Assembly (NCBI GenBank): GCA_017396465.1
Contig: JAFQLU010000077.1
Location: forward strand, 1-51,432
Direction: 5' to 3'
Source: Clostridia bacterium
GTDB taxonomy: Bacteria > Bacillota > Clostridia > UBA1381 > UBA9506
Length of the DNA: 51,432 nucleotides
This document shows, one piece after another, positions 1 through 51,432 of the stretch. The notes under the pieces were generated by a model. The model ran no database searches. It saw nothing but the letters and a program-made list of their open reading frames with translations, and was not told the DNA's origin. The translations under genes were made by a program, and so were the position numbers. Positions within the stretch are counted from its first letter, which is position 1. The number at the start of each line of letters is the position of its first letter.

Positions 1-1
1 A

Positions 2-97
2 CGGAATCAACTACAGGAAGATATATCAGCAGACCAAATGAGTATTAAGGAGTATATAGACCCGTTTACGGGTGAGCCGACAGAAGGAAGCAAATAA
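2..97 (+). CDS. C-terminal fragment of an unidentified protein
   Basis: Only the last 31 codons of this gene lie in the window. The frame beginning at base 2 reads to a TAA at 95-97 and ends in DPFTGEPTEGSK. The peptide is hydrophilic and acidic, as an intact C-terminus would be. The stop is followed directly by an A-run and the first of several hairpins, which could end transcription. I do not recognise the family. The sequence to the left of the window would be needed to identify it. Confidence 0.45.
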   Translation, partial: RNQLQEDISADQMSIKEYIDPFTGEPTEGSK

Positions 98-101
98 AAA
101 A

Positions 102-219
102 GCCCCTTTAGGGGCGAGCTGGTGAAAAAGTTGCGGTTGGCAGACTTTTCGACGAGCCTATAGGCTCGGCCAGCATATTGCCCTAAGGGGGCAGAGCAAG
201 CCACCGGCACGGCCGGTGG
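102..219. repeat. Chain of five consecutive hairpins
   Basis: Five inverted repeats follow each other with little spacing: GCCCC/GGGGC (102-106/111-115), AAAAGT/ACTTTT (126-131/144-149), the 16-base palindrome at 153-168 (CGAGCCTATAGGCTCG), TGCCC/GGGCA (179-183/189-193) and an 8-base-pair stem CCACCGGC/GCCGGTGG (201-208/212-219). On the minus strand the GCCCC stem is followed by six T residues, so that end can act as a terminator for the leftward genes. The remaining hairpins exceed what termination needs. A dispersed intergenic repeat or a structured RNA is possible. Confidence 0.6.
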
Positions 220-230
220 TCATGACTTAT

Positions 231-1082
231 TTACGGCATGATATGCTTTGCAATGTCAGCCATTGATTTTAAAAGCGCTTCATATACGGGAGGCGGAACT
301 GCGGCAGGTGGTTCGGTTTCTAATGAGAACACGCCTTGGTAGTTGATATCCTTCAGCGCCTGCGTAAACTCCGCCCAATTGATGCTTCCGAAATAGGGCA
401 TCAGGTGCAAATCATGGCTCCATTTGTTATCGTGGATGTGGAGCGCACGGATTTCATCGCCCATCAGGCGGACGGAATCGCCGATGGATAAATCCTCAAA
501 TACGTTTACATGCCCCGTGTCCAGACAGATTTTAAAATGGTCATCGTTCATGGTTTTCACAAACCGCAAAATATCTTCGGGACGGGACAGGGAAAAGTCT
601 AAAAAAGGCATATTTTCAAAGCAGATGGTCACGTCATGCGCCTTGGCAATGGCGAGAAGCTTGTGCATAAACGTAAGGTTCAAATCCCAGGTGCGTTTGG
701 CATCTTCCGTTCCGGCGTCAAAAGGACCAAAGGGGAAAATAGGATGGATAATCCAGTTTTTTGCGCCCAGCATTTCTGCCATGCAAATGGATTTTTCCAT
801 CTTTTCCAGCCGCTCTGCTCTGTCCTCCGGCGTTGTGTCCTGCATGGGATGTCTCCAGGGGCCGTGCACCTGGTGCACCTCCATGCCGGCTTCCGCAATC
901 AGCACTTTTTCTTCTGCCAGGTGGCGCATAAGCTCCTGCTCCGGCATGGTATACAGAATATCATCCGTATTGTCCGTTCCGTAGTCAATGCATTCATATC
1001 CGCAGGATTTTAAAAGCCTATAGTAATCGTTTCCGTATCGGGGCAGGTCTTTTTTACGATTTATGCTGATTCCCAGTTTCAT
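231..1082 (-). CDS. Sugar phosphate isomerase/epimerase family TIM-barrel protein
   Basis: This 283-residue protein has the pattern of the xylose-isomerase-like TIM-barrel family (AP endonuclease 2 fold), whose members isomerise or epimerise sugars using a metal held by Glu, Asp and His residues. Metal-ligand-type residues sit at strand ends: FENMPF, CLDTGHVN, HIHDN and SLETEPP near the C-terminus. There is no signal peptide, so it should be cytoplasmic. The start is supported by an AAAGGAA ribosome site a few bases upstream. It is the last gene of the leftward cluster that includes a GHMP sugar kinase and a nucleotidyltransferase, so a role in the same sugar pathway is likely. The substrate cannot be told from sequence. 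Confidence 0.85.
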   Translation of the reverse strand: MKLGISINRKKDLPRYGNDYYRLLKSCGYECIDYGTDNTDDILYTMPEQELMRHLAEEKVLIAEAGMEVHQVHGPWRHPMQDTTPEDRAERLEKMEKSICMAEMLGAKNWIIHPIFPFGPFDAGTEDAKRTWDLNLTFMHKLLAIAKAHDVTICFENMPFLDFSLSRPEDILRFVKTMNDDHFKICLDTGHVNVFEDLSIGDSVRLMGDEIRALHIHDNKWSHDLHLMPYFGSINWAEFTQALKDINYQGVFSLETEPPAAVPPPVYEALLKSMADIAKHIMP

Positions 1083-1103
1083 AAGAATTTCCTTTCTGTG
1101 TGC

Positions 1104-1226
1104 TTATTTTTTGTGATACCATTTTAAAAGGTCATCAAGGCTTCCGCGCAGGCTCACGCAGCTGCCGTTGTGCAGTTCGACCACAATTTCCAGCCCCAAT
1201 GTGCCCAAAACGCCGATAACAAGATT
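1104..1226 (-). other. 40-codon open frame in phase after the nucleotidyltransferase stop
   Basis: Directly after the TAA of the nucleotidyltransferase gene, the same frame stays open for 40 codons and ends at TAA 1104-1106, just before the ribosome site of the next gene. The translation looks like protein (for example GLEIVVELHNGSC and SLDDLLKWYHKK). It has no ATG and no clear Shine-Dalgarno sequence; only TTG or GTG could start it. It may be a domain cut off by a new stop codon, a readthrough extension, or a small gene with a weak start. I do not recognise the peptide. Confidence 0.3.
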
Positions 1227-1958
1227 TTATTGAATACCGTGGTATGTTTTCTGAACGGCTTTGTAGCTTTCGAGCGTCCCGATATCATATCGTCTTCCCG
1301 GCATTTCCATTGCATGAATTTCTGCTTTTTTACACAGCCATGCCACATAGCTTCCGGGCGCATCGGTTCCGCAACCATCCTCTATGGCAGAACGAATGCC
1401 GGAAATATCCGCTTTTTTGTAGAAGTAAAAAGGCGGACAGCACCAGTTGGATTTGGGATTGGCAGGCTTCTCTTCCATTTGGAGTACCTTGTCTCCATCC
1501 AGCTCCAGAACACCGCTTTTGGAAAGCCTTTTTGTGTCGGGTTCAAAATACCGCATCACACAGCTGGTGTTTTTCTCTTTTGCATAATCTATAAATGTGT
1601 TTAACGAAAAATCTAAAACATTATCTCCTGCAATAACCAACGCATCGTCTGAAAGATGCAAGGTATCTATGGCGAACTGAATATCCATCACTGCACCGAG
1701 ACGGGTCTCGTTCGTTTCCGTACCGTCATCGACTACGGTGATTTTGCAGGGTTTCGTGTTTGCCCATTCCTGAAAGTGATGCAGAAATTTATGGTTGGAT
1801 ATCACGATGAATTCCGAGATACTGCCGCCGGAGACAAGGTCATCCAACAGATGATCCAGAATGGTTTTCTCGCCCACCTGAAGTAAAGGCTTGGGGAAAT
1901 GCTCTGTTAAGGGATACAGTCTTGTGGCATATCCTGCCGCAAGTATGATACAAACCAT
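1227..1958 (-). CDS. Sugar-1-phosphate nucleotidyltransferase (RmlA/GlmU-like)
   Basis: The 243-residue protein begins with the nucleotide-binding motif of NTP_transferase enzymes (LAAGYATRLYPLT followed by FPKPLL), which join a sugar 1-phosphate to an NTP to give an NDP-sugar. Further family marks are AGDNV for the metal-binding Asp region, MEEKP in the middle and DIGTLESY near the end. The ATG at 1958 is chosen over an upstream in-frame start because AAAGGAGA lies just before it. It starts 14 bases after the kinase gene ends, so the kinase product (a sugar 1-phosphate) is its natural substrate. A UDP-sugar product is inferred. Which base it uses cannot be seen. Confidence 0.88.
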   Translation of the reverse strand: MVCIILAAGYATRLYPLTEHFPKPLLQVGEKTILDHLLDDLVSGGSISEFIVISNHKFLHHFQEWANTKPCKITVVDDGTETNETRLGAVMDIQFAIDTLHLSDDALVIAGDNVLDFSLNTFIDYAKEKNTSCVMRYFEPDTKRLSKSGVLELDGDKVLQMEEKPANPKSNWCCPPFYFYKKADISGIRSAIEDGCGTDAPGSYVAWLCKKAEIHAMEMPGRRYDIGTLESYKAVQKTYHGIQ

Positions 1959-1972
1959 GGTATCGTCTCCTT

Positions 1973-3145
1973 TTATAATGTTACGCCGTCTGCGCTCTCG
2001 CAAAAATGAACGGAAAATTTATCACGCAAGTCGGGGAATTGCTGCAGATATTCTTTGGTAACGTGTTCCCGGATGCTGTCAGCAAAAGCCGGGTCGATTA
2101 ACGCCATACAGCAGCCTTTAAAGCCTGCGCCGGAAAATCTTCCGCCATAGATGCCGTCTGTTTTCAGCATGATGTCATACAGTGCTTTCAGCTCCGGCGA
2201 CCCGGTTTCCCATTGGTAGATAGAGCTGTGTCCGCTTTCAAAGGAAAAAGCGCCGTAGGCGCCAAGGTTTCCTTTGCGCCATGCTTCTGCGGCTTTTTCT
2301 ACCCGCGCCATTTCGCTGTACCAATGCTCGGCACGCATCCGCCATGTATCGGGAAGCTTGTGTTTATAGGTCTCAAACACCTCACAGGGTACATCGCGCA
2401 GGTATGTTTCTTCGTATTTTCCGTATTCCATGCCGGAATAGGCTTTTAAGGCATATGCCGCACTTCTGCATTCGTCCACGCGCATATTGTATTTGGAAGA
2501 TGTAAGTGCGCGTTCCACACCGGAGAAGAAAATAGCAATCCGGTAAGGCTTCATGTCCGGATGCTCCGGAATCAGTTCAAAGGAGTCATCCAATGTGTCC
2601 AGATATAATAAGTGATTCTTTTTGGAAAAAACCTCGCAGGATTGGTCTAATTTCCCGCAGGAAACACCGACATATTTATTCTCTGTGGCAAGGGCGGTTT
2701 CAATCAGATCCCGTTCGGAAAGCGTGATGTGATTTACCTTGCACAAGGCAGAAAGAAAGGCAATTGTAACTGCGGCAGAAGATGACAGACCTCCGATGGG
2801 AAGATCTCCCTCTATCACTCCGGAAAGACCGATTTCCAGAGGATGCTTTTTAGACAACATATAGGCCGCGCCGCGCAGATAATCTGCCCAGTCGTTTTGT
2901 TTGGTCCGGGGAACGCTTGCTACATGAAACTGCGCCCTTTTCTCAAACTGCATGGAAACAAATTCTATGACGCCGTTTTGCTTTGCACCATATGCAATAT
3001 GCACGCCTTTATCGATTGCAAGTCCTGTAATTTTGCCGTGCTGATGGTCCGTATGCGCACCGACAGGGCAAATACGATAGGGACAAAAAGCTACATCTAA
3101 CGGTTCTTTCCCGTAAATGCTTTCATATCTTTCTACACAGTTCAT
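1973..3145 (-). CDS. GHMP sugar kinase, galactokinase family, galacturonokinase-like
   Basis: This 390-residue protein has all three GHMP motifs: the galactokinase-type N-terminal signature at residues 22-37 (PYRICPVGAHTDHQHG), the ATP loop GGLSSSAA at 118-125 and a C-terminal GRFSGAGFKG. Such enzymes phosphorylate the anomeric carbon of a sugar. The signature differs from ordinary galactokinases, which read GRxNLIGEHTDYN. It is closer to plant galacturonokinase, whose signature reads YRICPLGAHIDHQ, as I recall it. Galacturonate is therefore a reasonable guess for the substrate, with galactose or arabinose as alternatives. The gene is followed by a nucleotidyltransferase that could use its product. 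An AAAGGAGC-like ribosome site precedes the ATG. Confidence 0.85.
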   Translation of the reverse strand: MNCVERYESIYGKEPLDVAFCPYRICPVGAHTDHQHGKITGLAIDKGVHIAYGAKQNGVIEFVSMQFEKRAQFHVASVPRTKQNDWADYLRGAAYMLSKKHPLEIGLSGVIEGDLPIGGLSSSAAVTIAFLSALCKVNHITLSERDLIETALATENKYVGVSCGKLDQSCEVFSKKNHLLYLDTLDDSFELIPEHPDMKPYRIAIFFSGVERALTSSKYNMRVDECRSAAYALKAYSGMEYGKYEETYLRDVPCEVFETYKHKLPDTWRMRAEHWYSEMARVEKAAEAWRKGNLGAYGAFSFESGHSSIYQWETGSPELKALYDIMLKTDGIYGGRFSGAGFKGCCMALIDPAFADSIREHVTKEYLQQFPDLRDKFSVHFCESADGVTL

Positions 3146-3177
3146 GGCGAAGCTCCTTTTTCAAAATCATTACTTCT

Positions 3178-3206
3178 ATTTTACCACAATGAAAAGAAAA
3201 ATTCAA
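3178..3206 (-). promoter_or_regulatory. Promoter in front of the GHMP kinase gene
   Basis: On the minus strand, TTGAAT (3206-3201) and TAAAAT (3183-3178) are 17 bases apart, a good sigma-A match. It lies in the 93-base gap between the GH36-like gene and the kinase gene, so the kinase may be transcribed without the glycosidase. Confidence 0.6.
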
Positions 3207-3238
3207 TGTGAATTTTGTTTGCAATTATAGCGGAACAT

Positions 3239-4810
3239 TTAAAATATGTTTGCGAAGGCAAGGTCGCCAATCCGGTAGCCTGCCATTCTGGGATAGTCAT
3301 CCATAATAAAATCGTAGATAACTTCTTTTCCGTCAATCAGCCATCTCTGCGGCTGGTTGTTATACATCCAGTCTAAAGGCTCTGCCGTTTCTTTCTGCAC
3401 CGAATTTATCTTAAATGCTTCTTTCAGGTCCTCAAAAATTTCGGGCGTGATGGCAGAGGGTTGCATGGAAACGAAAAGCGGAGAACCGCTTCTTGCTAAA
3501 AGATCGAGCCATTGGCGGTTTAATTTCCACGGAATCTTATCGCCCAAAAGCCCCACGCAATCGGCATCCACTTTATAAAAGGTGTCGTTCTGACACATTC
3601 TGAAAGCTAAAGTATTTATGCCGTTTGTACGGGTAACGGACCAGAGTAATCCGCTGGTGTCATTTCCGATACGGTTGATTTCAGCAAGTCCTGCGCAAAG
3701 GTGACTTACGGTGTTGCAGGCGATGATATACATATCTCCTGCGGTTTCTTTGATTAAACGGTATAGGTCAAGCGTGATTTCCGCACCGGTCTTTTTCCTG
3801 TCGTAGAAGGACCAGCCGATGTGACTGGTAATGCTGGCGTTCAGTTCATATCCAAAACTGCCAAAGAGATCGTAGGTGGTATAGTCGTGCTTGAGAAGCT
3901 CAAAACCCCAGTCTTTCATCCTTTGAATATCTGCGCGAATCAGCTTCTGCACCTCGGGGTGAGAGGGGTCTAAAAACCGTTGCTCTTCTCTATTGATACA
4001 CCAGTCGGGATGGGCTTGTTCCACGGAAGAATCGTGGAGTGCTCTGTACCAGATACCGGGACGGATGCCCATTTCCTTAAAACCATCGGCAATTTTTTTC
4101 ATGTCGCCGTATTTTTCGTTGGGCAGCCAGGGACCGTCGCAGGAATTCACCTGCCAGCCATCGTCAATCACCATAAACGGGCGGTTTTCATTCTCTCCTG
4201 CCATGCGGGAAATTAAGCGTGCGTCATCCATAATCTCTTCATAGCTGGATTTGCCATACGCATAATACCAGTTGTTGCTTCCGTAAACCGGCTCCTTCGG
4301 GAAAATGGGATTTTCGCACATGACGCGGCAAAATGCTTTCGCCGCATGGAATGCGTTCATGTTTTCGTATGTTTCACAAACGAAGGTGCAGGCAAGTAAG
4401 GTTCTTCCGGACAAATCCACGCCTACGCCACCGCAACGCACATCTACCCAGGCAGTTGCACCGGAGGCGTCATATTGAAAGGAAACAAAAGAGGATGCAC
4501 CGGTTAAAACGCCGCAACCCACGGTTTTGCTCCCGTTGTTTGCAAGAAAATACCAGGGCATAAAGGTTTCACCGTTTAAAGAATGCCACGTCATATCACC
4601 GTAGCTTCTCTCCCACTTGTCGCCCAGAACGGAAACGGGCTCATCGGCTTTATAATTCCAACGAACTGCAATGATTTTGGGGCGGCTTTTTTCCGCCGTT
4701 ACCTTCATCGCCATTTTTCTGCCTGTTATTTCAAAACTTACGGCGGTGTCTATATTGTCTTCGTCGCAGTATATTTTCACATCATCGGGGATTCGTAAAA
4801 TGTCTATCAT
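3239..4810 (-). CDS. GH36-like alpha-galactosidase/melibiase family protein
   Basis: This 523-residue protein fits the clan GH-D pattern (GH36/GH27, alpha-galactosidase and relatives): an N-terminal beta region, then a TIM barrel. In the barrel, MVIDDGWQ ends an early strand, LLKHDYTTYD puts a nucleophile candidate at Asp309, and RIGNDTSG gives an acid/base candidate at Asp384. No signal peptide is present, so it should act inside the cell on an imported oligosaccharide. It opens the leftward cluster with a sugar kinase, nucleotidyltransferase and epimerase, and may release the sugar that the kinase activates. At 523 residues it is shorter than typical 700-residue GH36 enzymes. The exact linkage cleaved is unknown. 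Confidence 0.75.
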   Translation of the reverse strand: MIDILRIPDDVKIYCDEDNIDTAVSFEITGRKMAMKVTAEKSRPKIIAVRWNYKADEPVSVLGDKWERSYGDMTWHSLNGETFMPWYFLANNGSKTVGCGVLTGASSFVSFQYDASGATAWVDVRCGGVGVDLSGRTLLACTFVCETYENMNAFHAAKAFCRVMCENPIFPKEPVYGSNNWYYAYGKSSYEEIMDDARLISRMAGENENRPFMVIDDGWQVNSCDGPWLPNEKYGDMKKIADGFKEMGIRPGIWYRALHDSSVEQAHPDWCINREEQRFLDPSHPEVQKLIRADIQRMKDWGFELLKHDYTTYDLFGSFGYELNASITSHIGWSFYDRKKTGAEITLDLYRLIKETAGDMYIIACNTVSHLCAGLAEINRIGNDTSGLLWSVTRTNGINTLAFRMCQNDTFYKVDADCVGLLGDKIPWKLNRQWLDLLARSGSPLFVSMQPSAITPEIFEDLKEAFKINSVQKETAEPLDWMYNNQPQRWLIDGKEVIYDFIMDDYPRMAGYRIGDLAFANIF

Positions 4811-4845
4811 GCGTAATCATCCTTTCGGAAAGAGTTTGTATCTTC

Positions 4846-4874
4846 AGTATAGCATAATTGAGGGTAAAGTGCAA
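4846..4874 (-). promoter_or_regulatory. Promoter of the GH36-like sugar cluster
   Basis: Minus-strand TTGCAC (4874-4869) and TATACT (4851-4846) have a 17-base spacer, and TG precedes the -10 box as in extended promoters. It sits right after a hairpin terminator and about 35 bases before the GH36-like start. Confidence 0.75.
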
Positions 4875-4875
4875 T

Positions 4876-4909
4876 AAAAAACGACGATTCAAATTGAATC
4901 GTCGTTTTT
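4876..4909 (-). terminator. Terminator after the AraC remnant
   Basis: A near-perfect 16-base inverted repeat (core ACGACGATTCAA/TTGAATCGTCGT) has A-runs and T-runs at both ends. It lies just past the end of the AraC-family remnant and overlaps the start of the promoter used by the next gene. Confidence 0.8.
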
Positions 4910-4928
4910 GCGTATTTATAAGGATGCC

Positions 4929-5069
4929 TTATTCACGTGTGCTGCGCAACAGGAAAAGCAAATCTTTTAAATCATGAACCGTGATTTCATGGTTTTGATA
5001 TATGCTGTGGGAGATTTATGTTCGTATTGTTTGAAAATTCTGCTGAAATAGTGTACAGAAGAATAAAAT
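4929..5069 (-). pseudogene. C-terminal remnant of an AraC-family transcription regulator
   Basis: One minus-strand frame encodes YFSRIFKQYEHKSPTAY, preceded by FYSSVH. This is the second helix-turn-helix of AraC/XylS regulators almost to the letter. After a run of four A residues the sensible reading moves by one frame and continues as NHEITVHDLKDLLFLLRSTRE to TAA at 4929-4931. Without the shift, translation stops at 4967-4969. Only about 46 residues of a protein that normally has about 250 or more remain. The 5' end is lost exactly where the tRNA-Glu terminator begins. It was probably a regulator of the sugar cluster that follows and is now dead. Confidence 0.75.
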
Positions 5070-5071
5070 AG

Positions 5072-5103
5072 AAAAAAGACTATTCCAAAGAATAGTCTTT
5101 TTT
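5072..5103 (-). terminator. Terminator of the tRNA operon
   Basis: The stem AGACTATTC/GAATAGTCT, with A-run and T-run flanks, lies immediately after the CCA end of tRNA-Glu on the minus strand. Confidence 0.88.
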
Positions 5104-5177
5104 GGTGACCCGTACGAGAATCGAACTCGTGTTACCGCCGTGAAAGGGCGGTGTCTTAACCGCTTGACCAACGGGCC
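5103..5177 (-). tRNA. tRNA-Glu (anticodon TTC)
   Basis: The reverse complement folds as a tRNA: acceptor stem GGCCCGT/ACGGGTC, anticodon loop CTTTCAC with TTC in the anticodon position, T-loop GTTCGAATC and an encoded CCA end (5103-5105). It follows tRNA-Met by 22 bases on the same strand and shares its promoter. Confidence 0.95.
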
Positions 5178-5199
5178 ATATTCAGTTGTTTGGAAAGTT

Positions 5200-5276
5200 T
5201 GGTAGCGGCAGGTGGACTTGAACCACCGACCTATCGGGTATGAACCGATTGCTCTAGCCAGCTGAGCCATGCCGCC
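5200..5276 (-). tRNA. tRNA-Met, elongator type (anticodon CAT)
   Basis: The reverse complement has acceptor stem GGCGGCA/TGCCGCT, D-loop AGCTGGCTAGA, anticodon loop TTCATAC, T-loop GTTCAAGTC and an encoded CCA (5200-5202). A G-C first pair and the lack of the three initiator G-C pairs in the anticodon stem point to the elongator. A lysidine-modified Ile tRNA (read from CAU) is the alternative. Confidence 0.93.
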
Positions 5277-5302
5277 ACACATACCGTAAACCAACAAGAG
5301 AT

Positions 5303-5331
5303 ATTTTACACTATAAAAATAGATTTGTCAA
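5303..5331 (-). promoter_or_regulatory. Promoter of the tRNA-Met/tRNA-Glu operon
   Basis: Minus-strand consensus TTGACA (5331-5326), a 17-base spacer and TAAAAT (5308-5303) lie about 27 bases upstream of the tRNA-Met 5' end. Confidence 0.85.
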
Positions 5332-5411
5332 CCCTTTTTTTTATTTTTTTCAATTTTTTTTGATTTATGTGAAAAATAAACGAGAAAAATATGGCTATTC
5401 AAGAGAAAAAC

Positions 5412-5444
5412 AAGGCGAAAACAACAAAGAATTGCCTTCGCCTT
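5412..5444 (-). terminator. Terminator of the oxidoreductase/epimerase operon
   Basis: AAGGCGAA (5412-5419) pairs with TTCGCCTT (5437-5444) around a 17-base loop. On the minus strand it is followed by G and five T residues, just past the Gfo/Idh/MocA stop codon. Confidence 0.6.
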
Positions 5445-5455
5445 TTCCTATTTCC

Positions 5456-6571
5456 TTAGATTTCAGGGATTTCTACCTTGATTTCTTCTTTCAGTTCAGC
5501 CGATTTTTTAATACCGGACAGAATTGCCTGGTTGATGATAATCTGGCTGGTGGGGACGGGAGCTTCGCCGCCGTCTCTGACTGCGTCTAAGAAGGAACGA
5601 ACCTTCTGCTCTACGCAGTCCACATTGCTCTGGGGAATCGGGATTTCCGTCACGGTTTGCTCGCCTGCCAGCTCGTGGTAGATTTTGAGTGAACCGTTGA
5701 TTCTGCCGTTCCAGCAATCGGTGGAAGGAATGCGGAGACCGCCTTCCGTACCTAAAACCAGGGTATCTCCGGGCGTGTCGATGTTAATTGCCCAGGAAAT
5801 ACGGAAGTCGATAATTAAATCATCTTCCATACGGATGAACGCCGCACCGAAATCATCAACCTCAAACTTTTTGGCAACCTCGGGACAACCGCGGCTCTCA
5901 TATGTTTTGGGGTTTGTGCTGAAGTAGTTGGAGGTGTAACCGGTGATGGTTAAGGGCTTGGGATAGCCTAAAGCATTAAGGAGCATATCTAAAGAATAGC
6001 AGCCGATGTCGCCCAGTGCACCGATACCGCCTGTTGCATCTTCAATAAAGGTTGTTTTGATGGAAGATGCCGGAATACCGCGCCGTCTGCCGCCACCGGT
6101 CTGGATATAATAAATTTTACCCAAAACGCCGGACTGGATGATTTTCTTTACCAGCTGCATGCTGGGGTCAAAACGAGGCTGGAAACCGATGGAAACAATT
6201 TTGCCGCTTTCCTTTTCAGCTTTCATGATTTCAAGGCCTTCTTCCAGCTCCACGCACATGGGCTTTTCCAAAAGCACGTTCACGCCTTTTTTCAGGGCAT
6301 AAACCGTACAGGGCATGTGCTGACGGTTATATGTACAAATGCTGACAGCATCCAGCTTGAGGCTTTCATCGTCTAACATTTCTTTGTGGTCTTTGTAGTC
6401 GCATTTCACATCGGTGAGACCGAACTCTTCAAAAAATGCTTTTGCTTTTCCGGGAACCAAGTCTGCGCCGGCAACGATTTCCACATCGTCAAACTTCACA
6501 TACTGACGCATATGAGAATGGGCGATGCCGCCTGTTCCGATGATACCAACTCTTAATTTGCGGTTTTCCAT
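5456..6571 (-). CDS. Gfo/Idh/MocA family NAD(P)-dependent oxidoreductase
   Basis: The 371-residue protein has an N-terminal Rossmann fold with the dinucleotide loop GIIGTGGIAHSH (residues 9-20) and the family's EKP motif at residues 102-104 (EKPMC), where Lys takes part in hydride transfer. The C-terminal half fits the alpha/beta substrate domain. These enzymes oxidise or reduce sugars, inositols and related polyols. It follows a sugar epimerase gene by 60 bases on the same strand, separated by a perfect hairpin, which suggests that the pair acts on one inositol- or sugar-like substrate. It is cytoplasmic, with no signal peptide. The substrate is not evident. Confidence 0.9.
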   Translation of the reverse strand: MENRKLRVGIIGTGGIAHSHMRQYVKFDDVEIVAGADLVPGKAKAFFEEFGLTDVKCDYKDHKEMLDDESLKLDAVSICTYNRQHMPCTVYALKKGVNVLLEKPMCVELEEGLEIMKAEKESGKIVSIGFQPRFDPSMQLVKKIIQSGVLGKIYYIQTGGGRRRGIPASSIKTTFIEDATGGIGALGDIGCYSLDMLLNALGYPKPLTITGYTSNYFSTNPKTYESRGCPEVAKKFEVDDFGAAFIRMEDDLIIDFRISWAINIDTPGDTLVLGTEGGLRIPSTDCWNGRINGSLKIYHELAGEQTVTEIPIPQSNVDCVEQKVRSFLDAVRDGGEAPVPTSQIIINQAILSGIKKSAELKEEIKVEIPEI

Positions 6572-6595
6572 GATGTATTCTCCTTTTTAAACATG

Positions 6596-6621
6596 TGTCC
6601 ATGCGCAAAAACGCATGGACA
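6596..6621. other. Intercistronic perfect hairpin
   Basis: TGTCCATGCG and CGCATGGACA form a perfect 10-base-pair stem with a 6-base A-rich loop between the epimerase and oxidoreductase genes. No long T-run follows on the minus strand, so RNA processing or partial attenuation is more likely than full termination. Confidence 0.6.
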
Positions 6622-6631
6622 TAAAATGTAA

Positions 6632-7369
6632 TCAGATTTTCAGTAAATATTCAGCAGAAACGCGTGCCATTTCCAGCTGATCGCCAAGACCTTCGTCTTC
6701 ATAGATGTATTCCACGGTGCCGGTTGCAGAGGTAATGTCAATCAGCTTTCTGAAATCGATGATACCTGCGCCTGCGCGTGCATCTTCCTTGTTTTCCACA
6801 GATTCCATCTGTTTTAAATGGATGGTGGGCATTCTGTATGCGTATTTTTTCACATATTCATAGGGATCTACGTCTGCGCGCTGAACATGGAACACGTCCA
6901 GCTGTGCTTTTACGTATTCGGGGTTGGTGATTTCAAAGAAATAATCCAAAGCCACCTTGCCTTTTACGGTGAGCCACAGCTCGGGAGCGTGGTTGTGATA
7001 GCTTAAGGTCATGCCGTTTGCCGCCATCTTTTCACCTGCTTTGTTTAAAACCTCTGCGGTTTTCTCAATCTGGGAAAGTGTACCGAAGGGGGCAGAAGGG
7101 CAAGCGATATATTTTGCGCCCAAGTATCCCATATATTCCATTTCAGCATCCAATTCATCCTTTAAAATCGGATAGCCTGTGTGGGAGCTGATGGCTTTTA
7201 AACCTGCGTTGTCCAGGTATGTTTTCATGTCTTTTGCAGAAACATCGCCGCGGCCGGCAAATTCTACACCGGTGTAACCCATTTTTGCGACTTCTTCCAG
7301 CACTCTTTCAAAGCCCAGTTCGTTGACTGCGTCTCTGATGGAATAAAGCTGCAGAGAAATTTCTTTCAT
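6632..7369 (-). CDS. Sugar phosphate isomerase/epimerase family TIM-barrel protein
   Basis: This 245-residue protein belongs to the xylose-isomerase-like TIM-barrel family (IolE/IolI type). It opens with ISLQLYSIRD, a common start in this group, and carries GVEFAGR, SYHNHAPEL, QLDVFHVQRA and IYEDEG, where the metal-binding Glu, His and Asp residues fall. It is cytoplasmic. It is the promoter-proximal gene of a two-gene operon with a Gfo/Idh/MocA oxidoreductase, an association common in inositol and unusual-sugar catabolism. It is similar in fold to the protein at 231-1082 but clearly divergent from it. The exact reaction cannot be assigned. Confidence 0.88.
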   Translation of the reverse strand: MKEISLQLYSIRDAVNELGFERVLEEVAKMGYTGVEFAGRGDVSAKDMKTYLDNAGLKAISSHTGYPILKDELDAEMEYMGYLGAKYIACPSAPFGTLSQIEKTAEVLNKAGEKMAANGMTLSYHNHAPELWLTVKGKVALDYFFEITNPEYVKAQLDVFHVQRADVDPYEYVKKYAYRMPTIHLKQMESVENKEDARAGAGIIDFRKLIDITSATGTVEYIYEDEGLGDQLEMARVSAEYLLKI

Positions 7370-7407
7370 AATTTGCGTCCTCCTTGTGTGTGTTCTTTTT
7401 TATTTTT

Positions 7408-7435
7408 ATTATACTACATTAGGTGAAAAAGTCAA
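7408..7435 (-). promoter_or_regulatory. Promoter of the epimerase/oxidoreductase operon
   Basis: Minus-strand TTGACT (7435-7430), a 16-base spacer and TATAAT (7413-7408) lie about 40 bases upstream of the ATG. Confidence 0.8.
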
Positions 7436-7478
7436 GGAAATCCGGGGAATTTTTTGTTTTTTTCTCTGCAATTTGGTA

Positions 7479-7507
7479 TTTACAAACGAAGTAGAATTTG
7501 CTATAAT
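7479..7507 (+). promoter_or_regulatory. Promoter of the nfnAB operon
   Basis: TTTACA (7479-7484), a 17-base spacer and TATAAT (7502-7507) lie 40 bases before the GTG start of nfnA. It is divergent from the promoter at 7408-7435. Confidence 0.85.
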
Positions 7508-7546
7508 ATAAAGATATCATATATTAGAATGAAGAGATGATTATTT

Positions 7547-8389
7547 GTGTATAGCATTGTAAGAAAGAAGCAACTGAACGAAACGGTGATGCTGATGGAA
7601 ATTTTGGCGCCGCAGGTGGCAAAAAAGGCAGAACCGGGTCAATTTATTATTTTAAGAGCGACGGAGGACGGGGAACGGATTCCGCTCACCGTGGCAGATT
7701 ATGACAGAGAAAAAGGCACCGTTACGATTATTTTCCAGATTGTGGGTGCAACCACAAAGGTTTTGAGCACGCTGAATGAGGGCGATTCTTTGGCGGACTT
7801 TGTTGGCCCTCTGGGTCGTGCAACCAAAACAGAAGGCCTGAAAAAGGTTGCTGTTGTGGGTGGTGGCGTTGGTTGCGCCATTGCTTATCCCGTGGCAAAA
7901 AAGCTGCACGGTCAAGGCTGTGAGGTGCACGCAATCGTGGGTTTCCGTAATCGGGACCTGGTGATTTTGGAAGACGAATTCCGTGCGGCAAGCGATAAGC
8001 TGGTTATGATGTCCGATGACGGAAGCGTCGGCGAAAAGGGCCTGGTAACAGATGCATTAAAGCGGCTGATTGAAAGCGGCGAGCAATATGATGAAGTGAT
8101 TGCCATCGGTCCTTTGATTATGATGAAATTTGTGTCGAAGCTGACAAAGGAATACAACATTCCCACCGTTGTCAGCATGAACCCCATTATGATAGACGGA
8201 ACGGGTATGTGCGGCGGTTGCCGACTTTCCGTAGGCGGCGAAATGAAGTTTGCCTGCGTAGACGGCCCGGAGTTTGACGGTCATCAGGTGGATTTTGATG
8301 AGGCAATGGACCGCGCCTCCATGTATAAGGATTTCGAACGCCATGCGTATGAAAAAACCTGCAATTTGTTTCAGAGGGAGGTAGAGTAA
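7547..8389 (+). CDS. nfnA: NfnA-type ferredoxin:NAD(P)+ reductase small flavoprotein subunit
   Basis: This 280-residue protein has the layout of NfnA and sulfide/dihydroorotate dehydrogenase electron-transfer subunits: an FAD domain with RIPLTVAD, an NAD-binding loop VVGGGVGCAIAYP near residues 105-117, and a C-terminal [2Fe-2S] site with Cys residues in GTGMCGGCR and FACVDG. In the NfnAB complex it works with the larger NfnB to exchange electrons between NADH, ferredoxin and NADPH by bifurcation in the cytoplasm. The GTG at 7547 follows a GAAGAGATGA ribosome site. The NfnB-like gene starts one base after its stop, so the two are co-translated. Other partners in this family are possible, but the tandem arrangement fits Nfn well. 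Confidence 0.88.
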   Translation: MYSIVRKKQLNETVMLMEILAPQVAKKAEPGQFIILRATEDGERIPLTVADYDREKGTVTIIFQIVGATTKVLSTLNEGDSLADFVGPLGRATKTEGLKKVAVVGGGVGCAIAYPVAKKLHGQGCEVHAIVGFRNRDLVILEDEFRAASDKLVMMSDDGSVGEKGLVTDALKRLIESGEQYDEVIAIGPLIMMKFVSKLTKEYNIPTVVSMNPIMIDGTGMCGGCRLSVGGEMKFACVDGPEFDGHQVDFDEAMDRASMYKDFERHAYEKTCNLFQREVE

Positions 8390-8390
8390 G

Positions 8391-9782
8391 ATGCCCAATA
8401 TGTCTCCTGTGAAAAACGAGATGCCATCCCAGGCACCGGACGTGAGAAACAAAAATTTTGATGAAGTGGCATTGGGCTACGCGCCCGAAACTGCCATAGA
8501 AGAAGCCAAGCGGTGCTTAAACTGTAAGCATAAGCCCTGCGTGGGCGGATGCCCCGTGAAAATTCATATTCCTGCCTTTATTGAAAAAATGGCGGAGGGT
8601 GATTTTGAGGGTGCGTATCAAATTATTTCCGAAGCAAGCTCCTTGCCTGCCGTGTGCGGCAGAGTTTGCCCCCAGGAAAATCAGTGCGAGAAATACTGTG
8701 TCCGCGGTATCAAGGGCGAGCCGGTTGCCATCGGTCGCTTAGAACGGTTTGCGGCAGATTATCATAACGCACGTGTTACCGGAAAACCACAGAAGCCGGA
8801 ATCAAACGGGCACCGCGTTGCCGTTGTGGGCTCCGGTCCTGCAGGTCTTGCCTGTGCCGGCGATTTGGCAAAAAAAGGCTACGAGGTAACGGTGTTTGAA
8901 GCGCTGCATTTAGCAGGCGGCGTTCTGGTGTACGGAATTCCTGAATTCCGTTTGCCCAAAGCCATCGTGCAGAAGGAAATTGACACCCTAAAAGAATTGG
9001 GCGTGAGCATCGAAACAAACGTAGTCATCGGAAGAACCGTTTCTATTGACGAGCTGTTTGAAGATGGCTTTGAAGCTGTATTTATCGGAACGGGAGCCGG
9101 TCTTCCCAAGTTCATGGGGATTCCGGGCGAAAACCTTAAGGGCGTATATTCTGCCAACGAGTTTTTAACCCGTATCAACCTGATGAAAGCATATCAAGAC
9201 GAAAGAACCACACCCATTATGCATGCAAAGCGCGTTGCGGTTGTGGGCGGCGGAAATGTTGCCATGGACGCGGCGAGATGCGCAAAACGATTGGGTGCGG
9301 AGGAAGTTTATATTGTATACCGCAGATCTTTGGAGGAACTTCCGGCAAGAAAAGAAGAGGTGGAGCATGCCATGGAAGAGGGCATCATCTTTAAGCTTCT
9401 GTGCAATCCTGTGGGGATCCTGCCGGACGAAACCCGTTTTGTGAGCGGTATGAAATGCGTGGAAATGGAGCTGGGTGAGCCGGACGCTTCCGGCAGACGC
9501 AGACCGGTCGTGAAAGAAAACTCCGAATTCGTGCTGGATGTGGACGCGGTGGTTATGTCCATCGGCACATCTCCCAATCCTCTGATTAAAGATACAACCG
9601 AGGGATTGGATGTGAAAGCCTGGGGCGGTATTGTTGCAGAAGAAGAAACGGGAAAAACCTCAAGAGAAGGCGTGTTTGCCGGCGGTGATGCTGTCACCGG
9701 TGCCGCAACGGTGATTTTAGCCATGGGAGCCGGAAAAGATGCGGCAAAGGCAATGGATGCCTATATCAAATCCAAGGAATAA
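8391..9782 (+). CDS. nfnB: NfnB-type large subunit (glutamate synthase small-chain homolog)
   Basis: The 463-residue protein has an N-terminal cysteine-rich domain for two [4Fe-4S] clusters (CLNCKHKPCVGGC near residues 42-54, then CGRVC, NQCEKYC), an FAD loop VVGSGPAGLACAGDL and a second dinucleotide loop VVGGGNVAMDAARCA for NADPH. It ends with the family's GVFAGGDAVTGAATVILAMG. In NfnB these parts bind ferredoxin and NADPH. Annotation pipelines often call it GltA or glutamate synthase small subunit, but no large GltB-type glutamate synthase gene is adjacent, whereas an NfnA-like gene is. It starts one base after nfnA. Confidence 0.9.
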   Translation: MPNMSPVKNEMPSQAPDVRNKNFDEVALGYAPETAIEEAKRCLNCKHKPCVGGCPVKIHIPAFIEKMAEGDFEGAYQIISEASSLPAVCGRVCPQENQCEKYCVRGIKGEPVAIGRLERFAADYHNARVTGKPQKPESNGHRVAVVGSGPAGLACAGDLAKKGYEVTVFEALHLAGGVLVYGIPEFRLPKAIVQKEIDTLKELGVSIETNVVIGRTVSIDELFEDGFEAVFIGTGAGLPKFMGIPGENLKGVYSANEFLTRINLMKAYQDERTTPIMHAKRVAVVGGGNVAMDAARCAKRLGAEEVYIVYRRSLEELPARKEEVEHAMEEGIIFKLLCNPVGILPDETRFVSGMKCVEMELGEPDASGRRRPVVKENSEFVLDVDAVVMSIGTSPNPLIKDTTEGLDVKAWGGIVAEEETGKTSREGVFAGGDAVTGAATVILAMGAGKDAAKAMDAYIKSKE

Positions 9783-9794
9783 AGGGTGAAGAAT

Positions 9795-10601
9795 ATGTGG
9801 AAATGTGTAAAATGCGGGACGCTGAACCGGGAAGAAACCTGCTCTGCTTGTGGTGCACACTGGACAACAGGGCAAATGCTGGAGCAGAATCCTGAGCAGG
9901 AAACATACAATCAGCAGGGTGCTTATCCGGAAACACCGTATGTGTATCAGGAAAACGGATACGGAGCGCCGGACGACCGCAGAACAAAAGAACAGAATAA
10001 TAACGGATTGATCATCACGATAGTGATTTGTGTCACGGTGATTGTTGCCTTGCTTTTGGGAATTGGTGCATATATTTTCGTGCAGGATGATGATGTGATA
10101 TACGGAGATGAAACCGTTCAGACAACATACGTGCCGGCAGAAAAGACAGAAGTGCCTGAGCCGACAGCGGAAGCAACTGTGGAACCTAAACCGGTACCGA
10201 CGACGGTTCCGACCCCTGCGCCGACCCCTGCTCCGAAGCATAACGGTGCCGCAAAACGACAGGCGTTTCTGGGACGTGCTGATGAAATAGAAGCATATGC
10301 AAAAACCGCAGGTGCAGAGGCAATGACGCAGATGGATATCAACAGAGTATCCGGAGAGATATACAGTCGCTGGGATGCCTTGCTTAATGACGTGTATCAG
10401 TATTTAAAGAGTGTTCTTCCTGCCGGGGAATTTGAGTCTTTGAGAAAAGACGAGTTGGCGTGGATTAAAAGAAAAGAAGCGGCCGTAGCAAAAGAGGGCG
10501 AAGCCTGGGGTACCGGCAGCGGCAGACCTATGGCGGAAAACGGAGTCGCAACAGAATATACCCGCGAAAGATGCTATGAGTTAATCAATATGATTCCATA
10601 A
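9795..10601 (+). CDS. Zinc-ribbon membrane protein with LprI-like C-terminal domain
   Basis: The protein has four visible parts. The N-terminus is a zinc ribbon (WKCVKCGTLN then CSACG). Next come a polar linker and one transmembrane helix (LIITIVICVTVIVALLLGIG). A Pro/Thr-rich spacer with PTPAPTPAP follows. The C-terminal domain of about 100 residues resembles the lysozyme-inhibitor LprI/DUF1311 family (MTQMDINRVSGEIYSRWDA and LRKDELAWIKRKEA). The zinc ribbon should be cytoplasmic and the LprI-like domain outside. The ATG at 9795 is preferred over the GTG at 9786 because AAAGGG lies eight bases before the ATG and overlaps the GTG. It follows nfnB closely. A cell-envelope role is inferred. Lysozyme binding is not shown. 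Confidence 0.75.
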   Translation: MWKCVKCGTLNREETCSACGAHWTTGQMLEQNPEQETYNQQGAYPETPYVYQENGYGAPDDRRTKEQNNNGLIITIVICVTVIVALLLGIGAYIFVQDDDVIYGDETVQTTYVPAEKTEVPEPTAEATVEPKPVPTTVPTPAPTPAPKHNGAAKRQAFLGRADEIEAYAKTAGAEAMTQMDINRVSGEIYSRWDALLNDVYQYLKSVLPAGEFESLRKDELAWIKRKEAAVAKEGEAWGTGSGRPMAENGVATEYTRERCYELINMIP

Positions 10602-10619
10602 AAGAAAGGCGGAAAACAA

Positions 10620-11036
10620 ATGGCAAATAATGTGATAAAAGGCTGCGGATTTCACCATGTGGCGCTGCAGACCTCTGATTTTGAAAAATCCTTGAAATTT
10701 TATACAGAAGGCTTAGGCTTTCAGCTGAGAACCCGTTGGGTGGCAGGCTCCGGCAAGCAGATTGCGCTGGTAGATTTAGGCGACAGAAACTACTTTGAAC
10801 TGTTTTCCGACGGTGAAAAAACAGATGCCAAAGCAGGAAATGCAGGAAGCTACTTCCATCTGGCTCTGCGCGTGGATGATACCCGTGCGGCGTTTGCCCG
10901 TGCAGTGGAATGCGGTGCAGAACCGCTGATTGAGCCCAAGGACGTGGAGCTGGGCGAAGGCGAGGTTGTTCATGCGTCCTTATCCTTCGTGAAGGGTCCT
11001 GACGGCGAAGAAGTGGAATTTTTTGAAGAACACTAA
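10620..11036 (+). CDS. VOC (glyoxalase/bleomycin-resistance fold) family protein
   Basis: This 138-residue protein has two beta-alpha-beta-beta-beta halves typical of vicinal-oxygen-chelate proteins. FHHVALQTSDFEKSLKFYTEGLGF opens the first module, with a His metal ligand, and YFHLALRVDDTRAAFARA opens the second. YFELF and EEVEFFEEH supply further metal-ligand-type Glu residues. Family members include glyoxalase I, dioxygenases and binding proteins. The substrate here cannot be told. An AAAGAAAGGCGG ribosome site precedes the ATG. It is the last coding gene before the SRP RNA promoter and is probably cotranscribed with the LprI-like gene 18 bases upstream. Confidence 0.85.
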   Translation: MANNVIKGCGFHHVALQTSDFEKSLKFYTEGLGFQLRTRWVAGSGKQIALVDLGDRNYFELFSDGEKTDAKAGNAGSYFHLALRVDDTRAAFARAVECGAEPLIEPKDVELGEGEVVHASLSFVKGPDGEEVEFFEEH

Positions 11037-11044
11037 AAAAATAG

Positions 11045-11073
11045 TTGAATTGTTCACCAAAATGTGATACAAT
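11045..11073 (+). promoter_or_regulatory. Promoter of the SRP RNA gene
   Basis: TTGAAT (11045-11050), a 17-base spacer and TACAAT (11068-11073) with an upstream TG lie just before the SRP RNA. Confidence 0.8.
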
Positions 11074-11080
11074 ATATATA

Positions 11081-11348
11081 CGGAAGTATTTTGCTTCCGC
11101 TTTGTCGCGCAGAATGAAGCGGCAAACCCTCATATTGCGTTCGACGCGAAAGCGTTGTCGGCCGGGACCCGCACAACTTGAGCCCGTGAACCTCGTCAGG
11201 TGGGGAACCAAGCAGCGATAAGCGATGTCTTGAGTGTGATGCGGACCTTCCCGGTGTGAACGCAAACAGCAAAACAAAAGAAGTGTATAAACACACAAAG
11301 CGGCAGCTTTGTGCAAGGGAAACCGCGCAAGATTTTGCCGCGGCTTTT
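11081..11348 (+). ncRNA. ffs: Signal recognition particle RNA, long Firmicutes type
   Basis: The conserved domain IV tip is plain: GTGAACCTCGTCAGG, then GGGGAACCAAGCAGC with a GGAA tetraloop, followed by GATAAG (about 11185-11221). Flanking strands pair outward (CTTGAG/CTTGAG-type complements, CCGGGACCCGCA with TGCGGACCTTCCCGG, GCGTT with AACGC), giving a long rod. About 270 bases in total matches the scRNA of Bacillus and Clostridia, which keeps the Alu domain. It binds Ffh and directs membrane-protein ribosomes to FtsY. The position just upstream of dnaX is conserved in Firmicutes. A GC-rich stem with a run of T residues (11322-11350) ends it. End coordinates are estimates. Confidence 0.9.
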
Positions 11349-11385
11349 TTTCAATTTATTTTAGATTCTATCCGGAGGTGAGTCC

Positions 11386-13005
11386 GTGGCATATCAGGCC
11401 ATATACCGCCGTTGGCGTCCTACTGTGTTTGACGACGTTATCGGTCAGGAGCATATAACCAAAACTCTGAAAAATCAGATTATGAACGATTCCACGGCGC
11501 ACGCCTATCTGTTTTGCGGCACCCGCGGAACGGGTAAAACCTCCACGGCGAAAATTTTAGCCAGAGCGGTGAACTGTTTAAACCCGAAAGACGGAAACCC
11601 CTGCAATGAGTGTGATGTCTGCAAAGGACTTTTGGATGAATCCATTTTAGACGTTACCGAATTGGACGGTGCTTCCCGGAACAAGGTGGAAAACATCCGT
11701 GAAATTATTGATGATGTGATTTTCCTGCCCACCGTGGCGCGGAAAAAGGTCTATATCATCGACGAGGTGCATATGGTAACCGACAGCGCCTTTAACGCGC
11801 TTCTAAAAACGTTGGAGGACCCGCCGGCGCATGTGATGTTTATTCTGGCAACCACGGAGCTGAACAAGGTGCCGATCACGGTACTGTCCCGTTGTCAGCA
11901 GTTCGAGTTCCGTAGAATCACCAACCAGGATTTAGCATCCCGAATGGCAGCCATTTTGGAGGCAGACGGCATTGAGGCAGAGGCTGATGCACTTTCTCTG
12001 GTGGCAGAGCTGGGCGACGGCTCCATGCGTGACTCCTTGAGCATTCTGGACAAATGCATCGGTGCGGCAGATGGCGCGCTGACCTATGCGGACGTGGTGA
12101 AAATTATCGGTATTGCCGATAACGAAGCCATGCACGATCTGGCATTGGATGTTGCGACGGGGGACACAAAAGGCGCACTTGAGAAATTGGATGAGGTTAT
12201 TGAAAAAGGCAAGGAGCTTGGCTTGTTTGCAGAGCGCTTTATCAAATATTTAAGAGATATTTTAGTGGTGCAGGCAACGGGAAACAGCGATGCGTTTTTA
12301 AATACCTCGGCAGAAAACAAAGAAAAAATTGAGGAATTGACGGAAAAGTTCTCGAAAGAGCGGCTGATTCGTTCCATAGATTTAATATGCAGTGCTTATA
12401 ATCAGGCAAAATATTCCGGTTTTTCCCGGACGCTTTACGAAATGGCATTGGTAAAAATGTGTGAACCGGACCTGCAGGACACGGCAGAGGCGTTGAAAGA
12501 CCGTATCTGCGTTTTGGAGGATAAGGTGAAAAACGGCGTGGCATTAAAAGCGCCGGAAGAAAAAGCTGACGGAACCGACGCACCACCCTGGGATGAGCCG
12601 AAACCGGCAAAACCGGCGGCAAAGCCTGCTGAAAAGCTTGCCCCAAAACCGCAGGAGGCGGCACCGAAGGCTGCGAGTGGCGATGCGGCAGCGCGCTGGC
12701 CGGAAATTGTCAGCTATGTTAAGTCTCATGGCGGCATGCCGATATACCCTCATCTGGCATTGGTAAAGGCAAAGCTTTCCGGCGGAAAGTTCTGCGTTGT
12801 GTTCGGGGATAACGCATTGGTCTCCAAAACCGTTATCGACAAACCTGCCACGAAGAACTTAATCCGTGAGGCGGTCAAAGCAGTTACGGGTGAGGACCTT
12901 GAGGTTGCCTGCGTAACGGCAAAGGAAATCGGCGACGATAGCGACGATCCCTTAAAAAAGCTGGAAGAGCTCAGCAAAACCAATCCGGCAATTCAATTTA
13001 TCTAA
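11386..13005 (+). CDS. dnaX: DNA polymerase III subunits gamma/tau
   Basis: The 539-residue clamp-loader ATPase starts with YRRWRPTVFDDVIGQEHI, the hallmark of DnaX. The Walker A loop GTRGTGKTSTAK is at residues 45-56, a zinc-binding Cys cluster lies at about 64-79 (CLNPKDGNPCNECDVC), and DEVHM is the Walker B. LATTELNKVPITVLSRCQ carries the sensor and arginine-finger region. A Pro/Ala/Lys-rich linker near residues 395-430 leads to the tau-type C-terminus. The start is GTG with CCGGAGGTGAG before it. It follows the SRP RNA and precedes ybaB, the usual Firmicutes order. I see no clear separate promoter, so readthrough from the SRP unit is possible. Confidence 0.97.
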   Translation: MAYQAIYRRWRPTVFDDVIGQEHITKTLKNQIMNDSTAHAYLFCGTRGTGKTSTAKILARAVNCLNPKDGNPCNECDVCKGLLDESILDVTELDGASRNKVENIREIIDDVIFLPTVARKKVYIIDEVHMVTDSAFNALLKTLEDPPAHVMFILATTELNKVPITVLSRCQQFEFRRITNQDLASRMAAILEADGIEAEADALSLVAELGDGSMRDSLSILDKCIGAADGALTYADVVKIIGIADNEAMHDLALDVATGDTKGALEKLDEVIEKGKELGLFAERFIKYLRDILVVQATGNSDAFLNTSAENKEKIEELTEKFSKERLIRSIDLICSAYNQAKYSGFSRTLYEMALVKMCEPDLQDTAEALKDRICVLEDKVKNGVALKAPEEKADGTDAPPWDEPKPAKPAAKPAEKLAPKPQEAAPKAASGDAAARWPEIVSYVKSHGGMPIYPHLALVKAKLSGGKFCVVFGDNALVSKTVIDKPATKNLIREAVKAVTGEDLEVACVTAKEIGDDSDDPLKKLEELSKTNPAIQFI

Positions 13006-13046
13006 AACATGAAAAATTATTGTAAAATATTTGGAGGAAACAAAAC

Positions 13047-13391
13047 ATGGCACAGGGAAATAAATTCACAGGTGGCGGAAATCACAAGATGAACACCGTT
13101 ATCAAACAGGCACAGATGATGCAGGAAGAAATGAACCGCGTACAGAGTGAGCTGGAAGAAAAGGTTGTTGAAACCACCGCAGGCGGCGGGAAAGTGAAAG
13201 TAGAAATGAAAGGTACCAAGGAAATCGTTTCCTTGAAAATCGATCCTGAAATCGTAGATCCCGATGATACAGAAATGCTGGAGGATTTAGTTACTGTTGC
13301 GGTAAACGATGCTATCCGTCAGGTGGAAGAAATGATGGAAGAAGGCATGAGCTCTATCACAGGCGGTCTCAATATCCCCGGATTATTCTAA
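13047..13391 (+). CDS. ybaB: YbaB/EbfC family nucleoid-associated protein
   Basis: This 114-residue protein is the small DNA-binding dimer usually found beside dnaX. The middle shows the family pattern: MNTVIKQAQMMQEEMNRVQ forms a coiled-coil helix, then VVETTAGGGKVKVEMKG and VSLKIDPEIVDPDD form the beta sheet, and a second helix follows. The Gly-rich ends (GKFTGGGNH, GLNIPGLF) are also typical. It binds DNA as a tweezer-like dimer and may shape the nucleoid. The start has GGAGGAAAC upstream. In most Firmicutes recR follows ybaB; here a glycosyltransferase gene comes next instead. Confidence 0.95.
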   Translation: MAQGNKFTGGGNHKMNTVIKQAQMMQEEMNRVQSELEEKVVETTAGGGKVKVEMKGTKEIVSLKIDPEIVDPDDTEMLEDLVTVAVNDAIRQVEEMMEEGMSSITGGLNIPGLF

Positions 13392-13430
13392 TTCCCGTTG
13401 GCTTTTATATCAGAAAGCAGGTGAGGCTTT

Positions 13431-14588
13431 ATGCTGAAAGTTCTGTTCCTTTCCATTCCGACAGGCGGCGGTCACCATCAGGCGGCTCGCGCTATGGAAC
13501 GGTATTTTGAGGGGCGGGAAGATGTGGAATGCAGAATGCTGGATATGGCGGAAAATGTAAACACTGCTTTGGCTGACGCCGTGTCAAAAGGATATATTCT
13601 GACCACATCAGTCACTCCCAAACTGTTTGGCACCATATATGACCTTCTGGACGCGCGGGAAAACCCGTCCACGGAAGCGTCTCGCACCATCAGAGTGTTA
13701 ATGTCGGCCTTTCGCAAAAAGCTGTGTGCTTATATCGATGCATTCCGACCGGATGTGATTGTCAGCACGCATCCTTTTTGCACCATCACATTAAACCGTG
13801 CGGCAAAACGGCATCCCATTTCGGCGAAACTCATATCTATCGTAACAGACTTCACGATTCATCCCTTCTGGGAGCAGGCGCGGTCGGACTATTATGTAAC
13901 GGCTTCGGAGCTTTTGTCGTATCAGGCGCTGAAAAAATGGAGTACCGTGGAGCAGGTTCTGCCAATAGGGATTCCGGTGGACCCGAAATTTGCGAACAAA
14001 ATGCCCAAAGAGGAAGCCAGAAAAGCGCTGGGCGCAGAAAATAAATTTACGGTTCTCATTATGATGGGTTCCATGGGATACGGCACCAGCACGGCAGAGG
14101 TTTTAAGAACGCTGGACCGCATGGACGAGGATTTTCAGATTCTGGTGGTTTGCGGCAGTAACAAAAAAATGAAATCCCGTCTGGACAGAATGAAATTTAC
14201 CAAAGAAGTGAAAACCTTTGGATTTGTGAATAATGTGGATGTATTTATGGACGCCTGCGATTGTATTATCACCAAACCGGGCGGTTTATCCACCTCCGAG
14301 GCACTGGCAAAACGGGTTCCCATCCTGATGCTGGACCCCATTCCCGGTCAGGAGGACAGAAACAAAGAGTTTTTACTGAATAACGGTATCGCGCTTTATA
14401 TCAGCGACACCTTTGGCGTGGATGAGGCTGTGTATCAGCTGATTCACTATCCCTTTAAGGCAGAGCAGATGATTGCCAATATGGCACACTTTGCAAAGCC
14501 TAACGCTGCAAGAGATTTAGGCGAATTTATCCTGTCGATTCATACAAAGAAAACGGCAGATGAAAATAAATCATCCGTTTCATCATGA
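13431..14588 (+). CDS. GT28-type processive glycosyltransferase (MGDG synthase/UgtP-like)
   Basis: The 385-residue protein has the MGDG-synthase/MurG architecture. The N-terminal lipid-acceptor domain begins VLFLSIPTGGGHHQAARAME, and the C-terminal sugar-nucleotide domain has ITKPGGLSTSEALAKRVP and PIPGQEDRNKEFL. Members move glucose or galactose from UDP-sugar to diacylglycerol at the inner face of the membrane to make glycolipids. There is no signal peptide or obvious transmembrane helix, as usual for this peripheral enzyme. It lies between ybaB and darA, where recR would often be. The sugar used is not clear. The galE gene in this window could supply UDP-galactose. Confidence 0.88.
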   Translation: MLKVLFLSIPTGGGHHQAARAMERYFEGREDVECRMLDMAENVNTALADAVSKGYILTTSVTPKLFGTIYDLLDARENPSTEASRTIRVLMSAFRKKLCAYIDAFRPDVIVSTHPFCTITLNRAAKRHPISAKLISIVTDFTIHPFWEQARSDYYVTASELLSYQALKKWSTVEQVLPIGIPVDPKFANKMPKEEARKALGAENKFTVLIMMGSMGYGTSTAEVLRTLDRMDEDFQILVVCGSNKKMKSRLDRMKFTKEVKTFGFVNNVDVFMDACDCIITKPGGLSTSEALAKRVPILMLDPIPGQEDRNKEFLLNNGIALYISDTFGVDEAVYQLIHYPFKAEQMIANMAHFAKPNAARDLGEFILSIHTKKTADENKSSVSS

Positions 14589-14617
14589 AACGAAACCAAT
14601 TATAAGGAGGAATTGCT

Positions 14618-14947
14618 ATGAAACTCGTATTCGCAATTGTTAGTAATGACGACGGCAACACCGTAATGAGAGAATTGAACAAGGAAGGCTTCTCCGTTAC
14701 AAAGATGGCCTCCACCGGCGGTTTTCTGCGTGCCGGTAACACCACGCTTTTAGTTGGTACAGAAGAAGAAAAAGTGCAGAAGGTAATTGAAGTAATTGCC
14801 AAATTCAGCGCAAAGAGAAAACAGGTTGTATTCTCTCCCGAACCCTATATCGGCGGCGCAACAGGTTACACATCCTTCCCTGCAGAAATCGAAGTGGGCG
14901 GCGCAACCGTATTTGTGGTTGACGTAGAACGTTTCGAAAAAATCTGA
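14618..14947 (+). CDS. darA: Cyclic di-AMP receptor protein DarA (PII-like, YaaQ)
   Basis: This 109-residue protein matches DarA/PstA: KLVFAIVSNDDGNTVMREL at the start, then STGGFLRAGNTTLLVGTEEE and YTSFPAEIEVGGATVFVVDVERF at the end. The protein is a PII-like trimer that binds c-di-AMP in the cytoplasm. Its downstream targets are mostly unknown. GGAGGAATT precedes the ATG. The stop overlaps the start of holB (TGATG), and the darA-holB-ricT order is the conserved Firmicutes arrangement. Confidence 0.95.
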   Translation: MKLVFAIVSNDDGNTVMRELNKEGFSVTKMASTGGFLRAGNTTLLVGTEEEKVQKVIEVIAKFSAKRKQVVFSPEPYIGGATGYTSFPAEIEVGGATVFVVDVERFEKI

Positions 14948-15936
14948 TGGGATTTGACGAAATTGTCGGAAATGAACCGGCAAAAATGATTTTAAAGCGC
15001 GCAATCGAAAAAGATCGCGTGTCGAATGCCTATGTATTTGAAGGCATCGCAGGTATCGGCAAAAAGCTCGCGGCGGACATTTTCGCCCGCGGGCTTGTCT
15101 GCGAAAATCGGGAGCAGGCACCCTGCGGCATTTGCTCTGCTTGCCGGAAAGCGATTGCCAAAGGGCATCCGGATATTATTTATCTGGAAAAAGAAAAAGA
15201 TAAAAAGTCTATCGGCGTAGAAGAAGTGCGTTCTCAGATACTGAGCGAGGTTTACATGAAACCGTATCTGTCGCCCTATCGCGTGTTTATTATTGGAGAG
15301 GGTGACATTTTGTCTGTCGGAGCGCAGAATGCTCTTTTGAAAATTTTGGAAGAGCCTCCGCCGTATGCAACCTTTGTCATCTGCGTTACCTCGCAGGAAA
15401 AACTTTTGGATACCGTTTTGTCCAGAAGCTGTACGGTAGCGTTTTTTCCGTTGTCCTTTGCCGAAATCACATCGTACCTGGAAAAGGATTTTGCTTTAGA
15501 CGACAGAACCAGGCTCTTTGCCCGTCTGTCGCAGGGTAGCATCGGAAAGGCTACGGAGCTTCTTTCGGACGAGGATGCAGAAAGACTGTATGAGGACAGT
15601 GTGGCGGCACTACTCCGGCTGAAAAAGGACGCGTCCAATGTTCGCGAGGTGGCAGACTTTCTCACCGCCGAAAAAGAAAGAATTTCTGAAGTGACCGATT
15701 TCTTCCAGACTTTTTTGCGGGATTGTATTTTTATCAAATCCGGCATGGGAGAACAGGTTGTTTATGAAAATAAAAAAACAGAAATGTTTCTGTTTTGCGA
15801 AACCGTCAGCAAAAAAGCTCTGATTCAGGCGTTTGACCGTCTTACGGAGTTTCGGCTGCGGCTGAAGCAGAATATAAATTACAACGCATCCGTTGCAGAA
15901 ACCGTGATGTGTATTTGGGAGGATTTCCATGGTTAA
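14947..15936 (+). CDS. holB: DNA polymerase III subunit delta prime
   Basis: The 329-residue protein is a clamp-loader AAA+ protein related to DnaX. It opens FDEIVGNEPA and has a degenerate nucleotide loop (GIAGIGKKLAA), a zinc-type Cys cluster (CGICSACRKA), and ALLKILEEPPPYATFVI with SRSC, the sensor and arginine-finger-bearing segment. Delta prime does not hydrolyse ATP itself but completes the clamp-loader ring. It begins inside the darA stop codon and its end overlaps the ricT start by eight bases, so the three are translationally coupled. Confidence 0.93.
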   Translation: MGFDEIVGNEPAKMILKRAIEKDRVSNAYVFEGIAGIGKKLAADIFARGLVCENREQAPCGICSACRKAIAKGHPDIIYLEKEKDKKSIGVEEVRSQILSEVYMKPYLSPYRVFIIGEGDILSVGAQNALLKILEEPPPYATFVICVTSQEKLLDTVLSRSCTVAFFPLSFAEITSYLEKDFALDDRTRLFARLSQGSIGKATELLSDEDAERLYEDSVAALLRLKKDASNVREVADFLTAEKERISEVTDFFQTFLRDCIFIKSGMGEQVVYENKKTEMFLFCETVSKKALIQAFDRLTEFRLRLKQNINYNASVAETVMCIWEDFHG

Positions 15937-16813
15937 AGTTGTGGGCATCAGATTTAAGCCCGTTGGGAAAATATACTATTTCAATCCGGATGGCACCGAG
16001 CTTTCGGTGGGAGACGGCGTAATTGTTGAAACCACCCGTGGCGTGGAATACGGCACCGTTGTGCTTTCGGAAAAGGAAATAGACGAAGAAAAATTCAATA
16101 TGCCGATCAAAAGCATCTTAAGAAAGGCAACCGAGGACGATAAAAAGCAGGTAGAGGAAAACAAAATCCGTACCAAAGAGGCACGGGATATCTGCCTGGA
16201 AAAAATCGCGGCGAACGGCCTTGAGATGAACCTGGTGGACGTGGAATATACCTTCGACAGAAGCAAAATTCTGTTTTATTTCACCGCAGACGGCAGAGTG
16301 GACTTCCGTCAGCTGGTAAAAGATCTGGCGGCGGTGTTCAGAACCCGTATTGAGCTTCGGCAGATTAGTGTTCGCGATGAAGCAAAGCTTTTAGGTGGCT
16401 TGGGTATTTGCGGAAGACCATTATGCTGCTCGCAGTTCTTAGGCGATTTTGAACCGGTTTCCATCAAAATGGCAAAGGAACAATCGCTTTCCTTAAATCC
16501 CACCAAAATCTCCGGCACCTGCGGAAGACTGATGTGCTGCTTAAAATATGAGCAGGAGGCGTATGAAGCCCTTCTTAAGACCACGCCCAACGCCGGCGCC
16601 ATTGTGGACACGCCGATGGGACGGGGAACGGTTATCAGCGCAAGGCTTCTACGCGGTATGGTTCAGGTAAAGATGGACTCCGAGGACGCCGTAGTGCATG
16701 AGTTCAAGGTAGACGATATCGTGATTATTAAAAACACATCACGTTCACATAACAAAAATGAAGAGGGTGAAAAGGTAGATATCCGAACCCTCAAGGAACT
16801 GGAAAAAGATTAA
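15929..16813 (+). CDS. ricT: RicT/YaaT PSP1-domain protein, regulator of RNase Y complex
   Basis: The 294-residue protein has the PSP1 fold: VVGIRFKPVGKIYYF at the start, GVEYGTVVLSEKEI, and two Cys pairs in CGRPLCCSQFL and CGRLMCCLKYE that bind an Fe-S cluster together with partners RicA and RicF. In Bacillus the RicAFT complex affects RNase Y cleavage and phosphorelay activity. No ricA or ricF is seen in this window. It overlaps holB by eight bases. The C-terminus ends in a polar tail of about 25 residues after the last beta strand. Confidence 0.93.
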   Translation: MVKVVGIRFKPVGKIYYFNPDGTELSVGDGVIVETTRGVEYGTVVLSEKEIDEEKFNMPIKSILRKATEDDKKQVEENKIRTKEARDICLEKIAANGLEMNLVDVEYTFDRSKILFYFTADGRVDFRQLVKDLAAVFRTRIELRQISVRDEAKLLGGLGICGRPLCCSQFLGDFEPVSIKMAKEQSLSLNPTKISGTCGRLMCCLKYEQEAYEALLKTTPNAGAIVDTPMGRGTVISARLLRGMVQVKMDSEDAVVHEFKVDDIVIIKNTSRSHNKNEEGEKVDIRTLKELEKD

Positions 16814-16839
16814 GATTTCACATAACAGGAGGCAGTAAA

Positions 16840-17166
16840 ATGGCAACAGCGGTAACAGAAAGAGATATACTCATATATCGTGAAAAACCCTTGATTCGTG
16901 ACGGTAACGTGCTGTACTACGGAGATTTCAAGGAAAACTTCATCACCAGATTTACGATTTTAGAGTCTGAAAAGGTGAATGATTTAGACATGGCAAAGAA
17001 AATCACCATCGAGCTTTTAGAAAAGCACGGCGAAGATATCAAAACAGCGAAGCTGACTAAAAAAGCAGAGCGAACCAGCATGTGGGCGGCTTTGGATATC
17101 GGCGTATATTGGCTGGAAGATATCCTTGAGATGGAAAAAGAATTCTTAAAGGCAGCACAGAAATAA
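16840..17166 (+). CDS. Conserved-looking small protein of unknown function
   Basis: This 108-residue protein is not one I recognise. It is soluble and charged, with no signal peptide, transmembrane segment or Cys pair. The N-terminal half is beta-like (ILIYREKPLIRDGNVLYYGD), and the C-terminal half is strongly helical with many Lys and Glu residues (MAKKITIELLEKHGEDI and EDILEMEKEFLKAAQK). An AGGAGGCAG ribosome site is well placed before the ATG, and it follows ricT by 26 bases. A strong terminator comes right after, so it closes the dnaX-to-ricT operon. Clean coding and a strong ribosome site make it very likely real. Confidence 0.8.
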   Translation: MATAVTERDILIYREKPLIRDGNVLYYGDFKENFITRFTILESEKVNDLDMAKKITIELLEKHGEDIKTAKLTKKAERTSMWAALDIGVYWLEDILEMEKEFLKAAQK

Positions 17167-17180
17167 GAAACCATACAAAA

Positions 17181-17209
17181 AGAAGGCGAAGCAGAATGCT
17201 TCGCCTTCT
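17181..17209 (+). terminator. Terminator of the dnaX-ricT operon
   Basis: AGAAGGCGAAGC (17181-17192) pairs perfectly with GCTTCGCCTTCT (17198-17209), followed by TTGTTTGTTTTTG. It also sits at the end of the leftward GH43 gene. Confidence 0.88.
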
Positions 17210-17270
17210 TTGTTTGTTTTTGTTAAAAAATAAAGTGAACCCCAAAGATTGGAGACGAGTTTTTAAATCA

Positions 17271-18185
17271 TCAGATTTTGTCGGGATATCGCTCCGCCGT
17301 GATGATGCCGTCATTTATGTGTAGCTTGCAGATTCTTGCGGTTCTGGCCTCGTGGTAGCCATCCTTTAAATCGCCCCAATCTCTGCCGTGGTAGATAGCA
17401 TAGTAGGTATCGTCAAGCTTTAAAACGCTGTGATGCCCTGTGCCCTCCTCAAAATCGTTTTTGATGAGAACAGGAGCAAAGGCACCGTTTTCAGTATATT
17501 TTTCAAATTCCACTTTGGTTAAGTCTGCCTCATCCGACTTGGCTCTGGCGTAGCCGATGTGATAAGTGTCGTCCTGATAACAGCCTGCGCTGTACATCAC
17601 ATATTGCCACTCCCCTTCTTTCAGCCAAAAGGGGCCTTCTACTGTGTACCATAAATCGTCACCGTGGCATTGTGGTGTGAAAAGCTCCTCGGGGAAATCG
17701 GGCAGAATCACTTCTTTCGGCTGATATGCCGGTGTGTATGGGTCTATGAGTTTATCCACAAATACACGAGTGCCTTTTTTCTCTACTGCCGTATTGTCTT
17801 CGGCATACCACAAAAATAAACCGGCTTCTGTTTCCACCACATGAGAGTCGATGGAAAAACGGTCGAACAGGCATTTTTCTTCAGTAAACGGACCTTCCGG
17901 AGAGGCTGCTTTTGCTACATGCAAAAACTGAAACGCGTTTTCCCTGGCGCAGGAAACATACATATAATACATATCCTGAACTTTAATCACGGACGGAGCC
18001 CAGAAATCGGCGCCATCTGCAAAATCCGTAACCACGCCGATAAACTGCCACTCGCCGAAGATGTCTTCGGTTTTGTAGCATTCCACGCCTTCGTTTGCCG
18101 TGGCATAAATATAAAAGGTATCACCGTCGCGGAAAATAAACGGGTCGGGCTGGGATTTTCCCTGTATGTCAAATGTCAGTTTCAT
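17271..18185 (-). CDS. Glycoside hydrolase family 43 protein
   Basis: The 304-residue protein has the five-bladed propeller pattern of GH43: an early QPDPFIF with the catalytic-base Asp, DGADFWAPSVIKVQDMYYMYVS, DSHVVETEAGLFLWY for the pKa-modulating Asp region, and VEGPFWLKEGEWQYVMYSAG for the acid Glu. GH43 enzymes cleave arabinan, xylan or galactan side chains. No signal peptide is present, so it acts on imported oligosaccharides. The ATG at 18185 is used rather than an upstream in-frame ATG because AAAGGAG lies nine bases before it. It is a single-gene unit with its own promoter. Confidence 0.88.
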   Translation of the reverse strand: MKLTFDIQGKSQPDPFIFRDGDTFYIYATANEGVECYKTEDIFGEWQFIGVVTDFADGADFWAPSVIKVQDMYYMYVSCARENAFQFLHVAKAASPEGPFTEEKCLFDRFSIDSHVVETEAGLFLWYAEDNTAVEKKGTRVFVDKLIDPYTPAYQPKEVILPDFPEELFTPQCHGDDLWYTVEGPFWLKEGEWQYVMYSAGCYQDDTYHIGYARAKSDEADLTKVEFEKYTENGAFAPVLIKNDFEEGTGHHSVLKLDDTYYAIYHGRDWGDLKDGYHEARTARICKLHINDGIITAERYPDKI

Positions 18186-18207
18186 ATGAAAACACTCCTT
18201 TATGTTT

Positions 18208-18236
18208 ATTATATAAGATTTATCTTTTTTTTGCAA
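18208..18236 (-). promoter_or_regulatory. Promoter of the GH43 gene
   Basis: Minus-strand TTGCAA (18236-18231), a 17-base A-rich spacer and TATAAT (18213-18208) lie just upstream of the GH43 ribosome site. It is back to back with the SNF2 promoter. Confidence 0.8.
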
Positions 18237-18243
18237 GAAGGAA

Positions 18244-18272
18244 TTGTTTTGTGTGGTAATATGTGATACAAT
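18244..18272 (+). promoter_or_regulatory. Promoter of the SNF2 helicase gene
   Basis: TTGTTT (18244-18249), a 17-base spacer and TACAAT (18267-18272) with TG before it. The -10 segment ATGTGATACAAT is identical to that of the SRP RNA promoter. Confidence 0.75.
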
Positions 18273-18306
18273 AAAACCGGAAATTATAGCAAATGAGGGA
18301 CGGATA

Positions 18307-20442
18307 ATGGGAAGAATATTTTCATCGGCAGATGCAAAAAAACTGGCAAAACAGTATGCACAAAGAAAAAATCAACTGCAACAGGCGGTGCGTCTTTCGG
18401 AATCTATGAAAGAAAGCATTCGCATAACAGCAACAAATCTTCGGGAGCAGGTTGCGATATCTCTTTTGAAAGAAATTCCTGTGGAGGAAATTAACCGGGA
18501 TAAAAAAGGATTCAAAATAAAGCTTTTGGAGGAACGAGGATACAAAACTGTATATGATCTGCACAAAGCATCGGTACACAGTATTTCTGCTATCCACGGA
18601 ATCGGCGAAGAAACCGCAAGAAAAATCAAAAATGAAGTCGCAGTTATTGTGAAACGCAGCAGCGCAAACGTGAAAATCCAATTGTCGGCAGACAACAAAA
18701 GCCGGGAAGCAACCGCTTTGGTATCGGCACTTTACGCATACAGAACAAAAACAGATGCTGTAGAATTTTGCCGTAGGTTCCTGGAACAGAATAACGAAGC
18801 ATTAACGATGGCACTTCGGGATATTCAACCGGGAACAGGCGGATTGAAATGGCTGTTTGCGTCCGGTGAAAAGAAAGTGCGCTGCGAGCAGGCATATTCT
18901 TATCTGCAGGGGATGGAACTTTATGCTGCAGAGTGTGATGAATATCTGAAAATCCTTACGAGAGGGACAAACAGTGCGGATGCCTGGAAAGATTTTGTGG
19001 CAAATACCGCAGAGTATATCACTCTCCTGGAACTGTTACTTCCTGATATGGTAGGTTCGGAGAATACGGTATTCGGCTTGCCGGACGACCTGGCAGAAGA
19101 GTTGCAGGAGGAAGCGCTTCTTACAGACGGACTGAAATGTACCCTGAGAAAATATCAGGAGTGGGGCGTGAAATATATTCTCCATCAGAAACGGGTTCTT
19201 TTGGGGGATGAAATGGGTCTGGGTAAAACTGTTCAGGCGATTGCTACCATGGTTTCTCTAAAAAATGCAGGTGCCACGCATTTTATGGTGGTCTGCCCTG
19301 CAAGTGTTGTAATAAACTGGTGCCGCGAGGTGGAAAAGCATAGCATTTTAAAGGCATTTAAAATACATGGTTCTCAAAGGGAAGAGGTGTTGAAGGAATG
19401 GCAGGAGCAAGGCGGCGTTGGTGTCACTACTTATGAAACCTTGGGAATTGTAGATTTTGCATCGTTTCCTTTTTCGCTCCTGATTGTGGATGAAGCGCAT
19501 TATATCAAAAACCCGGAGGCGCAACGTACGGAAAATACCGCGCGACTGTCCCTGAACACCGATCGGATTCTGTTTATGACAGGTACTGCTCTGGAAAATA
19601 AAGTAGATGAAATGATTTCTCTTGTGGAAATTTTAAAACCGGAGGTCGCAAAGGAATTGAAGAAGATTGCGTTTCTGTCTTCTGCGCCTGAGTTCCGCGA
19701 AAAAATTGCTCCTGTGTATTACAGAAGAAAACGGGAAGATGTTTTAACGGAGCTTCCCGATCTGATTGAAAAACGGAAGTGGTGTACCCTCACGCCGCAG
19801 GAAGAAGCGGTTTATGAGGAGGCTGTTATCTCACAACAGTTTGCCAAGGCAAGACAGGTTTCATGGAATGTGGATGATCTGCAATACTCTTCCAAAGCCG
19901 GACAGCTGAAAGAAATTGTGGAATGGGCAAAGGAGGATGGCAGAAAGGTTGTTGTGTTCTCTTTCTTCTTAAAAACCATTGAAAGTGTTATCAAATGTCT
20001 GGGTAATGTGTGTATGGAACCGATAAACGGTTCGGTTCTTCCTGCGAAGCGGCAGGAAATTATTGATACATTTGAGAAAGCACCTGCGGGTGCCGTGCTT
20101 CCGGCGCAGATTCAGGCAGGCGGTACAGGACTTAATATCCAATCAGCAAGTGTAGTGGTGTTGTGCGAGCCGCAGTTTAAGCCGTCTATTGAGAATCAGG
20201 CAATTTCCCGGGCATACCGTATGGGACAGGCAAGAAATGTGCTGGTATATCGGTTGCTTTGCGAAGATACGGTGGAAGAACGCATCATGCAGCTTTTAGA
20301 GAGCAAGCAGGCAATTTTTGATACTTTTGCAGATGATTCCGTTGCTGCTGAGCGGGATGCGTATGAAATTGATCAAAACAGCTTTGGCGAAATGCTGAGT
20401 GAAGAAGCGGAAAGAATCCGACAGAAAAAGCAGACAGAATAG
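18307..20442 (+). CDS. SNF2-family ATPase/helicase with N-terminal helix-hairpin-helix
   Basis: The 711-residue protein has an N-terminal region of about 280 residues with a helix-hairpin-helix DNA-binding motif (ISAIHGIGEETARKIKNEV, near residues 90-110), then an SNF2 ATPase core: GDEMGLGKTVQAIA (Walker A), VDEAHYIKNPEAQ (motif II), MTGTALEN (motif III). The second lobe has GGTGLNIQSA and AISRAYRMGQ (motifs V and VI). SNF2 proteins move along duplex DNA and remodel bound proteins. The ATG at 18307 is chosen because GAGGGACGG precedes it and the promoter lies upstream. It stands alone, with no methylase, nuclease or other defence partner beside it, so general DNA repair or transcription recycling is more likely than a defence role. 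Confidence 0.88.
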   Translation: MGRIFSSADAKKLAKQYAQRKNQLQQAVRLSESMKESIRITATNLREQVAISLLKEIPVEEINRDKKGFKIKLLEERGYKTVYDLHKASVHSISAIHGIGEETARKIKNEVAVIVKRSSANVKIQLSADNKSREATALVSALYAYRTKTDAVEFCRRFLEQNNEALTMALRDIQPGTGGLKWLFASGEKKVRCEQAYSYLQGMELYAAECDEYLKILTRGTNSADAWKDFVANTAEYITLLELLLPDMVGSENTVFGLPDDLAEELQEEALLTDGLKCTLRKYQEWGVKYILHQKRVLLGDEMGLGKTVQAIATMVSLKNAGATHFMVVCPASVVINWCREVEKHSILKAFKIHGSQREEVLKEWQEQGGVGVTTYETLGIVDFASFPFSLLIVDEAHYIKNPEAQRTENTARLSLNTDRILFMTGTALENKVDEMISLVEILKPEVAKELKKIAFLSSAPEFREKIAPVYYRRKREDVLTELPDLIEKRKWCTLTPQEEAVYEEAVISQQFAKARQVSWNVDDLQYSSKAGQLKEIVEWAKEDGRKVVVFSFFLKTIESVIKCLGNVCMEPINGSVLPAKRQEIIDTFEKAPAGAVLPAQIQAGGTGLNIQSASVVVLCEPQFKPSIENQAISRAYRMGQARNVLVYRLLCEDTVEERIMQLLESKQAIFDTFADDSVAAERDAYEIDQNSFGEMLSEEAERIRQKKQTE

Positions 20443-20541
20443 TTTTGGTGTGAAAATATATGCAACAGATGGATGGAAAATGGTTTTTCAAGTAAAAAAG
20501 TAAATATCCAATACGGTGAATAGAATTCGTGATATAAGAAA

Positions 20542-20574
20542 ACCGCAAGGAAAACATTTTGTTTTCCTTGCGGT
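20542..20574. terminator. Bidirectional terminator between SNF2 and galE
   Basis: ACCGCAAGGAAAAC (20542-20555) and GTTTTCCTTGCGGT (20561-20574) form a perfect 14-base-pair stem between convergent genes, with a GCTTTTTT run on the right and a TTCTTAT run when read leftward. Confidence 0.88.
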
Positions 20575-20583
20575 GCTTTTTTA

Positions 20584-21591
20584 TTAAAGTCCGTTAGGAT
20601 TATTCTTTACAAAATTCCAGCTGTCGCGGCACATTTCATCGATGCCGAATTTTGCTTCCCAGCCTAAAATTTCTTTTGCTTTAGCAGGGTCAGCGTAGCA
20701 TTCAGCAATATCGCCGGGACGGCGCGCAACGATTTTGTGGTTTACTTTTACATTGTTTACGCGCTGGAAAGCATCAACCATGTCTAAAACGCTATAGCCT
20801 GTGCCTGTGCCTAAATTGTAGGCGTCAACACCTGTGGAGGAAAGCACTTTTTCCACTGCTTTAATGTGTCCCTGTGCCAAATCCACAACATGGATGTAGT
20901 CACGCACACCGGTGCCGTCGGGGGTGTTGTAGTCGTTGCCAAATACGCTGAGGCATTCCAGCTTGCCTGCGGCAACCTGCGCGATGTAGGGCATTAAGTT
21001 GTTGGGAATACCATTGGGATCTTCTCCGATTAAACCGCTCTTATGTGCACCGATGGGATTGAAGTAACGCAGGAGTGCAATGCTCCATTCGTTGTCGGAT
21101 ACAAAAATGTCTCGCATCATATCTTCAATCATCAGCTTGGTGCTACCGTAAGGATTGGTGGTGTGCAGCTCAAAGTCTTCACGAATCGGCACGGATTTAG
21201 GACTGCCGTAAACGGTTGCAGAAGAACTGAACACGATTTTCTTTACGTTGTGCTCCTGCATAACCTGGCACAAAAGAAGTGTGCCGGTGATGTTGTTATG
21301 GTAGTAGCGGATTGGCTGTGCCACGGATTCCCCAACTGCCTTAAGACCTGCAAAGTGGATAACAGCATCAATGTCATTTTCTTCAAAAATGGTTTCGATT
21401 GCGGCCTTATCCAGAAGGTCTGCTTCGTAGAACTTAAAGTCCTTGCCTGTGATTTTCTTGATTCTGTTTAAGGATTCGGGTTTGGAGTTTACAAAGTTAT
21501 CCATAACCACGATTTCATAATTGTTTTCTAAAAGCTCAACGCAGGTGTGGCTTCCGATAAAGCCAGCGCCACCGGTTACTAAAATTGCCAT
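20584..21591 (-). CDS. galE: UDP-glucose 4-epimerase
   Basis: The 335-residue short-chain dehydrogenase opens with [19 protein letters not shown], the NAD-binding motif of GalE. It has the catalytic pair YGSTK (Tyr and Lys three residues apart), [13 protein letters not shown] and [19 protein letters not shown], all strongly GalE-like. It interconverts UDP-glucose and UDP-galactose in the cytoplasm for galactose use or for glycolipid and polysaccharide synthesis. It lies 34 bases after a WG-repeat wall-type protein and may share a transcript with that gene and pfkA. Confidence 0.97.
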
Positions 21592-21625
21592 TTCTATATA
21601 ATCCAGCCTTTCTTAAATGATGTCT

Positions 21626-23206
21626 TTAATAATATATGTAGATGTTCTGGTGGGTATCCACCCATTCTACCTTGCAGTTTAAAGCGGTGGAAACATCGCG
21701 CAGAGGAATCAGAGTTGATCCGTTTGTGATAGTCGGAGCAGCGGAAAAATACAACGGCACACCGTTGGCATAATATATTTTGCTGCCAACCGAAATGGAA
21801 ATGTTTGTATGATTCCAGCTGATGTTGATTCGTTTCTGTTCTGCATTCCACGCAACCGTTCCACCCAACAGCTCAACCAGATCCCTTACGGGAATCATGG
21901 TGGTTCCGTCAATCAGTGTAGGAGGCGTATCTAAGGTTACTTCAGAGGACCCCTTTAACGCAATCGTGGAACTGATTCGCATGGAAATACACCGTTCTGA
22001 TTTGGGATCCAGCGGACGGGAGCCGTCGTTTGCCGGATTGAGAATAGAAGGAATTACAACCTCTGTAGCAGGTTTCTTTGTTTCTGTTGAGGTGCTCGGT
22101 TTTTCAGGAGCAGGAGTCGGCGTGGGTGTGGGCGTAGGCGTCGGTGTCGGTGTGGGAGTGGGCGCAGGAGTTACAACAACCGGTTTTTCCGGTGCTATTG
22201 TTGTATTTAGCGCCAGGTATCCCCAAAGATAACCGTCTGCCGAATAAGGTGCTCTGCCATGATGATATTCGCCCAGGTCAATAAAGGTAGGCGCAATCAG
22301 CTCTCTGCCGTTTACATCAATATAACCCCACAAACCGTTGTGGTACACACGAGCTACGCCGCCGGTGTATTTATAGCAGAAATCATAATTGGTTTTCAGC
22401 TTCCATGCACCGTTTGCATTGATATAACCACAGGTAGAACCTGCTTTCGCAGGATACAGACCGTTATCACCGGGAAGACCGATATAGTCAAAGTCAAAGG
22501 ACGATGTTCTGGTTCCCGATGTGTTGATGATGCCGTATTTTCCGCCAAGGCGGCAGATAGCATGACCGTTTGTAAAGTCTGTTACATAGTCAAACTGCGG
22601 TTTTACGGAGTATTTACCGTAGCTGGTGATAAATCCCCATTTGTTGCCGAATTTTACGCCGGCATAGCCTTCATGAAAATCAAACGCCATATCAAACTGA
22701 GGATGAATAATCATATTTCCTTCTGTGTCACAATAGCCGTATAAGCCATCGTTCATGCCGCAAATTGCACCCTCGGAAGGAGAAAACGAGTATGCAAAGG
22801 GAGACTGGAACAGTTCTTTCCCGTAGATGTTGATATATACATATTTGCCCTCCGCCGTCTGCACAACGGCAATACCGTTGCTGAACGCGCCGGCAAACTG
22901 ATATCGATACGGAATTAAAACTTTTCCTGTCTGGGAAACATATCCCCATTTACCGCCGGATTTGGCAGGGATATATTCTGATGTGATATCACCCATGGCC
23001 TCCCATTGGAATGCTGTGATAGCGGTTCCGGAGGTGTCGGCAATAGCCCATTTTGTATTTTTGGAAACTTTGGTTACGCTGCTGTCGAAAGTTTCAGCCA
23101 TATTATACTGCGGACTGACGACTACCGTGTACCCTGCAGCGTGGGTCAGCGGACACAAAGTAACCAAAAGCGATACCGCCAGAAGCAGCGCTGCTAATTT
23201 TTTCAT
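21626..23206 (-). CDS. Secreted WG-repeat protein with C-terminal stalk (Cu amine oxidase N-like) domain
   Basis: The 526-residue protein starts with a signal peptide (KKLAALLLAVSLLVTLCPLTHA). Residues of about 50-340 are WG-type repeats, each with phrases such as GKWGYVSQTGK, GLYGYCDTEGN, NKWGFITSYGK and GLWGYIDVNGR. A spacer of repeated Thr-Pro pairs follows. The last 110 residues form a stalk domain of the copper-amine-oxidase N-like type (TMIPVRDLVELLGGTVAW, STLIPLRDVSTALNCKVEW). It should be exported and may hold to the cell wall or sugars. The ATG at 23206 is preferred to the GTG at 23215 because AAAGGGTGA lies nine bases before it. Its place between pfkA and galE looks incidental. Specific ligands are unknown. 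Confidence 0.88.
   Translation of the reverse strand: MKKLAALLLAVSLLVTLCPLTHAAGYTVVVSPQYNMAETFDSSVTKVSKNTKWAIADTSGTAITAFQWEAMGDITSEYIPAKSGGKWGYVSQTGKVLIPYRYQFAGAFSNGIAVVQTAEGKYVYINIYGKELFQSPFAYSFSPSEGAICGMNDGLYGYCDTEGNMIIHPQFDMAFDFHEGYAGVKFGNKWGFITSYGKYSVKPQFDYVTDFTNGHAICRLGGKYGIINTSGTRTSSFDFDYIGLPGDNGLYPAKAGSTCGYINANGAWKLKTNYDFCYKYTGGVARVYHNGLWGYIDVNGRELIAPTFIDLGEYHHGRAPYSADGYLWGYLALNTTIAPEKPVVVTPAPTPTPTPTPTPTPTPTPAPEKPSTSTETKKPATEVVIPSILNPANDGSRPLDPKSERCISMRISSTIALKGSSEVTLDTPPTLIDGTTMIPVRDLVELLGGTVAWNAEQKRINISWNHTNISISVGSKIYYANGVPLYFSAAPTITNGSTLIPLRDVSTALNCKVEWVDTHQNIYIYY
22106..22170. repeat. Short tandem repeat coding a Thr-Pro spacer
   Basis: About ten imperfect six-base units of the type GGCGTG/GGTGTG (minus strand ACxCCx) encode alternating Thr and Pro. 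The variation at the third base suggests selection on the protein spacer rather than recent slippage. Confidence 0.8.
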
Positions 23207-23254
23207 AAAACTCACCCTTTATAAAATTACACAAGAACAAATCTGTTTTAATGA

Positions 23255-24349
23255 TCAGTCACCGAAGGTGATACCGATACCCTTGGCAACCTGAACCAGT
23301 TCGCCTTCGGGGTCAACAGCCTTGTTCTGACCGATAACATCCTCTAAGGATGCATAACTCATCTTGTCACCCTCTAAGGTAACCATAACGCCGTGCTTGC
23401 CCTGCATCAGAAGATCTACTGCTGCGGCACCGTAGCGCGTGGACAGAATTCTGTCGTGAGAGGTGGGAGAACCGCCGCGCTGAATGTGACCTAAAATGGT
23501 TGCACGGGATTCTAAACCTACCAGTTTTTCCAGCTGATCGGCAATCACGTTACCGATACCGCCCAGACGGATGGGGTCGGGGCTGTCGTCGATGGTTTTG
23601 CTTACAAAAACATCACCGTCAACAGGCTTTGCACCTTCCGCTACAACAACAACGGAGAAATTCTTGCCACGTTCAGCTCTCTCTTTCAGCACGTCTGCAA
23701 CCTTGTTGATGTCATAAGGAATTTCGGGAATCAAGATAGCGTCAGCACCACCGGAAATGCCGGCATTTAAAGCAATCCAGCCTGCGTATCTGCCCATAAC
23801 CTCCAGCACCATGATTCTGCTATGAGAAAGTGCTGTAGAGTGCAGGCGGTCAGCCGCTTCACATGCAACGCTTACTGCTGTGTCGAAACCGAAGGTGTAG
23901 TCTGTGCAGCCTAAGTCATTATCAATGGTCTTGGGAACGCCAACTACTTTAACGCCCTTACGGGAAAAGTCTCGGCCGGAGGTCAGTGTACCGTCGCCAC
24001 CGATGATGATCATAGCATCAATACCGTTTTTCTTCATGTTTTCTACGCCGACGTCAGAAACGTCTTTTTTCACCATCTTGCCGTTTTCTTCCACGGTGTA
24101 ATCAAACAGATTATCCTTATTGGAGGAATAGAGCATGGTTCCGCCGATGGGCAGAATGCCGGAGATGGAGTCTAAGGTCAGCGGCACAACATCGTTGTGA
24201 TATAAACCTTTATAGCCATGGTTAAAACCAACAACTTCTAAACCATATTTCATAATAGCTGTTCTGACTACGGAACGGATAACGGGGTTTAATCCCGGGC
24301 AGTCTCCGCCCGCTGTCATGATACCAATTTTTTTGATTTCCTGATTCAT
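23255..24349 (-). CDS. pfkA: 6-phosphofructokinase, group III (mixed-substrate) type
   Basis: The 364-residue protein has the phosphofructokinase core: IGIMTAGGDCPGLNP at the start, GGDGTLTSG for the phosphate-donor site and PKTIDNDL for the catalytic Asp, followed by MGRYAGWIAL and GHIQRGGSP. In Escherichia coli numbering the donor-site residues are Gly104 and Lys124. Classical ATP enzymes have Gly/Gly and PPi enzymes have Asp/Lys, so this is the group III combination, usually ATP-using. It phosphorylates fructose 6-phosphate in glycolysis. GGGAGGTCC is a strong ribosome site. It is the first of three leftward genes. Confidence 0.93.
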   Translation of the reverse strand: MNQEIKKIGIMTAGGDCPGLNPVIRSVVRTAIMKYGLEVVGFNHGYKGLYHNDVVPLTLDSISGILPIGGTMLYSSNKDNLFDYTVEENGKMVKKDVSDVGVENMKKNGIDAMIIIGGDGTLTSGRDFSRKGVKVVGVPKTIDNDLGCTDYTFGFDTAVSVACEAADRLHSTALSHSRIMVLEVMGRYAGWIALNAGISGGADAILIPEIPYDINKVADVLKERAERGKNFSVVVVAEGAKPVDGDVFVSKTIDDSPDPIRLGGIGNVIADQLEKLVGLESRATILGHIQRGGSPTSHDRILSTRYGAAAVDLLMQGKHGVMVTLEGDKMSYASLEDVIGQNKAVDPEGELVQVAKGIGITFGD

Positions 24350-24391
24350 ATAGGACCTCCCTGAATATTATTTTTATCGCTAGTTTATTCT

Positions 24392-24420
24392 ATTTTACAC
24401 TATTTTAAAAGATTTTTCAA
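24392..24420 (-). promoter_or_regulatory. Promoter of pfkA
   Basis: Minus-strand TTGAAA (24420-24415), a 17-base spacer and TAAAAT (24397-24392) lie about 43 bases before the pfkA ATG. Confidence 0.75.
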
Positions 24421-24461
24421 TAAAATATGAAAAAAAACTGTATTTTTTTTAAAAAAAGTGG

Positions 24462-24467
24462 TATAAT
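24462..24467 (+). promoter_or_regulatory. -10 box for tsaC operon
   Basis: A consensus TATAAT stands 17 bases before the chosen tsaC start. The -35 region is poor, with only TGTATT at the expected spacing. Being close to the ATG, it gives a very short leader. Confidence 0.45.
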
Positions 24468-24483
24468 GTATACTTGGGTGAAT

Positions 24484-25509
24484 ATGATGTCGGCAAAAAT
24501 GATAAAAATTACATCAAAAACCGAATATGATAAGCTGAATGAAGCAGCAAATCTTTTAGCAAAAGGTGAGCTGGTTGCGTTCCCCACGGAGACGGTATAC
24601 GGTCTTGGCGGCAATGCGCTGATGGAAGACACCGTGAAGAGAATTTATGCCGCAAAAGGCAGACCTTCCGACAATCCGTTGATTGTTCATATCGCAGAAA
24701 AGGAGGATGTGTATCCTCTGGTGAAGGAGGTCACCCCTGCGGCGCAGAAGATACTGGAAAATCTGTGGCCCGGCCCCGTCACCTTCATTCTGGAAAAAAG
24801 CGACCTTGTGCCCGATGCGGTAACGGCAGGCGGAAAAACAGTTGCTGTCCGCATGCCGGAGCATGAAATTGCCCGGGAGCTGATCCGAAGAAGCGGTGTT
24901 CCCGTTGCGGCACCTTCTGCGAATCTGTCCGGCCGGCCCAGCCCCACAAAAGCGTCCCATGTGGCGGAGGATCTGGGCGAAAAAATTGCCTGCATTGTGG
25001 ACGGTGGAAGCTGCCGTGTAGGTCTGGAGTCTACGGTGATTGACCTGACCTCGGAGCCACCCAGAATTCTGCGTCCCGGCGGTGTTACCCAGGAAATGCT
25101 TTCGGCACTTTTGGGCGAGGTGGAAGGCTATGCCCCAAAAGACGAGGATGAAAACGCGCCGAAAAGTCCCGGCATGAAATATAAGCATTATGCACCGAAG
25201 GCGTATATGATGGTGTTTGACGGCGGAAACTGCAGAAATAATATACTGAAAATGGTAGAAGCAAATTTCGGAAAACGCATTGTGGTGCTGACGGCGGGTG
25301 AAACAGAGGATTATCCTTGTGAAACCATAAACTGCGGCGAAACCGCGGAAATTTATTCGCAGAACTTATTTGATATCCTGCGTCAGGCAGACGAGCAGGG
25401 CGCGGAAGTGATTCTTGCAGAGCTTCCCTTTGAAAAGGGCGGTATCGCAACGGCGCTTCGGAACCGGATTTACAAATCTGCCGGGGGGAATGTGATGTTA
25501 TGCGGATAA
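24484..25509 (+). CDS. tsaC: L-threonylcarbamoyladenylate synthase (TsaC/Sua5 type)
   Basis: The 341-residue protein has a YrdC domain (ELVAFPTETVYGLGGNA, AAKGRPSDNPLIVHI, GPVTFIL, VPVAAPSANLSGRPSPT) and a C-terminal Sua5 domain after SPGMKYKHYAPK. It makes threonylcarbamoyl-AMP from threonine, bicarbonate and ATP, the donor for the t6A37 tRNA modification completed by TsaD, encoded two genes downstream. The start at 24484 is used because upstream in-frame ATG codons lie within or before the -10 box. Its stop overlaps rimI by ten bases. Confidence 0.95.
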   Translation: MMSAKMIKITSKTEYDKLNEAANLLAKGELVAFPTETVYGLGGNALMEDTVKRIYAAKGRPSDNPLIVHIAEKEDVYPLVKEVTPAAQKILENLWPGPVTFILEKSDLVPDAVTAGGKTVAVRMPEHEIARELIRRSGVPVAAPSANLSGRPSPTKASHVAEDLGEKIACIVDGGSCRVGLESTVIDLTSEPPRILRPGGVTQEMLSALLGEVEGYAPKDEDENAPKSPGMKYKHYAPKAYMMVFDGGNCRNNILKMVEANFGKRIVVLTAGETEDYPCETINCGETAEIYSQNLFDILRQADEQGAEVILAELPFEKGGIATALRNRIYKSAGGNVMLCG

Positions 25510-25943
25510 TTGATATGTGTGATGCGCATCTTCCCGATATCCTCAAGGTGGAACAAGAATCCTTTTTCCATCCCTGGACAGAAAGCATGTTCCGGGAGGA
25601 AATGGCAGGGAATTTTTCGGTGTATCGCGTGGCGGAAGCAGACGGAAAAGCCGTGGGATACATGGGTATGTGGATTTTGGCCGACGAAGGGCACATCACG
25701 AATGTTGCCGTGGGAAAAGCATATCGGCGGCAGGGCATCGGCGGCGCGCTCATTGATGATTTTATTGCGCTTGCCATAGAAAAGAATTTGTGCCTGATGA
25801 CATTAGAGGTGCGGGAAAGTAACGAAAACGCCATTTCGCTTTATGCCGCAAAGGGCTTTGTTCCCGTAGGGCGGCGGAAAAAATATTATGAGAATACAGA
25901 AGATGCCATTTTAATGACAAAATTTTTTGATACAGAGGGATAA
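25500..25943 (+). CDS. rimI: Ribosomal protein S18-alanine N-acetyltransferase
   Basis: The 147-residue GNAT protein has the RimI pattern: [17 protein letters not shown] near the start, [20 protein letters not shown] for acetyl-CoA binding, [19 protein letters not shown], and a C-terminal [11 protein letters not shown]. It acetylates the N-terminus of ribosomal protein S18. Its place between tsaC and tsaD is conserved in many Firmicutes. It overlaps the end of tsaC, and tsaD starts two bases after its stop. Confidence 0.93.
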
Positions 25944-25945
25944 CC

Positions 25946-26956
25946 ATGGAACAGACCTTGATTTTAGCAATTGAATCTTCCTGCGACGAAACCTCTGCCG
26001 CAATCGTAAAAAACGGCAGAGAGGTATTATCCAACATTATTTCGTCCCAGATAGACATTCATAAAAAGTTTGGCGGCGTGGTGCCGGAGGTTGCCTCCAG
26101 AAACCATGTGCTGAATATTTCCACCGTGGTGGGAGAAGCCATGGAAGAAGCCGGCGTGAGCTATGACGATTTAGATGCCGTTGCCGTGACATACGGTCCC
26201 GGTTTAATCGGTGCGCTTCTGGTGGGAGTGTCCTATGCCAAAGCCGTGAGCTCGGCAAAACATCTTCCGTTGGTTGCCGTGAATCATATTCACGGGCATA
26301 TTGCGGCAAACTATATCACGCACCCCGAACTGGAACCGCCTTTTGTATGCTTGGTTGCTTCCGGCGGTCACAGCCATATTCTGTATGTGAAAGACTATGC
26401 CGAGTTTGAAATTTTAGGCAGAACCCGCGACGATGCGGCAGGTGAGGCATTTGACAAGGTTGCCCGCGTGATTGGCTTAGGCTATCCGGGCGGACCGAAA
26501 ATCGAGGCGCTGGCAAAAGAGGGAAATCCCGATGCCATTCGTTTTCCGCAGGTGGAATTTGCCGATACGCCTTATGATTTCAGCTTCAGCGGCGTGAAAA
26601 CCTCAGTTATCAACTATCTGCACACCAAGGAGCAGAAAAACGAAGAATTTAACCGCGCAGATTTAGCAGCAAGCTTCCAGAAGGCTGTGGTTGAGGCGCT
26701 GACGCGTCACACCATCCGTGCGGCAAAGGACAAAGGTACCGATAAAGTGGTGCTTGCCGGCGGTGTCAGCGCAAACGGCGCTCTGCGCGCAAGCTTTGAA
26801 GAGGCAACCAAAAAAGAAGGACTTGGATTATTCTACCCGCAACCCATTCTTTGCACAGACAATGCGGCAATGATTGGCTCTGCAGGTTTCTATAAATACT
26901 TAAGAAAAGACTTTGCCGACAGCGGCCTTAACGCCGTTGCCAATTTAAAACTGTAA
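25946..26956 (+). CDS. tsaD: tRNA N6-adenosine threonylcarbamoyltransferase
   Basis: The 336-residue ASKHA-fold protein has [15 protein letters not shown] at the start, the metal site [18 protein letters not shown], and [11 protein letters not shown] near the end, all standard for TsaD. It transfers the threonylcarbamoyl group to A37 of ANN-decoding tRNAs with TsaB and TsaE. No tsaB or tsaE gene is in this window, which leaves their location outside. Confidence 0.97.
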
Positions 26957-26984
26957 TATCAGTCGGCGAGGGAAAGGAAGTGTA

Positions 26985-28346
26985 ATGATGGACGAAAAAA
27001 ACATGAATGTAGGCGGAATGGAAGAGCTTCCGCAGGACAGCACCACACAACCGGAACCCCAACAGGAAAATACAGAGGAACTGGAAAAACAAAGAGAGGC
27101 ACAGGAGCGGATGGCGAAAATATTCCAAACAGTTTCCGCATCAAAGCCCGAGCCTGCAAAAGAAGAAAGCCCGGAACCCGAAGAGGCAAAGCCGCAAGAG
27201 GACGCTTCTGCAGAGGAAACTCCTGCGGAAGAAGCGCCGGAAGCAGAAGCTGCGCCGAAAGAAATCGAACTGATGACGGTGCGGAAAATGACGGCACCTC
27301 AGAAGCGCGCACTTGCCAAGAAAAAGCAGGCGGCGAAAAAGAAAAAGAAAACCAAAAAGCTGATGAAAAAATTGCTGACAGCGGCTTTGATTATTGCCGT
27401 TGTGGTTCTTGGCGGCGGTTTGTATGCAGACTATATGCCCAATAATCAGTCGGGTGAAGTGATTATCACTATCCCGGAAGGGGCGGGAACGGCTGATATC
27501 GCAGAGATTTTAAAACGGGAAAACTTAATCGGCTCCGAAATCTTTTTCCGCATCATGTCGAAGGTACAGGGCATGGACGGAAAATACAACTGTGGAAAGT
27601 TCAAGGTGGATAAAAGCGCAGGATATCAGGAGCTGTTTCACACACTGACACAGTCCGGTCAAAACGTGGATGCCATCAAGGTTACCATTCCGGAAGGCTT
27701 TGAAATTTACAAAATTGCAGATCTTCTGGAAGAAAAGGGACTGATTGATAAGGACAAGTTCTATTATCTGGTAGAAAACGGCGAGTTTGATTATGATTTT
27801 ATTGCTGAAATTCCTCAAAGGGATAACCGTCTGGAAGGGTATCTGTATCCCAGCACATATGAGTTTGCCCCCAACGATGAATACGGCATTATCAACGAAA
27901 TGCTGATGCAGTTCGAAAAAATGTATGCAAAGTATGAAGAACGCGCAGAAGAAATGGGAATGACCATGGATGAGGTAATTACCCTGGCTTCTATCATCGA
28001 GCGTGAGGCGCTGGGCGATGAGGACAGAAAGCTGGTTTCCTCCGTGTTCCATAACCGTATTAACAGCAGTGATTATCCTTATCTGCAATCCTGTGCAACG
28101 GTGCAGTATGTGCTGAAGGAACGAAAAGCGGTTCTGTCTGTGGATGACACCAAAATTGACAGTCCTTATAACACTTATATCAACGAAGGTCTGCCTATCG
28201 GTCCTATTGCTTCTCCCGGTGAAAAATCCGTGGAGGCGGCACTGTATCCGGAGGAATCGGAATATTTGTTCTTTGTTCTGGGAAGCGACGGAAAGCATCA
28301 TTTCTCCAAAACCTACAAAGAGCACATGCAAAACAAAAATAACTGA
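26985..28346 (+). CDS. mltG: Endolytic transglycosylase MltG
   Basis: The 453-residue protein has a long cytoplasmic N-terminus of about 125 residues, rich in Glu, Pro and Ala, then Lys (AKKKQAAKKKKKTKK). One transmembrane helix follows (LTAALIIAVVVLGGGLYA). The outside part is the YceG domain with VTIPEGFEIYKIADLL, LEGYLYPSTYEF, ASIIEREALG (catalytic Glu), SVFHNRI and GLPIGPIASPGEKSVEAAL. MltG cuts nascent peptidoglycan strands and sets their length. The N-terminal extension is longer than in Escherichia coli and resembles those of Firmicutes. It closes the tsaC-rimI-tsaD operon. Confidence 0.95.
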   Translation: MMDEKNMNVGGMEELPQDSTTQPEPQQENTEELEKQREAQERMAKIFQTVSASKPEPAKEESPEPEEAKPQEDASAEETPAEEAPEAEAAPKEIELMTVRKMTAPQKRALAKKKQAAKKKKKTKKLMKKLLTAALIIAVVVLGGGLYADYMPNNQSGEVIITIPEGAGTADIAEILKRENLIGSEIFFRIMSKVQGMDGKYNCGKFKVDKSAGYQELFHTLTQSGQNVDAIKVTIPEGFEIYKIADLLEEKGLIDKDKFYYLVENGEFDYDFIAEIPQRDNRLEGYLYPSTYEFAPNDEYGIINEMLMQFEKMYAKYEERAEEMGMTMDEVITLASIIEREALGDEDRKLVSSVFHNRINSSDYPYLQSCATVQYVLKERKAVLSVDDTKIDSPYNTYINEGLPIGPIASPGEKSVEAALYPEESEYLFFVLGSDGKHHFSKTYKEHMQNKNN

Positions 28347-28354
28347 TAAAACAT

Positions 28355-28553
28355 AGAAAAAGAACCTGCGAAAATCGCAGGTTCTTTTTTGTTACAGTTG
28401 CTTTGTCGGGATATGCATTTTGTGCCATCTTTCCCACGGGGAAAGAAATGCATATCTCGTCAGCCGATATAATAAAGATGTGATTCAGAAGTGACATTCC
28501 GATGTGAATCGGAAAATAAAGTAAATGCTCTAGTTTGTAAAGCATTTGCTCTA
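28355..28553 (-). ncRNA. Candidate small RNA between mltG and the mannosidase gene
   Basis: A minus-strand promoter at 28588-28560 would start a transcript near 28553 that meets the hairpin at 28385-28361 read leftward, which is followed by TTTTTC. Between them are a stem TTCCGAT/ATCGGAA (28499-28505/28510-28516 region) and a long-range stem GATATGCATT/AATGCATATC enclosing TTTCCC-ACG-GGGAAA (about 28410-28460). No protein frame is convincing. The transcript would be about 200 bases and antisense to the mltG terminator. I could not match it to a known RNA family. Confidence 0.35.
28361..28389. terminator. Terminator of mltG operon (works in both directions)
   Basis: AGAACCTGCG (28361-28370) pairs with CGCAGGTTCT (28376-28385), followed by six T residues on the plus strand and preceded by five A residues. 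Confidence 0.9.
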
Positions 28554-28559
28554 ATTTAT

Positions 28560-28588
28560 ATTTTACCATAGGTTTCATGAAAATGCAA
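28560..28588 (-). promoter_or_regulatory. Possible promoter in the mltG/mannosidase gap
   Basis: Minus-strand TTGCAT (28588-28583), a 17-base spacer and TAAAAT (28565-28560), with TATGG just before the -10. No gene start follows, so if active it makes a non-coding transcript. Confidence 0.4.
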
Positions 28589-28710
28589 GTGCAAAATGTA
28601 ACAATTGTATTCATTTTCCGAAAAGTTTTCAAATCTGAGTAAGTTTTGGGTAAAAATACACAAATGAGGCATATTTTGCTGTTATTTGAAAAATAGTGCT
28701 TTTTTGAAGA

Positions 28711-28739
28711 AAAAAGTGCCGATGCTTTCGCATCGGCAC
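28711..28739 (-). terminator. Terminator of the folT-recA-mannosidase gene run
   Basis: On the minus strand GTGCCGATGC, a GAAA tetraloop and GCATCGGCAC are followed by six T residues. Confidence 0.9.
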
Positions 28740-28749
28740 AATACGGATT

Positions 28750-31700
28750 TTATTTTACTTTTAATGTAACAATCTCAAAGGGCTTGATTTCGAAGGAAAC
28801 GGTGTTGTTTTCTACGGCAATTTCGCCTTCTTCCTCTTCCATCATGCTGCAGAGCTTCACTTCGGAAGCATCAAAACCGAAGCTTAAGGTAATGTTTTCT
28901 CTCACATTGCCATGCTCAAAGAGACGAACGATTAACGCATCGTCATCCTCAGCCTTTTTCACGGCTTCGATGATGACGCTGTCACTGTTTACAGAGATAA
29001 GGGAGTATTCCTGCGGAAGCTTGCCTTCCTGCGCGCTGATTTCGCAAACACGGGGTGCCTGGTTCAGCTTGTATGCCTCCTGAATCGTCTTACTGTCGGC
29101 AAGCGCACAGTTATGAGGCAGTAAGGAATAGGTGAACTTGTGATGTCCTCTGTCCGCCTCGGGATGGGGGAAGGTGGGCGAACGAAGCAGAGAAATGTTG
29201 ATGTCGGAGCCGGATGCACCGTAGCCGTACTTGCAGTCATTTAAGATACTTACGCCGTAATCGGACTCGGAAACGTCAACCCATTTCTGTGCACAAACCT
29301 CAAACCGTGCTTCATCCCAGCTGGTGTTGGTGTGGGTAGGACGTTTTACACTACCGTACTGAATTTCAAAGGAAGCTTCGTTGGTGTGGATATCGAAGGG
29401 GAAATCTGCTTTGCATAAGATATGGTCTTCATGCCAGTCGGCTTCTGTCACGAAATCGATGCGCTCGTCTTCGTTATACAGGTAAATCACCTGGGTAAAG
29501 GTGGATTTGCCGAATTTCTTTGTAATCTTAAGACCGGCGCGTGCGCCTTCTGTCACGATTTCTGTGGGCAGAACCTCGTCACAGTCGAATTCCTTTTCCA
29601 TACCGTATTTGTTCACATCCCATGCATCGTGCGCGTAAGGATAATCTTCGAAGAATACGAAGCGGTTCATCTTGCAACCGGCTTTTACCAGCTCGCGGTT
29701 TGCGCGCTTGTCGTAAAGGGAAACAATGTCGCCGTTTTCGATTGTGATATCATAGTACTGATTGGAAATGGTGTTTTCCGTAACGGTTACGCGGCATTCG
29801 TCTTTTACGGGAGTTACAACCTTCCAGCCAAATGCAGGGATGTCTTCCACTCTTTGCAGAGCGCCGTCGATTTCTATGGTGCCGGAATATGCAAAGGAAT
29901 GGGGATTTATCACAACATAGCCGTCTTTATCGGAAGCGATGTTTTTCACCAAAGCGCTTGCGGCAGCGGAGGAGATTTCCTCTGCCTTTGCCAGAATTTC
30001 TTCATACTGCGCTTTGGAATCTTCATACACTTCGCGGATAGAAGAGCCGGGGATGATATCGTGGAACTGGTTAAGACAAATGATTTCCCATCCGTCATAC
30101 AGCTCTTTCTGCGGATATGCAGATCCTAACAATGACATTGCCGTACCGGACAGAAGCTCTGCTTCTCTGTATGCAAATTCGGAACGGCGGTTGTAGTTTT
30201 TGTTTGCCGCAATGGTGGTGTAGGTTCCCCGGTGGTTCTCTAAATACAGCTCACCGCACCATCTGGGTGCTCTGCCGGTTTCCTGCATATTTTTATAGAA
30301 ATTATTCTTTACCTTACTGATAAATTCCGTGGGGTTACCGGTTTTGGTTCTGGGGATACCGGGAAGACCGTGGCACAATCTTTTCTGGTATTCCAGCATT
30401 TTACGGGTAGGACCGCCGCCGCCGTCACCATGACCGAAAGTTACGCAGGTATCGGTGTTAAAGCCTTTGGGTTCATACCGTTTCCAGGTGCCGTAGGTCA
30501 TAGCAGGAGTGATTTCGCAAACGTACGTGCAGTATCTTCTGGGCTCGTCATTCACATTTTCCAGACGCTGTGCGGTGATGAAATAGGTGAACATATCTGT
30601 GCCGTCGATACCTTCCCAAAGGAATGTGTCATAGGGCATGCGGTTGCAGTCATTCCAGCTGATTTTAGAGGTAACGAAGGTGTCGATACCGCTCTTTTTC
30701 AGAATCTGGGGAAGCGCTGCGCTGTAGCCGAATACGTCGGGCAACCACAGAATTTTGTTGTCCACGCCGAATTCTTCTTTCATGAAGCGTTTGCCCAAAA
30801 GGAACTGACGAACCAGGCTTTCGCCGCCGGACAGGTTGCAGTCTGCTTCAACCCACATACCGCCTTCTGCTTCCCAGCGACCTTCCTTGATGCGCTCCTT
30901 GATTCTTTCGTATAAAACGGGAGAATGCTGTTTCACAAACTTGTAAAGCTGGGGCTGGGAGGACATGAACTGATATTCGGGATATTCCTCCATCAGCTTC
31001 AGTACGGTTGCAAAGCTTCTCTGCGCTTTTTCTTCCGTATCGCGCAGGCGCCACTGCCATGCTACGTCAATATGGGTGTGACCGATGCAGGTCACTAAAA
31101 TTTCTTTGTTGTTTTCGCAGATGCCGTGATAAAATTCCTTATCCAGATAATCAACGGCGTCCTTTGCAGTTTCGATAAATGCTGGCGCATTTAAATCGCG
31201 CATATCAATCAGGCGGACTGCGTTTTCCAAAGCACGCATGATAATGGTGTGGTTATAGTCATCCACATCAAAAAGATTTGCGGTTTCATAGGGAACTAAA
31301 ATATCGTAGTAAAGCTTTGCCAGGGTGGTGTTTGTTATATAGTAGGAAGCTTCAAAGAGGAAGCTGTCTTTCTTAAGACCGGTGAAGAGGTTGCCGTGCA
31401 CGGTGTATTCCGTGTCGGAGTCTACCAAAACCTCAGAATGATATGTATCCAGTCCCTGCACAGGTTCACCGTTTAAGAACAGCAGAATCTGGGGGTTGAT
31501 GGAGTTCCATTCCATTTCTCTGCCTGTCTTGTAGGAAAGGTAAACCGCCTCATCGTCCTTCACTTTGGGGGACGAGAATTGATAGCGGAACCAGAAATGG
31601 CGATCGTCACCGGGCAGGATATCGCCGTTTTCAAAGGGCTTCCAGCCGGCATCGTCTGCGGGAATTGTATCACTGCCGAAATCAGCTTCCAAAACAGAGA

Positions 31701-31800
31701 TGTTTTCCATCATTCCCGTGGAAACAATCTGCTTTTCGTTCAGTACTTCTAAAATTTTCTGGATTTTTTTCACCAGCATGGTGTCAGAATAATGTTCCAT
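28750..31800 (-). CDS. Alpha-mannosidase, glycoside hydrolase family 38
   Basis: The 1016-residue protein has the GH38 plan. The zinc site HTHIDVAWQWRLRDTEEKA (HxHxDxxW) and SSQPQLYKFVK occur near residues 245-290, and the nucleophile region GGMWVEADCNLSGGESLVRQ comes next. LWLPDVFGYSAALPQILK, NQFHDIIPGSSI and C-terminal beta domains follow. It removes alpha-linked mannose from the non-reducing end, and without a signal peptide it should be cytoplasmic, like bacterial and vacuolar-type class II enzymes. It begins only 14 bases after recA, an unusual neighbour. No mannose transporter is nearby. Confidence 0.93.
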   Translation of the reverse strand: MEHYSDTMLVKKIQKILEVLNEKQIVSTGMMENISVLEADFGSDTIPADDAGWKPFENGDILPGDDRHFWFRYQFSSPKVKDDEAVYLSYKTGREMEWNSINPQILLFLNGEPVQGLDTYHSEVLVDSDTEYTVHGNLFTGLKKDSFLFEASYYITNTTLAKLYYDILVPYETANLFDVDDYNHTIIMRALENAVRLIDMRDLNAPAFIETAKDAVDYLDKEFYHGICENNKEILVTCIGHTHIDVAWQWRLRDTEEKAQRSFATVLKLMEEYPEYQFMSSQPQLYKFVKQHSPVLYERIKERIKEGRWEAEGGMWVEADCNLSGGESLVRQFLLGKRFMKEEFGVDNKILWLPDVFGYSAALPQILKKSGIDTFVTSKISWNDCNRMPYDTFLWEGIDGTDMFTYFITAQRLENVNDEPRRYCTYVCEITPAMTYGTWKRYEPKGFNTDTCVTFGHGDGGGGPTRKMLEYQKRLCHGLPGIPRTKTGNPTEFISKVKNNFYKNMQETGRAPRWCGELYLENHRGTYTTIAANKNYNRRSEFAYREAELLSGTAMSLLGSAYPQKELYDGWEIICLNQFHDIIPGSSIREVYEDSKAQYEEILAKAEEISSAAASALVKNIASDKDGYVVINPHSFAYSGTIEIDGALQRVEDIPAFGWKVVTPVKDECRVTVTENTISNQYYDITIENGDIVSLYDKRANRELVKAGCKMNRFVFFEDYPYAHDAWDVNKYGMEKEFDCDEVLPTEIVTEGARAGLKITKKFGKSTFTQVIYLYNEDERIDFVTEADWHEDHILCKADFPFDIHTNEASFEIQYGSVKRPTHTNTSWDEARFEVCAQKWVDVSESDYGVSILNDCKYGYGASGSDINISLLRSPTFPHPEADRGHHKFTYSLLPHNCALADSKTIQEAYKLNQAPRVCEISAQEGKLPQEYSLISVNSDSVIIEAVKKAEDDDALIVRLFEHGNVRENITLSFGFDASEVKLCSMMEEEEGEIAVENNTVSFEIKPFEIVTLKVK

Positions 31801-31814
31801 AAGAAGTCTCCTTT

Positions 31815-32864
31815 TTATTCTTCTGTTGCTTCTGCTTCTTTATCGTTATCAAAGAGAATCTCTCTGATTTCTGCTTCTACCTTTTCTTTAATTTCGGGAT
31901 TGTCTGTCAGGAATTTCTTCGCATTTTCTCTGCCCTGACCGATCCTTTCTTCGTTATAGTTATACCAGGTACCGCTCTTGTTGATAACGCCGCAAGCCGC
32001 ACCGATGTCTAAGATACAGCCCACTTTGGAGATACCTTCGCCGTACATGATATCAAATTCTGCTTCCTTGAAGGGGGGAGCAACCTTGTTTTTCACAACC
32101 TTCGCCTTGGTTCTGGCACCTAAAATTTCGGTACCCTGCTTAATCAGCTCGGCTTTTCTGATTTCCATACGCACGCTGGCATAGAATTTAAGAGCGCGAC
32201 CGCCGGTGGTAACCTCGGGGTTACCGTAGATTACGCCAACCTTTTCACGGAGCTGGTTGATGAAAATCACGATGGTGTTGGTGCGGTTGATAACGCCGGC
32301 AAGCTTACGGAGCGCCTGGCTCATGAGACGTGCGTGCAGACCAACATGGGAATCACCCATTTCGCCTTCGATTTCCGCCTTGGGAACTAAAGCGGCAACG
32401 GAGTCTACAACGATAACATCAATGGCGTTACTGCGAACCAGCATTTCGGTGATTTCTAATGCCTGCTCACCGGTGTCGGGCTGGGATACGATTAAGTCTT
32501 CTACTCTGACGCCTAAATTTTTTGCGTATACCGGGTCTAATGCATGCTCGGCATCCACGAATGCAACCTCGCCGCCGCGTTTTTGTGCTTCTGCAATCAC
32601 ATGCAGAGCAACGGTGGTTTTACCGGAGGATTCAGGTCCGTAGATTTCGATGATTCTGCCCTTGGGCAGACCGCCGATTCCCAGCGCAATGTCTAAACTC
32701 AAAGCACCTGTGGGCAGAGCGTCAATATTTAACTGCTGACGGTCACCCAGTTTCATAACGGCACCCTTACCGAAGCTTTTTTCGATCTGGAGAAGCGCCA
32801 TTTCAATGGCCTCTTTTTTGTCCTTGGAAATATTCTGTTCTGCGATAGTCTTTTTTTCTGCCAA
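31815..32864 (-). CDS. recA: Recombinase RecA
   Basis: The 349-residue protein is a standard Rec[14 protein letters not shown], Walker [40 protein letters not shown], and loop 2 with [22 protein letters not shown]. The C-terminus is acidic. It forms ATP-dependent filaments on single-stranded DNA for recombination and SOS signalling. Only 29 bases separate it from cinA, and I see no promoter or LexA box there, so it appears to be transcribed with cinA and earlier genes. cinA-recA linkage is known in other Firmicutes. Confidence 0.98.
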
Positions 32865-32893
32865 TGTCTGTTCCTCCTTTTAGAACTTATGTG

Positions 32894-34135
32894 TTAGTCA
32901 TTAAAATATTCGTTTGGGATAGCGAGGTGTTTTCGCACCTCGTCAAAAGCGTTTAAAACGGTCATGCGGCGGACGCGGTTGCGGCTTCCGTGAAGCAGGC
33001 ATTTCCGCACCGAGGTTTCACCGCCGATACAAACGCCGATATACACAAGCCCTACCGGTTTTTCCGGTGTTCCGCCGTCGGGTCCGGCAATGCCGGTTGC
33101 GGATATGCCGATGTGAGAGCCTGTACGCCGGCACACGCCCTCTGCCATGGCGCGGGCGGTTTGCCTGCTGACTGCGCCGTGGGATGTCAGTATTTCATGG
33201 GGAACGCCCAGGTTCTTTTCTTTGGCTTCGTTGCTGTAGGTCACAAAGCCTTCGTTAAAGATTGCGGAAACGCCCGGCATATCGCCGATGGCTGCGGCAA
33301 TCATGCCTGCAGTACAGGATTCTGCGGTAGATAAGGTGAGATTCTGCGAAAGACAATAGGAAAGAACCTTTTTGACCATAGTGGTGTCACCAAAGCCGTA
33401 CACATAATCATACAGACGGTGCAGGATGTGATTTTTCACGGGAAGAATCATGGCATGCGCCGCATCGTTCGTTTCTGCACGGGCGGTGATGCGAAGTGTA
33501 ACATCCCCGTCTTTTACATAAGGCGCCACAGTAGGGTTCTCCGATTCCATCAAATCCTTCACCGCTTCACCCACGGCGGATTCACCGATACCAAAAAGAC
33601 GAACGGTTTCCGACAGAATCACAACACCGGTCTTTTCCTTCAGAAGCGGCACAACCTTATCGCGGAACATAGGCTCAAGCTCCATGGGCGGTCCGGGCAG
33701 AAGAATCAGGGTTTTGCCGTTTTCTTCCATGTAAAGCCCCGGTGCGGTGCCGTTATCGTTATGCAAAATGATTGCGCCCTCCGGAACCATGGCCTGCCGT
33801 TTATTGGATTCGGATATTTTTTTTCGAATGCGTGCCACAATGGCATCGTAAATTTCTTCGTGATAGATAAGAGATTTTCCTAAAACCTCTGCCGCGGTTT
33901 CCCGCGTGATATCGTCGTCCGTAGGACCTAAGCCGCCGGAGAGAATCACAAGGTCGGCACGGAAAAGCGCTGTTTTAATTGCCTGCTTCAAGCGGTCGGC
34001 GTTATCGCCCACCACGCTCTGGGCATACAGACCGATGCCCAACGATGCCAGCTCCTTTGCCAGAAACTGCGCATCCGTGTTTAATATGTCACCCAGCAAC
34101 AGCTCGGTGCCAACTGCAATGATTTCTGCTGTCAT
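32894..34135 (-). CDS. cinA: CinA family competence/damage-inducible protein
   Basis: The 413-residue protein joins two domains. The N-terminal MoaB/MogA-like fold has AEIIAVGTELLLGDILNTDAQFLA, LSGGLGPTDDDITRE and LLPGPPMELEPMF. The C-terminal PncC-like domain has LSTAESCTAGMIAAAIGD and GISATGIAGPDGGTPEKPVG. CinA proteins act as nicotinamide mononucleotide deamidase and/or ADP-ribose pyrophosphatase, so a role in NAD recycling is likely. It sits directly before recA. Confidence 0.95.
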   Translation of the reverse strand: MTAEIIAVGTELLLGDILNTDAQFLAKELASLGIGLYAQSVVGDNADRLKQAIKTALFRADLVILSGGLGPTDDDITRETAAEVLGKSLIYHEEIYDAIVARIRKKISESNKRQAMVPEGAIILHNDNGTAPGLYMEENGKTLILLPGPPMELEPMFRDKVVPLLKEKTGVVILSETVRLFGIGESAVGEAVKDLMESENPTVAPYVKDGDVTLRITARAETNDAAHAMILPVKNHILHRLYDYVYGFGDTTMVKKVLSYCLSQNLTLSTAESCTAGMIAAAIGDMPGVSAIFNEGFVTYSNEAKEKNLGVPHEILTSHGAVSRQTARAMAEGVCRRTGSHIGISATGIAGPDGGTPEKPVGLVYIGVCIGGETSVRKCLLHGSRNRVRRMTVLNAFDEVRKHLAIPNEYFND

Positions 34136-34149
34136 GCGTTATCTCCTGT

Positions 34150-34650
34150 TTACAGATTGATATTTCTGGGATTATATTTTTTCATGTTCTGGAGTATCTT
34201 TTCCGGTGGCTGGAACAAAAGGTCACACGTTACGCCGTGATCGGAAAAGGTTGCCACATATTTGCCGGAACGGTTTTCGTCGTAAATAGCGTTTACCACC
34301 TTGTTGGAAGAAGTGTAATTCTTCGGAAGAGGCTCCATATGCTCAATTCTTCTGCAGGGAACGGAAATCAAATTTGCGCGGCGTGCTCTTCCTTTGATAA
34401 TATCAATGTCCAATACGCCGTTGGTGAATACATATTCATATTCTAAAGAAAAGTTTCTGCCGTAAATTACAGTCCCATAAATCAGCGCCGCGATAAGAAG
34501 CGGTGTTGCGGAAATTAAAAAATGAAATTTGGCAAATGCCAGGTACGCAATCAGGATACAGAGAATGATGCAAAGAATCCATAGTCCGATTCTCTTTAAA
34601 GTATCCGAGGCGCTTTTCTTTTTCACCAGATATTCGCAGTATAAATCCAT
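34150..34650 (-). CDS. Membrane protein of unknown function (DUF6106/PH-like)
   Basis: The 166-residue protein has two close transmembrane helices (LWILCIILCILIAYLAFA and ATPLLIAALIYGTVIYG) followed by a soluble beta-rich domain (SLEYEYVFTNGVLDIDII, NLISVPCRRIEHMEPL). The shape is like small two-helix bacterial PH-domain proteins. I believe it belongs to a DUF6106-type family but cannot confirm that. It lies 14 bases before cinA and just after the cyclo-ligase gene, so it is part of the long operon. Confidence 0.7.
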   Translation of the reverse strand: MDLYCEYLVKKKSASDTLKRIGLWILCIILCILIAYLAFAKFHFLISATPLLIAALIYGTVIYGRNFSLEYEYVFTNGVLDIDIIKGRARRANLISVPCRRIEHMEPLPKNYTSSNKVVNAIYDENRSGKYVATFSDHGVTCDLLFQPPEKILQNMKKYNPRNINL

Positions 34651-34663
34651 AATGCTTTCCTTT

Positions 34664-35209
34664 CTATATAAAGAGGTATATTTGTTCTTCTGTGATAGCT
34701 GCGTGAAGCGGAACGTCGGTTTCCTCCGAGGGAAACTCCCTTTTCAGCGCTTCATAGAAAAAGCCGCAGGTAAAGGCGTGTGTTTTGGGAAGATAACGGT
34801 CATAATATCCGCCGCCGTAGCCCAGGCGGTATCCGTTTTTGGTAAAAGCACAGCCGGGAACAATGATAAGGTCTATATCTTCGGGAGGAATCAGTCTGTC
34901 TTCTGTTGGTTCCCATATGCCCATGGAGGAGCGGTGAAGCAAAGATAAATCGGAAAAAGCGAAGCTATCCATCTGCCCATGCTCGCCGCAGACCGGTGCG
35001 CAAACGGTTTTGCCGTCTTGTATCATCTTTTCCGCAAGTGCCAATGTGTCCGGCTCGCTTTTGTAGGAAAGATAGGTCATAACGGTTTTGGCGGTTTTGT
35101 ATTGCGCAAGGGATAAAAACCGCTCAAGAATGGCCTTGTCCTTCTCTTCCCGGTTCTGCAAAAGGCGCCTTTTTTTCAGGTTTTCTTTGCGGATATCCTG
35201 CTTATTCAT
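34664..35209 (-). CDS. 5-formyltetrahydrofolate cyclo-ligase
   Basis: The 181-residue protein shows the cyclo-ligase pattern: KQDIRKENLKKRRLL at the start, VMTYLSYKSEPDT, DLIIVPGCAFTKNGYRLGYGGGYYDRYL near residues 115-143 and TCGFFYEA. It uses ATP to turn 5-formyl-THF into 5,10-methenyl-THF, returning stored folate to the active pool. It shares a transcript with the folate importer FolT under a THF riboswitch. Its ATG overlaps the ymdB stop by four bases. Confidence 0.95.
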   Translation of the reverse strand: MNKQDIRKENLKKRRLLQNREEKDKAILERFLSLAQYKTAKTVMTYLSYKSEPDTLALAEKMIQDGKTVCAPVCGEHGQMDSFAFSDLSLLHRSSMGIWEPTEDRLIPPEDIDLIIVPGCAFTKNGYRLGYGGGYYDRYLPKTHAFTCGFFYEALKREFPSEETDVPLHAAITEEQIYLFI

Positions 35210-35988
35210 ATATCAGCTCCGGGCAGAACGGAGAAAAATTCTCCGCCGGTGCATTTACCTGTTTTCTCGTCTACGGTAAAAACGGCGCCGTCAATTCTGG
35301 CAGGGGAATCGGAAAATTCAAACCGTTTCGGCATACAGCGCACGAGACGGTCAATCACAATATCCTTATCCACGCCCAGGCAGGAGTGGTGCGGACCGGA
35401 CATGCCGATGTCGGTGATGTAGCCCGTACCGTGAGGCAGAACCTGCAAATCGGAGGTCTGCACATGGGTGTGGGTGCCGAACACGATGCTCACCTTGCCG
35501 TCTAAATAAAAGCCCATGGAGCGCTTTTCGCTGGTAGCGTCGGCATGAAAATCCACGATGATAATATCTGCTTCCATTTTACGGATGGCGGCTTCCAATG
35601 TGCGAAAAGGACAGTCCACCGGATCGGCATAAATTCTGCCCAAGGCGTTTAAAACGCCGTACCGCACACCGTTTTTTTCAATTACGCAATAGCCCCGACC
35701 TGCCGTTTCCGGCGGATAGTTAATGGGGCGGACGATATTTTTGTTATGCATCAATAAAGAAACGGCATCCTTCTGACGGAAGGTGTGGTTTCCCAAGGTG
35801 ATGACATCTGCTCCTGCCGAAAGCAGTATTTCCGCTTTTTTGCGGGATATGCCGTTGGCACTGCAGGCGTTTTCGCCGTTCACAACGCAAAAGTCAATCT
35901 GATATTTTTCTTTGATGGCGGAAAGCTTTTCGCAAACGGCTTCTGTGCCGATATCTCCCACCACGTCTCCGATGGTCAGTATATTCAT
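35206..35988 (-). CDS. ymdB: YmdB family metallophosphodiesterase
   Basis: The 260-residue protein starts ILTIGDVVGDIG and carries metallophosphoesterase motifs: VVNGENA, TLGNHTFRQKDA, VDFHADATSEKRSM and GTHTHVQTSD. These hold a two-metal site in the YmdB/TTHA0625 family, which hydrolyses 2',3'-cyclic nucleotides and affects biofilm and sporulation choices in Bacillus. YmdB is often next to the RNase Y gene; here it is next to a cysteine desulfurase gene instead. It overlaps the cyclo-ligase start. Confidence 0.94.
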   Translation of the reverse strand: MNILTIGDVVGDIGTEAVCEKLSAIKEKYQIDFCVVNGENACSANGISRKKAEILLSAGADVITLGNHTFRQKDAVSLLMHNKNIVRPINYPPETAGRGYCVIEKNGVRYGVLNALGRIYADPVDCPFRTLEAAIRKMEADIIIVDFHADATSEKRSMGFYLDGKVSIVFGTHTHVQTSDLQVLPHGTGYITDIGMSGPHHSCLGVDKDIVIDRLVRCMPKRFEFSDSPARIDGAVFTVDEKTGKCTGGEFFSVLPGADI

Positions 35989-35999
35989 ATTGCCTCCGT

Positions 36000-37148
36000 T
36001 TATTTTCTGATAAACCGTGAAAGTGCGGCTGCTTCCTTTTTCAGATGCTCGCAGAACATGCTGATATCTTCTGCTGTATTAAAGCATCCCAGACTCACAC
36101 GGACGGTGCCTTCAATTTTTGTTTTGTCAAAACCCATAGCGGTCAGCACATGCGAGGGTGCCGGGCGGTTGGACGCACAGGCGGAGCCTGCAGAGATGCA
36201 GATACCGTAGGTTTCCAGCGCATGGAGCAGAACCTCTGCACGGGTATTTTTCACGCTGATGCTGATGATATGGGAGGAGTAGTCCTCGCCAATATTGTTG
36301 ATGGTGAAAAGCTGGTTTTCGGAAAGCTCTGAAATCATCTGCGCTTTCAGCTCTGCAAAATAAGCTCTTTTTTGCGTTGCCTGCGCACTTGTAAGCTCCA
36401 AGGCTTTGGCGAAGCCGCAGATGCCGGGAGTGTTCAGTGTGCCGGAGCGCATGTCGCCCTGCTGATGCCCACCCATCATAACCGGCGTTAAGTGCACGCG
36501 GTCGGAGCAGTAAAATCCGCCTACGCCTTTGGGCCCGTTGATTTTATGTGCGCTGAGGGAGAGCATGTCCACCCCCAGCTTTTTCACGTCAATATCCACA
36601 TTGCCGAAGCCCTGCACACAGTCGGAATGAACAAGAATGCTTCTGTTCTTTTCCTTCACCTTTTTGCTGATTTCGGAAATGGGCTGAATTGCGCCGGTTT
36701 CGTTGTTTACCAGCATAACGGAAACAATTTTGGTATTTTCCCGAACCTGTGCAGCCACATCGTCGGGAGAAACAAATCCCCGCTCGTCCACATCCAGGTA
36801 TGTTACCTCCGCGCCGCAGGATTCTAAAAATTTCAGCGGCTCTAAAATGGAAGGATGCTCAATTTTTGTAGTGATAATATGGGGATTTCGTTTTAAAGCG
36901 CTCTTTAATGTGCCGAAAAAGGCAAGGTTGTTGCTTTCCGTTCCGCCGGAGGTGAACAAAAATGTACCGTTTTTTGCACCGATGGCAGATTTGGCAATAT
37001 CCAGCGCATCATTCACTTTTTTCTCTGCCGCATACCCTGCGCTGTGCATGGATGCAGGATTTGCGTAAATTTCTTTTTGAACGGCAGCCATTTCCTCAAT
37101 GACTTCGTCAAAGGGACGGGTGGTTGCCGCGTTGTCCAGATAAATCAT
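36000..37148 (-). CDS. Cysteine desulfurase (NifS/IscS-like)
   Basis: The 382-residue PLP enzyme begins MIYLDNAATTRPFDEV, with FTSGGTESNNLAF, HSDCVQGFG, LSLSAHKINGPKGVG (Lys that binds PLP) and ISAGSACAS with the persulfide Cys. It draws sulfur from cysteine for Fe-S clusters or thio-modified tRNA. The start at 37148 has AAAGGAAG upstream; an earlier in-frame start lies inside folT and is rejected. No iscU or mnmA gene follows, so its acceptor is not shown. Confidence 0.94.
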   Translation of the reverse strand: MIYLDNAATTRPFDEVIEEMAAVQKEIYANPASMHSAGYAAEKKVNDALDIAKSAIGAKNGTFLFTSGGTESNNLAFFGTLKSALKRNPHIITTKIEHPSILEPLKFLESCGAEVTYLDVDERGFVSPDDVAAQVRENTKIVSVMLVNNETGAIQPISEISKKVKEKNRSILVHSDCVQGFGNVDIDVKKLGVDMLSLSAHKINGPKGVGGFYCSDRVHLTPVMMGGHQQGDMRSGTLNTPGICGFAKALELTSAQATQKRAYFAELKAQMISELSENQLFTINNIGEDYSSHIISISVKNTRAEVLLHALETYGICISAGSACASNRPAPSHVLTAMGFDKTKIEGTVRVSLGCFNTAEDISMFCEHLKKEAAALSRFIRK

Positions 37149-37167
37149 AGTTGCTTCCTTTATAATA

Positions 37168-37677
37168 TCACAATTGTTTTTTTGCAATTCGTGCGCCGAC
37201 ATACACCCACAGATAGCGGATGAGAAGAATTTTCACCGGAATCATCACCGCCGCATCCACCGCGCGCATACCGAGTGCGGCAAGGAACGGCGTTCCGCCG
37301 AAAATACGGTACCACAGCGCACCCAGCAGGGCGTCGATAAAAATCGCCTGCAGAATGACGCAAAGGGAAATTCTTCGGAAGGTCTTCTCTTTTCCGTACA
37401 GAAACCAGCCGTAGGTCAGCCCCATCAACGCGGCGGAAAGACCAAAACCAATCCAGTATCCCTTTCCCTGCAGAATGGCGCCTAAAATATCGGCAATCAC
37501 CGCAATCGTGGCGCCGGGTACGGCACCATACAGCATGGAGCCCAGGGCAATGGGGATAAACCCCAACCCAATCCGGACGGCACCCACATCCACAGACAGA
37601 AGACGGGTGATAACGATGTTGAGTGCAACCAGCACGGCAGAAAAGACCAGTGTGTGCACATTGAAATGTTTTTTCAA
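37168..37677 (-). CDS. folT: Folate-type ECF transporter S component
   Basis: The 169-residue protein has about five or six transmembrane helices with a FolT-like layout (LVFSAVLVALNIVITRLL, GFIPIALGSMLYGAVPGA). It would bind folate in the membrane and share an ECF ATPase/T module encoded elsewhere. The TTG start at 37677 is supported by AAGGAGGG seven bases upstream. A THF riboswitch lies upstream, which strongly supports folate as the substrate. Confidence 0.92.
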   Translation of the reverse strand: MKKHFNVHTLVFSAVLVALNIVITRLLSVDVGAVRIGLGFIPIALGSMLYGAVPGATIAVIADILGAILQGKGYWIGFGLSAALMGLTYGWFLYGKEKTFRRISLCVILQAIFIDALLGALWYRIFGGTPFLAALGMRAVDAAVMIPVKILLIRYLWVYVGARIAKKQL

Positions 37678-37748
37678 GCTTATTCCCTCCTTTTTGAACT
37701 TGAAAATGCTGCAAGCAAAAATAGAGGCTCAAAGCCGGAATTTGTATG

Positions 37749-37856
37749 CAGCAGCGGAATGCGGAACAGGCACCGCAAGCGACAAAAATGTGCTTTTCGT
37801 GCGGACGACAACTTCCCGTTCGTTCGCCACTTAACGCGTCTGTTCCTACTCTGCTA
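37749..37856 (-). promoter_or_regulatory. Tetrahydrofolate (THF-I) riboswitch
   Basis: Read leftward, the element has the conserved GAGTAG near the 5' end, CGCGTTAAGTG, GAACGGGAAGTTG and GCGGTG near the 3' end. The closing stems are AGCAG/CTGCT and GGAACAG/CTGTTCC. This matches the THF riboswitch class in order and spacing. It is about 60 bases before the folT ribosome site. I see no terminator in the leader, so translation control is more likely. Confidence 0.92.
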
Positions 37857-37891
37857 ATACGGCAGGTTTAAATTTACCCACACTTTACACT

Positions 37892-37921
37892 ATTATAATA
37901 CATTTTCGGTCTGTTTGTCCA
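37892..37921 (-). promoter_or_regulatory. Promoter of the folT operon
   Basis: Minus-strand TGGACA (37921-37916), an 18-base spacer and TATAAT (37897-37892) lie about 36 bases before the riboswitch. Confidence 0.7.
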
Positions 37922-38042
37922 TAGGGAAAACAGAAAATTTAAAAATGACAAAAAACGCGTTGTAAAAGTGCACAAATGAAACCGCAGATTTTTGGTAAAT
38001 AGTCACAGATATAAAAAATAATAAATTTTTTTCAAAAAAGTG

Positions 38043-38071
38043 TAGATTTTTTGTGAAAGATATGTTAAAAT
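38043..38071 (+). promoter_or_regulatory. Possible promoter of the stalk-protein gene
   Basis: TAAAAT (38066-38071) is a good -10; the -35 TAGATT (38043-38048) at 17 bases is weak. The segment 37922-38135 is otherwise A/T-rich with no gene. Confidence 0.4.
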
Positions 38072-38135
38072 AGAAACAGCTAAAAATCTAAAAATGGATT
38101 ATTGGCGGAGTTTACTTGTTATAAGGAGGCGTAAG

Positions 38136-39335
38136 ATGACAGGTATAATCAAAAGAATATTGTCTGTGTGCATCACGGTGGCAATGCTCTTGTCTATAAC
38201 ACCGCTTGCGATTACAGCAGAAGAAACCTCAGTAGGAACGCTGGTGCCCGAAGCGGCAAAAGTAGTGCGGTTTACTGTTGGTGAAGCGGATGAAAACGGA
38301 GTGTTCGTTGCAAAGCTATCTATGCACAATCTGCAATTCCTTGCAATGGGATTTTCGTTCTCATTTAATAAGGATGTAATTCAGTTGGTAGACGAGACCG
38401 GTGCGGCAACAGATGAATTTAGCAAAGCGGTTCTTGCGTATCCTGTTGTATCAGGCGAGAAAGTACACAGATTTACTGCTATGGAAGAGGCCATTTCCAA
38501 TGCAGAGGGTACAATCCGTATTGCGCAGTACATCATGTTCAAAGATGCGGATACCAATGTAGTCGTTGCAGACGAAGAAGGGTTTGTATCTCATGAGTTT
38601 CGTTTCAAGAAAGTAGCGGACGGGGATTACGGATTTGCTTTGTTGGACAACGAGGATACGAGCCATGGCAAAGACGCTGTACTCAATGATGGTAAAGAAA
38701 CACTGAGCTTCGATTTCGAGTTTGTTTATCCCGAAGCGGAAGCAGATAAAAACACATCTGACCGTTACGAGAGTGAAGCAAAACCGAGCAGACCCTCCGG
38801 TGGAAATGATGCAGCAAATGAAACTGAGCGGCTGAGAAAAGAAAGAAAAGCCGGAACGGTGGTTCTGCAGATTAATAATCATAAAGTTTCTTTAAATGGT
38901 GCATTAAAATGGGTTGACAAAGATAACAAAAATGTGGTACCATATATAGAGAATGACAGAACGATGGTTCCTCTTCGTTTTATCAGTGAAGCATTAGGTG
39001 CAGAAGTGGAATGGGTTGCTGAAACCAGAACCATTCACATTTCTTTAGAGGAAACAAAAATTTCCATGCAGATTGATAACAAGGAATACACCATAAATGG
39101 TGAAACTAAGGAAATGGATGTAGCTCCCGTTATCCGTGAAGACAGAACGTTTGTTCCGCTTCGTTTCGTATCCGAGGCTCTCAATAAATCGGTATACTGG
39201 AACGGCGTAACAAGTATCGTAGTTATTGCTCCTTTAGACAAACCTTGGGACGATAAAGACCCTGTAACACAGCAGTTGATGACAGATACACTGATGATGT
39301 TCAGATGGTTTGATGAAGAAGCATACGCGAACTAA
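38136..39335 (+). CDS. Secreted cohesin-like protein with C-terminal stalk domains
   Basis: The 399-residue protein has a signal peptide (IIKRILSVCITVAMLLSIT, cut near ITAEE). Residues of about 30-210 form a beta-rich domain whose order resembles cohesin folds (FVAKLSMHNLQFLAMGFSFS, VSHEFRFKKVADGDYGFAL). A polar linker follows, then two stalk-type copper-amine-oxidase N-like repeats (MVPLRFISEALGAEVEW and FVPLRFVSEALNKSVYW). It should lie on the cell surface. The ATG at 38136 follows AAGGAGGCG. A secreted dockerin protein is encoded 69 bases downstream. The cohesin call is by pattern only. Confidence 0.7.
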   Translation: MTGIIKRILSVCITVAMLLSITPLAITAEETSVGTLVPEAAKVVRFTVGEADENGVFVAKLSMHNLQFLAMGFSFSFNKDVIQLVDETGAATDEFSKAVLAYPVVSGEKVHRFTAMEEAISNAEGTIRIAQYIMFKDADTNVVVADEEGFVSHEFRFKKVADGDYGFALLDNEDTSHGKDAVLNDGKETLSFDFEFVYPEAEADKNTSDRYESEAKPSRPSGGNDAANETERLRKERKAGTVVLQINNHKVSLNGALKWVDKDNKNVVPYIENDRTMVPLRFISEALGAEVEWVAETRTIHISLEETKISMQIDNKEYTINGETKEMDVAPVIREDRTFVPLRFVSEALNKSVYWNGVTSIVVIAPLDKPWDDKDPVTQQLMTDTLMMFRWFDEEAYAN

Positions 39336-39404
39336 AAAACATAATTTTCGTTTATTAAGCTAATAATTTATAAAAATTTTATCAAATGAAAGGGGAAAAC
39401 GAAA

Positions 39405-40181
39405 ATGAGAAAAATGATTAGCTTTATTTTAGCTGTAGCAGTATCCGCTGCAGTTGCAATGCCTGCTTTCGCAGCAGACACAACGGACAATGGTGACGGC
39501 ACATGGACCACATCCGGTTCTGATGCATCCTATGCTGGCAAAATGATGACAATGGTTGCTTACGAAGGCGGCGAAATCACCGTTGATAGCATTCAGTACA
39601 TCGACCAGACAACAGCTGACGAAAACGGCGCATTTGCATTTGAAAACTACATTCCCAAAAATCTGCCTAAAACAGACTACACAGTTTTAGTTGGTGGCGA
39701 AACATTAGACAAAGCTCTTCCTGCAGGTACCATCAAAGCTCCTGAAATCGTTGATGTTGCTGTTACAGGTAAAGCTTCCGCTATCGGCGACACAGCTATC
39801 AAAGTTGATTTCTGCGCACCCGGTACAACAGAAGCTCTTGTTACAGCTGACGTAGTTGATGGTGCATACACAGCAAATGTTGCTCCCGGAACATACGATG
39901 TAGTTGTGAAAGCTGCAGGTTACCTGAGCCATACAACCACAGGTGTTCCTGTTGACGCTGCTTTAGATTTAGGTTCTGTTACACTGGCAGCAGGTGACGT
40001 TAACGGTAGTGGCGCAGTTACAATCGAAGATATCGGTTTCGTAATCGGTGCATTCAGTGACGCTTCTCTGTATGACATCACAAAAGACTTCAACGCTTCC
40101 GGTACAATTACAATCGAAGACGTTGGTTTCGCAACAGCTAACTTCAAAGCTGAAGCGAAAGTTGTAGCATATGGTAAATAA
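39405..40181 (+). CDS. Secreted dockerin type I protein
   Basis: The 258-residue protein has a signal peptide (SFILAVAVSAAVAMPAFA), a first domain of about 85 residues, and a carboxypeptidase-regulatory-like beta domain (YTANVAPGTYDVVVKAAGY). Near residues 198-250 there is a dockerin with two calcium loops, DVNGSGAVTIED and DFNASGTITIED. Dockerins bind cohesins on scaffold proteins. No catalytic domain is visible, so it is more likely structural than an enzyme. Codon choice is strongly biased (GTT, GCT, ACA), as in the PFOR and lipoprotein genes here, pointing to high expression. A strong terminator follows. Confidence 0.85.
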   Translation: MRKMISFILAVAVSAAVAMPAFAADTTDNGDGTWTTSGSDASYAGKMMTMVAYEGGEITVDSIQYIDQTTADENGAFAFENYIPKNLPKTDYTVLVGGETLDKALPAGTIKAPEIVDVAVTGKASAIGDTAIKVDFCAPGTTEALVTADVVDGAYTANVAPGTYDVVVKAAGYLSHTTTGVPVDAALDLGSVTLAAGDVNGSGAVTIEDIGFVIGAFSDASLYDITKDFNASGTITIEDVGFATANFKAEAKVVAYGK

Positions 40182-40202
40182 TCCATAACAAGCGCATATA
40201 AA

Positions 40203-40231
40203 AGAGCCGATATGTTATCGGCTCTTTTTTT
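40203..40231 (+). terminator. Terminator of the dockerin gene
   Basis: AGAGCCGAT (40203-40211) pairs with ATCGGCTCT (40217-40225) followed by seven T residues. Confidence 0.88.
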
Positions 40232-40284
40232 GTTGCCTGTTTTATACAAAGTAAAAGTTGGAAAAAATATCTTTCGGAAATCCA

Positions 40285-40313
40285 TTGACAAATCCCGTTT
40301 GTTATAGTATTAT
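40285..40313 (+). promoter_or_regulatory. Promoter of the GT2 gene
   Basis: Consensus TTGACA (40285-40290), a 17-base spacer and TATTAT (40308-40313). Confidence 0.75.
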
Positions 40314-40358
40314 AATAATGATATGTTGTGCATTATTACAAACAGGAGATTATGCGAA

Positions 40359-41633
40359 ATGAGTATCAGAGACTTAAATCTTGAAATTGTTCCTTATATC
40401 AACTATATTTTTGCAATTATCTTTATTTTGTGTGTGGGATATCAGTTTATGTACATCTTTGTTCCCTTCCTGAAACGGGGAAGAAAGCTGAAAGCAAAAC
40501 AGATGCTGAAATATGCTGTTTTAATCCCTGCGCGAAATGAAGAAAAGGTGATTCCGCATCTGATTGCCAGCTTGAAGGGGCAGACATATCCTTCCGATCT
40601 GGTAGATATTTTTGTGATTGCGGATAATTGTACGGATAACACTGCAGGCGTATCGAAAGATGCCGGTGCTTTTGAGGTTATCGTCCGCAACAACAAAAAG
40701 GTTGTGGGAAAAGGTCATGCGTTAGACTATGCGCTGGCGTATATCCGTGAAAAATACCCGGATAACGAATACGCAGGCTATTTTGTTTTCGACGCTGATA
40801 ACCTTCTGGACGAACATTACATTGAAGAAATGAACAAAATGTTCTCCAACGGAAAACGCATTATCACCAGCTATCGTAACACAAAAAACTATGGAACAAG
40901 CTGGGTTTCTGCAGGCGGCTCTTTGTGGTATTTAAGAGAATCCCGCTTCCTGAACCATTCCAGAACACTGCTTGATACAAGCTGTGCTATCTCCGGAACA
41001 GGCTTTTTGATGCACAGAGAAGTGCTGGAAAAGGTTGGCGGATGGAAATTCTTCTTGTTGACAGAAGATATCGAGTTCACTCTGCATCACGTTTTAGAGG
41101 GTGAATGCATTGCGTATTGCGATAAAGCGGTGCTTTATGATGAGCAGCCCGTGAAATTCAGCCAGTCCTGGCGTCAGCGTATGCGCTGGACAAAAGGCTC
41201 TATGCAGGTGACACAGAAGTATTTCTTCAAGATGATTAAAGGTATTTTCACGGGAAAAGGCTTTGCTTGCTTCGATTTAGCGGTTTCTACCATGATTCCC
41301 TTGATTCTTACCATTATCAGCTTCATCATGTATGTTGCATTTATTGCTTTGGGTATTATATTCCGTTTAGATGGTATGAATGAATTGGTTCGCTCGTTGC
41401 TTGAAATGCTGTTTAACTCCTATTTCATGCTGCTGGGCATCGGTTCGGTAACAGTTATCAGTGAATGGTCCAAAATCTTTGCACCGGTTCACAAAAAGAT
41501 TCTGTATACCTTCACTTTCCCCTTCTTTATGCTGTCCTACATCCCGATTACCATCGTGGCTCTGTTCTCGCGGAATGTAAAGTGGAAGCCCATCGACCAT
41601 AACCAGGTGAAAACCTTGGATGACGTTCGTTAA
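40359..41633 (+). CDS. Membrane glycosyltransferase family 2
   Basis: The 424-residue protein has one N-terminal helix (YINYIFAIIFILCVGYQFMY) and several near the C-terminus, around a cytoplasmic GT2 domain: VLIPARNEEKVIPHLI, FVFDADNLLD (DxD metal site), LLTEDIEFT and QSWRQRMRWTKGS (QxxRW). This is the layout of processive beta-glycan synthases such as hyaluronan, cellulose or poly-GlcNAc synthases, and of some glycolipid transferases. The ATG at 40359 follows AGGAGATT; an earlier in-frame ATG falls too close to the -10 box. The product is unknown. Confidence 0.9.
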   Translation: MSIRDLNLEIVPYINYIFAIIFILCVGYQFMYIFVPFLKRGRKLKAKQMLKYAVLIPARNEEKVIPHLIASLKGQTYPSDLVDIFVIADNCTDNTAGVSKDAGAFEVIVRNNKKVVGKGHALDYALAYIREKYPDNEYAGYFVFDADNLLDEHYIEEMNKMFSNGKRIITSYRNTKNYGTSWVSAGGSLWYLRESRFLNHSRTLLDTSCAISGTGFLMHREVLEKVGGWKFFLLTEDIEFTLHHVLEGECIAYCDKAVLYDEQPVKFSQSWRQRMRWTKGSMQVTQKYFFKMIKGIFTGKGFACFDLAVSTMIPLILTIISFIMYVAFIALGIIFRLDGMNELVRSLLEMLFNSYFMLLGIGSVTVISEWSKIFAPVHKKILYTFTFPFFMLSYIPITIVALFSRNVKWKPIDHNQVKTLDDVR

Positions 41634-41650
41634 TTGAATCAATAAAATGA

Positions 41651-41682
41651 AAGACGCAGTGATTTTTCACTGCGTCTTTTTT
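41651..41682. terminator. Terminator between GT2 and flippase genes
   Basis: AAGACGCAGTGA (41651-41662) pairs with TCACTGCGTCTT (41667-41678), followed by TTTT on the plus strand. It serves two convergent genes. Confidence 0.88.
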
Positions 41683-41737
41683 GTATCATGGAGATATTAT
41701 TTTTGTAGCTATGTTTTTAAAAGATACTTTTATACTG

Positions 41738-43261
41738 CTATTTTCTTTGCAGCATGGCTAAAAGCGCCTGCTTTTCCGATTTGCGGAACAGAAGCAGGAA
41801 ACCAAAAACGAGGCAACAGAGGCAGATAAAACCGAACATCAGAAGAAGACTGAGCCAGCTGTTGATAGGAATAAAAATCTTCAAAACACTGAAAAATACA
41901 CATAAAACTACCGAAAGCAATAAAGATTGAAGCGTGGGAGCATAAAAGGTTTTTTTCGGTATATTCAGGCATTTTGCCGCTTGTATGGGCAAGAAGGTGG
42001 CAGACAACAGCAGATTGTAAAGTGCACTGCATCCCACGATAAGGAAAGTGCGCAGGGAAGGATCCGACACAAAAAACATGGAAATTAATACCGTCAGAAC
42101 TGAAGCGCCTGCAGAAAGGACCAGCCCTGCTGAAGAAAGCTTCACACGATTGGTTACGGTAAAAACATTCCACAGATTCTGCGTAGATAGGGATACCACG
42201 TAAGATGCGCCGCCGGCAATGGATAAAAACCAAAGAAGACGCGCGTTTTCCGTTGGTGTCCAAAGAGAATAGAACACATCACCAAACACGCCCACCGCAA
42301 TCAGCGGAATGGCGGCAAAAAGCCCCAAAAGCTTTACGGAAAAAACCGTATTTCGCACCATGTTCTCCCGATTTCCCTTGGAATAGTCCTCGGTAAGCCT
42401 GGGTAGAAATACGCCGGAGAGAATGATAAACACGGACAAAACCGTGGTAGGCATGGTTTTTGAGATAGAAACAACGCCCATCTCCAGCTCACCTACAAAA
42501 AGGTTTATGAAAAGCAAATCCAGCCCCGTAGACAAAATGGTTGCCACCTTGGTCAGGCAGTTCCAGCTGCCAGAGGAAAGCAAGGTGCGAATAGAGGTTT
42601 TGTCAAAATAGGTGCGGGAAAGCTTAAGTTCCGGCAGATAAAGCTTGGTATAATATAGGTTGGAGCAAAGGACATATACCGTCAGCACACAGTAGGAAAT
42701 GCCGACATAGTATACCTTCGGTGCCAGAAAAGAATAGCAAAGAAAGAGGAAAACGGCACGGATTGCCACGGATTCTGCACTGCGGAAGGACTCTTTATCA
42801 ATTCTGTTTTTTGCAAATAAAGCCACAGAAAAGGTGGAACCGGCAACTGTGAGCAGAAAGTTTAAAAAGACGAAGCTCCATAAAAGACGCACATCGGAAA
42901 GAATATGCCCGGACACGGAAAACAGCTTGTCTAAAAAAACAATCATGCCGCCGAAGGGCAGAATGAGAAATGCGGCAAGCAAGAAATTTACAATCATCAC
43001 CGAGGAAAAATAACGGTTTGCCTGCTCAATATCGTTCCGATGGAGGCTCACCGTAATAAACCGCAGAGCCATGGAATTCAGCGCTACCGCAGCAATACGG
43101 GCGATATCCACCACGTCATTGGCAAGACCCACAAAACCGTAGCTTTCCGTGCCAACATGGCGGATGATAAACGGCGTGAGAAAAAAGCTGATAACCAGAT
43201 TCAGCACCAGACTCATGGATTTTGCCGCAAGATTTATGGCAAAACGCTTCCCTTCCTGCAT
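41738..43261 (-). CDS. Polysaccharide flippase (MATE/MOP superfamily, Wzx-like)
   Basis: The 507-residue protein is almost all hydrophobic, with about 12-14 transmembrane helices. It starts GKRFAINLAAKSMSLVLNLVISFFLTPFIIRHVG, the common opening of oligosaccharide flippases (Wzx/RfbX type). It would move lipid-linked sugar units across the membrane. It faces the GT2 gene, so the two may serve one surface polysaccharide although they are not cotranscribed. AAAGGAGCG precedes the ATG, with its own promoter. Confidence 0.88.
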   Translation of the reverse strand: MQEGKRFAINLAAKSMSLVLNLVISFFLTPFIIRHVGTESYGFVGLANDVVDIARIAAVALNSMALRFITVSLHRNDIEQANRYFSSVMIVNFLLAAFLILPFGGMIVFLDKLFSVSGHILSDVRLLWSFVFLNFLLTVAGSTFSVALFAKNRIDKESFRSAESVAIRAVFLFLCYSFLAPKVYYVGISYCVLTVYVLCSNLYYTKLYLPELKLSRTYFDKTSIRTLLSSGSWNCLTKVATILSTGLDLLFINLFVGELEMGVVSISKTMPTTVLSVFIILSGVFLPRLTEDYSKGNRENMVRNTVFSVKLLGLFAAIPLIAVGVFGDVFYSLWTPTENARLLWFLSIAGGASYVVSLSTQNLWNVFTVTNRVKLSSAGLVLSAGASVLTVLISMFFVSDPSLRTFLIVGCSALYNLLLSATFLPIQAAKCLNIPKKTFYAPTLQSLLLSVVLCVFFSVLKIFIPINSWLSLLLMFGFICLCCLVFGFLLLFRKSEKQALLAMLQRK

Positions 43262-43287
43262 ATTCTCACGCTCCTTTCTTCCTATAT

Positions 43288-43316
43288 ACTATACCAAATT
43301 TCCGTGCGTTCGTCAA
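43288..43316 (-). promoter_or_regulatory. Promoter of the flippase gene
   Basis: Minus-strand TTGACG (43316-43311), a 17-base spacer and TATAGT (43293-43288). Confidence 0.8.
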
Positions 43317-43404
43317 GTGGTATAAAATATGCATAATAGCAAGGGTATATATAATCACAAATCTGTGCAATCTGTTGAAATTGTGAAAAAAGGGAAAATA
43401 ACTC

Positions 43405-43433
43405 TTGACTTTAGCATGATAAAGTGGTAAAGT
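43405..43433 (+). promoter_or_regulatory. Promoter of the amino-acid ABC transporter
   Basis: TTGACT (43405-43410), a 17-base spacer and TAAAGT (43428-43433), about 42 bases before the ATG. Confidence 0.75.
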
Positions 43434-43474
43434 ATTACTTGCAAAGATAAAAAAATGTTAGGAGATTGACAATT

Positions 43475-44302
43475 ATGAAAAAAATTCTTGCACTCACATT
43501 AGCAGTTATTATGGCAGCAGCAATGCTGGTTGGTTGCTCCGGTAAACCCGCTGAAAACAGCGCAGCTCCCGAAGCACAGGCAGAATCCGATCTGGCTTAC
43601 ATCACCGGAAAAGGTAAGATGACCATCGGTATGACCATCTTCGCTCCCATGAACTACTACGACGAAAACAATGAACTCATCGGTTTTGAAGTTGACTTCG
43701 GTAAAGCAGTTTGTGAAAAGCTGGGCGTTGAACCCGAATTCGTTGAAATCAACTGGGACGCAAAAGAAGTGGAACTGAATGCTAAAAACATCGACTGTAT
43801 CTGGAACGGTATGACCATTACAGACGAAAGAAAAGCAAACATGAGCATTTCTAACCCCTACATGACCAACAAACAGGTTATGGTAGCGAAAAAAGACAAG
43901 GCTGATGCTTACAAAGAATCCGCAGCAGGCGCTTTAGTTGTTGCTGAAGCAGGTTCTGCAGGTGAAGAACTGGCAACAGGCGATGCATTCTTCGCAGATG
44001 CAGACTTCACAGCCGTTGACTCCATGGCAAAAGCTTTAATGGATGTTGCTTCCGGCACATCTGATATCGCTATCGTTGACTATGTAACCTCCATCGGTTC
44101 TATCGGCGAAGGCACAGATTACGAAGATTTAGTAGTTGTTGAAGCAGCTGACTTCTCTCCCGAAGAATACGGTATCGCATTCAGAAAGGGCAGCGACACA
44201 ACAGCAAAGGTTAACGAAATCATTTCTGAATTGGTTGCAGACGGCACATTAGCTGAAATCGCAGCAAAATATAAGCTGGACGGCGTATTATCCGCAAAAT
44301 AA
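43475..44302 (+). CDS. Amino-acid ABC transporter substrate-binding lipoprotein
   Basis: The 275-residue protein is a family 3 solute-binding protein. It has a lipoprotein signal (ALTLAVIMAAAMLVGCSG) with Cys in the lipobox, then GKMTIGMTIFAPMNYYDENNE, LIGFEVDFGKAVCEKLGV and NGMTITDERKANMS. It would be anchored to the outer face of the membrane and deliver a polar amino acid to the permease encoded next. The ATG at 43475 has AGGAGATTG upstream. Codon choice is strongly biased, as in highly expressed genes. A hairpin terminator separates it from the permease gene. Confidence 0.93.
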   Translation: MKKILALTLAVIMAAAMLVGCSGKPAENSAAPEAQAESDLAYITGKGKMTIGMTIFAPMNYYDENNELIGFEVDFGKAVCEKLGVEPEFVEINWDAKEVELNAKNIDCIWNGMTITDERKANMSISNPYMTNKQVMVAKKDKADAYKESAAGALVVAEAGSAGEELATGDAFFADADFTAVDSMAKALMDVASGTSDIAIVDYVTSIGSIGEGTDYEDLVVVEAADFSPEEYGIAFRKGSDTTAKVNEIISELVADGTLAEIAAKYKLDGVLSAK

Positions 44303-44337
44303 TTCTCCCTTCACAGCTGAAACGAAAAAGCTATAAC

Positions 44338-44371
44338 AGCAGCGCAGAATGAAAAGTTCTGCGCTGCTTTT
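44338..44371 (+). terminator. Intraoperonic terminator after the binding protein gene
   Basis: AGCAGCGCAGAA (44338-44349) pairs with TTCTGCGCTGCT (44357-44368), then TTTTC. The short T-run suggests partial readthrough into the permease gene, giving more binding protein than permease. Confidence 0.75.
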
Positions 44372-44393
44372 CGGCGTTATTTATGAAGAAAGT

Positions 44394-45086
44394 ATGGTAC
44401 AATCTATGAGTACAGAAAAAATCATGTCAATTCTTTCCTCCCTCACCGAAGGGTTTGGAATGAATTTTCTGTTGTTTATTGTCACATTGGTTGTGGCAAT
44501 TCCACTGGGACTTCTGATTTCCATGGGTTCCATGTCAAAACTGAATTTCAGAATCCACACACTTCGGATTTATCCGATTCGCTGGATTTTCCGTACCTTT
44601 GTGTGGATTATCCGCGGAACGCCTTTAATGCTTCAGCTTTTTGTAGTATTATACGGTCCCGGACTTTTGTTTGATATGCCCATGCGCTCCCGTGAAACGG
44701 CGGCGTTTGTTGCCTTTGCGGTAAACTACGCGGCGTATTTTTCGGAAATCTTCCGCGGCGGAATCGAAGGCATTCCCAAGGGGCAGTATGAGGCAGGTCA
44801 GGTGCTTGCCATGACGAAAACACAGGTTTTCTTCAAGGTTGTGCTGTTCCAGGTCGTGAAACGCATCGTGCCGCCTATGGGTAACGAAATCATCACCCTG
44901 GTAAAAGACACCTCCCTTGCCCGTGTTATCGGCGTGGTGGAAATCTTAATGAGCGCAGAACGCTTCACCAAGCAGGGATTAATCTGGCCGCTGTTCTCCA
45001 CCGGTATTTACTTCCTGGTATTTAACGGCGTGCTGACGGTGCTGTTAGGCCGTCTTGAGAAAAAGCTGGACTACTATAAAGGTTGA
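44394..45086 (+). CDS. Amino-acid ABC transporter permease
   Basis: The 230-residue membrane protein has five or so helices and the HisM-type loop ([24 protein letters not shown], with the EAA motif) that meets the ATPase. It opens [25 protein letters not shown]. Upstream in-frame starts lie in the terminator and are rejected. The ATG at 44394 has only a weak GAAGAAAG site; the ATG at 44406 is an alternative. The ATPase gene follows by 13 bases. Confidence 0.9.
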
Positions 45087-45099
45087 GCGGGGTGAAGAT

Positions 45100-45906
45100 A
45101 TGGCAATTTTAAACGTAAACGGCATACATAAAAACTTTGGAAAAACGCAGGTTTTAAAAGGCGTGGACTTCTCCATGGAGGAAGGCGAGGTTATCTCCAT
45201 CATCGGCTCCTCCGGCAGCGGCAAAACGACGTTGCTTCGCTGCATCAGCTTTTTGGAAACTGCCGATAAAGGAACGGTTGTGCTGGACGGACAGACCGTA
45301 TTTGATGCGGCGCAGCCAATGAAGCGCAACGATAAGGCGCAGAGAGAAATTCAGGCAAAGTTCGGCTTTGTGTTTCAGTCCTTTAACCTGTTTCCCCAGT
45401 ACACCGCATTGGAAAATGTGATGCTGGCACCAAAGCTCCTGGCAAAAGAACGCCCGGATTTTAAGGAAAACAAAAAAGAAATTTTTGAAGAAATCGAAAA
45501 GAATGCAAAAGATTTGATGGACCGTGCCGGTCTGTCGGAAAAATATAACAGTTATCCCTGCGAGCTTTCCGGCGGTCAGCAGCAGCGTGTGGCAATCTGC
45601 CGTGCTTTAGCTTTAAATCCCAAAATCATGTTGTTCGATGAACCTACATCGGCGCTGGATCCGGAAATCACCAACGAGGTACTGAAGGTTATCAAGTCTC
45701 TGGCGGATGACGGCATGACTATGATTATCGTAACTCACGAAATGTATTTTGCGAAAAACATTTCGGACAGAATCATTTTCATGGACGGCGGCGTGATTGC
45801 CGAGGAAGGCACGCCCCGGCAAATTTTTGAAAATCCGCAGAATCCCCGTACACGGGAATTTATTGCAAGCTTTGCTTCTCAAAGAGGCGATGAAACATCC
45901 AAATAA
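45100..45906 (+). CDS. Amino-acid ABC transporter ATP-binding protein
   Basis: The 268-residue ATPase has Walker [13 protein letters not shown], signature [15 protein letters not shown], Walker [14 protein letters not shown] and VTHEMYF as the switch His. The stretch between the Q-loop and the signature is some 15-20 residues longer than usual for GlnQ-type ATPases ([20 protein letters not shown]). The ATG at 45100 follows GGGGTGAAG. Together with the two genes before it, it forms a complete polar amino-acid importer. Confidence 0.95.
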
Positions 45907-45915
45907 CAAAAAATG

Positions 45916-45943
45916 CAGTAAGCCGCAAGGCTTACTGTTTTTT
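45916..45943 (+). terminator. Terminator of the ABC transporter operon
   Basis: CAGTAAGCC, loop GCAA, GGCTTACTG, then six T residues. Confidence 0.9.
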
Positions 45944-45978
45944 GTGGGGGATAGGCGCTAAAATCTGTTTGTGGTTTA

Positions 45979-46007
45979 TTGACTTTTGGATGGGTTGGCG
46001 GTATAAT
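45979..46007 (+). promoter_or_regulatory. Promoter of the heparinase-like gene
   Basis: TTGACT (45979-45984), a 17-base spacer and TATAAT (46002-46007), 33 bases before the ATG. Confidence 0.85.
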
Positions 46008-46040
46008 AAAAGAAGCAATCAAAAAGTGGGAGGAATCCAT

Positions 46041-47690
46041 ATGTATCAGCGTTTTATCGGAAATTTGCCGAAAAACAGTCACACGGAAAAGCTTTTAGTG
46101 CCTATCCGTATCGCGGCAGAGGAATTTAAAAAAGATGTAGGCTCAAAAGGATTAACCTTTGATTTATACAAGATTTTCTTTGAAACCGGTTCCCGTCTGG
46201 AATACGAGGCAGAATATATCCTGCACAGAAAGCGGCTCAATGCATTTATGGTAATGTGCCTTGCCGGAGAGGATTATATCGGCGAGCTGGAAAACGCCAT
46301 CTGGACCATATGTGATGAATTCACATGGGCGCTTCCGGCGCATCTGGGCGGACTTCCCGTGGCAGAGCATTTCCGGCGGATCGATTTGTTTGCCGCTGAA
46401 ACGGCATTGATGCTTTCGGAAACTCTGTCCCTTTTAGAGGATAAATTAAACCCCATGGTTGCAGAACGCATGCGGTTTGAGCTTTTGCGCCGCGTGATTG
46501 AGCCATACAAGGCAGGAACTGCCCACATATCTCTTCACGCCAACTGGGCGGCGGTTACCATGGCAGGCATTGCGGCGGCGGTTTTATATATCTGCGAAAA
46601 AGAAGAAGCAACAGCATTGATTCCGCAGATGGTTTTACACATGCAGAAATTTTTAGACAGTTTTCAGGAAGATGGCTGTTGTCTGGAAGGACCTCTCTAC
46701 TGGGAATACGGTTTTTCCCATTTTTGTATGTTTGCAGACTACCTTTTCCACTATACAAAGGGAGAAATCAACCTGATGCAGGACGAAAAAGTGCATAACA
46801 TTGCGTTGTATCGACAGAAAGTGACATTGGAGCCGGATAAGGTGATTCCTTTTGCCGATTCCTGCCACATTTATAAATATCATGTGGGACTTTCTCATTT
46901 TTTGGCAAAGCAGTATGACGATGTTCTGCCGATTTTCGAGGAAAACGAAGTGACCTTTGAAGAGGATTTGCGCCAGCGGTTTGGCTCAATGATTCGTGAT
47001 TTTTATTGGTATGATGAGCACATTTACGGGAAAAACCTTCCGAACGGAAAATATGGGTTCACAGATTCTATGCAAACGGTGTTCCGCAAGGACAAATTTG
47101 TGCTTGCGGTAAAGGGCGGACACAATGATGAGCCCCATAATCACAACGATTTGGGAAGCTTCGTTTTATTTGCCGACGGTCAGTTTATTTTAGACGATCC
47201 CGGTTGGTCGGAATATGAGGATGGATATTTTGGTGCTAACCGCTATCATCATATTTGCACGTCCTCTTTGGGGCACAGTGTACCTATTATCAATGGAAAA
47301 ACGCAGATTCCCGGAAAAGATGCAAAAACGATTCTGCTGGAAAACACAGAAACTCATGTCAAGTTAGATGTTTCAGCTGCATACGGCGAAATATTTATCC
47401 GTGATTTTTCCGTAACGGAGGAGGGTGTGACCATCACCGACACCTTTGACGAAACGGCAGAGGTGACCGAGCGGCTGATTACCCGCATCAAACCGGAGGT
47501 AAAAGGCGATACGGTTACCATTGGGAATTGGACAATCACAGCATCGGGTGCAGAGTTTTCCGGAATCACCGAACAGGTGTTCCATCCCCGTAAAAATATC
47601 GTGGCGTGGGATACGGCGGACAGCGACCTGATGTATCAGATTGATTTTAAGGTGGTAAACAGCGAAAAAGTAATTTTTAGCATAAAATAA
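46041..47690 (+). CDS. Heparinase II/III-like protein
   Basis: The 549-residue protein has an alpha-helical N-terminal toroid (about residues 1-290) and a C-terminal beta domain with the heparinase II/III signature GGHNDEPHNHNDLGSFVLFADG, where His and Tyr residues serve the active site and metal, then LDDPGWSEYEDGYFG. The family cuts uronic-acid-containing polysaccharides by beta-elimination. There is no signal peptide, so it should be cytoplasmic and act on imported fragments. The ATG at 46041 follows GGGAGGAA. It is a single-gene unit. Confidence 0.85.
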   Translation: MYQRFIGNLPKNSHTEKLLVPIRIAAEEFKKDVGSKGLTFDLYKIFFETGSRLEYEAEYILHRKRLNAFMVMCLAGEDYIGELENAIWTICDEFTWALPAHLGGLPVAEHFRRIDLFAAETALMLSETLSLLEDKLNPMVAERMRFELLRRVIEPYKAGTAHISLHANWAAVTMAGIAAAVLYICEKEEATALIPQMVLHMQKFLDSFQEDGCCLEGPLYWEYGFSHFCMFADYLFHYTKGEINLMQDEKVHNIALYRQKVTLEPDKVIPFADSCHIYKYHVGLSHFLAKQYDDVLPIFEENEVTFEEDLRQRFGSMIRDFYWYDEHIYGKNLPNGKYGFTDSMQTVFRKDKFVLAVKGGHNDEPHNHNDLGSFVLFADGQFILDDPGWSEYEDGYFGANRYHHICTSSLGHSVPIINGKTQIPGKDAKTILLENTETHVKLDVSAAYGEIFIRDFSVTEEGVTITDTFDETAEVTERLITRIKPEVKGDTVTIGNWTITASGAEFSGITEQVFHPRKNIVAWDTADSDLMYQIDFKVVNSEKVIFSIK

Positions 47691-47694
47691 AAAG

Positions 47695-47724
47695 AAAGCA
47701 GGATGCGTGGCATCCTGCTTTTTG
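47695..47724. terminator. Terminator after the heparinase-like gene
   Basis: AAAGCAGGATGC (47695-47706) pairs with GCATCCTGCTTT (47710-47721), followed by TTT. The leftward gene also ends at it. Confidence 0.88.
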
Positions 47725-47725
47725 C

Positions 47726-47816
47726 TTATAAAATCTCGTTCAATAGTTCTTCTTTTTTCTTATCAAATTCTTCCTGCGTGATAATGCCGGAGTCCAGAAG
47801 TTCTTTGAGTTTTTTC
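47726..47816 (-). other. Out-of-frame SHOCT domain tail
   Basis: One frame away from the gene at 47763-48170, the minus strand encodes LKELLDSGIITQEEFDKKK and ends at TAA 47726-47728. That is a clear SHOCT domain. The frames meet at six consecutive A residues (minus strand; T at 47810-47815). Removing one A would join them into a 147-residue protein. Confidence 0.8.
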
Positions 47817-48170
47817 AGCTTCTATTTCCTTCTTTTCCTTCTGCTGCAAAATCTGTTCGTTTTCACCTTTTGTGTTACCGCAGCTGCAGGTTCCGGTGTA
47901 ATGCGGATTTGTTTTCTGACATTTGGCGCAAACCCAACCATTATTTTTCAATATTTTGTTTTCATAATACGGTGCCGAAGCCTCGGGAGATTGCGTAAAT
48001 CTTGTTCTTTCGGGCTTGGTCAGCGCAACAATTACCGCGATGACACCAAAAAAGAAGCCCCACCAGAACCAGTTTTCGTCGTATCCTTTATTGGAAACGA
48101 TAGATTGCGTGGCACAGCCAAAAACAACAGCAATAATCAGTGTGAAAATAAGCTCCATCCAGAAAAACAT
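47763..48170 (-). CDS. Small membrane zinc-ribbon protein, frameshifted before its SHOCT tail
   Basis: As read, the 135-residue protein has two transmembrane helices (LIFTLIIAVVFGCA and WFWWGFFFGVIAVIVAL), then a zinc ribbon (WVCAKCQKTNPHYTGTCSCG) and a helical EKKEIEAEK segment. After that the frame runs into TQRTSGLRHYHAGRI, which looks non-natural, while the neighbouring frame holds a SHOCT domain. So the C-terminus is probably altered by one extra base in an A6 tract. AAAGGAGC precedes the ATG. Function is unknown; SHOCT domains are thought to aid oligomer formation. Confidence 0.75.
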   Translation of the reverse strand: MFFWMELIFTLIIAVVFGCATQSIVSNKGYDENWFWWGFFFGVIAVIVALTKPERTRFTQSPEASAPYYENKILKNNGWVCAKCQKTNPHYTGTCSCGNTKGENEQILQQKEKKEIEAEKTQRTSGLRHYHAGRI

Positions 48171-48233
48171 TTTTTTGCTCCTTTCAGATGTGTGAAACTT
48201 CTTTTATTATATCATAAAAGCACAAACATTGCA

Positions 48234-48267
48234 AAAAAAAATTCCCGCAGGAAAAATCCTGCGGGAA
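48234..48267 (-). terminator. Terminator of nifJ
   Basis: On the minus strand, TTCCCGCAGGA and TCCTGCGGGAA form an 11-base-pair stem followed by eight T residues. Confidence 0.9.
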
Positions 48268-48282
48268 CAAAATCAACTGAGA

Positions 48283-51200
48283 TTAGTCAGCCATTCTTTT
48301 GTAGTTTTCGTATCTTTCTAAAAGATCCTTTTCAGCCTTTGTAAACAGAGCTTCTGCTACATCCGGATATGCCTGTTTCAGCATCAGGTATCTGTTTTCA
48401 CCTTCCATGAATTCACGAACGGTGCCTGTGGGTTCTTTAGAATCCAGAATGAAGGGGTTCTTGCCTTCTTCCTTCAGTTCAGGATTGTATCTCCACAGAT
48501 GCCAGTAACCTGTTTCCACAGCCTTCTTCTCTTCTGCGATGGAGTTAGCCATGTTGCCCTTAGCTTTGATACCGTGGTTAATACAGGGAGCGTAAGCAAT
48601 AACGAGGGACGGACCCGGGTAAGCTTCAGCTTCCTTGATTGCTTTGATAGCCTGGTTCATGTTAGCACCCAGAGCAATCTGAGCAACATAAACGTAGCCG
48701 TATGTTGTAGCAATCATACCTAAGTCTTTCTTCTTCACTTTCTTACCGGAAGCTGCTAATTTAGCAACTGCTGCGGTAGGTGTAGCTTTAGAAGACTGAC
48801 CGCCGGTGTTGGAGTAAACTTCTGTATCTACAACGAAGATGTTGATGTCTTCGCCGGAAGCGATAACGTGGTCTAAGCCGCCGTAACCAATATCGTATGC
48901 CCAACCGTCGCCACCGAATGCCCAGTTAGAACGTTTTACTAAGAAGTCTGTTCTTTCAGCAATATCTTTGATACCGGGGATGCTCTGGTCAGCGTCAGCG
49001 ATGAGTGCACAGATGTCAGCAGCAGCTGCGCGGGAAGCTTCAGCATTGTTCATGCCTTCAATCCAAGCTTTGAATGCGTCAGCAAGTTTTGCATCTACGC
49101 CTGCAGCGATTGCTTCGTTCATCTTAGCAGCTAAGGTTTCTCTGATCTTTCTAACTGCGATTGTCATACCTAAGCCGAATTCAGCATTGTCTTCGAACAG
49201 GGAGTTAGCCCAAGCGGGACCCTTGCCTTCTGCGTTTGTTGCGTAAGGCATAGAGGGAGCGGAACCACCCCAGATAGAAGTACAACCTGTAGCATTTGCA
49301 ACCATCATTCTGTCACCAAACAGCTGTGTGATCAGCTTGATGTAAGGTGTTTCACCACAGCCTGCACATGCGCCGGAGAACTCGAGCAGGGGCTGGCAGA
49401 ACTGAGATCCCTTGATGGAAGCTTTGTCAACTAAGTTATCCTTAATGGAAACTGTCATAGCGTAATCCCAGTTGTCAGCATCGTTTTCAACAGCAGCGTC
49501 AACAGGAATCATAGTGAGAGCCTGAACTTTTTCAGGACATACATTTGCACAAACGCCGCAGCCTAAGCAGTCTCTGGGGCTAACCTGCATACGGAATTTG
49601 AGGCCTTTCAGCTGAGGACCGATAGCATCCTTTGTAACGAAGGATTCGGGAGCGTTTGCAGCTTCTTCTTCGTTCAGCAGGATAGGTCTGATTGCAGCAT
49701 GGGGGCAAACCAGAGAACACTGGTTACACTGGATACATTTATCCACATTCCAGGAAGGAACGTTAACTGCAACTGTACGTTTTTCGAATTTGGATGTACC
49801 CTGCATGAAGGTACCGTCTTCGATGCCTTCGAATGTGCTTACGGGCAGTTTGTTACCGCGCTGAGCGTTAACGGGTTCAACGATGTTCTTGATGAATGCA
49901 GGAACGTCTTTTTCTTCTGCAGCATCATCTTTTGCATCTTTCCATGCAGCGGGAACGTCGATTTTAACGAGTGCATCTAATGCTTTATCAACAGCCTCGC
50001 AGTTCATGGCAACGATCTTGTCACCCTTCTTACCGTAGGTCTTCTTGATAGCGTCTTTTAAGAGCGGAATAGCTTCGTCCAGCGGAATAACGTTGGAGAG
50101 CTTGAAGAATGCAGACTGTGTTACCATGTTGATTCTTCCGCCCAGACCGATAGAAGATGCGATATCAACAGCGTTGATGGTATAGAACTGAATGTCGTTT
50201 TCAGCAATGTATCTCTTCATAGCGCCGGGAAGTCTTTCTTCCAGCTCTTCGGGAGACCATACGCAGTTAAGTAAGAAGGTACCGCCCTTCTTCAGGCCTT
50301 CTAAAATATCATACTGATAGATGTATGCAGGCTTGTGGCATGCAATGTAATCAGCTTCGTCCAATAAGTATGTGGACTTGATGGGCTTTTTACCGAAACG
50401 GAGGTGAGACATGGTTACACCACCGGATTTCTTGGAGTCGTAATCAAAGTATGCCTGAGCATACAGGTCAGTGTTGTCACCGATGATTTTGATTGCGTCT
50501 TTGTTCGCACCAACAGTACCGTCGGAACCGAAGCCCCAGAACTTACAACGTGTTGCACCTTCGGGAGCAGCGTTGATTTTTTCGCCTAATTCTAAGGACA
50601 GGTTTGTTACGTCGTCCACAATACCGATTGTGAAGCCGTTCTTAGCATCGTCCTTATCCAGTTCGTTGTAAACTGCAACGATCTGTGTGGGTGTGGTGTC
50701 CTTGGAACCTAAGCCGTAACGGCCGCCGATGATCTTAGGAGCGTTAGCTTTTCCTGTGAACAGGTTGCAAACGTCTAAGTACAGAGGTTCGCCTAAGGAA
50801 CCGGGCTCTTTTGTTCTGTCTAAAACAGCAATCTTTTCAACTGTTTCAGGCAGTACGTCGAAGAAGTATTTTGCAGAGAAAGGTCTGTAGAGATGAACCT
50901 TCACTACGCCGACTTTTTCGCCGCGAGCGTTTAAGTAATCTACTGTTTCTTCGATAGCTTCGCATACGGAACCCATAGCAACGATAACCTTGGTAGCATC
51001 AGCAGCACCGTAGTAGTTGAAGGGCTTGTATTCTCTGCCTGTAATCTTTGTGATTTCAGCCATGTAATCAGCAACAACATCCGGAACTTTGTCATAGAAT
51101 GTGTTGGAAGCTTCTCTGCCCTGGAAGTAAATATCAGGGTTCTGAGCGGTACCGCGGAGAACGGGATGCTCGGGATTTAAAGCGTTGTCCTTGAATGCCT

Positions 51201-51432
51201 TTAATGCATCCCAGTCAACTAAGCTCTTTAAGTCTTCATAGTCCATAACTTCGATTTTCTGAATTTCGTGAGAAGTTCTGAAACCGTCGAAGAAATACAG
51301 GAAGGGAACACGGCTCTTGATGGATGCTAAGTGTGCAACACCACCTAAGTCCATTGTTTCCTGAACGCTACCGGAAGCTAAAAGCGCAAAACCGGTCTGA
51401 CGGCAAGCAATAACGTCCTGATGATCGCCGAA
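48283..51432 (-). CDS. nifJ: Pyruvate:ferredoxin (flavodoxin) oxidoreductase, 5' end outside window
   Basis: The frame is open to the right edge, so about 125 N-terminal residues are missing from a protein of about 1,175. The visible 1,049 residues begin FGDHQDVIACRQTG within domain I and include the two ferredoxin-type clusters (CIQCNQCSLVCPHA and CLGCGVCANVCPEK). The C-terminal TPP and third-cluster domain has GACAGCGETPYIKL, NATGCTSIWG and DTEVYSNTGGQSSKATPT. The enzyme converts pyruvate and CoA to acetyl-CoA and CO2 and reduces ferredoxin in the cytoplasm. Codon use is strongly biased, as expected for an abundant enzyme. The internal Met at 51354 is not the start. Confidence 0.97.
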   Translation of the reverse strand, partial: FGDHQDVIACRQTGFALLASGSVQETMDLGGVAHLASIKSRVPFLYFFDGFRTSHEIQKIEVMDYEDLKSLVDWDALKAFKDNALNPEHPVLRGTAQNPDIYFQGREASNTFYDKVPDVVADYMAEITKITGREYKPFNYYGAADATKVIVAMGSVCEAIEETVDYLNARGEKVGVVKVHLYRPFSAKYFFDVLPETVEKIAVLDRTKEPGSLGEPLYLDVCNLFTGKANAPKIIGGRYGLGSKDTTPTQIVAVYNELDKDDAKNGFTIGIVDDVTNLSLELGEKINAAPEGATRCKFWGFGSDGTVGANKDAIKIIGDNTDLYAQAYFDYDSKKSGGVTMSHLRFGKKPIKSTYLLDEADYIACHKPAYIYQYDILEGLKKGGTFLLNCVWSPEELEERLPGAMKRYIAENDIQFYTINAVDIASSIGLGGRINMVTQSAFFKLSNVIPLDEAIPLLKDAIKKTYGKKGDKIVAMNCEAVDKALDALVKIDVPAAWKDAKDDAAEEKDVPAFIKNIVEPVNAQRGNKLPVSTFEGIEDGTFMQGTSKFEKRTVAVNVPSWNVDKCIQCNQCSLVCPHAAIRPILLNEEEAANAPESFVTKDAIGPQLKGLKFRMQVSPRDCLGCGVCANVCPEKVQALTMIPVDAAVENDADNWDYAMTVSIKDNLVDKASIKGSQFCQPLLEFSGACAGCGETPYIKLITQLFGDRMMVANATGCTSIWGGSAPSMPYATNAEGKGPAWANSLFEDNAEFGLGMTIAVRKIRETLAAKMNEAIAAGVDAKLADAFKAWIEGMNNAEASRAAAADICALIADADQSIPGIKDIAERTDFLVKRSNWAFGGDGWAYDIGYGGLDHVIASGEDINIFVVDTEVYSNTGGQSSKATPTAAVAKLAASGKKVKKKDLGMIATTYGYVYVAQIALGANMNQAIKAIKEAEAYPGPSLVIAYAPCINHGIKAKGNMANSIAEEKKAVETGYWHLWRYNPELKEEGKNPFILDSKEPTGTVREFMEGENRYLMLKQAYPDVAEALFTKAEKDLLERYENYKRMAD

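Follow-up and report, generated by a model that had tools for sequence, protein, structure and literature searches.

Adjacent clostridial genes for a probable stalk-borne cohesin and an enzyme-free dockerin protein whose putatively interacting modules diverge together in relatives

INTRODUCTION

Dockerins bind cohesins in cellulosomes, and most work on the two modules concerns their role in holding enzyme complexes together. What would they do side by side in two secreted proteins that carry no enzyme? The question is raised by two neighboring genes, here called P1 and P2, in a 51,432-nucleotide stretch of DNA (the window) from an uncultured gut-type clostridium whose assembly is 54.6% complete. 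An earlier note, made from the letters of the window alone, read P1 as a signal peptide, a cohesin-like domain, and two stalk repeats and P2 as a signal peptide with two dockerin calcium loops, and it proposed that they could form a non-catalytic surface-attachment pair of unusual layout.

RESULTS

Layout of the locus

The P1 gene (positions 38136 to 39332) begins with an ATG at 38136 and encodes 399 amino acids, while the P2 gene (39405 to 40178) begins with an ATG at 39405 and encodes 258 amino acids. Both genes, and the features of this unit described below, lie on the plus strand, and the gap between them (39336 to 39404) is exactly 69 bases, as the earlier note had it. The sequence aaggagg stands about 6 bases 5' of the P1 start codon. 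The 5' neighbor of P1 is on the opposite strand, and the 3' neighbor of P2 is a glycosyltransferase-like gene. A terminator-like hairpin of 13 pairs followed by a T run (40200 to 40228) lies 3' of P2 and has the longest stem of the 3 hairpins that the scan found, against 2.7 expected by chance; since such hairpins are about as common in shuffled sequence, it is no more than consistent with a two-gene unit. Pfam and NCBIfam searches of both proteins returned no enzyme domain, in agreement with the earlier claim.

P1 carries a divergent type II-like cohesin domain

P1 opens with a signal peptide read directly from the sequence (residues 1 to 28, 38136 to 38219) with cleavage near AITA-EE. The only Pfam match above the cut-off is to the stalk domain Cu_amine_oxidN1 (PF07833; 127.7 bits, E = 2.3e-37), which covers two repeats at residues 266 to 364 (38931 to 39227). 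In alignments, the C-terminal tail (39228 to 39332), with a PW...L.. motif, is kept in relatives.

The domain at residues 40 to 200 (38253 to 38735) does not match the cohesin family PF00963 in the Pfam search, but the cut-off of that family is passed by the homologous gene at locus L030 (G008:C66) and in genomes G005 and G219. A seven-row family profile of the domain searched against the PDB hit the type II cohesin 3l8q first (3.2e-6), and the next six rows were also cohesins. The domain was recovered at 3e-23 by a profile built without the window sequence, and an iterated profile of the family recruits Pfam-positive cohesins. An AlphaFold2 model of moderate confidence (pLDDT 70.1, pTM 0.71) retrieved type II cohesins at Foldseek ranks 1 to 24 and matched the cohesin chains of the 4u3s and 4wi0 complexes. 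With VIA, the model aligned with the SdbA cohesin 2bm3 at Z 11.6 (rmsd 3.4, 143 residues aligned), and type I cohesins ranked below type II. When four P1 domains were compared profile to profile with nearby cohesins, in a set that included L082 on the wrong strand, the match spanned only 36 columns, with a probability of 14%.

Alternatively, the domain might be a beta sandwich that resembles a cohesin but has another role, such as glycan or adhesin binding, with the dockerin serving elsewhere. It does score below the Pfam cut-off, and adhesin domains are found among the lower-ranked VIA matches (Z 7.6 and below). However, type II cohesins head the results of the sequence profile, Foldseek, and VIA alike, and neighboring relatives pass the Pfam cohesin cut-off at the same gene position, which makes this alternative very improbable. 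The N-terminal domain of P1 is thus best described as a divergent type II-like cohesin, an assignment supported by profile, modeled fold, and relatives. The domain order first read by eye holds, and the non-cohesin fold that would have spoken against it was not seen.

P2 ends in an X-module-like domain and a dockerin

P2 also starts with a signal peptide read directly from the sequence (residues 1 to 23, 39405 to 39473). An N-terminal beta domain delimited by alignments, with a YIDQTTAD motif (residues 24 to 115, 39474 to 39749), follows and matches no Pfam or NCBIfam family. Residues 117 to 195 (39753 to 39989) resemble an X module of the CarboxypepD_reg or transthyretin-like type: PF13620 matches at E = 1.9e-5, below its cut-off, and VIA placed model residues 117 to 206 on the X-dockerin 4u3s_B at Z 8.9.

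The dockerin (residues 196 to 250, 39990 to 40154) contains two calcium loops that can be read directly, DVNGSGAVTIED (residues 198 to 209, 39996 to 40031) and DFNASGTITIED (residues 228 to 239, 40086 to 40121), and calcium ligand positions 1, 3, 5, and 12 are kept in both. PF00404 scores it at 15.1 bits, below the cut-off of 22.9 that homologues such as that at L030 pass. P2 alone, searched with phmmer against the PDB, matched the Acetivibrio ScaA X-dockerins 4wi0_B (3.4e-6) and 4u3s_B at about 3e-6, and a five-member P2 profile matched X-dockerins solved with type II cohesins at 7e-16 (4wi0_B, 7.2e-16). The model of P2 placed two helices in the dockerin at a pLDDT of about 42 (below 50 across residues 197 to 239). 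Together, the loops and the sequence matches indicate that P2 ends in an X-module-like domain and a dockerin, in keeping with the two clear calcium loops noted before.

The pair is conserved in other genera and families

Six loci within the family of the window's organism have the pair or something close to it: G007, G008 (twice), G012, G005, and the window itself. Three of these genomes are metagenome assembled, and two of the three come from ruminant colon and cecum. Within the window's genus, two further genomes (85% and 74% complete) lack the pair. A class-wide search found full-length P2 homologues in further families, and in all 16 that were examined, from three families of the class, a cohesin gene directly adjoins P2. 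With the exception of one Pfam cohesin, the neighboring cohesin belongs to the same divergent subfamily. The cohesin gene has a stalk at nine of these loci; at the other seven, all in family f54, it lacks the stalk and is placed after P2 rather than before it. Flanking genes differ between the groups, so the pair stays together in different surroundings. The pair is therefore no one-off and is conserved in other genera and families. Partial relatives of P2 in G005 and G219 adjoin a comparable gene: there, a cohesin-stalk gene whose cohesin exceeds the Pfam cut-off lies next to a small protein with dockerin-like loops or a dockerin. In G188, a 1355-amino-acid protein that ends in an X-dockerin tail has no cohesin neighbor, which indicates that adjacency marks full-length P2 homologues and not every dockerin.

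Individual loci showed other features. A RodA/FtsW-type cell-shape gene stands beside the pair in G007, G145:C23, G198, and G242 (L099, L134, L135, and L136). The version in G005 has three genes (L098:4395-10364), encoding a cohesin-stalk protein, a 202-amino-acid protein that has the P2 N-terminal domain and dockerin-like loops and lacks an X module, and a 1426-amino-acid protein with a cohesin at its start and SLH repeats at its end. In G008, L097:5565-9113 encodes three divergent cohesins followed by a Pfam cohesin with a dockerin fused directly to it, and the next gene starts with a cohesin; G004 (L101 and L102) has comparable cohesin-dockerin fusions, again with a cohesin gene after them. 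It is conceivable that such fusions form chains.

Adjacent genes need not encode partners, and P2 could dock on a multi-cohesin scaffold that is absent from the assembly while P1 binds something else. A further cohesin-bearing gene does lie 3' of P2 in the G008:C66, G008:C7, and G012 contigs, as does a cohesin-SLH gene 3' of the small dockerin-like gene in G005. Against this, no third cohesin gene follows P2 in the window, G007, G145:C23, G198, or G242, where the pair stands alone, and we regard separate partners as quite unlikely.

Joint divergence or switching of the cohesin and dockerin modules in relatives

Where relatives are compared, the cohesin changes in step with the dockerin, either by divergence or by a shift in phylogenetic grouping, and the remaining parts of the two genes do not follow. 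This result rests on three comparisons, all drawn from relatives rather than from the window's own locus. The first concerns a gapA-P1-P2 locus that is orthologous in G008 and G012. DNA identity is 86 to 98% in gapA, the stalk, and the P2 N-terminal domain, and it is also high in the P1 signal peptide, versus mostly 69 to 82% in the cohesin and 65 to 75%, plus indels, in the X-dockerin. Synonymous divergence follows the same division (dS of 0.46 for the stalk and 0.17 for the P2 N-terminal domain versus 1.20 for the cohesin and 1.36 for X). The raised dS points to replacement by a diverged copy rather than to amino acid selection alone. At a second locus shared by G008 and G012, next to glyA and missing its dockerin end, the contrast is weaker (cohesin dS of 0.94 versus 0.59 to 0.68 for flanking genes), and these flanking values suggest that the contrast at the gapA locus arises in part from unusually alike conserved parts.

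In the second comparison, the P2 proteins of G216 and G321 are 95% identical in the N-terminal domain, 84% in X, and 56% in the dockerin, and the adjoining cohesin is 36% identical; here, the divergence spans the whole cohesin protein and not the cohesin alone. The third involves G239, G420, and G281. G239 groups with G420 in the P2 N-terminal domain, in X, and in the remainder of the cohesin gene, whereas it groups with G281 in the dockerin and the cohesin, with bootstrap support of at least 0.99 each way. The signal peptide of the cohesin gene groups with the cohesin.

Residues 9 to 11 of the dockerin loops match at 64% between the two repeats of one protein versus 16% between proteins, and 0 of 20,000 permutations reached the observed value. 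Matching repeats are known from dockerins with two binding orientations, and a match within proteins combined with a mismatch between them is what a symmetric dockerin adapted to a single partner should show. A mirror-tree test on 15 loci found no correlation of cohesin and dockerin distances (Spearman 0.02, partial -0.06), probably because distant pairs are saturated, so that the test neither supports nor excludes pairing.

Other cohesins and dockerins in the same genomes

The window genome contains six further dockerin matches. Four large secreted proteins (937 to 1191 amino acids; G000:C48, C35, C39, and C6, at L106, L107, L104, and L105) end in near-identical X-like and dockerin tails that read NTYDLSAVVSYFGE or nearly so and differ from that of P2. 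Those scanned had no enzyme domain, and no cohesin for them was recognized in the assembly. One adjoins a gene (L104:1128-3239) for a 703-amino-acid protein that combines a beta domain at its N terminus with an internal dockerin, fn3, and three SLH repeats; it is unusual for a dockerin to be SLH anchored. Among the dockerin proteins scanned in this 54.6% complete assembly, there was no dockerin-bearing glycoside hydrolase and no multi-cohesin scaffoldin.

All six matches are candidates for binding P1 as well, and P1 may therefore serve many dockerin proteins as a general surface anchor with a single cohesin, P2 being only one client. P1 is the only recognizable cohesin in the assembly, though other cohesins of this genome may be missing, given its completeness, and four of the six dockerins sit at the C termini of large secreted proteins. 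Yet the recognition segments of the other dockerins (TYDLSAVVSYF and SKDVAIVLVSW) differ from those of P2 (TIEDIGFVIGAF and TIEDVGFATANF), and the pair is also present in G007 with one detectable dockerin. On this evidence, a general anchor is unlikely. In G007, which is 91% complete, P2 is the sole dockerin by PF00404 and P1 is the sole member of its cohesin subfamily, beside one weak cohesin-like match in an SLH protein. As far as this genome can tell, the dockerin's partner is not a scaffold elsewhere, the outcome that the earlier note had named as speaking against the pair.

DISCUSSION

We conclude, with a probability of roughly three in four, that P1 and P2 form a dedicated cohesin-dockerin pair that is non-catalytic, is bound to the cell through the stalk, and keeps its interface private. 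The domain identities, the adjacency in relatives, and the matched divergence and exchange were computed. From homology to solved complexes and the joint exchange, we infer that P2 binds P1. Wall anchoring of P1 is suggested by the PF07833 domain of OlpC of C. thermocellum, for which binding to secondary cell wall polymer has been reported (PMC4582956, PMC3413522). The non-catalytic surface pair first proposed is supported to this extent, with docking and surface attachment as predictions.

Under this dedicated-pair reading, P1 and P2 would be made from one two-gene unit and both exported. The PF07833 stalk would keep P1 on the cell and present the type II-like cohesin, on which the C-terminal calcium-loaded dockerin, backed by the X module, would dock P2. 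Docking would display the conserved P2 N-terminal domain on the producing cell. The cohesin and dockerin variants would be particular to each locus, and they would diverge or be exchanged jointly, with the remainder of both proteins retained. More tentatively, gut clostridia may hold polymorphic, species-private docking pairs in which matched modules are swapped together; in a crowded community, only the producing cell would then recapture the protein that it secretes. We think this possible but short of probable. A conserved enzyme-free two-gene pair whose interface modules move together would offer a natural set of orthogonal pairs for the evolution of binding specificity and a test of whether gut communities keep secreted surface proteins private.

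The closest folds and sequences to the P1 cohesin and the P2 X-dockerin are found in the SdbA-CipA (2b59) and ScaB-ScaA (4u3s, 4wi0) complexes. These type II cohesin/X-dockerin complexes serve the cell attachment of a scaffoldin, and their X-dockerin ends a large multi-cohesin scaffoldin, whereas that of P2 ends a protein of 258 amino acids. OlpC and ScaG (A. cellulolyticus and C. clariflavum) resemble P1 in combining a single cohesin with a PF07833 domain, so that the layout called unusual in the earlier note is half known: a cohesin on a PF07833 carrier has precedents. In OlpC and ScaG, however, a type I cohesin follows PF07833, while in P1 a type II-like cohesin precedes the stalk. Furthermore, OlpC and ScaG receive cellulosomal enzymes, whereas the dockerin protein beside P1 has none. 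The Limousia mucinolysome and the pairwise glycoside hydrolase complexes of C. perfringens (PMC12997984) are likewise non-cellulolytic uses of cohesins and dockerins in gut clostridia, but they join glycoside hydrolases, and P1 and P2 include no enzyme. A type II-like cohesin before a stalk, an enzyme-free dockerin neighbor, and joint module exchange were not found in the open-licence papers searched, in so far as their text was accessible. What is new relative to these systems is a conserved enzyme-free pair together with the matched exchange of its cohesin and dockerin.
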